From positions 1 through 47,054 of the forward strand of contig NZ_JADEVE010000171.1 of the NCBI RefSeq assembly GCF_016125955.1: a DNA stretch of 47,054 bases. Reading direction: 5' to 3'. Shown here piece after piece: positions 1 through 47,054 of the stretch. Source of the DNA: Acetomicrobium sp. S15 = DSM 107314. Its GTDB lineage: Bacteria; Synergistota; Synergistia; Synergistales; Thermosynergistaceae. A program made the translations under genes and the position numbers. Position 1 is the stretch's first letter. The number at the start of each line of letters is the position of its first letter. Below the pieces are notes generated by a model. It was not told the origin of the DNA. It worked only from the letters and a program-made list of their open reading frames with translations, and searched no databases.

Positions 1-61
1 TCCGCCAAGCTGGATCACGGCGCAGCGAAGCCGGCCAGACTTATTTAGAGATACTTGCCTT

Positions 62-667
62 CTATTCGTCAAGTTCATATTTTCGGCGCTCATCGGGATC
101 CTCAAAATAGACTTTCTTAGGGTCAAAAGCTTCCGGATCAAACTCTCCGCCGACCCATTCCAGTAGTTCTTCGTGATTTTCATGTTCGGGGTCTCTTATG
201 GCCTCCAGAAATTCTTTGTATCCCCAGATGCCACCACAATCTTCGGGTGGACACGCCCTTTTTCCGGCGATGCATATCGGGTATTCGATGTTTTCGTCTC
301 GAGGGAGTATCTTTTCCAATTCTATCCTGTGTTCCCAGCCGTCTCCAAAGTCGTAGATATAATTCGCCACTCTGTTTTCCATAGAAAACCAATTTGCAAT
401 CTTCTGTACGTGCTCCGAGATAACCTCTTGCCTGAGAAACAGATCGTCCTCGTATATCGTTTTTATGGTCATCCTTTCTCCAGTAACGGGATGTCGCATC
501 TCAAAGGCGTGGAGATGGCCACCTCCCCAACCCATCGCATTCTGAATAGCTACGTGTAAATCCCAAAACGTGTAGGTCTCAGGCACTTGTATCCGACGCC
601 AAATCGGCGGCTTACTGCCCTTCAGTGTGATTTTGAATTGATACACATGAGCAAATTTCTTTTTCAT
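62..667 (-). CDS. pRiA4b ORF-3-like family protein
   Basis: A 201-residue soluble protein of the plasmid pRiA4b ORF-3-like family, a group found on plasmids, on IS elements and in many genomes. Its biochemical role is not established. The family signature is clear: an N-terminal strand followed by the KPPIWRRIQVP motif (about residues 19-29), then FWDLHVAIQNAMGWGGGHLHAF, which is split here by no gap and covers about 34-55, and later YIYDFGDGWEHRIEL (about 104-118), with a C-terminal acidic tail. An AAGGAG ribosome site lies about 10 nt before the ATG. It lies 200 bp from the IS256 remnant, so a mobile origin is possible, but no terminal repeats enclose it. The family call is firm; function is unknown. 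Confidence 0.85.
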   Translation of the reverse strand: MKKKFAHVYQFKITLKGSKPPIWRRIQVPETYTFWDLHVAIQNAMGWGGGHLHAFEMRHPVTGERMTIKTIYEDDLFLRQEVISEHVQKIANWFSMENRVANYIYDFGDGWEHRIELEKILPRDENIEYPICIAGKRACPPEDCGGIWGYKEFLEAIRDPEHENHEELLEWVGGEFDPEAFDPKKVYFEDPDERRKYELDE

Positions 668-863
668 AACTCATCATCTCCTTATTATGTCACTTAGATG
701 CGTTAATTCTTATAAAAACAACGTGTTTGGCCTGAAAGTCAGTTTATGCCCGGGGTTGTATATACTTGCCTTAGATGTGTGCTTACCTTACCAGATATAT
801 CCTACATTGCCTTAAAAACATATACAAGGGCATATGCCGCAAAGCTTTTAGAGCTTCCTTTGG

Positions 864-890
864 GATAGTGTAACCTATTTTGTGTATGGC
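864..890 (+). repeat. Left terminal inverted repeat of IS256-like element
   Basis: The segment starting GATAGTGT and ending TTTGTGTATGGC matches the reverse complement of 2192-2218 at about 19 of 26 positions. The ATAGTGT outer block and the TTTGTGTAT inner block are both conserved. Confidence 0.75.
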
Positions 891-960
891 CCTTGAGAAA
901 TAAAATACCTCCTGGTGGGCAGTGCCAGCCGCCGAATTATACACACCAGGAGGTGCAGCG

Positions 961-2211
961 ATGAAAGAGAATCTCAAGGATCTGATCATAATTCTATCAC
1001 GAGAGGAAGAAAGGAGAGAACTGCTCAAGGAAGTGCTCAAAGCAGAATTGAGGAGCGCGGCAAAAGACCTCTTGGAGGGGATGGCCATAGCGGAGAGGGA
1101 GGCATTCTGTGAACAGAACGAAGATGTTTGTAATGGCCATTACTCACGAGGCTTAGATGGGCTCTTTTAGCAGGATAGACGTGCGAGTACCTCGCACGAG
1201 AGAAGGAGGTTTTAGGCCTTTCTTTCTGGAACCGTACAAGAGGACCTCCTATGAACTGGAAGAGCTTGTAGTGGCTATGTATCAGGGCGGCTGTTCCACG
1301 AGAGATATATCGAGGACTGTAGGTGCCCTGATCGATGGGAGGTATAGCGCCAGTTGGGTTTCTAAGATAACAGATGTAGTGCAGGAAAAGGTCGAGGCGT
1401 ATAGGAATAGGCCCATAAAGAAGTGGTATCCCATCATCTTCATAGATGGGACCGTAATAAACATCAGGAGGGGATCTGTGGACGGCGAAGTCGTCTACGT
1501 AGCACTGGGGATAGACGAAGACGGCTACAGGGAAGTATTAGGGTTCTGGTTGGGCGGCAGCGAAGGTGAGAGCGCAGACATATGGAAGGAGATCCTCTAT
1601 GAGCTTCAAAGGAGGGGGCTTAAAGAGCCGCTTTTGTTTATAGGCGACGGATTGAAGGGTCTATCAGGGGCCGTTGGCGAGGTCTATCCAAAGGCTGACT
1701 TTCAAGCTTGCGTCCTCCACAAAGTGCGAAGCAGCCTGAAGAAGGTGAGAGCAAGACATAGAGCGGCTGTAGGAGAGGACTTAAAGAGGATCTACAAGCA
1801 AAAGGACGAGGCAAGTTTTAAGGGAGCCTTCAACGAGTTCAAGGAGAGATGGGGCAGGATGTATCCTAAAGGTTAGCGAAATCCTGGTAGGCAGATCTTG
1901 AGGCTTTGATGACCTATCTAAAGTATCCTAAGGAGATAAGGAAGACCATATATACCACCAATCCCCTCGAGCGGTTTATAAAAGAGGTCAAGAGGAGGAC
2001 GAAGGTCATAGAGGTCTTCCCGGACCCAGAAGCTTGTAGCAAAGTCGTCTATCTCGTAGCGCAGGAGATGAACGAAAAATATGGCAGGAGGGCGGTCTTG
2101 GAGTTCTCTTCGGTCAAAGGAGATCTGCTGCACATCAGGAGGGGGAAATACGGTCCAGTCGAGGCCGACTCTCAAGAGCTGTGCACGGTGAGCTATACAC
2201 AAACTTCTTGA
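961..2211 (+). pseudogene. IS256-family transposase, frameshifted
   Basis: A DDE-type transposase split over three reading frames. Piece 1 (961-1170) has a perfect AGGAGGTG ribosome site and the N-terminal domain. Piece 2 (1157-1876) holds the VPRTREGGF motif, the first catalytic Asp in FIDGTVINIR and the second in FIGDGLKG. Piece 3 (about 1873-2211) holds the catalytic Glu region in TTNPLERFIKEVKRRTK. The first shift is +1 at a TTTTAGC site near 1163-1169. The second is near 1870 and is followed by an in-frame TAG at 1888-1890, where relatives would have a sense codon after the KSW motif. Two shifts and a nonsense codon make it inactive unless sequencing errors are involved. The strongest part of the call is the family; the number of lesions was read by eye. 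Confidence 0.9.
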
Positions 2212-2218
2212 CACTATG
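2192..2218 (+). repeat. Right terminal inverted repeat of IS256-like element
   Basis: GCTATACACAAA followed by CTTGACACTATG. It is the inverted partner of 864-890 and lies just after the last transposase piece. Confidence 0.75.
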
Positions 2219-2238
2219 GCCAGAAACAGTGGAGAGTG

Positions 2239-3483
2239 ATGTTGATGACTTCAGAAAATAAGTATAAGTGGGCTTTCAGTCCTCGTTTCAGGCGCAAGGC
2301 TTTCGGGTGGCGCAGCGGGCCCCCGATCAAACGTATAAATGAAGCCCTTTCTGAAATCAAACAGGTCGCAGCAAAGGATCCAATCCTCGGAGCCGAAGGT
2401 GCGGTGCTCTTTCTGGAAAAGATATCCGGCGCGCTCGAAAATGTAGACAGTTCGTCCGGAGCAATAGGAGCGGCAGTAAATGGCGCCATCGAAACTCTGG
2501 TCCCCATCATTGCTGCTGCACCTGCTCAAAAGAAAGTGCGCGAAAAATGGCTAGAGCGTCTGTGGCAGGCCGTCTTGGCCGACGATATACCATACATAGA
2601 AAATCTTCCCTATTTTTGGGGCGATCTCTGCGCAACCCCAGAACTGGCCTCACGCTGGGCCGACAAGTTTATGGAAGAACTAAAGCTATACTGGAAGCTC
2701 GATACTAAGCAATATGGGTTCTACAAGGGAACGATAGGGTGCCTGAGCGCCCTTTTTAAGGCAGGGCGGCATCAAGAAATCCTGGAATTGCTCAGTATCG
2801 CAAGGTCCAAGCTTTGGTACGAACGACTCTGGGGGGTGAAGGCACTTCTGGCCATGGGCAAAAGAGCCCAAGCCCTTCGATACGCTGAGGAAACCAGAGG
2901 CCTAAACCAGCCCGACGACCAGATCAGCGAGGTCTGCGAGGCAATCTTGCTTGAAAGCGGCATGGCCGACGAAGCCTACAGGCGTTACGCCTTTGAGGCG
3001 AACCAAAGGAACACCTACCTTGCAACCTTCCGAGCCATCGTACGGAAGTATCCGAATAAAAATCCGGCTGAGATCCTAAATGACCTCGTAGCAGCGACAC
3101 CGGGGAGAGAAGGGAAGTGGTTTGCCGCTGCAAAATCTGCGGGCCTGTACGACGAAGCCATCCGACTTGCTGGCTTTTCTTCCTGCGACCCCAAGACCCT
3201 TACCAGGGCAGCCCGCGATATGGCCGAAACGAGGCCGGGCTTTGCCATCGAAGTGGGATTGGCGGCGCTGAAATGGATGTTACAGGGCTACGGCTACGAA
3301 ATAGCTGCAGAAGACGTGCGCCTGGCGTGTCAGTCAACAATAAAAGCCGCTAAAAATGCCGGCGAAGAAGAGCAAACCCTTAACCGCATCTACGATTTGC
3401 TCTGTGAAGAATTACCGAAGGAACCCCTCGTGGTGAAAGCCCTCGAAGATGAGCTTAAGCTTTACTGTGAAGAGGAAGGATGA
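2239..3483 (+). CDS. Helical-repeat protein of unknown function
   Basis: About 414 residues, soluble, with no signal peptide or membrane segment. The sequence is almost entirely alpha-helical, with repeated pairs of amphipathic helices such as IARSKLWYERLWGVKALLAM, RAQALRYAEETR and GMADEAYRRYAFEANQRN, which suggests a TPR- or HEAT-like solenoid and therefore protein binding. No catalytic motif was recognised. The start is uncertain: GTG 2236, ATG 2239 or ATG 2245; ATG 2239 has GGAG 4 nt upstream. It begins immediately after the IS256 remnant and ends before the convergent dehydrogenase gene. Codon use and uninterrupted length support a real gene. No function is assigned. Confidence 0.75.
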   Translation: MLMTSENKYKWAFSPRFRRKAFGWRSGPPIKRINEALSEIKQVAAKDPILGAEGAVLFLEKISGALENVDSSSGAIGAAVNGAIETLVPIIAAAPAQKKVREKWLERLWQAVLADDIPYIENLPYFWGDLCATPELASRWADKFMEELKLYWKLDTKQYGFYKGTIGCLSALFKAGRHQEILELLSIARSKLWYERLWGVKALLAMGKRAQALRYAEETRGLNQPDDQISEVCEAILLESGMADEAYRRYAFEANQRNTYLATFRAIVRKYPNKNPAEILNDLVAATPGREGKWFAAAKSAGLYDEAIRLAGFSSCDPKTLTRAARDMAETRPGFAIEVGLAALKWMLQGYGYEIAAEDVRLACQSTIKAAKNAGEEEQTLNRIYDLLCEELPKEPLVVKALEDELKLYCEEEG

Positions 3484-3573
3484 ACGACATCTGCCAATGG
3501 ACGTCCACAAGGGTCTTTAAAGGCCCTCGCCCTCCTCAGGGTGTGCAGTAAATACTTATGGCCTTTATTATTT

Positions 3574-3590
3574 CGCGCATCATAAGCGCG
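3574..3590 (-). terminator. Possible terminator hairpin after the alcohol dehydrogenase
   Basis: CGCGC, 7-nt loop, GCGCG overlapping the stop codon of the minus-strand dehydrogenase gene and followed on that strand by an A/T-rich stretch without a clean T-run. Weak call. Confidence 0.3.
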
Positions 3591-4755
3591 GCTCGAAAGC
3601 GTCCTCGTAGATTTTCGCGATATCATCGACTGTAAGGTCGCGCGCACAGCGTCCCAAAAGCCGACGCTCGTTCCACCCGTCCTGAGCCCAACGCCCAATA
3701 GATCCGCGATCCGTTATGCCTGCATCCTCGAGGCAAGTCGGGAGCTCCACGCTCTTCATGAATGCCGCCATAGCATCGAGCGCCACCTCCACACCATCGC
3801 GCACGGAAAGCCCCTCCATGTTTTCGCCCATCGACTCGGCCAAGCGAACGATGCGCGGCCCCTTTGACGCAGCTATGGCCTTAAAACAGGCGATCAAAAG
3901 CACGCTCAACGATATGCCGTGCGGCGTGTGAAATTCTCCCCCAATGGGATACGCCAGAGCATGCACGAGGCTGGTTCCAGAGTTATTCAACACCAGGCCA
4001 GACATCAACGAACCGAGTGACATCTGATAGCGCGCTTCAAGGTCGTTAGGGTCAGACCAGGCTACGCCGAGGTTTTTCGTTATGATTCGCACAGCTTCAA
4101 GCGCGATGGCATCGGTTATAGGGTTCGCATTTTTCGAGACGAAGGGTTCTGCTGCGTGCAGCCAAGCGTCAAAGCCCGACGCGCTGGTTACGTTCCGCGG
4201 GCATGAAACCGTAAGCATGGGGTCAATAATCGCCACGTTGGGCAGCAAAGCGCTCGACGCCACTACCTTTTTAACATTATTCTCCTCGTCGAGGAAGACC
4301 GCGTGCTTTGTAACTTCAGAACCGGTACCGGCCGTAGTGGGAATCATTATCGTCGCGCACCCTCTGTTTTTAACCTTCCCGGGCCCGAAATAGTCCCGCA
4401 CCTTTCCCGGGTTTGTGGCCAACGCAGAGGCCATCTTGGCAACGTCAAGGATGCTGCCGCCGCCCAAGCCCACGACCACGTCGAAATTTCCGTCAACGAC
4501 CTGCTTGGCCGCTCTTTCAGCCACTTCTGTGGAAGGTTCTGGCGTAGAACGCTGCTGCACGCTCACGTCGCAGTCAAGCCCAGCTCCCTTGATCGAATCC
4601 AGCACCTTGTCGAGCGCACCCGAAGACTTTACCGAAGGGCCAGTTATAACGAGCACGCGCTTTCCGCCGAGCCCCTTTGCTTTAGCTCCCGTATAACGCA
4701 CCGTATCCATTCCAAACACTATGTCAGGCGTCGAAAACGGTATCTCCTGCCACAT
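3580..4755 (-). CDS. Iron-containing alcohol dehydrogenase family protein
   Basis: 391 residues, the normal length for group III (iron-type) alcohol dehydrogenases, which oxidise or reduce short-chain alcohols and aldehydes with NAD(P)H. The N-terminal nucleotide-binding domain carries VVGLGGGSILDVAK (about 94-107), and IPTTAGTGSEVT lies at about 138-149. Metal ligands seen are Asp196 and His200 (GFDAWLH), His265 (HALAYP) and His279 (TPHG). Residue 269 is Tyr where FucO-type enzymes have His; the HALAYP form is known in the family. Substrate cannot be assigned: butanol/ethanol, 1,3-propanediol and hydroxyacid dehydrogenases all share this fold. No obvious operon partner. Confidence 0.9.
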   Translation of the reverse strand: MWQEIPFSTPDIVFGMDTVRYTGAKAKGLGGKRVLVITGPSVKSSGALDKVLDSIKGAGLDCDVSVQQRSTPEPSTEVAERAAKQVVDGNFDVVVGLGGGSILDVAKMASALATNPGKVRDYFGPGKVKNRGCATIMIPTTAGTGSEVTKHAVFLDEENNVKKVVASSALLPNVAIIDPMLTVSCPRNVTSASGFDAWLHAAEPFVSKNANPITDAIALEAVRIITKNLGVAWSDPNDLEARYQMSLGSLMSGLVLNNSGTSLVHALAYPIGGEFHTPHGISLSVLLIACFKAIAASKGPRIVRLAESMGENMEGLSVRDGVEVALDAMAAFMKSVELPTCLEDAGITDRGSIGRWAQDGWNERRLLGRCARDLTVDDIAKIYEDAFEPRL

Positions 4756-5226
4756 CTAAACTCCCCCTTACCGCCAGATTGTGGATGGCGACCTATTTAG
4801 CTCATGTATCGCCAAATAACATGCGGGACATCTGCCTAAAACTCAATCCTATCCAAAGGGCTGTGAATGGCAACATATTGCACTCGCTCGCGTATGAATC
4901 TCGGCCACCCTGAATTTTCTTGCCCTATCGCTTTCTGAATATATCTCAGACCGACCCAAGCTTCAAGCAAGTGTGGGTTCTTTGCCGCGGAAACAGACAA
5001 AGCGCGCAATTTACCCGAGGCAGGCTTCGCGCATCTTTGCTCCATATCCAGTATGCGCCGTCATCGGGCTGCCCTCAGCTGCAACTCCGTCACAGCTCTT
5101 TCCCTCGTGTTCCATCATAGCTGTTATTGTCTTGCTTTGCCTGCATAAATTGTTTCTGACCCCTCACCGACAGGAGAAAAACCTGCCGTGGATATAGTCA
5201 GGTCGACCGCAAGAACAGCCGGGCGT
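4756..5226. other. Intergenic stretch with possible gene debris
   Basis: 470 bp without a convincing gene. On the minus strand two overlapping short reading frames look mildly protein-like: one starting at an ATG near 5120 and containing EGSPMTAHTGYGAKM, and one at 4836-5045 ending in RERVQYVAIHSPLDRIEF. They are in different frames and neither has a good ribosome site. They may be remnants of a broken gene; no family was recognised. Confidence 0.3.
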
Positions 5227-6441
5227 CTAATGATTGGCTGTAAACCGGGAGACGATCTCCGTGAATTCTTCAGCGGTGAGAAGCCCTCTTTTTTCCGTGC
5301 CCCGTGCCTTAACCAACCCCGCTATCTCTTCGATCACCTCGTCGTCGAGACCGTCAATTCCGAGGACGGAAAGCATATATTCGACCGAGGCCTTTCCGCT
5401 TTTCTTGCCGAGGACCACCTCTCCCTCTCTTCCCAAGAGCTTCGGCGAGACGGCGAACATGGCGAGAGGCTTTTTCATCACCATGTCGATCCCTATGCCG
5501 GATTCGCGGGTGTAGATCCTTTCACCGACCACGGGCTTGTTGCCGGCAAGCTTGACGCCAGAGATCTCCTCAACCGCCCTGGAAAGGGGGAGAAGGCGGT
5601 CTAAGCGATACGGCGCGTCCATTCCAAGGAGGATGCGCAACCCCATTATCAGCTCCTCAAGCGCGGCGTTCCCCGTCCTTTCGCCCAAACCGTTAACGCA
5701 GCTGTGGACAACCTCCGCTCCAGCGGTTACTCCAGCGAGTTCGGTAGCCACAGCCATTCCGAAATCGTTATGAGTGTGCACTTCCACTGGAAGGCCTGTC
5801 AGTTCCTTCGCCTTTCTTACGAGGAACTTCATCGCCTCAGGAAGGGCACATCCCATGGTGTCGACTATCCCCACGGAATCGGGAGCCGAGTCTTTCATGA
5901 TCCCGGTGAGGAGATTGACGAGGTCGTCGTAGCGAGCGCGAGTTGTATCGTAGGGGAAATAAACCACATAAAGCCCTTTTTGCTTTGCGTAATTTATGCA
6001 CTCCACGCTCTTGCGGAGTACATCCTCCCATGTCCAGCCGAACTGGAATTTGAGCTTCGGGTAACCGATGGGTATCTCTATGACAACGCCTGTACAGCCG
6101 CACTCCAAGGCTTTGTCGATGTCGCCGATGACCGCCCTGGCGAAGGAGAATATCTCCGCGTTAAGGCCGAGGGAGGAGATCTGCCGTATGGCCTCGAAAT
6201 CCTCGCGAGAAACGGCAGGCATGCCCGCCTCTATACGGTCCACACCCACCTCGTCCAGAAGCTGAGCTATTCTCACTTTGTCCTCTTTTCGAAAGACGAC
6301 CCCAGGGGTTTGCTCTCCGTCTCGAAGCGTCGCATCGTGGATTTTCACTCTTGCAGGAATGTTGAATTGTCCAAGCACAGTTTTATCAAAATTATAAGGG
6401 CTCACCCACCACTTGTCTTCCTGAAAATATTTATCCACCAT
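5227..6441 (-). CDS. Homocitrate/2-isopropylmalate synthase-like enzyme (HMGL family)
   Basis: 404 residues, a DRE-TIM metallolyase that condenses acetyl-CoA with a 2-oxoacid. The catalytic DATLRDGEQTPGV motif is at residues 36-48 and the metal-binding VHTHNDFG at 221-228, followed by VNGLGERTGNA. The C-terminal part has the short communication region but no full LeuA regulatory domain (about 100 residues shorter than feedback-regulated LeuA). This favours homocitrate- or re-citrate-synthase-like members; the exact 2-oxoacid cannot be told from sequence alone. Start ATG has AAAGGAGG 8 nt upstream. It follows brxL on the same strand about 100 bp later, but a terminator lies between them, so it is probably separate from the defence operon. 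Confidence 0.8.
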   Translation of the reverse strand: MVDKYFQEDKWWVSPYNFDKTVLGQFNIPARVKIHDATLRDGEQTPGVVFRKEDKVRIAQLLDEVGVDRIEAGMPAVSREDFEAIRQISSLGLNAEIFSFARAVIGDIDKALECGCTGVVIEIPIGYPKLKFQFGWTWEDVLRKSVECINYAKQKGLYVVYFPYDTTRARYDDLVNLLTGIMKDSAPDSVGIVDTMGCALPEAMKFLVRKAKELTGLPVEVHTHNDFGMAVATELAGVTAGAEVVHSCVNGLGERTGNAALEELIMGLRILLGMDAPYRLDRLLPLSRAVEEISGVKLAGNKPVVGERIYTRESGIGIDMVMKKPLAMFAVSPKLLGREGEVVLGKKSGKASVEYMLSVLGIDGLDDEVIEEIAGLVKARGTEKRGLLTAEEFTEIVSRFTANH

Positions 6442-6519
6442 CTTAGCTGCCTCCTTTCTGCTTTGAGTTATAATTGTAAATCTCTGTCATAGAACAAAGA
6501 TGATGTCGCATCCGGCGAG

Positions 6520-6556
6520 AAAAAACCGAGATCCAAGAGCTGACTCAAGAGTCTCG
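6520..6556 (-). terminator. Rho-independent terminator of the BREX operon
   Basis: On the minus strand CGAGA (from 6556) pairs with TCTCG (to 6527), with an inner GACTC/GAGTC hairpin, followed by G and TTTTTT at 6525-6520. It overlaps the last codons of brxL and separates the operon from the next gene. Confidence 0.55.
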
Positions 6557-7993
6557 CATTCGAATATCGGGCAAGGTGTCACTATACTCACTATCAACCA
6601 AATGGAGTTGATGCCTGATAATGCCGCGCATTTGCATAGCGGGCTCCAAGCAGTAGGTTCGAAATTCTTCCCTATCATCAAGATCATCTGCGCTCTTTAC
6701 ATGGGGGAAAAATAGTTTCATTAACCCCGAGCAAAGTCTCTTTATGGCGATGGTATCGCGAGTATCGCTCGATTTAGGTATCTCCAATAAGTCATTCAGA
6801 GAAGAGGCAAGCCCGCTTCTTAAGGAATGCATAATCTCCGAAAAATACTCCACGTTGAGGGCCCACCCTTCAGCCTTCATATTCTCACGCATCCGTGGGA
6901 TATTCCACCCTTTGATAAAGCCGTGAAAGCGATCGATAAGAGCGGATTCCTGGAAGGCAGGTGGGAGCTCAGTAAACATATTCAAATTCTCGCTCATCTT
7001 TTCCTCAAGGATGTTGCCCATCAGCACCAAACCCGCGTCGCCTATACCTCGATAGTCGCCCACGCGGTATTCGCCTGACTCTAAATACCCTTTCAATGCG
7101 CCTCTAATCTCTTCGACGTCAGGAAAAGTGATGGTCTGCACCTCATCGAGAGCGACGTAGTCATACCTACTTACCAAACCAGGGGTCTTACGTGAGATAT
7201 CATAGAACAAACGAGCTCGTGAAACGCTACCACCGCTCACCAACCAACCGTATTTAGATAGCTGCGACATCATGTAAGATTTGCCCGTGCCCTTAGGGGC
7301 CAACTCGATCAAGTTGACACGCTTTTCCACGAAGGGCAAAAGCCTGCTGAGAAGCGTCACTTTCTGGCGGACATCCGAAAACCCAAAAGGGTTATAGTCC
7401 ACTGCCAATAGTAGCATATCTATCCATTCATCTAAGGTGAACTCCTTGCGCACCTCTTGGTAATACTCTAAGTCAACTTTATATGGCTTAAATGGGGTAA
7501 AGTTAACTAAATAGATGGCACCACTTCCTTCTTTCCCATTTAATCCATACGAATTCCACTCGCACTCGATCACTCCCCAAGTCTCGCTCTCAGACAGAAG
7601 CTCTTCGCGATGTTGATGCAACACTTTATTTTCAACAATAGCCTCGGCCTTACGATTAGGAAAACCCAGGTCTGGCAAGCTGAACATCCCTTGGCCAGTG
7701 CGCACATCCAGCTCCACCCTAACTTTGGCCAAAAACCTAACCCTTTGCCCGTCCTTGATCATCCTGCTTTTAAGCAACTCCCAGTCTTTCTTGCTCGGAA
7801 TACTGTTTCTGACGTATTCTTCCACTTTAATTGCATCAATCTTGCCATTTTCGTCAGCAAAGCGCATGACCACCCAATCACGCAGATAAGAAGGAATGCT
7901 CAAGGAAGAAAATAGCCGATGATGAGCGGGATCTTTATAAACAGCCATATCTTGGAAATGAGTCTTAACTTTATCGTGAACTGACATCGCCAT
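6545..7993 (-). CDS. brxL: BREX protein BrxL, short form without Lon domain
   Basis: 482-residue AAA+ ATPase of the BrxL family, part of BREX anti-phage systems. In characterised systems BrxL forms ring assemblies on DNA. Walker A is APKGTGKS (about 232-239), Walker B is YDYVALDEVQ (about 277-286), and the arginine-rich VSGGSVSRARLFYD motif lies between them. The N-terminal ~200 residues match the BrxL pre-ATPase region. Long BrxL proteins (about 650-700 residues) end in a Lon-type protease domain. This one stops shortly after the LPDIR motif, and no Ser-Lys protease region follows in any frame, so it fits the shorter BrxL subfamily. A GAGGTGAT ribosome site precedes ATG 7993, and the gene starts 8 nt after pglZ, which points to co-transcription. 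Confidence 0.85.
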   Translation of the reverse strand: MAMSVHDKVKTHFQDMAVYKDPAHHRLFSSLSIPSYLRDWVVMRFADENGKIDAIKVEEYVRNSIPSKKDWELLKSRMIKDGQRVRFLAKVRVELDVRTGQGMFSLPDLGFPNRKAEAIVENKVLHQHREELLSESETWGVIECEWNSYGLNGKEGSGAIYLVNFTPFKPYKVDLEYYQEVRKEFTLDEWIDMLLLAVDYNPFGFSDVRQKVTLLSRLLPFVEKRVNLIELAPKGTGKSYMMSQLSKYGWLVSGGSVSRARLFYDISRKTPGLVSRYDYVALDEVQTITFPDVEEIRGALKGYLESGEYRVGDYRGIGDAGLVLMGNILEEKMSENLNMFTELPPAFQESALIDRFHGFIKGWNIPRMRENMKAEGWALNVEYFSEIMHSLRSGLASSLNDLLEIPKSSDTRDTIAIKRLCSGLMKLFFPHVKSADDLDDREEFRTYCLEPAMQMRGIIRHQLHLVDSEYSDTLPDIRMRDS

Positions 7994-8001
7994 ACATCAC
8001 C

Positions 8002-10290
8002 TCATAACCCAAGGTCCTCTTCGCTAATACCTTTCGTAGCTTCAAAACTAATTTCGCCTACTAATCTATTTGCGCTATATAACTTGCAGACATGCCAACC
8101 AGCCTTCCAGTTCTTCAAGGAAAAAGACCAAGTGTAGCGGTCGTCGCCTTTTTGACCAAGTAATCGATCATCACTGACCCGTAATTCAAGACCATCTATC
8201 TTGCGATTGCACCGCACGTCGAGCCTGCCTTCGCCTTTGGGGTTGAGTTTGACCGTTGTCGTTATCACCTCAAACTGCAATTGCACGACTTCGCCCTCAT
8301 GCCTTCTTGCGATAATTGCCGGTATCAAACACTCTTCAGGCGCAGCACCGCCGTGCACCTCACCAGAAGAACCGCCGCCATGCCTAAACCGATTATGGGC
8401 GAGCAAGCAGATGTAATTTCCTTCTCTTATCCACTCATCATCGATGTCGATCCTCTCTAATTGGTTGTTATCCTGCAAAATAGCATAGCGTCCGTATGGC
8501 CCCACTTCGGCTTTCTCTGGAGCCTCTATTTTCGCATCGCTGATGGCAGCAAAGCGGCTCAAACCGTGATCAGAGACGATAATAACTGTATAAACTTGAG
8601 ACAACAAAGCTGAAACTTGGTTAGATACATCTTTTATAACATTCATCGCATCCAAATACGATTTTGGAAATCTATAGTCATAGTGATGAGCAATATTATC
8701 TAAGCCACGCATTACTCCCTCTTCGTCTCCGTCCCAATCGTTATTGGCAGCGGTCGTGGTGGGCAAATTGGCTCTGACGATTTTCACCTCGCACTCAACT
8801 TGGTCTTTCGCCGTCAAAAATTGTGTCAATAAGCCCGCCCATTCCACCCCCATGGCATCAACCCACAGAACTTTTGCTCCAGCAGCACGTAGCTCAGTGA
8901 GGATTTTGTTTCTTGTCGGATAATTCCAAAGCAATTTTTCTGCCTTCCATTGAGATACCAGAGAGTTTAAAGCCTCATCTGGCTCATCTTTAAGGCGACA
9001 CCGCAAGTAGGCAGAAAAATACGCACATACAAATTCATCTTCGACGAAGGGTAGCTGCAAGTACCAAGATAGTGCAGGAAAAGCGACCTCGAGGTAGCTC
9101 CGCCAAGGATCAGGGCTATATTCGCTCAAAATTTCACCGACACACAACACAATCTCACCTTGTTCTTCTGACGTCAAGTCGGTCAATACTGCCAACTTGT
9201 CGAGCAAATCCGTGAGGCTACGATAGCGTTCCCAAAACTCAGGGGGCATCGCACTTAAACCAAGGCAAGCTAATAGCTCCTTACGCTCTCTACTAAAGGA
9301 TAACGACCTCGGCAAATCGAAGATAGTCATGACGGCATCATATCGGCTGAAATCATATAGATTGTTGCTATTCTGCATAACAAAACTCAGATATGTGCCT
9401 GATTCGCTTCTCAATTTGCTCCACAACCACACCAACCAACGTTTTCGTTCATCTAAGCGAGGCCATAAGGAGAAAAGCTGCTGAGCATTATAATGGGTCA
9501 CATTTAATATCTTGCTTGCCGTTTTGTCCAAAGTGTCGCCCTCTCGGTAAAAAGAAACCAGCCACGCCCAATCATCAGAAGAGCCCCACTCTTGCACAAG
9601 CTCGTTACATGCGGTTTTGGCCTTGATATATTCAAAACAAGAACGATATATATTGACACGACAATTGCCCCACGTCTGTTTTACCGATAGCCAAGGCGCA
9701 AGAGCCGTCGATACCCAAGCTTTGCTCACGCTGCTTTCTTCCCACAGAGATAGATATGCCTTAATGCCCTCAATTACCGGCTGATCCGTGTGTTCGGTTA
9801 TAAAAGGAGCTATGGTAATCTCAAAACCACCTTCCCCTCTAAGGCGCCAAACATCGGGGAGTAGATTTTGTCCATATCGCATAACGCGCTTCATTTCAGA
9901 AGAGAAGATATTTTCTACCTCTAACAGCGGCACATATAAACGGCGCATCTTCCCAGTAGGCCACTCTGCAATAGAGCGGAGCATTTCGGAAGCATTTTCC
10001 AGGTCGAGTCGCAGCCATTCGGCTAGTGGTATCAGCAAGAATTTACAGTCGCATGAGGCCTCATCCCTAAGGTAAGTTTGCAGCCGCATCATGTCTGGGA
10101 AGACATCTTTGCCGCTACAAAATTGAGACAATCGCACAACCCGATCTACCTCGCCAATTAGCTTAGGAATCAACTCATTCCAAGCTTTACGCCCCTGGAC
10201 GAGAATGAACCTGGAGGCAAAGCGCTCGCCTTTGCAACTCTCACCTTGCAGGTGGGCCAGTAACTCATCGACACTGACAAAATCTATCAT
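8002..10290 (-). CDS. pglZ: BREX phosphatase-fold protein PglZ
   Basis: About 762 residues; PglZ is the one component shared by all BREX types. The C-terminal half has the alkaline-phosphatase-superfamily core: metal-binding Asp in VLWVDAMG (about residue 479), VIIVSDHGLSR (about 573) and the His-containing HGGGSSGEVHGGAAPEE (about 640-655). The N-terminal ~450 residues are helical and specific to this subgroup. A beta-rich C-terminal domain follows the catalytic core. Several starts are possible: GTG 10299, GTG 10296 or ATG 10290. The ATG has GGAG 8 nt upstream and was chosen. It sits 24 nt after brxC and 8 nt before brxL. Catalytic activity of PglZ proteins in defence remains poorly defined, so the role is given by system membership. 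Confidence 0.9.
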   Translation of the reverse strand: MIDFVSVDELLAHLQGESCKGERFASRFILVQGRKAWNELIPKLIGEVDRVVRLSQFCSGKDVFPDMMRLQTYLRDEASCDCKFLLIPLAEWLRLDLENASEMLRSIAEWPTGKMRRLYVPLLEVENIFSSEMKRVMRYGQNLLPDVWRLRGEGGFEITIAPFITEHTDQPVIEGIKAYLSLWEESSVSKAWVSTALAPWLSVKQTWGNCRVNIYRSCFEYIKAKTACNELVQEWGSSDDWAWLVSFYREGDTLDKTASKILNVTHYNAQQLFSLWPRLDERKRWLVWLWSKLRSESGTYLSFVMQNSNNLYDFSRYDAVMTIFDLPRSLSFSRERKELLACLGLSAMPPEFWERYRSLTDLLDKLAVLTDLTSEEQGEIVLCVGEILSEYSPDPWRSYLEVAFPALSWYLQLPFVEDEFVCAYFSAYLRCRLKDEPDEALNSLVSQWKAEKLLWNYPTRNKILTELRAAGAKVLWVDAMGVEWAGLLTQFLTAKDQVECEVKIVRANLPTTTAANNDWDGDEEGVMRGLDNIAHHYDYRFPKSYLDAMNVIKDVSNQVSALLSQVYTVIIVSDHGLSRFAAISDAKIEAPEKAEVGPYGRYAILQDNNQLERIDIDDEWIREGNYICLLAHNRFRHGGGSSGEVHGGAAPEECLIPAIIARRHEGEVVQLQFEVITTTVKLNPKGEGRLDVRCNRKIDGLELRVSDDRLLGQKGDDRYTWSFSLKNWKAGWHVCKLYSANRLVGEISFEATKGISEEDLGL

Positions 10291-10314
10291 TTGCACCACT
10301 CCGCCTTGCTTTAT

Positions 10315-13300
10315 CTATTTTTCCTTTTTGAAGGCACCGAACAACCGACCTAACCCTCTACTATGCGGAACAAGAGCTTGCCCGCCCTCCATTTTTCTTC
10401 TAAGGATAGCCAGCAACCTGGCACCGACAAGGGCGTCATCGGCGGCCATTTCTTCGATAATTTGCTTTGCATCATCCGGCGATATGGAATCGAGGACCTT
10501 GCGCACCTCTTGATAGGCCTTCTTATAATTTTCCCCTATCCACTTGCGGGCAATCCGTTGGATTTCGCTCAACCGCCCTGGCCACTGAGATACGCTACCA
10601 TCGAAACTGTCCCGAATATATGCCAGCAAATCGCCCACTATGTCAGCTCGATATACCAAATCGGCATACTCTCCTGCAGTCACTTGAAGGAATTTCTCTA
10701 TAATGTATTCATCATCCTGCAAAAGGGCGAATTCAGATGTATGTTCGGTCAGATAGTTTATCAATTCATCTATATCCTTTTCTGTCAGTCTATCTACATT
10801 CTCGTAACGAGAGATAAACTCATGATGCGCTTGGCCCTCAAGCACCCATTGTATGGGAACACCTTTCTTCTCGCTCCACTGACTCGGAGAAGCCGAACTT
10901 GTCATGTCTTGCCAATATTGTCGCAATTCGGCTATCTTCTTTTGGCGGACCTGCCGAGACAATTCGTTGATGATGGCATTCTTAACCTCTTCCTCGCTGC
11001 CTTTCGATAAATTAGGTAGTGCATCATGCAGAGCTGCGACTTCTTTCTCGTTGAGAACTTGATTGGTATATTTTTTAACCAACATCTTGAGCACGGAGCG
11101 ATCATCGCTGAATAAAGACACCAACTGACTGCTCAAGCGTCGGATGTCGTCGGATCGACCATATTCAACATTTGCGCTCGTGGAATAAATGAGCCCGTGG
11201 AGATAATCTACGACTTGAGCTATTTCGGCAGTTTGCCCTTCCTTATAGCATAAAAGTGGCAGTTTGCCCTTAAACCAAGCGTCGCGGAAGTAGTTTCGCA
11301 CTTCGTTCAGATCGCGTTTTTTAACCCCACAAAGGGTATTTAAAGCGTCAACCAAGTCGAGCACGGGGACGATCTCTAACAATTTTTCCTTTACCTGTTC
11401 TTCTCGCCACAGGTAAACTTCTTCGTTTAATAACCCTCGCAACCGTTCTTTTATGTCAGAAACATCGAGCCCTATGGCGCTCATGAGCGATGCCAGTTTA
11501 GGGACATGAACGTCTAAAAATCTTTTCATCCCCTCTTGCATCCGATCACGACTCAGTAACCGCGATAGCTCTTGGCGTGCCGGCTCGATGGCATCAACGA
11601 CAGCCTGCATCTCGCTGTCCTTGAGTTCGCCTTTAGAGTAGGACAAAATCTCGTCGAGGGCTTTTACAGCTCGTTCTATGCTCTCCACAGAATAAGAAGC
11701 AGGTGCTCCCTGAGCATAGTAAACGAGGGTCCATAAAGGATAGCCTATTTCCTTGACTCTGCTGCGCACGTTTTTGCGAGCTTCTTCAGGGTAAAGCGTC
11801 TGTTCACGAGGAAGTTGAAAGATTTCTCGAGCTATATTACAAAAACGCTCCCCATGGATTGATATTTCTCGTATCGTATAGTCTACTGGCGGCCTTAACC
11901 CGGAATTTCTGACCACCTCCTCTATGAGTTCGGCCAACTTATCAGGGTTGAGAGGCAGCGAATTAACCCCATCTGAGTAATAATAATTTTGGGCATATTT
12001 GCGCATCAGGAAAGCAAAAAGGAAGAGGCCGATAGGCGATGGCATTAGACCAAAGGGAGGCCTTTGCAGGGCTTCCCATATCTCATTCAAATGGACCTGG
12101 TCGTTGTTCTCAAAGAAGCTGTCCACTAAAGCCTGCATGCGGGTTATAGGATGGTCAATCGCTGTGGTCTTTGCATCCCATAAACCTTTATCCTGTAATA
12201 CTTTCACTAAGCTTTTGTATGGTTCTGAAATTTTCTTCTGTGCAATCCCAAGGCCGATCAGCGCACCCGCCTTACCCCAGCCTCTCGGATTATATAATGT
12301 GGCCGTCTGGCTCAGTTTCTCTGGACCATAGGGAAATACTGAATCAGATATGTTGCGTAAATATCCACCGATAAACTCACAACCGCTCAGCTCTTCCTGC
12401 TGCCCTTTAAAGAAGGCTCGGATTCGCCCTATGTTGACCTCGTTAAGCCATTCGGTTGCGATATGCTTAGCCCTGTCGTCATAATACTGGCGGGTTTTAA
12501 TATCTCGCATCTCCTCGTGGTATAGAGCGTAAGCCTTATGATCGAGCCACTCATTCCACCGTCTATCGCCAAAGGCGATTTGACTGACCAATATGCAGTA
12601 ATTGTCACAGTTTTTGCTTACCTCAGCAGCTATTTTCTCCGATTCGGTCAACTGCTCCTCCTCTTGAGCGACGACCAAGATTACACCAACTTCGTAGGGC
12701 TTATTGGCGCCTTTCAGGATCCGTTCGCGTTGTAGCTTAAATTCCTTGGCGGAAACGACTTCAATAGGATGTCGCAGTTTGACTGCTCCCTGCAGTGACA
12801 ATAATCCACGAAGCTCATCGGCAAACCCGCCTTCCCAGCTTTCTGCCTTTATCATCTTTTCGAACGCCAGCGCAGCTTTGACGCGCTGCCTGCATTCGTT
12901 CAGCTTCGCAGGGTCGATAGTCACGGTGGGCAGAGAATACTCACGATCATTGCCCACTGATATAGCATGCACGATGCCGTTGGCATACAAACCGTCTGCC
13001 ACTTCCTCCACCCGTTGATATAGATCAGTGCCGACGAACATGTGCTTTAGAACTGATAGCCTTGGTTTAAGTAAAGTGGAAGAACCTGCCGTCTGCCGCT
13101 GCAAAGCTATAAGTAACAATATCGCACAAAACACGCGGACTTCTTCCACATTTAATTTATCCTTAAAAGAACGATAATGGCTTAACAGATAGCTTATCGC
13201 TTCGATATTTTCGAGCTTAACGTCCTCAAAGAAATACTGCCACAGGTAATCGGGGGTCAACCAATACCAGTTGTCCTGAGGGTGGTTGGCGATAAACCAC

Positions 13301-14508
13301 TGAAACGATCCTATGGTGTCAGTCTTTAGAAATTGAAAAAGGGTGCGCTGGCTTGAGCTAAAAAGCGACGAAATGGTAGCCAAAAGATAGGCGGTAGACG
13401 GATGAATGGGCACCATGTGCTTAAGCTCGTTTTTGTTAACTCGCTCCCCAAGCAGGTTGATTTGTAATGCGGCCACATCTACTTTATCCCAAAGAGAATT
13501 GAGTTTCTCTTCCCATCTATCGCGCATGTCAGCATGAACGTTGATCGCATTTGCAATAAGCCCATAAGCTGTAACCTGCGTCATTTCTAACCGACATCTG
13601 TGAAACCGATCGAGGAGCTTCCCTAACGTATGATCATCGAGGCGTAATTGCTCTAAAGCGCGATGGGTTACGAGGAAGAGGTAGAAGGGCATCTCAGCCG
13701 TAGCTTGAGCCAACTCTTGCAAGGGCGTAACTGGCACATTGTTGGCAAAAAACTCCGTAAACTCATCCCAGATAAATACAATGCTGCCCAAGTTGTTGGA
13801 CGATATCACCTCTTTTATCCAAGCCTTGACATCAGAGGGAGAATCGCCCAAGGTCAAACCTTCTTCTTCCAGCACAGCTGCCACCTGTTCGCCTAACCTC
13901 AAGTCGCCGTTGCGCAGGCGTTCGATCGCTTCTTCAGCTGAAGCTACAGACATAAAGCGGCCGCGATACTTGGCGAAAGCCGCTTCCCAGTTGAAGACTC
14001 CATCCGGGTCGCTAAGCCTACTTACAAGCTGATCCATTAGGCCCACAGGGAAGGCATTTGTGTAGCCTTTAACGCGCAATTGATCCTTGATCGCCTGTTG
14101 CACCTCTATCATCAGGCGACGGCTCGATGTTATGGACCCTGACGATGAGCGGTAGATCACCAAGTGGCGCTTGTCCTGCCGCAAGGCTCTAAAACGCGGC
14201 CATAAAAGTTTTAATATTTGATGTTTCAGAAAATATTCTTCTACGGCTTCAAGATCGTCTTCCAGCATGTGTTTGACTACGAAGGAGGCGTATGTCTTGC
14301 CCGTTCCGTAAGCTCCGGTAAGCCAAATGGAGCGCATGTCGCCCCCGCGCGCTCGTTCTAAAGCCTTTATGAGCGTTTCCAAAAGGATTCGCATCTGCTC
14401 ATGAGGGATGAAGGACTTCCAGTTGCCGTGGTATTTTTTATCCACCTCTTCGGTAAACACCGGGATGAAGTCTTCGCTCACAGCCAGGAAATCGCTATAT
14501 CGCCACAT
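10315..14508 (-). CDS. brxC: BREX type 4 P-loop ATPase BrxC/PglY-like
   Basis: A very large ATPase of about 1397 residues, the size of BrxC/PglY proteins in BREX. Walker A is GAYGTGKT (65-72) and Walker B is IVFIWDEFTEFF (about 243-254). A long helical region follows, rich in coiled-coil-like Glu/Lys/Leu stretches, with no other recognisable enzyme motif. Start: the open frame extends to 14535, but ATG 14508 has GGAGG with a 7-nt spacer and begins MWRYSDF, so it was preferred. It overlaps the end of the DUF4007-like gene by 31 nt. BrxC ATPases are thought to act with PglZ as the core of BREX; the mechanism is not settled. Confidence 0.88.
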   Translation of the reverse strand: MWRYSDFLAVSEDFIPVFTEEVDKKYHGNWKSFIPHEQMRILLETLIKALERARGGDMRSIWLTGAYGTGKTYASFVVKHMLEDDLEAVEEYFLKHQILKLLWPRFRALRQDKRHLVIYRSSSGSITSSRRLMIEVQQAIKDQLRVKGYTNAFPVGLMDQLVSRLSDPDGVFNWEAAFAKYRGRFMSVASAEEAIERLRNGDLRLGEQVAAVLEEEGLTLGDSPSDVKAWIKEVISSNNLGSIVFIWDEFTEFFANNVPVTPLQELAQATAEMPFYLFLVTHRALEQLRLDDHTLGKLLDRFHRCRLEMTQVTAYGLIANAINVHADMRDRWEEKLNSLWDKVDVAALQINLLGERVNKNELKHMVPIHPSTAYLLATISSLFSSSQRTLFQFLKTDTIGSFQWFIANHPQDNWYWLTPDYLWQYFFEDVKLENIEAISYLLSHYRSFKDKLNVEEVRVFCAILLLIALQRQTAGSSTLLKPRLSVLKHMFVGTDLYQRVEEVADGLYANGIVHAISVGNDREYSLPTVTIDPAKLNECRQRVKAALAFEKMIKAESWEGGFADELRGLLSLQGAVKLRHPIEVVSAKEFKLQRERILKGANKPYEVGVILVVAQEEEQLTESEKIAAEVSKNCDNYCILVSQIAFGDRRWNEWLDHKAYALYHEEMRDIKTRQYYDDRAKHIATEWLNEVNIGRIRAFFKGQQEELSGCEFIGGYLRNISDSVFPYGPEKLSQTATLYNPRGWGKAGALIGLGIAQKKISEPYKSLVKVLQDKGLWDAKTTAIDHPITRMQALVDSFFENNDQVHLNEIWEALQRPPFGLMPSPIGLFLFAFLMRKYAQNYYYSDGVNSLPLNPDKLAELIEEVVRNSGLRPPVDYTIREISIHGERFCNIAREIFQLPREQTLYPEEARKNVRSRVKEIGYPLWTLVYYAQGAPASYSVESIERAVKALDEILSYSKGELKDSEMQAVVDAIEPARQELSRLLSRDRMQEGMKRFLDVHVPKLASLMSAIGLDVSDIKERLRGLLNEEVYLWREEQVKEKLLEIVPVLDLVDALNTLCGVKKRDLNEVRNYFRDAWFKGKLPLLCYKEGQTAEIAQVVDYLHGLIYSTSANVEYGRSDDIRRLSSQLVSLFSDDRSVLKMLVKKYTNQVLNEKEVAALHDALPNLSKGSEEEVKNAIINELSRQVRQKKIAELRQYWQDMTSSASPSQWSEKKGVPIQWVLEGQAHHEFISRYENVDRLTEKDIDELINYLTEHTSEFALLQDDEYIIEKFLQVTAGEYADLVYRADIVGDLLAYIRDSFDGSVSQWPGRLSEIQRIARKWIGENYKKAYQEVRKVLDSISPDDAKQIIEEMAADDALVGARLLAILRRKMEGGQALVPHSRGLGRLFGAFKKEK

Positions 14509-15221
14509 TGCCATTCCTCCTTTCCGGTCAAACATACCGTTAGGCCCTGTTCGTCAATCTCGAAAAATTCTTGTTCTAATACAGTTAGGCGGTTAAAAAC
14601 AAATTGCCTACTACAGCCAAAAACCACCCAAGGCCAGGTGAGATCGGCCTCCCAGGGGAGTCTATTTTGGCCCTGTTGCAGATAAAGTCGCCCTATGGCG
14701 TGAATCAATGCGGCATCGTTGGGTTCTTTTCCGCTTCGCACAATGCTACGCGGCCTTTTTGCTATCACTTGGCCTTGCTTCAGCTCGCTGCCCACTGGCG
14801 TCCGCTCAAGCAGCCCCGCGAGTTCCATGACAGCATTAGTCGCTGTCCGTTCCGCCAGGCGAGGGACTGCCTGGAGCAGCAGCGCTTTTAGCTCGGCGGT
14901 AGTCCACTCGCCAAGCCCTAAGTGCACATACCAACGCGCCGTAGGAAAGGAAAACACCACATTGACCCAAAGCAATTCCCACAGCGCAAGACAATCGACA
15001 CCGCGCGCGGCAAATTGCTCCCCTAAACGGGTTAAGCAGCCGCTGCTATCTTCTATACCGGCCGTCTTAAGCCAAGCGGCCAAAGAATCCACCTGCCTAT
15101 TGCCCAAAAAGGAATGGCGGCGCCAACCGACTCGGTCTGATAGGTAGAGTCCCAACCACTCCTGTCGCAGGCCGAAGATATTGTGACGCGTCCAACCTGT
15201 TTCGCGATTCCAATCAGGCAC
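14478..15221 (-). CDS. DUF4007-like protein of the type 4 BREX operon
   Basis: 247 residues from a GTG start at 15221, which overlaps the brxP stop by 8 nt and has GAGGTG 7 nt upstream. A longer open frame to 15308 would run into brxP coding sequence and was rejected. The protein is a visible homologue of the C-terminal third of BrxP: both share a RHNIFG/QHFGMEKEW-type opening, LGNRQ followed by WLK, a TP(V/L)G(S/G)EL segment and a (V/L)FG(C/I)(S/G)R segment near the end. DUF4007 proteins occur beside PAPS-reductase-like genes in phosphorothioate and BREX type 4 loci; a DNA-binding or scaffolding role is only inferred. No catalytic motif seen. Confidence 0.8.
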   Translation of the reverse strand: MPDWNRETGWTRHNIFGLRQEWLGLYLSDRVGWRRHSFLGNRQVDSLAAWLKTAGIEDSSGCLTRLGEQFAARGVDCLALWELLWVNVVFSFPTARWYVHLGLGEWTTAELKALLLQAVPRLAERTATNAVMELAGLLERTPVGSELKQGQVIAKRPRSIVRSGKEPNDAALIHAIGRLYLQQGQNRLPWEADLTWPWVVFGCSRQFVFNRLTVLEQEFFEIDEQGLTVCLTGKEEWQCGDIAISWL

Positions 15222-17541
15222 GATCGAGCACCTCAACCGCCTTACGGGTTCGATCCAAGAAGATATTGTCCAGATCTCGCACGATGTTAACTCGGATAAG
15301 GCCGTCATCTCGAGCTGACAGCCCTTTTAGGATACCTTCTAACGTTTCGCGACCGATGCCGAACAAAACGTAAGGCCCCTCATCTGCGCTCTCATACAGT
15401 TCGCTTACGGTCAAATCGTAACGGCCGGTCTTTTCCGCATATCGGTAAAGAGAGTAAATGATGGCCACAGGATCTGGGCTGAGCCAGCCTTTTTTGTAAA
15501 GGACATCGGCGCGTTTTTCTGGCTCTAATTTTTCACCCAGCCCTAATTCGCCACCCAAAGGCGTTTTAGTAAGCAAACCAAAGAGGGCTTTTATTGCATT
15601 TCGCCTAGTAGTTTCACTCTGGGAATAGGTTTCACCCATCTTGGTCACGCAATCGGTTTTGGTCACAGTCGCCCCCCAGGGAATGGCGCTGAGATACCAC
15701 TGCACAGGCGCGGAATTGCGGGCCAGGTTTGTCCAGATGACGGCCCAAGTCAGCGGATCATCGGCTCCACGCCCAGTAAGTTTTTCGCATAGCTCTGTAA
15801 CGCTCAGAGACCTCTTGCCACTGTCGCTCGTTATCAGCTCGGCATGTTTTAGCCAGAGGAGCATAGCCTCAAATTGCCGGTTACCTAAGCTGTTGATGCC
15901 AAACCAATCCGTGGGCGAAACAAAAAAAGATGCAAGCCATTCTTTTTCCATTCCGAAGTGCTGATAGGTATGCAGGATCTTTTTTACGCTGTCCATTTTT
16001 GCACCTTCCTCACTTGTCGCTAAAGATTTTGCAGCAAGACAAGCTTTTCCATGTAAATCGAGACATTGACCGCACCTCAAGCAGTCGTCGCCCACTTTCA
16101 CACAGTTGGCGATGGCCAACGCACCAGTGGGGCACTCAACTTCACAGGCCTGGCAGTGGCAGCAATATGCGCTTTTTAGAGCCACAGCCCGAAACAGTTT
16201 GAGTGTGTCGCAGTCGGCACGGGCAAGGTCGCTTACTTTCACAGTAACGCTATGCTCATTGCGCTGCATGACGTAAGGATACGTAATGCCGTTTTTCTCT
16301 ATATATCCCTGACCAGGGCCAGTCAGCGTCAAATGACCCAAGGTCTTGGCCCATTCCTGCCAATCTTCGGTTGGATGGCGTAGAGTGAAGGCGACATCAT
16401 TTCCCTTTATCTGCTCTACCACGCGGTTTCCGCCATTGGGAAGGTAGCGCCCGCCAGCTCTTCTCTTCCAATTCCCTTCTTCTAAAAATTTATCTATATC
16501 TTGAGAATAAATACCCATGTTAATGGCATAAAAACGCAGATCATCAATAAAATATCTCATATCCTCCCAATAAATCTTCCAACTAACAATCTCCCACCAT
16601 GGCGAAGCCATAGGGCACACCGCACAGCCCACGCGGGTAGCCCCATAACGGTAGGCCCGGTTCAACCACAGGCGGTGACCTAAGATATATAAAAAAATCT
16701 CAGCTGCGTTCCAGGCGATAATAGGGCTGGCATTGACCTGCGTCTTATGTTTGCCTCCTGAAGTTACAGCAGCATAGACAGCGCGATGCGCGCTTTCCTC
16801 ATGGCGCACGCCGTCAAAGACCAAAGCCTTTACAGACGCCTTGCCGACCAATTTGCGCAATAATAGCAGTGTAGGCGCCGATTTATGGACAGAACAGCAC
16901 CACCGCTGAATACGGCTGGGAGGGCCCATCTCCCGCCAGCTCGTTTTGGCATCTTTGACGCTTTTAGCTGTATAGAATGCCAGGTGTGGCCACCGCGCTT
17001 TAGCCTCTTCCACAGCTCGGTAGGTATCGCTAACTTCCATGCCCGTATCGCCAAAGACTACGACGAATTGCCCCGGCTCCAAAACCCGTTGTATCAAATC
17101 CAAAGTTACGAATGAGTCCTTTCCACCAGAGAAGGCTACGGCTACGATATCCACGTTTTTGCTCTGCTGGGCGTAGGTCTGATAAATAAACCTGAGCGAT
17201 CTCTGCACCAACCCTTGAAGCAAGGATCCATTTCGAGTAATCATTGCCTCAACATCGACCGGTTCCAAGCTCAATTTGGGCCGATAAATTTTAAGATCTG
17301 GAAAGGTGAACAATCCCCCTCCCTTAGCTTCTGCTATAAGTTCGCCACGGTAATAATATTTACGACCACCGATAGCCCATAACAGAGGTTCATTCACTCT
17401 GGGATAATGCCAGTATCGATCGAAGCCCAATAGATCAAGCTCCTCGAAGAATACGGGGCGCACCTCTCTTCCCACCCCAGTTTCCCTCGTATCAGCCAAT
17501 AAAATGCCGCCACTGTCACTATCCCACTCTACTTTGTACAT
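15214..17541 (-). CDS. brxP: BREX type 4 PAPS-reductase-like protein BrxP
   Basis: 775 residues with four parts: an N-terminal segment (1-125); a PAPS-reductase/adenine nucleotide alpha-hydrolase domain with PP-loop FSGGKDS (137-143), CC at 215-216 and CAVC at 306-309, which could hold an Fe-S cluster as in DndC-like proteins; a bacterial ferredoxin-type segment with Cys460-x2-Cys463-x2-Cys466-x3-Cys470-Pro and a second set at 487, 490, 493 and 501 with widened spacing before the last Cys; and a C-terminal DUF4007-like domain (about 520-775). The PAPS-reductase gene is the hallmark of type 4 BREX, and DndC/SspD relatives put sulfur into the DNA backbone. Whether BrxP modifies DNA is not known from the sequence. 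It follows the sigma factor gene by 45 bp. Confidence 0.88.
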   Translation of the reverse strand: MYKVEWDSDSGGILLADTRETGVGREVRPVFFEELDLLGFDRYWHYPRVNEPLLWAIGGRKYYYRGELIAEAKGGGLFTFPDLKIYRPKLSLEPVDVEAMITRNGSLLQGLVQRSLRFIYQTYAQQSKNVDIVAVAFSGGKDSFVTLDLIQRVLEPGQFVVVFGDTGMEVSDTYRAVEEAKARWPHLAFYTAKSVKDAKTSWREMGPPSRIQRWCCSVHKSAPTLLLLRKLVGKASVKALVFDGVRHEESAHRAVYAAVTSGGKHKTQVNASPIIAWNAAEIFLYILGHRLWLNRAYRYGATRVGCAVCPMASPWWEIVSWKIYWEDMRYFIDDLRFYAINMGIYSQDIDKFLEEGNWKRRAGGRYLPNGGNRVVEQIKGNDVAFTLRHPTEDWQEWAKTLGHLTLTGPGQGYIEKNGITYPYVMQRNEHSVTVKVSDLARADCDTLKLFRAVALKSAYCCHCQACEVECPTGALAIANCVKVGDDCLRCGQCLDLHGKACLAAKSLATSEEGAKMDSVKKILHTYQHFGMEKEWLASFFVSPTDWFGINSLGNRQFEAMLLWLKHAELITSDSGKRSLSVTELCEKLTGRGADDPLTWAVIWTNLARNSAPVQWYLSAIPWGATVTKTDCVTKMGETYSQSETTRRNAIKALFGLLTKTPLGGELGLGEKLEPEKRADVLYKKGWLSPDPVAIIYSLYRYAEKTGRYDLTVSELYESADEGPYVLFGIGRETLEGILKGLSARDDGLIRVNIVRDLDNIFLDRTRKAVEVLDRA

Positions 17542-17586
17542 AAAAGCCTGCTTCCTCCCTCAAAATCCGTTAAGCAATAAAGATTG

Positions 17587-18960
17587 CTAATCGAAAATAG
17601 ACTGAACTATTTGAAATATGATGCGGTATGTGAGACGCTTCAGCTTTTTTATGGCATTAGCTTCGATTTGCCGTATGCGTTCGCGCGTTAAACCAAAGCG
17701 TTGCGCAATTTGCTCCAAAGTTTGCGGCCTATCTCCATCGAGGCCAAAACGCAATTGCAAAACTTCTTTTTCCCTTGGCTGCAACCTTTCTAAAATCTTC
17801 GGAATAACTTCGCGCATTATAGATTGATCAACATACTCGTCTATATCATCATCCAAAAGCACGTTGTCTGCTGCTAAAAACCAACCCGGATACGTTTCTT
17901 CCTCTTTCCATTCAGCTAAAACAGCCTCCAAGGACACAACGGGCTGAGAAAGAATCTGCAGTTCGCACACCTTTTCTTCGGATAAACCCATTTCGCCAGC
18001 GATTTCTGCTGTTGTCGGTTCCCTTCCGTAAACTTTATAGAGGTGGCTTGTAACGCTTCGTAGCTGCTTGATGGCATCTACCACGTGAACTGGCAGTCGA
18101 ATAGTTCGGCCATAGTCGGCAATAGCCCTACTCATCGCTTGTAAAGCCCAAAAGGCAGAGTAGGACATTAACCGTTTTCCCTCCCTCCAGTCAAACCTCT
18201 CAACCGCCTTTATCAGGCCGATGCACCCCTCCTGAAATAGGTCGAGGAATTCCAAACCTTGGCCGATATAATTTGTCGCCTGCCTAAAGACATGAATAAG
18301 ATTTGCTTCGATCAAGCGCGCGGCGGCGTCTTGATCGCCCTCTTCAGCCAAGCGAGATAGCTCCTTCTCTTCAGCGGCTGTCATTTTTTCTATTCGAGCA
18401 ATGTCATGCAGTAATATCTTCACAATGGGATCAGCAAAAATATCTTGGCTTGGATCGCTACACGCCTCGCTATCCTTCTCAAAAACATTCCCAAACACTT
18501 TCGGCAAATCGACCCTCAGAAGATCGACCTCGTTCGAGTCCCAATGCTCTGACGACTGATAGGTCTCTATCGACGAAAGGCCGCGGTATCGAACGAAGGC
18601 CAAAACGTCAACTTCCGCTTCCGGCTCCATATCCTCTAAGTGCCATGCATGCCTTTTACGTCGTCTTCTGGATATTGCTCTCGGCTGTGGCTCAGGTAGA
18701 TTCTTTGAGCGTTTTTCTTCATAAAAATGCTGTTGTCTTCTCTCTAAGACCTCACTTTCGGGCAGGCGATCGACACACTCTATCCCCTCTGCAGTTAGGC
18801 GCTCATAAACTAAGTCGATTAGCTCTAAAGAGAGATCGCATTGGGCATCACTCAAAATATCACTTATGACGTCATAAGTGATATAACCGCCTTGCATCTT
18901 GCCCAAGGTTACGAGATGCTGACAACACCGTTCCAAGATTGCCCCTTTATCCGTTAGCAT
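17587..18960 (-). CDS. RpoD-like sigma-70 factor leading the BREX operon
   Basis: 457 residues from ATG 18960 (TTG 18981 is an alternative; neither has a strong ribosome site). Domain order is that of a primary-type sigma factor: region 1.1-like (about 10-64, with GGYITYDVISDIL and EGIECVD), a basic linker (SRRRRKRH near 98-104), region 1.2 (176-210), regions 2.1-2.4 (212-292), region 3 (293-345) and region 4 (385-445), with the -35 helix LTRERIRQIEANAIKKLKR intact. In region 2.3/2.4 the usual TYATWWIRQAITR is SYSAFWALQAMSR, so the first of two promoter-melting Trp is Phe and the -10-contacting Thr is Ser. It is first in the same-strand run brxP, DUF4007, brxC, pglZ, brxL. It is probably an accessory factor, not the housekeeping one; dedicated control of the operon is inferred. 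Confidence 0.88.
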   Translation of the reverse strand: MLTDKGAILERCCQHLVTLGKMQGGYITYDVISDILSDAQCDLSLELIDLVYERLTAEGIECVDRLPESEVLERRQQHFYEEKRSKNLPEPQPRAISRRRRKRHAWHLEDMEPEAEVDVLAFVRYRGLSSIETYQSSEHWDSNEVDLLRVDLPKVFGNVFEKDSEACSDPSQDIFADPIVKILLHDIARIEKMTAAEEKELSRLAEEGDQDAAARLIEANLIHVFRQATNYIGQGLEFLDLFQEGCIGLIKAVERFDWREGKRLMSYSAFWALQAMSRAIADYGRTIRLPVHVVDAIKQLRSVTSHLYKVYGREPTTAEIAGEMGLSEEKVCELQILSQPVVSLEAVLAEWKEEETYPGWFLAADNVLLDDDIDEYVDQSIMREVIPKILERLQPREKEVLQLRFGLDGDRPQTLEQIAQRFGLTRERIRQIEANAIKKLKRLTYRIIFQIVQSIFD

Positions 18961-19103
18961 GACAAACCCAACTTTCGGCAACTTGATCGCAAATTGCCTC
19001 AGGGTTTACTCCTCGCCACGAAATGCCCCATCCTCAGAACTTTCAACTCTTACTCTCTTAAGGATTACAACCTCTGACTGCTTTCATTTAATCTAAAGGT
19101 TAA

Positions 19104-19131
19104 TTTATACCCCAAGTATCATGGAAGTCAA
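19104..19131 (-). promoter_or_regulatory. Sigma-70-type promoter of the sigma-BREX operon
   Basis: On the minus strand TTGACT (19131-19126), a 16-bp spacer and TATAAA (19109-19104). It lies about 145 bp upstream of the sigma gene's ATG, leaving a leader of roughly 135 nt. The near-consensus boxes suggest that the operon can be started by the housekeeping sigma factor. No other good pair was seen in the 150 bp leader. Confidence 0.6.
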
Positions 19132-19219
19132 TCATCTGAGTCGCCTCACCTAAAATCAAAGTGAAATTACCGCTTACCAAAAGCTTTGCCTTAAACGGCA
19201 TAGATGAAGCAAGCCATCG

Positions 19220-19606
19220 ATGCATAAGGACAAGAGAACTTACGCGGGAACAGCGGCCGCTGAGGCTGCAAATAACGCCATGTGTCCCGGCGCTGTCGTA
19301 CCCATGCTCCTTTTTGGCATATCAGGCGATGCGGTTACCGCTGTGACGTTGGGCGTTTTCATGATCCATGGTCTGATTCCCGGCCCACAACTACTTGTAG
19401 ATCAGGCTGACGTGGTGAGAGCAATGTTGTTCGCTCTGCTCGCCTCATCGCTGCTGATCTACGACACCTTGCTATTATTTGGCAGACATTACGTGAAAAT
19501 ATGCAGCGTCAGGAAAGAGGTGCTTTACCTGTTTGTCGCGATGATTTCGATCATAGAGTTTTACTGTGCCGCCTACTCCCCCTTTCAGGTCCTTTTAGCG
19601 ATTTAA
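19220..19606 (+). pseudogene. TctA fragment (tripartite tricarboxylate transporter)
   Basis: The frame contains the TctA hallmark AAAEAANNAM, then FGISGDAVTAVTLGVFMIHG and PGPQLLVDQADVV, followed by two hydrophobic segments. A complete TctA has about 500 residues and 10-12 membrane segments; here roughly the first 300 residues are missing, and the reading frame stops after PFQVLLAI without the normal C-terminal helices. Upstream sequence in the same frame does not continue the family. It is a dead remnant of a citrate/dicarboxylate-type importer. Confidence 0.8.
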
Positions 19607-19610
19607 GGAA

Positions 19611-19871
19611 TTGGGATACGATTGCGTGTGGGGGAGCATGAGGGTGGTTGCGGTGCCAAAGGGAGTAGCTGACTCAATAAAGGCCAAGCTTGAAGAAGCA
19701 TGCTATGAAGCGGCCCACGACCAGGATTGGAAGGATTGGCTTGCAACAGCCGGTGGTGGTGGGTGGACTTGGCGAGGATCGAAGGATACAAAACTCTACT
19801 TGGAGAAGGTTAAAGGAGAAGCTTTCGCGTTGATGAATGCGCTGGTAGCACAGGACGTCTTGAAGAAGTAA
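19611..19871 (+). pseudogene. TctC (Bug-type binding protein) C-terminal fragment
   Basis: About 86 residues matching the last third of TctC/Bug periplasmic binding proteins: GYDCVWGSMRVVAVPKGV, then KAKLEEACYEAA, and a final helix ending LVAQDVLKK. Full proteins have about 320 residues and a signal peptide, both absent. It lies 4 bp after the TctA fragment, although intact operons usually run tctC-tctB-tctA, so the join reflects deletion plus rearrangement. Confidence 0.75.
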
Positions 19872-20080
19872 ACATCACAGCCTTTCGGATTGCTTCCGAG
19901 GATAATCTTTGTCATCACACTATAGAGCCAAGAGGCTGAACAAAAGATTTGCGTGCAACTCAATCCGCTCATTAGATAATCCGGGCTCGAATTAGGCGTT
20001 ATGACAAGCGGAATCGAGATAGGGCATACCTATACATAGAACGATGTATATTTCGGTAGTCATGCGGTGATAAGGCAGAA

Positions 20081-20127
20081 GCGCTCGCTAACCCCATGGA
20101 TGATTGCAGTTTGGGGTTAGCGAGCGC
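20081..20127 (-). terminator. Long perfect inverted repeat, probable terminator after the M20 gene
   Basis: A 16-bp perfect arm (GCGCTCGCTAACCCCA) and its complement are separated by 15 nt. It lies 70 bp downstream of the M20 amidohydrolase stop. On the minus strand it is followed by TTCTGCCTTATC, without a clear T-run, so termination is inferred from position and stem strength. The rest of 19872-20196 holds no gene that could be supported. Confidence 0.5.
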
Positions 20128-20196
20128 AGGCCTCTTTCCTCTGCCCTTAAACTCCGTGAAAGGACAGCACTGACAGGCCTATATTCCTCACGCTTT

Positions 20197-21393
20197 TTAA
20201 CTTTCCAAATAATCTATCGCCGCAGCACAAAACAGACTTACCCCAAGCTGAAGGATATCTTCATCAATATCGAAGCGCGAGTTGTGGTGAGGATATATTT
20301 GACCTTTGTTGGGATTACAGCTGGAGAGAAAGAAGTAAGTGCCTTTGACCTCGTTTAAGAAATAGGCCATATCCTCGCCACCCATAGTAGGCTCGGGTAT
20401 CTCCTTCACGTTTTCTTCTCCCACAACCCTTTTTGCCACTCTGGCAAAGCGCTCGGTGAATTCAGCGTCATTTACAAGAGGCGGATAGCCATAAGTATAG
20501 GCATATTCAAGTTCACCCCTCATGCCTTGCACAATCCCGTTGAGGATCCCGTGAATTCTTTTGTCAAGGAATTCACGGAGTTCCTGTTTCAGGGCGCGCA
20601 CTGTGCCGCAGAAACGCACATCGCTTGAGATTATGTTATAGGCCGTTCCACCCTCGATTTTGCCTATGGTGACAACCGCAGGTTCTACAGGGCTTAACTC
20701 TCGACTGATGATAGACTGAAGCGTAGAGATCGCACAAGAGGCAATGACAATGGCGTCGACAGCCTGATGAGGCATGGCGCCATGTCCCCCCTTGCCTTTT
20801 ATCGTTACGTCAATCCGGTCCAGGCAAGCCATCATAGGGCCATGACTGACATAAACCTCCCCCGGCTTATCAGATTTCCAGATACAACCTGTATGAAGGC
20901 CCACTATGGCGTCAACTTTGGGATTTTCGAGCGCTCCGTCATCGATCATAGGCTTGGCTCCGCCTGGACCTTCTTCCGCAGGCTGGAACAAAAACTTGAC
21001 GTTTCCAGCAAGCTCTTCTCTGTGCCGAGAAAGCAGCTTGGCTGCACCAAGTGCCATAGCCATGTGGGCATCGTGTCCACAGGCGTGCATACGTCCTTCA
21101 ATCTTTGAGGAAAATGGAAGACCGGTTTCCTCGTTTATTGGCAAGGCGTCCATGTCGGCCCTTATGGCTATGGTTTTGCCCGGTTTTTTACCTCTAAGAA
21201 GAGCCACGACGCCGTGGCCACCTACGCCTGTTCTGACCTCCAGACCAAATTCACGCAATAGTTCTGCAACAAAGGCTGCAGTCTTGGGAACATCAAGCCC
21301 CACCTCAGGATACTGGTGGAGGTGTCTTCGCCAGGCAACGAGCTCTTCTTGTAGTTTACGAGCCTCTTCTTTTATCTCCTCTATGGACGGCAT
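20197..21393 (-). CDS. M20-family amidohydrolase/carboxypeptidase
   Basis: 398 residues; M20D-type amidohydrolases of the hippurate hydrolase/N-acyl-amino-acid hydrolase/aminobenzoyl-glutamate class. Metal and catalytic residues seen: IRADMDALP (about 77-85), HACGHDAH with Cys105 and His107, QPAEEGPGG with the catalytic Glu pair (140-141), a His in GLHTG, and the C-terminal MGGEDMAYF and HHNSRFD motifs. The dimerisation domain carries KGKGGHGAMPH. ATG 21393 has GGGAGG 7 nt upstream; the longer frame to 21429 would overlap the upstream gene. It is last in a run with two membrane proteins, so its substrate is probably what they import. Confidence 0.88.
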   Translation of the reverse strand: MPSIEEIKEEARKLQEELVAWRRHLHQYPEVGLDVPKTAAFVAELLREFGLEVRTGVGGHGVVALLRGKKPGKTIAIRADMDALPINEETGLPFSSKIEGRMHACGHDAHMAMALGAAKLLSRHREELAGNVKFLFQPAEEGPGGAKPMIDDGALENPKVDAIVGLHTGCIWKSDKPGEVYVSHGPMMACLDRIDVTIKGKGGHGAMPHQAVDAIVIASCAISTLQSIISRELSPVEPAVVTIGKIEGGTAYNIISSDVRFCGTVRALKQELREFLDKRIHGILNGIVQGMRGELEYAYTYGYPPLVNDAEFTERFARVAKRVVGEENVKEIPEPTMGGEDMAYFLNEVKGTYFFLSSCNPNKGQIYPHHNSRFDIDEDILQLGVSLFCAAAIDYLES

Positions 21394-21409
21394 GAAAGAC
21401 CCTCCCTTT

Positions 21410-22075
21410 TTAGAGTTTCTTACTGACATATAACCACCGGCTTATACCGATGGTGCCGAATACTGAAATCGCAATAGCCGACCAGGCTGGAAATTTCAAA
21501 AGCCCTATTACGATGAGAGGTATCGGAAGTGCAATAATAGCAACCTTGGGATACCGTAACGAAAACTGCCCATAGACGGCCCCAAAGATCGCCGCGGCTG
21601 CGTAGTTCTTCAAGGCATCGGCCACCGCCTGGGGAAATAGACGGAGGAGAGCAAATCCAGCAATGGCTCCCACAGTGAGGAAGATGACGTTAATGATGAT
21701 AGAGCCGGCGATTCCCAGCGTAGAAATAATCTCCGCTTCAGGCGTGGCGGGCTCTACGCCTACGACCTCTTGGGCCATGGCCGAGCATGGAAGCCGTAGG
21801 TTAGAAATGTTGCCAGCCAAGAATGACATGTATGTCCCAGAGAGTCCTAAGATGGGATAGTATGAGATGGGCTCAACTATGTAGAAGGCTCCAAAGATGG
21901 TGGCGATCATACCCCAAGCCTTGAGCGCAAGAGGCAGTGGTGGAAAGACTCCATATTTAAAGTAAAGATAGAGGCTCGGCGGGAAGCTAAAGACCACTGC
22001 TACTATAAGTGTAATAGTCCCCAACTTCACTATGGGCTCGTCCCAGATCTTGGCAAACTCTTCCCTCGTGATCAT
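21410..22075 (-). CDS. Integral membrane partner of the DUF5058 protein
   Basis: 221 residues with about six hydrophobic segments, for example GTITLIVAVVFSFPPSLYLY, IISTLGIAGSIIINVIFLTV and VAIIALPIPLIVIGLL. No named family was recognised. It starts 16 nt after the DUF5058 gene with a good GGAGGG ribosome site and ends 16 nt before the M20 gene, so the three are almost certainly co-transcribed. A paired role with DUF5058 in uptake of a peptide-like or acyl-amino-acid substrate is inferred from context alone. Confidence 0.8.
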   Translation of the reverse strand: MITREEFAKIWDEPIVKLGTITLIVAVVFSFPPSLYLYFKYGVFPPLPLALKAWGMIATIFGAFYIVEPISYYPILGLSGTYMSFLAGNISNLRLPCSAMAQEVVGVEPATPEAEIISTLGIAGSIIINVIFLTVGAIAGFALLRLFPQAVADALKNYAAAAIFGAVYGQFSLRYPKVAIIALPIPLIVIGLLKFPAWSAIAISVFGTIGISRWLYVSKKL

Positions 22076-22091
22076 CCGTCGCTCCCTCCTC

Positions 22092-22787
22092 TCACATCAT
22101 AGCTGCTGCTACAATGCCGATTATCATAGCGATCCCCAAACAATACTCCCTGAGCCAGACGGCCCGTTTGGCTATGTTTAGAAAGACGACCATGGAGACT
22201 CCACCTGTCACGGCAGCCACAAGGCGAGGGCCTCCAGCCAATATGCTGCCTGAATTTAGATATGCAAAACACCCAAGCATGGCCGCCCCTGAGATTACGG
22301 CAAGCCAAGCCGGGTCACCGCCGCCCATTTTTTCCCTCATGCCTTCCAAGTACTTGCCGATTATGGCGACTAACAGCAGCCATCCCACGCCATTTATCGC
22401 CATAGTCCACCACGATGTGGCAAGAGCCATCATGTCATATTTTGGGGAGCCGAATTCAACCCCATAGGCCTGAGCTCCCACAGTAGCGGCCGTAAGCTCC
22501 GTCGGCGCTGCTCCAATGACAGAGAGCCTGAGCCACGTAATGGGAGCCCCGATGACGGCCATCATGCCCATCATGACAATGAATATGGCAAGACATGGAC
22601 CAATGGCCGTTATCGCACCTGCTCTGAAGCCTCTCCAGCACTTCTCTCTTGGAAATCCAATTTTGTCAGCAGCCCTGAAGGCAAGCCTGCAATAGAGCAA
22701 AGCCTGCACGACGACGATGACGACCATCGGTATGGCCATCAGCCACACGCCCCGTTCATTCGCCACGCGAATGATTTGCTCTGACAT
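22092..22787 (-). CDS. DUF5058 family membrane protein
   Basis: 231 residues from ATG 22787 (AGGAGG 8 nt upstream; the longer frame to 22814 reads through the ribosome site). About six membrane segments. Family hallmarks are IGAAPTELTAATVGAQAYGV, ALATSWWTMAINGVGWLL and SGAAMLGCFAYLNSGSI. DUF5058 has no assigned function, but its genes are regularly found beside M20 amidohydrolases or peptidases, as here. Together with the next gene it may be a two-subunit transporter. First gene of the three-gene unit; the M42 peptidase gene lies 174 bp upstream on the same strand. Confidence 0.82.
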   Translation of the reverse strand: MSEQIIRVANERGVWLMAIPMVVIVVVQALLYCRLAFRAADKIGFPREKCWRGFRAGAITAIGPCLAIFIVMMGMMAVIGAPITWLRLSVIGAAPTELTAATVGAQAYGVEFGSPKYDMMALATSWWTMAINGVGWLLLVAIIGKYLEGMREKMGGGDPAWLAVISGAAMLGCFAYLNSGSILAGGPRLVAAVTGGVSMVVFLNIAKRAVWLREYCLGIAMIIGIVAAAMM

Positions 22788-22960
22788 TTTTCGCTCCTCC
22801 TCTCGTCTCGTCACAAAATTATCCAGTCCTTATCCCTTACCCTCAATTCTCGTTGCTTACTCTATCTTATGTTCACCTCCTCATCTATAAAATTCTGAAC
22901 AGCAATGCTGACAAATCCTCCCTTAATTTTCGTCACGCATTTTACGCTTCTCGCTGCAGT

Positions 22961-24049
22961 TTAGAGAAAAGAAATATCATAGGCACCGTTAGACTTCGCA
23001 ATGCTCTCGACGAGAGTAAAAAGCTTCACGGCATCATTTATATCCAAAAGCTCCACCGGAGAATGAGAGTATCTGCGAGGGACGGTAAGGACTCCGACGG
23101 GAATACCCATTGCGGCCATCGATATGTTTGTCGCATCGGTCGTATAAAATTCTCCGCTCAGTGTGACGTACTGTACGTTTACGCCTGTTTTTTGGGCATG
23201 CTCATCGATGATGTCCCTCACCTTAGGATGCACCACGTTCGATATAAAAGCCGACGTCACACCATCGATAAGAGGGCACACCGGACCCTTGCCCAATCGC
23301 ACGGGAAGCTCCGACTCAGGGTTGACATCTGGAGTGTCTCCGCAAGGCATTGTATCCAGAACAATCGCCCAATCAGGTTGAACGCTATTGCTGACCATCC
23401 ACGCTCCCCGAAGCCCAATCTCTTCCTGAACGCTGACGACACCGTACAGGGTTCCGTTGAAGTCATCTTTAGTTATGTCTGCAAATAACTCTGCCAATAT
23501 AGCGCAGCCAATTCTATTATCGACAGACTTCGTCGAAATGAGATCTTTGTTGTACATTTCCATAAAATCACTCTGGAAAACGATACGGTCCCCGACCTTG
23601 ATGCCCATAGACTCAACTTCACTCTTGGAATAAGCTCCCACGTCTATGTAGCATTCCCGGATCGGTTTGGCTCTCCCCTTTTCCTCTTCCTTTTGTAAGT
23701 GTCCAGCCTTGATCCCAATGATCCCTGGAATGTGACCTCCTACCATCACTTTTCTACCTGGAAGCAAAATGTCGCTCACTTCGCCAACTCTGTCAAAACT
23801 AATAAACCCATCCCCATGGATGCTTTTAACGACCATGCCAATTTCGTCGGAATGCGCCGATATCATGAGCTTTGGACCTTCATGCTTGCCTTTCTTTGTC
23901 GCAATAAGGTTCCCCCAGCTATCCACCTCAACCGAATCGGCATAAGGCGAAAATGCGTCTTTCAGATAGGCCACAACCACCTGCTCTGCGCCGGAAACCC
24001 CTGCCAACGCTGTCAATTCACGAAGGCGTTTTTTCAGCCTTTCTTTCAT
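22961..24049 (-). CDS. M42-family metallo-aminopeptidase
   Basis: 362 residues, typical for M42 (glutamyl/deblocking aminopeptidase, TET-like) enzymes that trim N-terminal residues from cytoplasmic peptides as large ring or tetrahedral assemblies. Two-metal site residues: His66 and Asp68 (SAHSDEIG), Asp in KSVDNRIGCA, the Glu pair in VQEEIGLRGA, Asp in VLDTMP and a His in the C-terminal SHSPVE. The regulatory/dimer domain lies between about 75 and 170. GGGGGTGAT precedes the ATG. It probably works downstream of peptide import in an amino-acid-fermenting cell. Specificity is not readable. Confidence 0.88.
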   Translation of the reverse strand: MKERLKKRLRELTALAGVSGAEQVVVAYLKDAFSPYADSVEVDSWGNLIATKKGKHEGPKLMISAHSDEIGMVVKSIHGDGFISFDRVGEVSDILLPGRKVMVGGHIPGIIGIKAGHLQKEEEKGRAKPIRECYIDVGAYSKSEVESMGIKVGDRIVFQSDFMEMYNKDLISTKSVDNRIGCAILAELFADITKDDFNGTLYGVVSVQEEIGLRGAWMVSNSVQPDWAIVLDTMPCGDTPDVNPESELPVRLGKGPVCPLIDGVTSAFISNVVHPKVRDIIDEHAQKTGVNVQYVTLSGEFYTTDATNISMAAMGIPVGVLTVPRRYSHSPVELLDINDAVKLFTLVESIAKSNGAYDISFL

Positions 24050-24361
24050 ATGAGATCACCCCCTCTCTTAGAAGTTATAAATCACATCAAAGCAATATCC
24101 TTTCTTTGGCAATATGCTTTAATCGACGGAGCGTAAAGGTCCAATTCTGTGCGCTATAATGAACCTTTGCCCTGTCATCTGATTGCGCCATGTACCATTA
24201 TGTGACAATGTGCCCGAGTGGGATGAGAGGTTGGGAAAGCTTCAGTACCCTACAAACAAAAACTAAGCGGCCGCTTTATTAAGAAAACAAAGTAGCTGCA
24301 CATGGGCTAAAACCGCTTTCTTGCCTAAAAATTACGGTTGATTGCTTGTGTCTGATATCTC

Positions 24362-24393
24362 ATCAGGCAACGAAGAAAACTCCGTTGCCTGAT
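24362..24393 (-). terminator. Hairpin after the M29-like peptidase gene
   Basis: 11-bp perfect stem (ATCAGGCAACG and its complement) with a 10-nt loop, 28 nt after the stop codon. There is no T-run on the minus strand, so it may be a terminator or a transcript-end stabiliser. The rest of 24050-24420 shows no supported gene. Confidence 0.5.
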
Positions 24394-24420
24394 TTCCCTT
24401 GTTCTATATATGCCAAGCCT

Positions 24421-25395
24421 TCAGACGAGGATGTTTTTGCCATCGACGATGAGCTTTCCGTCCACTTCGATCTTGGGATCCCAGAACAATAGATCGTAAT
24501 GACAAGGGGCCTTTACGTTGCCGCCCAGCGTGATGCTCGTGCCTATGCCGATGTGGGCAGTTCCGAGGACGCCTTCATCTTCGAGCATGACGCCCATGAG
24601 CTTGCATTTGGGATTTAACCCCACGCCGAGCTCAGCTATGTTGAAGCTGTTTTTGTCGTTATGGCTTTCGAGATCCCTCCGTAAGACCTCAGCCTGTCTG
24701 CCGCCCTCGATCTTCGCGATAAAGCCGTTTTCGACGTCGATGTAGATCGGCTCATCGATGACGCCTATTCCAAGATACGGTACGCTCGCATCGACGACGA
24801 CCCTGCCGTTTGTTGTGCCCTCCAAAGGAGAGACGTTCGCTTCTACATTCGGGACAGGAGAAAACTCACCAGGTTCAACGATGCAATAGAGGGCGTTACC
24901 GCGCCTTCCATGGATATCCATGGTCAAATCAGTCCCTTTGGGAGAAGTGACACGGACCTCGTTGCCAGCGCTGAATGCCGCGGCGATCTTTTGGCAGAGG
25001 GGCTTCAATTCGCGAAAATCAGCCTCAAGGCCCCCACTGATCAACATCTCCTCCGTGAATTCTGTGAGGGCGACTATCCTGGCGCCGTTAGCTGCGGCGT
25101 TTTTAACGGCATAGGTATGAGTGACCGAATAGCTCACAGGCAAAAGGACTACATCGGCGTTCTTCATCGCTTCAGCCACAGGTTTAGGAGGTTCCTGCCC
25201 AGATCTCTCGCGAGGTGTCATGACGATCATGCTGACCTCTGCGCCTCGCTCGACGGCTGCTGCAGCTAAAACGCTGCCCAGCTTTTCCTTATACATATCT
25301 GTGAGGATGACGACTTGCTCTCCGGGTTTAAGAGCCACACAAATGTCTAAAATGGTTCTTGCGCCCTTGAACATCAAGGCTTCTTTCATGTCCAC
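24421..25395 (-). CDS. M29-like aminopeptidase / NicX-like protein
   Basis: 324 residues, related to the thermophilic aminopeptidase (M29, AmpS/leucyl aminopeptidase) group, which also contains 2,5-dihydroxypyridine dioxygenase-like proteins. Features seen: an N-terminal Rossmann-like region (LKPGEQVVILTDMYKE), VTSPKGTDLTMDIHGR, the VEANVSPLEGTTNGRVVVDA segment, ELGVGLNP and GTAHIGIGTS near the C terminus; such Glu/His residues bind metal in relatives. It is about 80 residues shorter than classical M29 enzymes, as is common in this subgroup. Start GTG 25395 (AGAGG 10 nt upstream) or ATG 25389. It stands alone between two stretches without genes. Aminopeptidase function is likely but not certain. 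Confidence 0.75.
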   Translation of the reverse strand: MDMKEALMFKGARTILDICVALKPGEQVVILTDMYKEKLGSVLAAAAVERGAEVSMIVMTPRERSGQEPPKPVAEAMKNADVVLLPVSYSVTHTYAVKNAAANGARIVALTEFTEEMLISGGLEADFRELKPLCQKIAAAFSAGNEVRVTSPKGTDLTMDIHGRRGNALYCIVEPGEFSPVPNVEANVSPLEGTTNGRVVVDASVPYLGIGVIDEPIYIDVENGFIAKIEGGRQAEVLRRDLESHNDKNSFNIAELGVGLNPKCKLMGVMLEDEGVLGTAHIGIGTSITLGGNVKAPCHYDLLFWDPKIEVDGKLIVDGKNILV

Positions 25396-25895
25396 TTTGG
25401 ATCGCCCTCTCTTTTGTGGTTCATTTACAACCGATGCCTTCTTGGTTTCCCCATTATTTTACAGAAGATTTGCTTTGCAAATCGCTCCGCATCCTCAAGA
25501 ATGGCCCGCCTTTCTCTGTGGTTTTAATTTTCATCGATAGTTTATCGTAAGGTTTGATTTATTTCATGCCCTAAGGTAAGGGTGAACTGTTGATAAATTT
25601 GCTTAACTGACTATTATAAACGTTGCGAGATGCAAGGTCTCAGCAGCATGAGGATTAAAATCTAAAAAGACAGGGGCAAGGATATGCCTTACCCGGAAAG
25701 GGTTGGTTCGCAGAAGGCAAAGCCTCTCAAGGTGACTTGGCGTGTGGCCGCCATGGAAGCGCTTAAAGCAGATCCTAATGATCCTGCGTCCAGACATACT
25801 TCTATAAAAATTTTAGCTCCAAGACCATACGTCTTCTTATATAACGTGTAAGAGTGGTTATTTAGCAAGTAAAATAATAAAAGGGGGTATGGTAG
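25396..25895. other. 500-bp stretch with one doubtful small ORF
   Basis: Mostly AT-rich and apparently noncoding. A plus-strand ORF of 55 codons at 25684-25851 has AAGGA just upstream and a protein-like composition (it includes TWRVAAMEALKADPNDPASR). It could be a real small protein or a remnant; no family was recognised. No promoter pair was convincing. Confidence 0.3.
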
Positions 25896-26303
25896 ATGAA
25901 GAGAAGCCTCAAAGTGCAGTTCATGGTTATGGTATTTATGGCTGTGGCGTTGATGGCCTCGGTGGCGTTCGCTCAGAATGAGTCGCTGGAAACATACATC
26001 TCCATAAGTCCTCTTTTTGTAGACGGCAAGCTCGTGGAGGATAACGTGGTCTATGTGAACTCTGTTTACTTAGAAGGGACTGTCGCATCTGATACGGGGA
26101 TTGTTTCGCTTCGATGGAAAAGTGACCGCGGTGGGGGTGGAAATGTACAGCTATTCATTGGGAAGTTCGGTGAGACCAACTTGAACGGCAAGTGGCGTAT
26201 TCCCAAAGTGCCATTAGCCATGGGTGCAAATACGATCACCATAGAGGCAAAGAGCGTAAATGGCAAGCTTTTCTCTAAGCAGGTGACTATATATCGTCGT
26301 TAA
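25896..26303 (+). CDS. Small secreted beta-rich protein
   Basis: 135 residues with a clear Sec signal peptide: Lys/Arg N terminus, hydrophobic core MVMVFMAVALMASV, AFA cleavage site after residue 26. The mature part of about 109 residues is beta-strand-rich (YISISPLFVDGK, VYLEGTVASDTG, GANTITIEAKSVNGK) and looks like one immunoglobulin-like or bacterial Ig-type module. GGGGG lies 8 nt before the ATG. It faces the larger repeat protein at 26457-28238 tail to tail. No family assigned; an extracytoplasmic structural or binding role is inferred. Confidence 0.75.
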   Translation: MKRSLKVQFMVMVFMAVALMASVAFAQNESLETYISISPLFVDGKLVEDNVVYVNSVYLEGTVASDTGIVSLRWKSDRGGGGNVQLFIGKFGETNLNGKWRIPKVPLAMGANTITIEAKSVNGKLFSKQVTIYRR

Positions 26304-26376
26304 ACCTGTAAGCGCGCTTTAAGGTGTATGAAACTCTTAGCTTGTAGTGCTTGTCGAGGTTGCCACGTAATAGACG

Positions 26377-26417
26377 GGGGTTGCCCATGGTATCTTATGA
26401 CAAACCAGGGCAACCCC
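26377..26417. terminator. Hairpin between convergent secreted-protein genes
   Basis: GGGGTTGCCC pairs with GGGCAACCCC, with a further TGG/CCA pairing inside, between two convergent stop codons. Probably a two-way terminator, though neither side has a T-run. Confidence 0.5.
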
Positions 26418-26456
26418 ATCTGCATTAGGCAAACTTAGTTCTTTCTTTGGCACATA

Positions 26457-28238
26457 TTAGCGTGTGATCTTATTTCTTAAGACCTGCCCATCAGCAAGTT
26501 GAAGGAGGATCTCGAAATTCTCCGGCGAAGTGCCAAATTTCCCGTTATCTGCAAGCCACAGGTGCAGTTCCGTCTCACCAATAACATCCATTCTGAAAGA
26601 TCCATCCATCTCAGAAAGGATGTTCCCAGAAGCGGTCCTGGTCACCACGATGTTCCAAGCCCCATTGCCTGGGATGGTGTCCCAAGTTCCACTTTCACCG
26701 TCGAGGGCCTGAATTGTGATGCTTTCAATCGTGCCTTTTATGCCGCGTAACTCGAGTTTGACATGGGCATCAGGATTCGCGTCTGCCGATGCAAGAAGCG
26801 TAGAAATTTCACCCTTCGGGAGGTAGTTCTTGGGGCCTTTGCCTAAGTATTTCGCGCGAATCTTATCTGAAAGCTGCGGAGCCGTGGCTGATTCGGTATC
26901 TCTGGTAACCGATCGCTCAAAGATTCGGCCATCGCTCATGACCACAATGACTTTGTATGCTACGTCACCTTCGACGATAGTGCCATTATCAGAAATCCAT
27001 AGGTTAAGATTTTTTCTGCCCGAGACAGGTATCGAAACAGAGCCGTTGCTTGCATTCAAGACTTTGCCCGAGGCGTCCGTCACCGCAACTAGCCATTTGC
27101 CATTTCCAGGAATCGTGTCCCACTCCGTTGCGCCATCGTCGCCCCTGACAATGATGTTAACGATGGTCCCGCGGGCAGAAAGTTCTGTTGCGATCTTCCA
27201 GTCAGCCTTTCCATCGCTTTTGAGCAGTTCGTTCCTGGAGGTCAGGTCTCCTTTCCCTGGAACCTGCAATACCGCATCGAGGATGCCTTCCTGCGATATT
27301 ATACCGGTCGTTTCCTCTCGCACAGCTACTTTGCGTAGAGTCGTCCCGTCGTTAAATTTCACAATGACTTCGTACTGGGTTTCGCCCTTGGTAATGGAAC
27401 CGTTATCTGCAACCCACAGGTCCAACGTCGTATCGCCTTCGACGGCGAACTTCACGCTTCCATCTGGCCTATTGCGCATTTCGTTGCCCTTAAAGACTGC
27501 CACAGCCCAGGTGCCGTTGCCTGGCACGGTGTCCCACGCAGAAGATGTGCCGTCAACGTTGCGGATGACGATTTCCTCTACCACAGAAATAGCGTCGAAT
27601 CGGATGCGAAAATGGGCATCCTTGACACCATCTGCCTTTATGGTCTCTCCGCGCTGCACTACATCTTTGTCTCCGATGCCATAGAGGACAGCCGAGATCT
27701 TCTCCTCTACTTGAGGTACTTGAGGTTCGGCTGGCTTTGCAGTTAAGACTTCTGGCCTGGCGGCAACGGTGGTTCTTGCAGTTGCAGTGCTGCCATCGAC
27801 AAAGGAAACGGTAATCTCATATTCTCTCTTTTCAGAGAAAGCCGTTCCATCGTCGGCGACGTAGATGTTAAGAGTCACATAACCGAGAAAGGGGCGGGCC
27901 GAGAGTGCCCCCGAGAGCGTAGTCAAGGTTTCACCCTGACCATCCTTAACCACCATGGCCCATAAGTCATTACCCGGAATCGTGTCCCACCCTCTGTCGG
28001 TGCCAATCGCCTTGAGACTTACCCCCGTAATTGCGCCAAGTCCCTTGATGGATACGACAAAGTGTGCATCGGGTATTTTGTCGGGAGAGAGGTCTTCCTT
28101 CATGCCAAGGACATCGGAAGCCATATCCTGGAAGGTGAAACTCTGTATCTCTGCCTTTGCAGCGAAGGCCGGCTGCGCATATGCTATAAGCATCGCAAGC
28201 AATGGAAGAAAGAGGATAAACTTTGCCGGTTTCTTCAT
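26457..28238 (-). CDS. Secreted four-repeat protein of unknown function
   Basis: 593 residues from ATG 28238 (GGGGGG upstream), with a signal peptide cleaved after the AFA motif near residue 26. The mature protein is four tandem domains of about 140 residues. Each has WDT(I/V)PGN-x2-W (at about 84, 235, 373 and 519), preceded by an I-x-G-(I/V) strand and followed about 40 residues later by a (V/S)ADNG or ADDG turn and a YE(I/V)-V-F-x-DG strand. There is no membrane anchor, sortase signal or catalytic motif. It looks like an extracellular or periplasmic adhesion or binding protein built from a beta-sandwich repeat that was not recognised. It is convergent with another secreted beta-rich protein. 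Confidence 0.8.
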   Translation of the reverse strand: MKKPAKFILFLPLLAMLIAYAQPAFAAKAEIQSFTFQDMASDVLGMKEDLSPDKIPDAHFVVSIKGLGAITGVSLKAIGTDRGWDTIPGNDLWAMVVKDGQGETLTTLSGALSARPFLGYVTLNIYVADDGTAFSEKREYEITVSFVDGSTATARTTVAARPEVLTAKPAEPQVPQVEEKISAVLYGIGDKDVVQRGETIKADGVKDAHFRIRFDAISVVEEIVIRNVDGTSSAWDTVPGNGTWAVAVFKGNEMRNRPDGSVKFAVEGDTTLDLWVADNGSITKGETQYEVIVKFNDGTTLRKVAVREETTGIISQEGILDAVLQVPGKGDLTSRNELLKSDGKADWKIATELSARGTIVNIIVRGDDGATEWDTIPGNGKWLVAVTDASGKVLNASNGSVSIPVSGRKNLNLWISDNGTIVEGDVAYKVIVVMSDGRIFERSVTRDTESATAPQLSDKIRAKYLGKGPKNYLPKGEISTLLASADANPDAHVKLELRGIKGTIESITIQALDGESGTWDTIPGNGAWNIVVTRTASGNILSEMDGSFRMDVIGETELHLWLADNGKFGTSPENFEILLQLADGQVLRNKITR

Positions 28239-28497
28239 TTGCAATCCCCCCTTTAATTTAATCTATACTTATGCTTAATTATTATTATACAAGTATTATA
28301 CCACGATCTGTTGTATGTAATAAACCTCTGCATGCAAACCAAGCACCTTGCCTCTATTGTCGAAAGGACGTATCGCTCTTGATCGTAGTCATAATTCAAG
28401 GCTCGTTTCTGTGGTGGTAAAACCAAGGTTGTCGGTTGGTTTTATGCTACCAAAGGGAGTTAATCGCACCGCTCATTTTGCGAGAGCACTTTGCCTG

Positions 28498-28526
28498 TTG
28501 ACAAAAATTTGAAAGGATGTTACAAT
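28498..28526 (+). promoter_or_regulatory. Sigma-70-type promoter of the fructose operon
   Basis: TTGACA at 28498-28503, a 17-bp spacer and TACAAT at 28521-28526: one mismatch to consensus. It lies 38 bp upstream of the regulator start. The rest of 28239-28497 holds no gene. Confidence 0.75.
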
Positions 28527-28546
28527 ATGCAAAAATGAGCAAAATC

Positions 28547-28560
28547 GATCATAGGTGATC
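28547..28560 (+). promoter_or_regulatory. Inverted repeat at the regulator's ribosome site
   Basis: GATCA-TAGG-TGATC, overlapping the AGGTG ribosome site and lying about 20 bp after the -10 box. It is placed where a DeoR-type repressor could bind to control its own operon, or where the repeat could hide the ribosome site. Inference only. Confidence 0.35.
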
Positions 28561-28563
28561 ATG

Positions 28564-29337
28564 ATGTTCGCAGAGGAAAGAAGAGCGGCAATTGCGGAAA
28601 TCCTGAAAGGAGGCAACTCCGTATATGTCGCCGAACTATGCAAAGAGTTCGGCGTCTCAGAGGCCACGATCAGGCGCGACCTCGCAGTGTTGGAGAGGAT
28701 GCGGCTTTTGAAGAGAACTCACGGCGGTGCCGTGCCTCCAACGTTTGGATTGGAGTCCTCTTTCGAGGAAAAGCGGGTTCAAAACCTCGATCTAAAAGCC
28801 ATGATCGGACGTACCGCAGCATCGCTCGTCAACGATGACGAGACGATATTGCTCGATGCCGGCACGACGACCTTGCAGATCGCCTTAAACCTCCGCGGCC
28901 GCCGTATAACCGTCGCGACGAACTGCATCGACGTGGCCAACGCGTTCATCGACGATCCCGCCGTGGAGGTGTGGCTTTTGGGCGGGATCCTGCGGAAAAA
29001 GCCCAGATCATTGGTGGGGTTTCTGGCCAACGAAGCCCTTAACACCCTCCACTTCGACAAGGTTTTCCTCGCAGCCAACGCAGTGCATGTTAAATTTGGC
29101 GCCACGACGCCGAACATGCTCGAAGCAGAGACCAAGCGTCGGATGTTGATGGCCGGCAGGGAAAAGATTCTCGTAGCTGACCACTCGAAATTCGGCCTCG
29201 GAGGCATCTGCCGGATATGCGACTTAGAAGAGCTCGATCTCATCATCACCGATATATACGCCGATAAAGACGTCACCTCTGAGATCGAAAGAAAGACCGA
29301 GGTTTTATACGCTGGGGAAGGAGGAGTAATTGCATGA
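28564..29337 (+). CDS. DeoR-family transcriptional regulator of fructose operon
   Basis: About 257 residues. The N-terminal DeoR winged helix includes ERRAAIAEILK, the recognition helix VSEATIRRDLAVLE and LKRTHGGAV. The C-terminal sugar-phosphate sensor domain carries ILLDAGTTTLQIA and the Lys in LVADHSKFG. Several starts are possible; ATG 28564 has AGGTG 6 nt upstream and gives the usual MFAEER opening. It overlaps the kinase gene by 4 nt (ATGA). Homologues next to fruK sense fructose-1-phosphate and usually repress the operon; that is assumed here. Confidence 0.9.
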   Translation: MFAEERRAAIAEILKGGNSVYVAELCKEFGVSEATIRRDLAVLERMRLLKRTHGGAVPPTFGLESSFEEKRVQNLDLKAMIGRTAASLVNDDETILLDAGTTTLQIALNLRGRRITVATNCIDVANAFIDDPAVEVWLLGGILRKKPRSLVGFLANEALNTLHFDKVFLAANAVHVKFGATTPNMLEAETKRRMLMAGREKILVADHSKFGLGGICRICDLEELDLIITDIYADKDVTSEIERKTEVLYAGEGGVIA

Positions 29338-30278
29338 CCGCCATCGTGACGGTTACGCCCAATCCCGCAATAGACCACACGATCTTCGTGCCTAATTTTT
29401 CGCCCGGAAAAGTGAACCGCGCCGAGGGAGAGAGGTTCGATGCCGGAGGCAAGGGTCTAAACGTAGCTTCTTTTCTGAAGGATTTTGCCCTCGAAGACAT
29501 CTCGGCATCCGGATTCTTGGGGAATGAGAACAAAGAACTATTCGAGAGGTATCTCGAAAAAAGAGAAATTCGCAACGAATTCGTCTCTGTCGACGGCAAG
29601 ACGAGGACGAACATCAAGATCATCGATGAGAGTAAAGGCGAGATTACCGATATCAACTTCTCCGGATTCAACTGCACCGCAAGGGACTGCAGCGACCTAA
29701 AAGAGAGACTCACGCGTTTAGCCAAAACGCACCGATGGTTCGTCCTCTCCGGAAGCCTTCCTCCCGGCGCTCCCGATGAGCTGTTTTACGAAATAACCAT
29801 ACTTTTAAAGTCGCTCAGGCTGCACGTCGCCGTAGACACCAGCGGCGAAGCGCTTAAAAAAGCCGCCAAAGCGAGGCCAGACATCGTGAAGCCCAATCTG
29901 GCTGAATTCAGTGCTCTTGCGGGCATATCGAATCCCACCGAGGAGGCGATCATATCTGGCCTCAAAGAGCTTTTGAAATCGGGGGTCCAAACGGTGGCGC
30001 TCTCTATGGGTGAAAAGGGGGCAATCTTTGCAAGCAAGGGAAAGTTCATCCGTACTATCCCCCCCGAAGTGAAAGTCTTAAGCACGGTCGGTGCGGGAGA
30101 TGCTATGGTGGCGGGATTGGTGGCAGGAGAAAACATCGGGTACTCCTTCGAAGAGCGGGCAAGATTGGCCACGGCCTTTTCTGCGGCAGCGTTGACCAAG
30201 TTGGGCCCGGGAAGGACTAGTCGAGAAAGGGTGTATCCATTAATGAAAGATATCAAAATTGAGGAGGTAAGGACATGA
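29334..30278 (+). CDS. fruK: 1-phosphofructokinase
   Basis: 314 residues, PfkB family: phosphorylates fructose-1-phosphate to fructose-1,6-bisphosphate. Seen: TPNPAIDHTI at the N terminus, the FDAGGKGLNVA substrate motif (residues about 35-45), LSGSLPPG, VKPNLAEF, and the PfkB signature 2 STVGAGDAMVAG with catalytic Asp. GGAGG 9 nt before ATG. 4-nt overlaps with both neighbours show tight translation coupling. Its place between a DeoR regulator and fructose EIIA favours FruK over tagatose-6-phosphate kinase. Confidence 0.93.
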   Translation: MTAIVTVTPNPAIDHTIFVPNFSPGKVNRAEGERFDAGGKGLNVASFLKDFALEDISASGFLGNENKELFERYLEKREIRNEFVSVDGKTRTNIKIIDESKGEITDINFSGFNCTARDCSDLKERLTRLAKTHRWFVLSGSLPPGAPDELFYEITILLKSLRLHVAVDTSGEALKKAAKARPDIVKPNLAEFSALAGISNPTEEAIISGLKELLKSGVQTVALSMGEKGAIFASKGKFIRTIPPEVKVLSTVGAGDAMVAGLVAGENIGYSFEERARLATAFSAAALTKLGPGRTSRERVYPLMKDIKIEEVRT

Positions 30279-30742
30279 GGGTGAGCGAACTGCTTTCTGA
30301 GGATCGAATACTGCTTGATTTAGACGCATCAACAAAGGAAGAGGTTTGGTCGGCCATGGCGAGCGTGCTTAACGAAGCTGGAGTCGTCACAGATTTAGAA
30401 GCTTACCTTAAGGATGTAGAGGCCCGAGAAAAGATGGGAACGACTGGCGTAGGGCACGGGGTCGCAATACCGCACGCGAAGTCTTCGGCTGTCAAGTCGC
30501 CGGGGCTCGCCATGGCGCGCACTAAGAAGGGCATAGACGTGAGCTCCCTCGACGGATCTCTGGCAGACATCTTCTTCCTAATCGCCGCCCCCCTCGACGC
30601 CGACAAGGTCTACCTTCAAGCGCTTTCCAAATTGGCGCGACTCTTGATGCACGACTCTTTCAGGGATGGGCTCAGATCGGCCGGAGAGCCGAAGGAAATT
30701 TTGAGGGTAATAGCTTCCTTAGAAGAAGAGATGGATAAGTAG
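30275..30742 (+). CDS. PTS fructose-type EIIA component
   Basis: 155 residues, a single EIIA(Fru/Ntr-like) domain; accepts phosphate from HPr on His67 in GHGVAIPHAKS and passes it to EIIB. It is a separate polypeptide, not fused to HPr as in enteric FruB. AGGAGG precedes ATG 30275 inside the kinase tail. The next gene starts 18 bp later. Confidence 0.92.
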   Translation: MRVSELLSEDRILLDLDASTKEEVWSAMASVLNEAGVVTDLEAYLKDVEAREKMGTTGVGHGVAIPHAKSSAVKSPGLAMARTKKGIDVSSLDGSLADIFFLIAAPLDADKVYLQALSKLARLLMHDSFRDGLRSAGEPKEILRVIASLEEEMDK

Positions 30743-30760
30743 CGAAGGAGGGCGAGTTGT

Positions 30761-32152
30761 ATGAGCAAAATTGTGGCTGTAACGGCATGCCCTACGGGTA
30801 TAGCCCACACATACATGGCGGCGGAATCGCTAAAAGTGGGCGCTCAGAAGCTGGGGCACGATATAAAAGTGGAGACCATGGGTTCTTCGGGCGTGGAAAA
30901 CCAGCTGACGGAAGAGGACATAGCGCAAGCCGACATAGTCATCATAGCAGCCGACACGAATGTCGATACTTCAAGGTTCGCGGGCAAGCCCGTATATACG
31001 ACATCTACAGGTATAGCCATAAAAGACGGCGCCGTTGTAATCAATGAAGCTCTCAAAAGTGCAACGGTTACGGCGGAAAAGTACGTATCCGAAACGAAAG
31101 AGATAAGCGCGAGGAGATCAGCCCAGCGCACAGGGGCTTACAAGCACCTCATGACCGGCGTCTCTCACATAATACCCATAGTCGTCGCGGGCGGTATATG
31201 CATAGCTTTGTCCTTTGCCTTCGGGATCCATGCCGCCGAAGAAGAGGGGTCTCTGGCTGCGGCCTTGATGCAGATAGGCGGGGGAGCGGCTTTCGCCCTG
31301 ATGGTGCCCGTGCTAGCCGGATACATAGCCTATTCCATAGCCGATCGCCCGGGGCTCGCGCCGGGGCTTATAGGCGGCATGCTGGCCAATCAGATAGGAG
31401 CCGGTTTTCTCGGCGGCCTCGCGGCTGGGTTCATAGCAGGATACATAGTGCTCTGGTTAAAGAAATCTATAAAACTGCCGAAAAGCCTTGAAGGACTCAT
31501 GCCGGTCTTGGTCCTGCCGCTCTTTTCGACGCTGATAGTCGGGCTTTTGATGGTATATGTGATCGGCACGCCCGTGAAAAGCGCCATGGACTGGCTGACG
31601 GAGGGCCTAAGAAGCATGAGCGGCGCCAATGCGGCTATTTTGGGCCTGCTCCTCGGAGCGATGATGGCGCTGGATATGGGAGGTCCTGTCAACAAGGCGG
31701 CCTATACCTTCGCAGTGGGGCTCCTCGCAAGCAATACTTTTGAGCCGATGGCCGCCGTGATGGCCGCAGGCATGACGCCTCCGCTTGGCATCGCCCTCGC
31801 CACATTCATGGCTAAGAACAAATTCACGCCGGAAGAGCATGAAGCCGGGAAAGCCGCAGCGGTGCTCGGCATATCATTCATAACGGAAGGGGCAATACCT
31901 TTCGCCGCGGCGGACCCCCTGCGGGTTATACCGTCCATCATGGCCGGGTCGGCGGTCACAGGAGCTCTATCCATGTACTTCCGTTGCACGCTCAGGGCCC
32001 CGCACGGCGGAATCTTCGTGCTGCCGATCCCAAACGCCGTGGGAAACCTCGGTTTTTACGTCATGGCCATTCTCGCCGGAACGATAATAACGGCGCTGCT
32101 CGTAACTATTTTGAAGCCGAGCCTGGCCCAGGCGAAAACACACGTGTCATAG
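30761..32152 (+). CDS. fruA: PTS fructose-specific EIIBC component
   Basis: 463 residues. EIIB domain (1-100) with active Cys10 in [14 protein letters not shown]; membrane EIIC domain (about 125-455) with eight or so hydrophobic segments, including [25 protein letters not shown]-equivalent region [13 protein letters not shown] and [14 protein letters not shown]. Imports fructose and releases fructose-1-phosphate inside the cell for FruK. No EIIA domain is fused, as the upstream gene supplies it. GGAGG 8-9 nt before ATG. Sugar specificity rests on the fruK neighbourhood. Confidence 0.93.
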
Positions 32153-32279
32153 GCCACAGCGGCTGCCTTGCTGTGATTGCTCGAGACCGTATTTTAGGTT
32201 ACAAAGCGCCCTTAACAGGAATGCCCGCTAAGGGTGAAAAGACGAACTTACAAAAAAGCAGCGCGAAGGAGAGAAAGCG

Positions 32280-33254
32280 ATGATCAAGCGTCGTGTGCAT
32301 CTTTTGGCCACAGGCGGGACGATCGCCACGGTCTACCGGCCTGATCTTCAAGGTTTAGCAGCGGGTTTGAGCGGGCAAGAGCTCATGGTGGAACCACCTC
32401 CCGGGGTTGATGTGACCGTAGAGGACTTTTCACGCGTAAACAGCACTTACGTTACCCCGCGGGATATGCTCGGTCTATCTCGTCGAATCCGGGCGATCCT
32501 CACCGCTAAAGAAGCAGATGGCATCGTCGTAACCCACGGCACCTCTACCATGGAAGAGACGGCATTTTTCTTAGACGTCACCGTGCCCAATCCCATACCA
32601 GTGGTGCTCACCGGCGCCCAGCGAGCTGCTGCAGAGCCATTCCCCGACGGTCCAGCCAACCTCTCGGCGGCGCTTGAAGCGGCTTCGTCTCCATTGAGCC
32701 GCGGGAGAGGAACGCTTTTGGTCTTCGCCGGTGAAATACATGCCGCACGGAGCGTCCGCAAGGAACACACGTCAAATCTCAAGGCCTTCAGCTCCGGCGA
32801 TGCAGGGCTGCTCGGCCAGGTGGACCCAGGTGGCGTAGTTTACTTCAGAGATATCGAAGAGACGAGAAAATTTTCCGTCGAAGCGATAGAGGAAAACGTG
32901 GACCTGGTATCGTTCGCCGCAGGCATGGACGCGCGATACATCGAGACCTCGATCGCGCGCAAAGCGGCGGGTTTGGTGGTCGAGGGCGTAGGCATGGGCA
33001 ACGTCAACGAAGCATTCTATCGAGGAATTAAAGCTGCACGAGAGCACGGCATGGTCGTGGTTGTGGTCTCGCGCTCTCCCAACGGCCGAGTGTTGCCGCG
33101 CTACGGCTACGCCGGCGGCGGCGCTTCCCTGGCCCGCGAAGGCGTCATATTTGGCGGACGCTTAAGCGCCGCTAAAGCGCGGCTCCTTCTCATGATAAGC
33201 TTGGGCGCAGGGCTCAAAGAGCCCGAATTGGCAGAGCTCTTCGCACAATACTGA
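32280..33254 (+). CDS. L-asparaginase
   Basis: 324 residues, type I/II asparaginase: hydrolyses asparagine to aspartate and ammonia. Both active-site segments are present: LLATGGTIATVY with the first catalytic Thr (about residues 9-20) and VVTHGTSTMEETAFFLD with the Thr-Asp region (about 83-99; the usual HGTDTMEET has Ser for Asp here). VLTGAQR follows. No signal peptide, so cytoplasmic. The ribosome site is GGAG in GAAGGAGAG. It follows the PTS operon after 127 bp; no functional link seen. The HGT(S)TMEET change deserves a check because that Asp takes part in catalysis in characterised enzymes. Confidence 0.85.
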   Translation: MIKRRVHLLATGGTIATVYRPDLQGLAAGLSGQELMVEPPPGVDVTVEDFSRVNSTYVTPRDMLGLSRRIRAILTAKEADGIVVTHGTSTMEETAFFLDVTVPNPIPVVLTGAQRAAAEPFPDGPANLSAALEAASSPLSRGRGTLLVFAGEIHAARSVRKEHTSNLKAFSSGDAGLLGQVDPGGVVYFRDIEETRKFSVEAIEENVDLVSFAAGMDARYIETSIARKAAGLVVEGVGMGNVNEAFYRGIKAAREHGMVVVVVSRSPNGRVLPRYGYAGGGASLAREGVIFGGRLSAAKARLLLMISLGAGLKEPELAELFAQY

Positions 33255-33418
33255 CCAGCAAATTTTCGCTCATCCAAAACCTAAACCCACACAGGCTTAA
33301 ATTCGCCTCATCCGCCTGCCCCGCAAGAGAGTGGGTCTGGAAGCGAGAGCATGTAAGAGAAAGAAGGAAAGTTATGCGAGACTAAGAAACACAAAAAGCA
33401 AAGACCCAACCCCGAGGT

Positions 33419-34852
33419 TCAACCTTTAACTACAGCCAGAGGCCGGAGGCGGGCAACCTTTCGGCTGATGTTGGCGCGCTCTACCACATCGACCACCCTT
33501 GAGACGTCTTTGTACGCCTCGGGAGCCTCTTCCTCTACGGTCTTCATGTCCTCAGCCATTACGACCACACCCTGCCTGGCAAGGCTTTTTACCACCGAGG
33601 CGCCGTCTGTGGCCTTCCTCGCAGCGTGCCTGCTCATTACGCGCCCTGCCCCGTGGCAGGTCGAAGAAAAGCACTCCTCGGCCGCGAGCTGGGTGCCCAC
33701 CAGGAGATAGCTCGCCGTGCCCATGCTGCCCGGTATGATGACGGGCTGGCCCACCTCGCGATACACGTGAGGAACCTTGGGATGACCTGCCGGCAAAGCG
33801 CGCGTGGCACCTTTTCTGTGGACACAAAGCTTTTGGACCTTTCCATCTACGGCGTGCTCCTCGATGTGGGCCATGTTGTGGCTCACGTCGTAAAGTAGCC
33901 TGAGCTCACATCCCGGGAAAAACCTCTCAAAGGCGTTCCTCACGAAATGAGCTATGACCTGCCTGTTAGCCATGGCGAAATTGGCCGCAGCCTGCATGGC
34001 GCCGACGTACGCCTGCGCCTCTTGAGAGGTGAGCGGAGCACAGCACAATTGCCTGTCGGGCACCGAGACGCCATACTTCCTCATCGCCCTGTTCATCACC
34101 TCTATATAATCGGTGCACACCTGATGCCCTAAGCCACGGCTTCCGCAGTGGATCATGATGGCCACCTGATTCGCCCTCATGCCGAAAACGGCTGCCACTC
34201 GAGGGTCGTAGATTTCGTCCACGCATTGGATCTCGAGGAAGTGGTTGCCCGAACCCAGCGTGCCGAGCTGGCGAAACCCCCTCTCCAGCGCCTTGTTTGA
34301 AACGGCATCGGACCTCGCAGAAGCGAACCCTCCGCCCTCCTCTATGTGCCCCAAGTCAGCCTCCACGCCGTAACCGCGCTTTACAGTCCATCGAGCGCCT
34401 TGGGCCAGCACGTCCTTCAGGTCTTTTTCCTTAAGGTGTAGTGCGCCGGAAGAACCCACGCCGGAAGGAACAGCTTTGAACAAGGCGGCCGCCAAGAGCT
34501 CAAGCTTCGAGGCGATCTCCTCTGCATCGATATCCGCAAGCATAAGGCGGACGCCGCAGGATATGTCGTAACCCACTCCTCCTGGAGAGACGACCCCTTC
34601 GTCCATGGAGAAGGCGGCGACTCCCCCTATGGGAAAGCCGTATCCCCAATGTATGTCCGGCATGGCGTAACTATATCGCTGAATGCCAGGTAGGCAAGCG
34701 ACATTGGCCACTTGAGCTAACACATTTTCCTCCTCTAAGTGCTTCAAAATGTAGTCATCACCGTATACGAGGCCGGGGACGTTCATCCCTTCGCGGCTTC
34801 CTTTGGGCAATATCCACCTCATCTCTCCGAATGGGCGCAACTCGATACCCAT
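33419..34852 (-). CDS. rtcB: RNA-splicing ligase RtcB
   Basis: 477 residues from ATG 34852 (GGAGG 8 nt upstream; the longer frame to 34867 starts inside the ribosome site). RtcB joins RNA 2',3'-cyclic phosphate or 3'-phosphate ends to 5'-OH ends using GTP and Mn. Seen: YDISCGVR with metal-binding Cys99, SGNHFLEIQ, MIHCGSRGLGHQV, YDVSHNMAH and VHRKGATRA with the guanylylated His. MPDIHWGYGFPIGG lies near 64-77. Its cofactor archease is encoded 0.4 kb away at 35239-35640 on the same strand, separated by an opposite-strand small gene. Confidence 0.95.
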   Translation of the reverse strand: MGIELRPFGEMRWILPKGSREGMNVPGLVYGDDYILKHLEEENVLAQVANVACLPGIQRYSYAMPDIHWGYGFPIGGVAAFSMDEGVVSPGGVGYDISCGVRLMLADIDAEEIASKLELLAAALFKAVPSGVGSSGALHLKEKDLKDVLAQGARWTVKRGYGVEADLGHIEEGGGFASARSDAVSNKALERGFRQLGTLGSGNHFLEIQCVDEIYDPRVAAVFGMRANQVAIMIHCGSRGLGHQVCTDYIEVMNRAMRKYGVSVPDRQLCCAPLTSQEAQAYVGAMQAAANFAMANRQVIAHFVRNAFERFFPGCELRLLYDVSHNMAHIEEHAVDGKVQKLCVHRKGATRALPAGHPKVPHVYREVGQPVIIPGSMGTASYLLVGTQLAAEECFSSTCHGAGRVMSRHAARKATDGASVVKSLARQGVVVMAEDMKTVEEEAPEAYKDVSRVVDVVERANISRKVARLRPLAVVKG

Positions 34853-34874
34853 TTCCTCCACCTCCATCCGAACG

Positions 34875-34890
34875 ATACTCGATCGTGTAT
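34875..34890. promoter_or_regulatory. Palindrome in the rtcB / selenoprotein divergent region
   Basis: ATACTCGATCGTGTAT is palindromic at 14 of 16 positions and sits in the middle of the 63-bp gap between two divergent genes, with A/T-rich -10-like boxes on both sides. Candidate operator; inference only. Confidence 0.35.
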
Positions 34891-34915
34891 TCTATTATGT
34901 GCGAGGTGATGCTCG

Positions 34916-35266
34916 ATGTCACGCAAAGTTCGCGTCATTTCAAACTATTGGACCGACTACGTACGCTCCCACGGCGGCGACTTCCGCCTGGAGATGGCGA
35001 CCGTCATAGCCGGGTGATGAAATGCCTACAGGGGCCCGGTGGGCCTCTTGGGAAAACCCGAATCGCAGGAAAGTTACGAAGCTTGTCCTGTAGAGGGGAG
35101 TGACGATCTGACCTGCTGGGTTCACGAGGAGGTCATAGATTACATCGAAAGCCATCCGCTGCCCAGGGGAGGCTTTTATCTCTTCTATAACGATATGGCT
35201 GGGCGCGTGCGATTTGAGATATCCCCTATGAGTGAGGCTCACACATCGAGAAATACTCTAAAGTAA
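34916..35266 (+). CDS. Probable selenoprotein with two adjacent Sec codons (CC/Se-motif-like)
   Basis: 116 codons if TGA at 35015-35017 and TGA at 35018-35020 are read as selenocysteine. The same frame is open for 33 codons before them and for 81 after them, ending at TAA 35264-35266. GAGGTGAT lies before ATG 34916. Around the pair the protein reads VRSHGGDFRLEMATVIAG-Sec-Sec-NAYRGPVGLLGKPE, followed by YEACPVEG and WVHEEV. This pattern (short N-terminal domain, dipeptide of Cys/Sec, then a GKP(E/K) and V-G...V-V(H/P)(K/E) stretch) is what I recall for the small CC/Se-motif family, in which the pair is Cys or Sec. The usual annotation would miss it or call two fragments. A SECIS-like hairpin follows at once (35030-35048). 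Its tail overlaps the convergent archease gene by 28 bp. A redox role is likely for a Sec pair but the substrate is unknown. Confidence 0.72.
35030..35048 (+). promoter_or_regulatory. Bacterial SECIS-like stem-loop
   Basis: AGGGGCCC pairs with GGGCCUCU (8 bp, one G-U) around the triloop GGU. The loop begins 17 nt after the second TGA and 20 nt after the first, inside the 16-37 nt range described for bacterial SECIS elements, and its first bases are G, also as required. Confidence 0.65.
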
Positions 35267-35640
35267 GGACGCGGAAGGCAGGTGAAGTGCGCTCCGCCGA
35301 AGGTCGCAGCTTTTACATCCCTCTTGCGCTTCGGGGGAGGAATCAGCTTTCCTTGAGACTCCAGCCTCCATGTCCCTTCGTCGACGCTCACGACGGAAGG
35401 AAGAAAGGTCTTCCCTTTGGCATCATAGATGTAAATAAGCTCGTTCAGCCACACTATGGCCAGATCAAGCCCATCGGTTCCCTCAAGCGACAATGCGCAA
35501 TCCTCGCCGTCGCCCGAGGGCTTATCGCTAAACATGACGCTATATAAAGCAAGCGCCGCTTCTTTGAAGAGCTCGTCCAGGTTTTCGGCTTCAACCTCGA
35601 TCCCTACGTCGGCCGTATGGGGAATTTCTCTAAAGCTCAC
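35239..35640 (-). CDS. Archease, RtcB cofactor
   Basis: 133 residues from GTG 35640, which overlaps the surE stop in a GTGA arrangement; a longer open frame to 35970 lies inside surE and is a shadow. Archease speeds RtcB guanylylation and allows multiple turnovers. Seen: the conserved FREIPHTADVGIEVEAE opening with metal-binding Asp, LFKEAALALYSVMF, and the family C terminus ending in (V/F)LDV, in which the near-terminal Asp is a metal ligand. Being near rtcB on the same strand supports the pairing, though the small plus-strand selenoprotein gene lies between. Confidence 0.9.
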   Translation of the reverse strand: MSFREIPHTADVGIEVEAENLDELFKEAALALYSVMFSDKPSGDGEDCALSLEGTDGLDLAIVWLNELIYIYDAKGKTFLPSVVSVDEGTWRLESQGKLIPPPKRKRDVKAATFGGAHFTCLPRPYFRVFLDV

Positions 35641-36431
35641 TGCGCCTCTTCTCCCAAGGCATTCTCTATTCCGCTGGCTTCGAACCTTTCGAGAGATGGG
35701 TAGTGCGTCATGTCCATATGAAGCGGCGTCACAGAGACGTAGCCATGAGATACAGCCCAGACATCCGTCCCCTCTACGAGGTCGTCCTCTGGCTTTCCTG
35801 CTATCCAATAATACGTGCGGCCGTTGGGATCGCGCAGTTTGTTCACCTTGCCGGCGTAGACCCGTTGCCCCTTGCGCGTGGCCTTTATCCCTTTTAACTG
35901 GGCGAAGGGGAGATTGGGCACGTTCACGTTCAGCAGCACACCTTCGGAGACAGGGTTGACCTTCATCCATGCGAGCATCCTCACGACGACGAGGGCGGCG
36001 GTCTCGTATCTCTTTTCCTCATCGTCGATGTGGCAATCGAGGGAAACAGCGACAGATGTCTTTTTCATAAGGATACCTTCCATGGCGGCCGACACGGTCC
36101 CAGAATAGGTCACGTCATCACCTAAATTTGGGCCGCCGTTGATGCCGGAAAGTATGAGCTCCGCATCGGGAGATATCTCCTCCAACCCCAAGACGACGCA
36201 GTCCGAAGGCGTTCCATCGCAGGCATAGACCTCAAGCCCTGGGGGATAAGGCCCGCTCTCGACGCGAATGAGCCGCAAGGGGCGCGTCAGCGTTACGGCA
36301 TGGCCGATGCTGCTCCTCTCTCTGTCGGGCGCCACCACAACTACGCGATGACCCACCTCTGCGAGCTTCCTGGCGAGTATTGCGATGCCGGTGGCGAAGA
36401 CGCCGTCATCATTTGTGAGTAAAAGGCGCAT
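35637..36431 (-). CDS. surE: 5'/3'-nucleotidase SurE
   Basis: 264 residues. SurE removes phosphate from nucleoside 5'- and 3'-monophosphates and short polyphosphates. Metal ligands are in LLLTNDDGV (Asp8, Asp9) with Ser41 in APDRERSSIGHAVT and Asn in SGINGGPNLG; the DVTYSGTVSAAMEG motif follows. C-terminal extension DMTHYPSLERFE is the usual tail. It is translationally coupled to archease (4-nt overlap) and starts 15 nt after the upstream protease gene. Confidence 0.95.
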   Translation of the reverse strand: MRLLLTNDDGVFATGIAILARKLAEVGHRVVVVAPDRERSSIGHAVTLTRPLRLIRVESGPYPPGLEVYACDGTPSDCVVLGLEEISPDAELILSGINGGPNLGDDVTYSGTVSAAMEGILMKKTSVAVSLDCHIDDEEKRYETAALVVVRMLAWMKVNPVSEGVLLNVNVPNLPFAQLKGIKATRKGQRVYAGKVNKLRDPNGRTYYWIAGKPEDDLVEGTDVWAVSHGYVSVTPLHMDMTHYPSLERFEASGIENALGEEAQ

Positions 36432-36446
36432 GAACTCTCACTTCCT

Positions 36447-37055
36447 CTATAGGATCAACATCATTATAGCCGAAATTACAGGGCCGATTATGGACTGAAC
36501 TACACCCATAAAGATGAGGAGCATCAGTATGACGAAACCGTAGCGCTCGAGCCAGAAGTAGTACCGAAGAGCCCGCGGAGGAAGCAACACCATGAGAATC
36601 CTCGAACCATCGAGCGGGGGCACGGGCAATAGGTTAAAGACGGCCAATCCGAGGTTCATAAGCATCATAATCACTATGAAGCGCGCCAAAGCGAGGTTCG
36701 CCCAAAACAACGTCGGAAATAAGCGCACAGCTAAGCCGCAGACGACAGCCGTCAAAATGTTCCCTGCGGCACCTGCGAGAGAGACCAGGATTATATCCCT
36801 CCCCGGGCGCTTGAAGTGTCGAGGGTCTATAGGCACAGGCTTAGCCCAACCGAAGCGAAAGAGGAGAAGCATCAAGGTCCCGAATATATCGAGGTGAGCT
36901 AAGGGGTTCAGCGTCAGTCGGCCGCTGGCCTCGGGCGTGGGATCCCCCAACCTATACGCCACATAGCCATGGCAATATTCATGAAAAGTGATGGCCCACA
37001 ACACGGCCGGTATGCTCAAAACGAGGTCAGCCCAATTGGGCATACCATACATCAT
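36447..37055 (-). CDS. Site-2-type protease family (M50) membrane protein
   Basis: About 202 residues with five to six membrane segments. The zinc site is complete: ITFHEYCHGY (HExxH) near residue 25 and the distal Asp in FNLLPVPPLDGSRI. NPLAHLDIFGTL lies between. There is no PDZ or CBS domain, so it belongs to the short bacterial group often called YwhC-like, whose substrates are unknown. Starts at 37058, 37055 or 37052 are all ATG; 37055 has AAAGGA 7 nt upstream and was chosen. The first ATG overlaps the stop of the upstream gene (ATGA), so the genes are coupled. Confidence 0.9.
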   Translation of the reverse strand: MMYGMPNWADLVLSIPAVLWAITFHEYCHGYVAYRLGDPTPEASGRLTLNPLAHLDIFGTLMLLLFRFGWAKPVPIDPRHFKRPGRDIILVSLAGAAGNILTAVVCGLAVRLFPTLFWANLALARFIVIMMLMNLGLAVFNLLPVPPLDGSRILMVLLPPRALRYYFWLERYGFVILMLLIFMGVVQSIIGPVISAIMMLIL

Positions 37056-37057
37056 CA

Positions 37058-39682
37058 TCACGTCCTTTCTTTTAACGGGAAGGAGCGCCGTACCCACTCG
37101 ATCTCTTCTTCACGCGTTTCCACAATCCCATTGAGGCGGGCCGTTAGCAACTCCTTTAAGATTTCGCCCACGATGGGACCTTCTCCGTAACCCATCTCCA
37201 AAATGTCCCTCCCGGTCAACATGGGCCGGATCTTACGAAGGCGGGTAAAAAAGAGCAAGATGCGCCTTCTGACCCTGGGGCGATCCGTGGCTGCGGCCCA
37301 AAAGAAAGCGGCAGACACCGGCACGCCCTTGAGGAAATTATAGATATGCGCGGGCTCTTTGAAACCCCTGCCGCCTAACTCTTGTTCAGCCGTGCCCAAA
37401 TCATCTAAGGCGCGCCTAACCGCTGTCCTCTCGCTCGGCGCCAAGTGCAACTTATCCAGCGCTCGCCACTGCACCTCGTCGGACGACGAAATGAGGAGGG
37501 ACGAAAGGTAAGCGAGCCATAGAGATTCCTTCTCCTCCTCCGACAGCTCGCTCCCCAGCCGCTTTGCGAGAAAGGCGAGGCGCCGTATATTTCTATCCGT
37601 GCTCTTGTCTATCTTGATCCCCTGAAAGAGCACCTCCCAGGCGCCGAGGTCAGCGAGTTCTTTATATACCGGGTAGGGATTTTCCTCGCGGAAGATGATC
37701 TCAAGCTCTCCGCGCACCCTCGTACCGGAGAGGAGCGCCAAAAGTCCTCCTTTTATGCAGTTCTTTGCAAGCCGCAACGTATTTTCTTCCATAGAGAAGC
37801 CTAAGCGCCATTTTAACCTTATGCCTCTAAGGACGCGGCTCGGATCCTCCACAAAACTCACATTGTGTAACACTTTGAGCAATTTCTTCTGCAGGTCGCG
37901 ACGGCCGCCGAAGTAATCTATGAGTGTGCCCCACATCGACGGGTTTATGCATATGGCCATAGCATTGACCGTGAAATCTCTACGATAGAGATCGTGCTTC
38001 AGCGAATCGCTCAATACCGTAGGCTGAGCCACCGGATATTCGTAGAACTCCCGGCGTGCCGTGGCTACGTCGACCTTTCGCCCGCCCGGGAATGTTATAG
38101 TCCCGGTTCTGAAGCGCTGATGAATGGCCACGTCACAGCCGTCCCTCCTCCAGGACTCGGCGTAGGAGACGGCATCCCCCTCTATCACCACATCCAGATC
38201 GAGATTCTGGCGGTCTAAGAGCAGGTCCCTGACAAAGCCCCCCACGATATAAGCCTGCATGCCCATATCCTCGGCTCGCTCTCCGAGCCTTCGCAATAGT
38301 TGTTGCACCCACGCCGGAAGCCTCTGGGCCATGAGCTCTGAGACCCCCTCCGTCCAAGGAAGCGAAAGCCCCATCTGGCGTTCTTCTGGAGGTATCGACG
38401 ACGGGTAAAGGGCGCGTAATAAGTCGGTGCGCGTCAAAATTCCCACGAGCTTGCCGTCGTCCACCACCGGTAAGCGCCCTATGTTGTGAACGACCATGAG
38501 CTGATGGGCTTCGTGTATGGAGGCTTTGGAGGAGATCGAGATCACCCCTTCGCTCATAAACTCGCTCACCGGGGCCGATCCAAGGCCGTGCATGTGAGCC
38601 TTGTCCAGATCTTTTCTCGTTATAATACCGACGAGTTTTCCACCCTCCACCAGGGGAAGGGCGGCATGGCCATAGCGCATCATGAGCCGATAGGCCTCAT
38701 CTATAGAAAGTTTCGGCGATACGGCCATCACGGGACTGGTCATGGCGTCGCGCACGCGAACTTGGGGTGTTATGGCGTTCCTAAGCTTTTTCTCGAGGTC
38801 GGCCAACAGCTCTTCCGGATCTTGACGAGGAAGGGCGACAGCAGCGGCTTGAGGATGCCCTCCTCCGCCCAACGGCGCCAAAAACGACGCGGCGTTCAAG
38901 ACGCTTTCTCTACTTCGAACTATTACGTAGGTGCGCTTCTCCATAGTGACGATAGCCAGCGCTACGTCTGCCCCAAAATAATCGCGCAGGCGATGGACGA
39001 AGAGCGAAAGCCCATCCATGTAGCCATCAGCTGAAAGGAGGGAGATCACTACCTTGGCGCCGCCTATAAAATGTTCCCTGGCGTTTCCTATGAGCTTGTC
39101 CAGAAAGGCCCTCTCCTCGGGGCTCAGGTCCAACTCTACATAGGTTGGGATCTGAGTCATATCGGCGCCCAGCTCCCACAGGGCAGCGATGGCCGCAAAA
39201 TCTCGCTTGCATGTAGCCCCAAAGGTGAGCGCGCCCGTGTCTTCGTATATTCCCATAGCAAATAGCGTCGCCTCCTGAGGCGATATCGGCACGTGCGCTT
39301 CCAAGAGCTTTTCCACCAGGATCGTCGTGGTGGCTCCCACCGGCTCTATCACGGCAAGGCTCGCGTTCATCTCAACTTGATCGGGCGGGTGATGATCATA
39401 AATGTGGACGGCGACGCCTGGAGCTCCTACGAGCGACGCGAAGGGGCCTATGCGAGAAGGGGAAGACGCATCTACGACCACGAGCAACGTGACAGAAGAG
39501 GCGTCCACCTTGCTCGGCGTCAAAACGTTCCAACGACCGCCGAATTTCCTCAAAAACTCCCGCACATTTCTGGCAGCTGAACCCGAGAAGGCGAGCTGAG
39601 AGCCACCATAAATTTTTGATGCGGCAACCATGCTGGCAAGGGAGTCGAAGTCAGCTCCGATGTGCGTGGTTATCAGGTTCAC
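37058..39682 (-). CDS. DHH-CBS-CCA/A-adding tRNA nucleotidyltransferase fusion
   Basis: 874 residues from GTG 39682 (GGAGG 9 nt upstream). Domains: DHH phosphodiesterase fold (1-300) with HIGADFDSLASM, VVVDASS, YDHHPPD and the DHHA1 GGGGHPQAAA; two CBS domains (about 310-430); and a class II nucleotidyltransferase (about 470 onwards) with GGFVRDLLLDR and DLDVVIEGD, RRDFTVNAMA and EDPSRVLRGIR. The same order occurs in A-adding enzymes of deep-branching thermophiles, where a separate CC-adding enzyme shares the work on tRNA 3' ends. Whether this protein adds CCA or only A cannot be told by eye. The DHH part may hydrolyse oligonucleotides. It lies in the packed operon, overlapping coaE-cutA by 32 nt. 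Confidence 0.9.
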   Translation of the reverse strand: MNLITTHIGADFDSLASMVAASKIYGGSQLAFSGSAARNVREFLRKFGGRWNVLTPSKVDASSVTLLVVVDASSPSRIGPFASLVGAPGVAVHIYDHHPPDQVEMNASLAVIEPVGATTTILVEKLLEAHVPISPQEATLFAMGIYEDTGALTFGATCKRDFAAIAALWELGADMTQIPTYVELDLSPEERAFLDKLIGNAREHFIGGAKVVISLLSADGYMDGLSLFVHRLRDYFGADVALAIVTMEKRTYVIVRSRESVLNAASFLAPLGGGGHPQAAAVALPRQDPEELLADLEKKLRNAITPQVRVRDAMTSPVMAVSPKLSIDEAYRLMMRYGHAALPLVEGGKLVGIITRKDLDKAHMHGLGSAPVSEFMSEGVISISSKASIHEAHQLMVVHNIGRLPVVDDGKLVGILTRTDLLRALYPSSIPPEERQMGLSLPWTEGVSELMAQRLPAWVQQLLRRLGERAEDMGMQAYIVGGFVRDLLLDRQNLDLDVVIEGDAVSYAESWRRDGCDVAIHQRFRTGTITFPGGRKVDVATARREFYEYPVAQPTVLSDSLKHDLYRRDFTVNAMAICINPSMWGTLIDYFGGRRDLQKKLLKVLHNVSFVEDPSRVLRGIRLKWRLGFSMEENTLRLAKNCIKGGLLALLSGTRVRGELEIIFREENPYPVYKELADLGAWEVLFQGIKIDKSTDRNIRRLAFLAKRLGSELSEEEKESLWLAYLSSLLISSSDEVQWRALDKLHLAPSERTAVRRALDDLGTAEQELGGRGFKEPAHIYNFLKGVPVSAAFFWAAATDRPRVRRRILLFFTRLRKIRPMLTGRDILEMGYGEGPIVGEILKELLTARLNGIVETREEEIEWVRRSFPLKERT

Positions 39683-40571
39683 CTGATAGCTCCTCCCATA
39701 ACCAGAGCAAAGCATCCCTGTTAGCCTTGACTACGGATGCCATATTTATGACGGGCACCTCGTAGCTGTGCTCTTTGGATATAATCCCTACCAAATCCGG
39801 ATAAAGTGGAAGGACGGTCTTAAACGAAACCTCCCACTCATGGTCCTCCTCTACGTTGCCCTTCCACCAGTAGAGGCTCTCTATGGGATAAACGTGCACG
39901 CAGGCAGCCTTTCGCCTATCGATAACCGCTTTGGATAGACGTCTGGCCTCCTCTTCGCTGCCGCAACTCACGGTCACCTCTATCGGCTCGGAGAAAAAAG
40001 AGAACATCTCGGCGAGCTCGGCCGCTTTGGCTCGCAACTCCTCCGGCGTCCCGTCGTTTTCTATCACCCAATGGGAGGAGCGGATCTTCTCCTCGCGAGG
40101 CAAAAGATAAGCCTCACGGCCTCTCAACTCCTCCTCGCCCCATCCCCTCGCGGAGGAGAGGCGCGCCAGGCGCTCATCAGGGGGAGCGGTGACATAGACG
40201 ACAAAATCGACCCACCACGGCACACCCACCTCAAAAAGGAGCGGGATCTCGGCCACGACCCATCTATTGGAAGCGAATACGGCCCTTTCCATGCGCCTCA
40301 TCACCTTGGGATGGATGAGATCGCAAAGCCATCTGTATTCACGCACATCCGAGAAGGCCAAACGCGCGATGACCTGAGGGCGCACTGAGCCATCGGAATC
40401 GAGGATGACGCTTCCCCACCTGGTGACGGCCGCTTCTATAATCTCTGGCTCCCGCCATAGCTCGCGCACGATCTTATCGGCATCGACTATGTGAGCCCCT
40501 TCCTTCTCCCAGAGGAGCGCCACGCTGCTTTTACCACCCCCAACGTCTCCGGTGAGGCCTATAACCAACAT
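39651..40571 (-). CDS. Dephospho-CoA kinase fused to a CutA domain
   Basis: 306 residues. Residues 1-195 are dephospho-CoA kinase (last step of CoA synthesis): P-loop GLTGDVGGGKSS (5-16), DADKIVRELW, and the LID region with PPDERLARLSSARGW. Residues about 197-297 are a full CutA-like (PII-fold, trimeric) domain: ACVHVYPIESLYWWKGNVEE and SYEVPVI, the two best CutA signatures. ATG 40571 follows a GGAGGAGGAGG tract; the longer frame to 40625 lies in the helicase gene. The fusion is unusual, since coaE is normally stand-alone. CutA's role is unclear (once linked to copper tolerance); here it could trimerise or regulate the kinase. Confidence 0.88.
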   Translation of the reverse strand: MLVIGLTGDVGGGKSSVALLWEKEGAHIVDADKIVRELWREPEIIEAAVTRWGSVILDSDGSVRPQVIARLAFSDVREYRWLCDLIHPKVMRRMERAVFASNRWVVAEIPLLFEVGVPWWVDFVVYVTAPPDERLARLSSARGWGEEELRGREAYLLPREEKIRSSHWVIENDGTPEELRAKAAELAEMFSFFSEPIEVTVSCGSEEEARRLSKAVIDRRKAACVHVYPIESLYWWKGNVEEDHEWEVSFKTVLPLYPDLVGIISKEHSYEVPVINMASVVKANRDALLWLWEELSGEPDNHAHRS

Positions 40572-42522
40572 AGCCCTCCTCCTCCCTGCGGTCGTCCAAG
40601 ACCTTATATTCATCCGGGATTTCATCGAGGAAGCGAGACGGTTCGCGATGCCCTCTCATGCCGAAGAGCAGGCGGCTGTTAGCACAGCTGAGATACAACA
40701 TCTCCTTAGCCCTGGTCATGCCTACGTAACAGAGGCGCCTCTCTTCTTCGACATCGCTCGCCTCTTCGATTGACCTCTCGTGGGGACAGAGCCCTTCTTC
40801 GAGCCCTACCAGGAAGACGACGGGGAACTCAAGCCCCTTCGCGGCATGCAGGGTCAAAAGGTTGACCCTATCCTCGCCCTCGTCTGGGAGATCCATGTCA
40901 GTGAAGAGCGCAACCTCGGCCAGCATCTCCGCCAATCCCCCCGAGCTGCCGGCTACGGAGAGGAGCTCCCTCACGTTTTCGAGCCGCTCCTCCCAGTCCT
41001 TGGGATCGTGTCCTCTCAAATACTCGGCATACCCCACCGAGTCGAGCACGTAATCGATGACTGCGCCCACGTTGTTCGAGCGCTCCAAAATCTCTCTCAT
41101 GTGAAGAGCCAAGGTTTTAGCGCCGCTTTCGGCTTTTCCCTTTAGGTCGGCGCCGCTTTCGGCGAGTTCCTCCCAAAGCGACCTTGGTTCAAGGTCCCGA
41201 TGCAAGCTCAACCAATCGGCCAAAACCTCAAGCCCTTTGCTGCCGAGGCCTCGAACCGGCACATTACCTATGCGGTAAAGGGAGGCTTCGTCAAATGGAT
41301 TCAGAGCCAAGCGCATATAGGCCAAAATATCTTTGACCTCCCTGCGCTCGTAGAACGAGACGCCCCTCACAATCCTGTAGGGGATACCCCGCTCCAAAAA
41401 GGCCTTTTCGTAGGTGCGGCTAAGCGCGTTAACCCGGTACAAGACGGCCATCTCCCTGTAAGGATAGCCGCGCTGCCTGAGTTTTTTTATCTCGTTGGCC
41501 ACGAAAGACGCCTCTTCTTCATCGTCTCCGGCGAAGAGGATGCGGACGCTTTCGCCACCGCTCCTCGTAGTCCACAGGTCTTTGGGCTTCCTGTTGCGGT
41601 TATGGCGGATGACGGCGTTCGCCGCGCCGAGTATCATCTCGGTCGAGCGATAGTTCTGACTCAATATCACCACTTTGGCCTTGGGAAAGTCATGCTCGAA
41701 GTTCAAGATCATGGACACGTCGGCACCTCGCCATTGATAGATCGACTGGTCGGGATCGCCGACTACCGCGATCTTTCCGGAAGGACCGACCAACCTTTTC
41801 AACAGCAGATATTGAGGGCGGTTCACGTCTTGGTATTCATCCACTAAACAGTAGCGGATCCTGGCTCGCTCCGATTCCAAAGCCTCCTCATCCGTGGACA
41901 GGATGTGCAAAGGGATGAGTAGAAGGTCGTCGAAATCGACGGCATCCTGCTCGCGAAGTCTCTTTTGATAGATCTCATACAACAGAAGATTCTGCCCCTC
42001 CAAGTCCGCTGGGCGCATGGTCTTTGGGTCGGAATTGACTTTGCCGTGGGATATCAACTCCAAAACCCGCCCGGCCTCGAAGCGCTCCGGGTCAAGATTC
42101 TGCTCGTTCACGATGCGCTTGACCAGGTTTTTGCAATCAGCCCTGTCGAAGACGACAAAAGATGACGAGAGGCCGAGCCTGGATAACCTCTTGGCATTTC
42201 GATACAGGAAATGCAGGCCGTAGGAATGAAACGTGCACACCTGCATCCCCTTCAAGTCTTGACCCAAGAGGCGAGATATCCGCAAATTCATTTCTTTGGC
42301 AGCCTTATTTGTGAAGGTAACGGCGAGAATTTGGTGCGGCAACACTTTTTTAGCGGCAACTAGATAGGCGACCTTGTGCGCCAAGACCCTCGTCTTGCCA
42401 CTTCCTGCCCCCGCGAGCACGAGGAGGGGACCCTCCGTATAGGTTACGGCCTCCCTCTGCTGCGGGTTCAACCCCTCGAGCAGCCTCTCCGGCGTCAACT
42501 GCCCCTCTCCCTCTTGGCGCAT
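40531..42522 (-). CDS. UvrD/PcrA-family ATP-dependent DNA helicase
   Basis: About 663 residues, superfamily I 3'-5' helicase used in repair and replication restart. Motifs: LNPQQREAV (Q motif), LAGAGSGKTR (Ia/Walker A, about 36-45), VTFTNKAAKEM, LVDEYQDVN (motif II), GDPDQSIYQWRGAD, LSQNYRST, LLTLHAAKGLEFPVVF and YVGMTRAKEMLYL. The C-terminal tail is short and lacks the long RNAP-binding extension. Start ATG 42522 has a G-rich but poor ribosome site and overlaps hypB by 28 nt. PcrA and Rep-like members cannot be told apart here. Confidence 0.93.
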   Translation of the reverse strand: MRQEGEGQLTPERLLEGLNPQQREAVTYTEGPLLVLAGAGSGKTRVLAHKVAYLVAAKKVLPHQILAVTFTNKAAKEMNLRISRLLGQDLKGMQVCTFHSYGLHFLYRNAKRLSRLGLSSSFVVFDRADCKNLVKRIVNEQNLDPERFEAGRVLELISHGKVNSDPKTMRPADLEGQNLLLYEIYQKRLREQDAVDFDDLLLIPLHILSTDEEALESERARIRYCLVDEYQDVNRPQYLLLKRLVGPSGKIAVVGDPDQSIYQWRGADVSMILNFEHDFPKAKVVILSQNYRSTEMILGAANAVIRHNRNRKPKDLWTTRSGGESVRILFAGDDEEEASFVANEIKKLRQRGYPYREMAVLYRVNALSRTYEKAFLERGIPYRIVRGVSFYERREVKDILAYMRLALNPFDEASLYRIGNVPVRGLGSKGLEVLADWLSLHRDLEPRSLWEELAESGADLKGKAESGAKTLALHMREILERSNNVGAVIDYVLDSVGYAEYLRGHDPKDWEERLENVRELLSVAGSSGGLAEMLAEVALFTDMDLPDEGEDRVNLLTLHAAKGLEFPVVFLVGLEEGLCPHERSIEEASDVEEERRLCYVGMTRAKEMLYLSCANSRLLFGMRGHREPSRFLDEIPDEYKVLDDRREEEGYVGYRPHRRRWGW

Positions 42523-43157
42523 AGCCACCCCCCCACAAGGTCGATCCACTTCGAAATCCCCTCTCCCTTGATGGCCGATACCTCGAGGCGCGCAGCCTTG
42601 GGATTCAGCTTGTCCACGTCACCCCAAAATGTCACCTCATCGAATGGGACGTAGGGCTTCAGATCGACCTTGGTCAGCACGACGGCGCTGGCTTGATGAA
42701 ACAGGTTCGGGTATTTGAGCGGCTTGTCCCCTCCTTCGGCGACGCTGCAAATGGCGACCTTGTGATCCTCGCCCAAGTAAAACTCCGCCGGACATACCAA
42801 GTTGCCCACGTTCTCGATGAATATCACATCCACATCTTCGGGAAGCCTCTCGAGTGCTCTCTCAATGAGGTTAGCTTCCAAATGACACCCCCCGTGTGTA
42901 TTGATCTGCACTACGGGGACACCTGTGGCTTTTATGCGGTCCAGGTCGCGGGTGGTCTCCACATCGCCCTCTATCACCGCGGAGCGAAAAGGTGGGTCAA
43001 TGAGCGAACGCTCGAGTAGCGTCGTCTTGCCAGAGCCAGGGGAACCGATCAGATTGAGCATTAAAACCCCGCGCCTGTCCAACATATTTCGCAGACGACG
43101 AGCTATCTCTTCGTCAGCCTCCATCACGGATTTTCTAATTTCGACCAATCTCGGCAC
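42495..43157 (-). CDS. hypB: Hydrogenase nickel incorporation GTPase HypB
   Basis: 220 residues. HypB is the GTPase that helps insert nickel into [NiFe] hydrogenases, together with HypA. P-loop IGSPGSGKTTLLE (38-50), metal-site Cys/His in INTHGGCHLE and ENVGNLVCP, guanine-binding LTKVDL. There is no N-terminal His-rich nickel-storage stretch and no CxxCGC high-affinity site. Starts with GTG inside the hypA 3' end (23-nt overlap). A partner [NiFe] hydrogenase is not in this window. Confidence 0.95.
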   Translation of the reverse strand: MPRLVEIRKSVMEADEEIARRLRNMLDRRGVLMLNLIGSPGSGKTTLLERSLIDPPFRSAVIEGDVETTRDLDRIKATGVPVVQINTHGGCHLEANLIERALERLPEDVDVIFIENVGNLVCPAEFYLGEDHKVAICSVAEGGDKPLKYPNLFHQASAVVLTKVDLKPYVPFDEVTFWGDVDKLNPKAARLEVSAIKGEGISKWIDLVGGWLCAKRERGS

Positions 43158-43503
43158 CGTCCAGTTCCACCTCCACCGACTCCAATAGGAGCTCCATTCC
43201 CTGAATCAGCTCTACATCCGCAGAGCCGCAAAAGGGGCACAACCCCAAACTCTCCGAATCGCTCCACTCTTCGCCGCAACGAGTACACCGGCTGGCCAGA
43301 GGGACCTCCTCAATTTCGAGCGACGCCCCTTCGACAGGGGTCCCTTTCGAAGCCGCCTCAAAGCAAAAGACCATGACCTCGGGCACGACCTGCCGCAGCT
43401 TCCCCACCTTGAGCGTTACGCGGCTGACCTTACTCCACCCTTGACGGCGCTGCATCTCGAGCAGCGTGTCCATCAGGGCCTCTACAAGCGACATCTCGTG
43501 CAT
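43135..43503 (-). CDS. hypA: Hydrogenase nickel metallochaperone HypA
   Basis: 122 residues from ATG 43503 so that it begins MHEMSLVEAL, in which the N-terminal His is the nickel ligand; the longer frame to 43518 would destroy that. The zinc site is two CxxC pairs, CTRCG and CPFCG. HypA hands nickel to hydrogenase precursors with HypB, which overlaps its end. Confidence 0.95.
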   Translation of the reverse strand: MHEMSLVEALMDTLLEMQRRQGWSKVSRVTLKVGKLRQVVPEVMVFCFEAASKGTPVEGASLEIEEVPLASRCTRCGEEWSDSESLGLCPFCGSADVELIQGMELLLESVEVELDGAEIGRN

Positions 43504-43520
43504 CTTCCATCCCACCATTA

Positions 43521-43540
43521 AGGGGGCCTTTTGGCCCCCT
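43521..43540 (-). terminator. Hairpin between hpf and hypA
   Basis: AGGGGGCC-TTTT-GGCCCCCT, a perfect 8-bp stem with a 4-nt loop, 38 nt after the hpf stop and 17 nt before the hypA start. On the minus strand there is no T-run after it, so it may only partly end transcription. Confidence 0.55.
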
Positions 43541-43578
43541 CTCTTCAGCGTTTAGTCAAACTCAAGTGATTCATACCG

Positions 43579-44118
43579 TCATTGGGGCTCGATGAGGCCA
43601 TAACCCCCCTCTTTCCTTCTGTAGATTACGTTGACGTTCCCCGAATCCGCATCCTCGAAGAGAAAGAAATCGTGCCCTAACAGCTCCATCTGCATTGCAG
43701 CCTCTTGAGGGGTCATAGGCTGAAGGGAGATCCTCTTGACGCGCACGATCCCTTCTGGCTTTTCTTCCTCGCTCGCCGTCACCGGTTTGAGATCCTTGAG
43801 CGCGCCGACGACATCGTGAGTTTTAAAGTGCGCTCTATCCTTGATGTATGATTTGTGTTTCTTGATGCGGCGTTCTATTATCTTTATTGCGCCTTCAAAA
43901 GCAGTCCTGAGATCGGGGGCATATTCCTCACCGCGCAAGATTGCGCCGTTGGCGTCGAGGGTTATCTCAACTACGTGCATGCCGCGAGTATATGTGACTC
44001 TCACCTGAGCGTCGAGGATCCGATCGTAGAACTTTTCAAGCTTGAGCAGCTTCTCTCTCATCTGTTTCTCTATAGCTTCTGGCACTTCTACGTTGCGCGC
44101 TACGAATCTGATATCCAC
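43579..44118 (-). CDS. hpf: Ribosome hibernation-promoting factor, long form
   Basis: 179 residues with a GTG start: N-terminal S30AE/YfiA domain (1-105: DIRFVARNVEVPEAIEKQ, then IERRIKKHKSYIKDR) and the C-terminal dimerisation domain of long HPF (about 125-175: RVKRISLQPMTPQEAAMQME, LGHDFFLFED). Long HPF pairs two 70S ribosomes into inactive 100S dimers in stationary phase. Alone upstream of the hyp genes; a separate, growth-phase-controlled transcript would be expected. Confidence 0.95.
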   Translation of the reverse strand: MDIRFVARNVEVPEAIEKQMREKLLKLEKFYDRILDAQVRVTYTRGMHVVEITLDANGAILRGEEYAPDLRTAFEGAIKIIERRIKKHKSYIKDRAHFKTHDVVGALKDLKPVTASEEEKPEGIVRVKRISLQPMTPQEAAMQMELLGHDFFLFEDADSGNVNVIYRRKEGGYGLIEPQ

Positions 44119-44439
44119 GCCTCATCCCCCCATTCCGTCATAATTCGATTTAACAATTTTAGCCCATAAGGCCAGATCTTTCAATGCGACCACAATAAGA
44201 GCATAATTCAGCGCTACTGCATTGGAAGCAATACGGGAACTTGTCAAGCTTTATCCGTAATTTCAGCAGTCTCGTCGTTAGTCTTTGGCCTCCCTTATGC
44301 CACATACGAGGGAATACCGATGGCTTCGCGTTATACCTTACCTGCTTACTTATCCAGGTAAGCCAAGCCTCTCTCGATCAGTTCGGCCGCCCAAGTTCCA
44401 TAGTCTAATTTTTTGACCTGCCCTCACGATATGATAAGC
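44119..44439. other. Intergenic stretch with a possible gene remnant
   Basis: About 320 bp. On the minus strand a short frame ending near 44350 reads YGTWAAELIERGLAYLDK before a TAA, which is protein-like and may be the tail of a lost gene; no family recognised. An 8-bp inverted repeat (CTTACCTG, 10-nt loop) is at 44337-44362. No supported gene. Confidence 0.3.
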
Positions 44440-44459
44440 TATAATAGATTTATCTATTA
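44440..44459 (+). promoter_or_regulatory. TATAAT box overlapping an 18-bp palindrome
   Basis: TATAAT at 44440-44445 is overlapped by TAATAGAT-TT-ATCTATTA (44442-44459), a perfect 8+8 palindrome. A protein bound there would cover the -10 region of the aminotransferase gene that starts 33 bp later. The nearest TTGACC is 21 bp away, so the -35 is poor, as is common in regulated promoters. Confidence 0.45.
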
Positions 44460-44491
44460 AAAAATCTTAGCCCCAAGAGGTGAGTTCAGAG

Positions 44492-45688
44492 ATGAAATTT
44501 AACTTTTCTGCGAGGGCCAAGCGCATGCAGCCCTCAGCGACGCTCGAAGTCTCGGCAAAGGCGAAAGCGCTCGCGCGAGAGGGCAAGCCGATCATCTCAT
44601 TTGGATCCGGAGAGCCCGACTTCGCCTCTCCCCCTTCGGCCATGACGAGCGCCAAAGAGGCCATAGACAGGGGAGAAACCCACTACACTCCGGCCACTGG
44701 CATTCCGGAGCTGAAGGAAGCCGTGGCCGATTACTACGCCAGGCGTTTCGGCCTCAACTACTCGCCCCAACAGGTGCTCATCGGCGCAGGGGCGAAGCCC
44801 CTCATCTACGAAGCTCTGGGCTGCCTCGTGGATCCCGGCGACGAGGTCTTGGTATTTGCCCCGGCATGGGTCAGCTACGTGGAGCAGATAAGGCTGTGCG
44901 ACGGAAAGGAAGTGGTGGTGGACACAAGCCACTCCGGCTTTCTTCCCGACCCCAAAGAGATCCGCGCCGCAATAAGCGACCGCACTGTAGGGATGATGAT
45001 AAACACTCCCAATAACCCGACAGGAGCCGTTTACAGCGTAGATCTGCTTAAGGAAATCGCAAAGATAGCAACGGACAGGGGGCTCTGGATCATATACGAC
45101 GAAATCTACGAGCGGCTGACGTATGACGGAACCGGCCACTCCAACATAGCGCAGGTCGCTCCCGAAACGCTGGACAGGACGATAATAATAAACGGCGTCA
45201 GCAAGGCTTATGCGATGACCGGGTGGCGCATAGGATATGCCCTTGGGCCCAAAGACGTCATCGCTAAGATGGGGGAGTTCCAGGGGCACCTCACCTCCAA
45301 TCCCACGTCTATCGCCCAATGGGCAGCGCTCGGCGCCATTAAAGGCGCCGAAGAGGACGTGAAAAAGATGGTTTCAGCCTTCGCCTCGCGGCGGAAGAGG
45401 ATGCTCGAGATGCTAAACTCCATGCCGCACATAAAGGTGACCGAGCCGAAAGGGGCCTTCTACGTATTTGTGGATATAAAAGAATGCCTCGGCAAGCGGA
45501 AAGACGGCAAAGAGATGTCGGACGACGTCGCCTTCTGTCAGGTTCTGTTGGGAGACGAATACCTCGCACTGGTCCCCGGGAGCGCATTTTTGGCCCCAGG
45601 TTACGTCCGTCTATCCTATGCGAACTCGATGGAGGAAATCGAAGAGGGAATGAAGCGGCTCAATCGCTTCCTCAATTCTATTCGCTAA
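44492..45688 (+). CDS. Pyridoxal-phosphate aminotransferase (aspartate type, class I)
   Basis: 398 residues, class I/II aminotransferase resembling AspC/AspB of thermophiles; moves amino groups between amino acids and 2-oxoacids. Seen: ISFGSGEPDF, HYTPATGIPELK, NTPNNPTGAVY, IIYDEIYERL with the cofactor-binding Asp, and the PLP Lys in INGVSKAYAMTGWRIGY; substrate-carboxylate Arg in VRLSYANS. ATG 44492 has GGTGA 8 nt upstream (GTG 44480 is an alternative). No operon partner; convergent with carbamate kinase. Confidence 0.92.
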   Translation: MKFNFSARAKRMQPSATLEVSAKAKALAREGKPIISFGSGEPDFASPPSAMTSAKEAIDRGETHYTPATGIPELKEAVADYYARRFGLNYSPQQVLIGAGAKPLIYEALGCLVDPGDEVLVFAPAWVSYVEQIRLCDGKEVVVDTSHSGFLPDPKEIRAAISDRTVGMMINTPNNPTGAVYSVDLLKEIAKIATDRGLWIIYDEIYERLTYDGTGHSNIAQVAPETLDRTIIINGVSKAYAMTGWRIGYALGPKDVIAKMGEFQGHLTSNPTSIAQWAALGAIKGAEEDVKKMVSAFASRRKRMLEMLNSMPHIKVTEPKGAFYVFVDIKECLGKRKDGKEMSDDVAFCQVLLGDEYLALVPGSAFLAPGYVRLSYANSMEEIEEGMKRLNRFLNSIR

Positions 45689-45695
45689 AGTCACC

Positions 45696-46640
45696 TCACG
45701 GTAAAACTTGGGTGCCAGCCTGGCCGTAAAGCGCCTCAAGGGCATTGTCCAGGCTGGCTATTATCGCGCGCTCGCCACCGTCTTTCACGAAGCGCAGCGC
45801 AGCCTCGACCTTCGGGCCCATGCTCCCGGCCCTGAAGTGCCCTTCGATCTTATACCGCTCGAGCTCATCGACGGTTACGGAGCCCAACCACTTCTCCTGC
45901 GGGGTACGAAAATTGATCGCCACCTTCGGCACGTCGGTCAGGATCAGGAGGATATGGGCGCAGACCTCTTGGGCCAGTTTCTCTCCAGCCAGGTCTTTAT
46001 CGATTACAGCCTCGACTCCTCTATATTCTCCGCTCTCCAACTTCACCACGGGAATACCTCCGCCTCCAGAGGCTATGACTATAAAGCCTGCGTCTGCCAG
46101 GTTTCGTATGGCCACCGATTCCACTATACGAACCGGATCGGGTGATGGCACCACGCGTCTCCACCCTCTGCCCGAATCCTCTATCCACTTTTCGCCGCTC
46201 TCCGCCATGCGCCGGCGGGCCTCCCCCTCCGTATAAAACGGCCCTATGGGCTTTGTGGGGTTCAAAAAGGCCGGATCGTTCGGATCGACCTCGACCTGGG
46301 TCACCACGCAGACAGGTAGGCGGTCCCCTAAACCTGCATGGGTCAAGGAGTTTATCAGGCTCTGACACAGGAAGTATCCTATCATCCCTTGACTCTGGGC
46401 GCCGCAGACATCCAGAGGCATGGCGGGCACTTGAGAGCTCCCTAATTCATTCTGGATGACTATCGCCCCCACCTGCGGGCCATTGCCATGGGTGACCACG
46501 ACGTCGTATCCGGCCTCGATCATGGAAGCCACTTGTACGGCAGTGTGGCGTACGTTCGACAGCTGCTCTTCGGCCGTACCCCGTTGACCTTTTTGCAAAA
46601 TGGCATTGCCTCCCAAAGCCACCAACACTCGTTTTCTCAT
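45696..46640 (-). CDS. arcC: Carbamate kinase
   Basis: 314 residues, amino-acid kinase family: carbamoyl phosphate plus ADP gives ATP, ammonia and CO2, the energy-yielding end of arginine or allantoin breakdown. Seen: [53 protein letters not shown] and [13 protein letters not shown], all family-diagnostic. Length is as usual. The rest of the arginine deiminase pathway is not in the window. Two small palindromes lie upstream (46714-46725 and 46733-46746). Confidence 0.95.
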
Positions 46641-47054
46641 AGCCTCTCTCCCAAATACGCTGATTTGATGCGAGAATTATCCAACAAAGGGGCAACCATG
46701 TCCACAGCCCCAGCACATAAATGTGAACAAATAACATAAATATGTTTAGCCTTCACGGAATCATTCGCCAAAACACCCCTGATTTTAGCAAGATAATGAA
46801 TGACAATTCAATATCTCATATAAAATCTCCTGACCTTGACACCTATCCTGGTTTAAATCAGCATGAAAACTGGGATCGTCATTTTAAAAGCGGATATTTT
46901 GCCACTACACTACTGCCATCAATCTATAGGGATAGCCCTTCCAAAGGAATGGTATTTTGAGCAGCATGTTGAACCGCACCGGGATAGACGGAGAGTAAAA
47001 AACTTGAGAGAATGAAGATGCGAAAGTACAATTCAGATACTTGCCAGACGTAAA
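46641..47054. other. AT-rich end region upstream of arcC
   Basis: Holds the palindromes CACAT-AA-ATGTG (46714-46725) and AACATA-AA-TATGTT (46733-46746), possible regulator sites for arcC. A 72-codon plus-strand frame at 46742-46960 has no ribosome site and no recognisable content. Nothing else could be supported. Confidence 0.4.

Follow-up and report, generated by a model that had tools for sequence, protein, structure and literature searches.

The May 2026 catalogue of prokaryotic selenoproteins comprises 119 families, none of which has a Sec-Sec motif (PMC13188914), and a selenoprotein list from 2022 agrees with it (PMC9312934). Bacterial proteins with two selenocysteine (Sec) residues are known, namely the Prx-like and NF041115 proteins (both UxxU), TsoB (UxxxxU) and MbdU, but none is given as adjacent Sec-Sec (PMC13188914 Table 1). 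Two consecutive Sec residues have been described in algal PDI_e, which has a GUGUU motif and is the first such selenoprotein according to its authors (PMC7539508). PDI_e, however, belongs to a eukaryotic PDI subfamily, has three Sec residues and uses a eukaryotic SECIS and eukaryotic machinery.

Two further groups are relevant to the locus described here. The CC/Se motif family NF041239, a hypothetical selenoprotein of Moorella thermoacetica, is catalogued with one Sec, as is the HesB-like selenoprotein TIGR01911 (PMC13188914). The A-type carriers of the IscA/HesB type have three Cys residues, one in a loop and two in a C-terminal CxC.

A reading frame that crosses two adjacent TGA codons

We analyzed a 47,054-nucleotide stretch of Acetomicrobium sp. 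S15 (hereafter the window). The first-pass annotation had proposed a hidden gene here, and its frame was reproduced exactly: from the ATG at 34916 on the forward strand, 33 codons lead to TGA TGA at 35015-35020, and 81 more lead to the TAA at 35264-35266. The gene (34916..35266) would encode a selenoprotein of 116 amino acids, with Sec34 at the first TGA (35015..35017) and Sec35 at the second (35018..35020). This assignment rests on the translation, on homologues and on purifying selection before and after the TGA codons. The ribosome site claimed upstream can be read directly as a Shine-Dalgarno-like AGGTGA (34904-34909, forward strand), with the ATG 6 nt downstream. The claimed stem-loop (35030..35048, forward strand) is also there. 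Positions 35030-35037 pair with 35041-35048 in an 8-bp stem that includes one A-U and one G-U pair and closes a GGU loop at 35038-35040; the stem-loop alone has a predicted energy of -13.1 kcal/mol. An Rfam scan of the window returned no match at gathering scores.

Both flanking genes lie on the reverse strand and outside the system. They are a divergent rtcB RNA ligase gene (33419..34867; PF01139, 591 bits) and a convergent ORF (35239..35970) with an archease domain in its C-terminal part (PF01951, residues 113-230). The archease ORF and the TGA TGA gene overlap by 28 bp at their 3' ends on opposite strands (35239-35266). A changed genetic code was considered and rejected, as TGA codons normally terminate translation in this genome: 7 of the 10 Pfam-annotated neighbouring genes end with one.

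Absence of selA, selB, selC and selD would have refuted the Sec reading, but all four are present in the window's genome (G000). Profiles identified selB (369 bits, cut-off 242) and selD (346 bits, cut-off 125), the latter itself with an in-frame TGA. The gene for tRNA-Sec (selC) has the anticodon TCA and scores 77.6 bits against a gathering score of 47. selA directly adjoins selB (L046:8876-10273); this position and its sequence, rather than a profile match, identified it.

The TGA pair is conserved in Synergistota

Homologues were found in 26 of 61 genomes by a translated-protein search, and searching 188 genomes of the phylum Synergistota with a profile gave relatives in 32. These genome searches were confined to Synergistota, and Moorella-type members elsewhere were outside their reach. 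No relatives were found among the viral contigs, plasmids and phages searched. A single-sequence scan of the genome contigs also gave no match, presumably because the back-translation did not cover TGA and the query was divergent.

The searches yielded 35 distinct copies, which carry TGA TGA at the same place (30 copies, here called UU for Sec-Sec), Cys-Cys (4 copies, CC) or Phe-Cys (1 copy). The 30 UU loci, in which the in-frame codon pair is followed at a constant distance by the same hairpin, come from nine families of the order plus one stray contig. The named loci are from MAGs of Synergistales, Synergistaceae and Thermovirgaceae; one UU member (L085) comes from a short contig assigned to a Planctomycetota bin.

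The relatives align on both sides of the TGA codons, as expected from the earlier proposal that the two parts form one domain. Closely related pairs differ mainly at the third position of codons (30/25/105 at the first, second and third positions before the UGAs and 86/50/252 after them). In nearly all pairwise comparisons dN was lower than dS on both sides, indicating purifying selection. A pseudogene or sequencing artefact could be suspected from the two in-frame stops, and from nothing else. An identical codon pair in 30 distinct loci from nine families, under purifying selection, makes this explanation negligible, and we ruled it out.

The stop-free CC paralogues (L027-L030 and L090, four rows in the alignment) form one clade with a support of 100/100 and are located 2.4-10 kb from a UU gene in the same genomes. 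Residues 34 and 35 had been singled out as a place where loss of Cys or Sec in relatives would count against the proposal; they are UU in the 30 loci and CC in the paralogue clade. This interchange identifies the position as a Sec/Cys pair, the classic hallmark of selenoprotein families. The Phe-Cys copy (L019 / L073, genome G015) is also free of stops, and the RNA after its motif is still folded more stably than expected (z -2.2). This copy perhaps reflects a recent loss of Sec.

A distant sister group of the CC/Se motif family

The first-pass annotation had linked the protein to the CC/Se motif family. The protein is homologous to NF041239 and has a chalcogen pair where the motif lies, but membership does not hold: the window protein scores 21.3 bits against a curated cut-off of 40 bits, and we regard the UU group as a distant sister group. 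When 25 UU members were scanned with NF041239, nine matched with E-values up to 1 (best 0.00021), all below the cut-off. A profile-profile comparison (hhalign) of the UU group with the Synergistota members of NF041239 gave an E-value of 1.5e-6 and placed Sec34 on the conserved single Sec of that family. The two groups are similar in protein size. They differ in the number of Sec residues (one in NF041239, two in the UU protein) and in the C-terminal GCxGC, which several single-Sec members of the NF041239 type have and the UU protein lacks.

Many of the same genomes also encode single-Sec NF041239 members in genes of their own; seven such members in the phylum score over the cut-off. The window's genome has a sub-threshold gene of this kind (G000:C415:79328-79594). 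Its extended frame (L117:1829-2150, or G000:C415:79328-79650) contains a second in-frame TGA near the C-terminus (GSC-TGA-FGG), which is retained in a genome of the same genus (G001, L126) and could be a second Sec or a plain stop.

Pfam has no model for the UU protein and gave no significant sequence match, and no NCBIfam model (June 2026) reaches the UU group.

A conserved hairpin follows the TGA pair

The 39 nt past TGATGA align without gaps in all UU loci. In all of them, as in the window, the predicted hairpin loop begins 17 nt after the second TGA and 20 nt after the first. Both values are within the published distance range for bacterial SECIS elements of 16-37 nt (PMC13188914), the second codon being near the lower limit. 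The consensus structure is the hairpin, although in a few UU loci the single-sequence minimum-energy fold favours another pairing. Across the alignment, 92% of the cells in the hairpin base pairs are paired, a value equalled by 0 of 500 shuffles, and versions slid along the alignment reach 75% or less.

We compared fold stability with that of alternative synonymous codings of each peptide. The mean z was -1.70 for the UU loci (n=30), against -0.19 for the stop-free copies (n=5, including the Phe-Cys copy) and -0.38 for other in-gene regions (n=90). The loci share ancestry, and these z-scores, like P values for the gene linkage, overstate their independence. Locus L024 shows a compensated change: its 3' arm carries a codon change from Gly to Ala, and a silent substitution in the 5' arm re-forms the base pair. 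The hairpin encodes the motif GPxGL, where the Cys clade has GAAAY instead; it is as if a constraint on the RNA had shaped the protein here. Two of the 30 loci (L002 and L056, related and of one genus) have the loop CAU, without the G that is usual in bacterial SECIS.

Decoding of the two UGA codons

In the mechanism that we propose, SelB and tRNA-Sec would decode two consecutive UGA codons with one downstream SECIS hairpin. We weighed this against two readings in which at most one of the codons gives Sec. In the first, translation stops at the first TGA and restarts to give a second peptide, so that the locus encodes two coupled small proteins. An ATG does follow TGATGA immediately (TGATGAATG) in 17 of the 30 distinct loci. 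In the other 13, the window included, this codon is for Thr, Ser or Asn, and L005 and L074 have no start-like codon over the next 15. This reading fails because these 13 loci lack the ATG and the Cys forms are single fused chains; the hairpin is, moreover, conserved. We consider it very improbable.

Alternatively, only one UGA may be Sec. The other would then be decoded by a near-cognate tRNA, that for Trp or Cys, or would act as a regulated stop through which expression depends on selenium. The single-Sec NF041239 members give some support to this: after the GxGU of their motif comes G, A, S or C, which puts Gly, Ala, Ser or Cys beside the Sec. However, no UU locus has anything but TGA at either position, the paralogues have Cys at both, and the two distances to the hairpin are both inside the SECIS range cited above. 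We find this reading unlikely, yet without protein data Sec together with a near-cognate residue cannot be fully excluded.

Tandem decoding of both codons as Sec, which the first-pass annotation had also inferred, is thus very probably correct. The conserved frame, the Sec/Cys interchange, the conserved hairpin in 30 loci and the Sec machinery are observations; insertion at both codons is inferred from them, with no protein-level data, and a diselenide between the two residues would be a further inference.

Predicted fold

The UU protein was modelled with AlphaFold2 (pLDDT 89, pTM 0.80), and the prediction is of an IscA/HesB-like fold. The best PDB matches in Foldseek were IscA (1s98 and 1r94) and AQ_1857 (1nwb), with SufA (2d2a) at rank 5. 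The match is modest (best E-value 0.015, TM 0.39-0.45), and a PDB sequence search with the UU profile gave a chance match only. In our reading, the order of the elements agrees with the IscA fold, and so does the place of the Sec pair, which lies in the loop that follows the long strand. From this order and the alignment with the CC/Se family, we infer that the Sec pair sits where the IscA fold has its first metal-binding cysteine. The UU family differs from the A-type carriers in lacking the C-terminal CxC.

Gene neighbourhoods suggest a possible metalloid or redox role

Genes near the UU loci of relatives include ACR3 (376 bits, cut-off 283), ArsR/SmtB regulators (over cut-off) and ArsC of the LMW type. 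PF03773 (ArsP-like) permease, CcdA-like and thioredoxin genes are also found. A PF03773 permease or ACR3 is encoded within 10 kb of 19 of the 30 UU loci (0.6 expected) or, counted by genus, in 10 of 15 (0.6 expected). These counts ignore shared ancestry and were made without a control gene family. The PF03773 permeases score closest to SaoE and to Cu/Zn exporters and not to a named arsenic pump, so their substrate is uncertain. All five copies in one genus (g9, five genomes) are without a link to arsenic genes, and the window's own UU copy, alone between rtcB and archease, has no arsenic neighbours. On the Planctomycetota-binned contig (L085:1-2150), an operon-like run consists of a thioredoxin-like ORF with an in-frame TGA (UMSC), a CcdA/ArsG-like membrane protein, an ArsC-type arsenate reductase and the UU gene.

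From the gene neighbourhood we infer, with less than even confidence, that the likeliest role of the protein may be to bind a soft metalloid, for example As(III), or to reduce it, via its vicinal selenol pair and alongside efflux pumps. With the same Sec-Sec decoding, the protein could instead have an Fe-S role or a general thiol/selenol redox role, which is also possible without being the probable answer. The IscA-like predicted fold, the thioredoxin and CcdA-like genes beside several copies, the UMSC ORF in L085 and the lack of arsenic neighbours in the window would all suit such a role. The missing IscA-type C-terminal CxC does not, and neither do the ArsR/SmtB, ACR3 and ArsP-like neighbours, the last two with the by-genus linkage given above.

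Implications

The UU protein shares its adjacent Sec codons with algal PDI_e, but it has no Pfam thioredoxin match. Sec-Sec is absent from the catalogued prokaryotic families; priority is not fully settled, as the Haft 2023 and 2025 papers may mention tandem Sec. Taken at its widest, our interpretation is of a first bacterial family with an obligate, conserved Sec-Sec, in which one SECIS would serve two UGAs and a diselenol on an IscA-like scaffold would capture arsenite or related metalloids for efflux pumps. We offer this combined interpretation only tentatively, and doubt it more than we believe it.

Since no NCBIfam model reaches them, UU genes are probably split or missed by standard annotation. 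Sec insertion in bacteria is inefficient and competes with termination, and a pair of UGA codons should therefore sharply cut the yield of protein. That a whole order of bacteria has retained the pair implies a task that two neighbouring selenium atoms can perform and a single one cannot. The family would offer a natural system in which to ask whether one hairpin lets SelB act two times in a row, and what purpose vicinal selenols serve.
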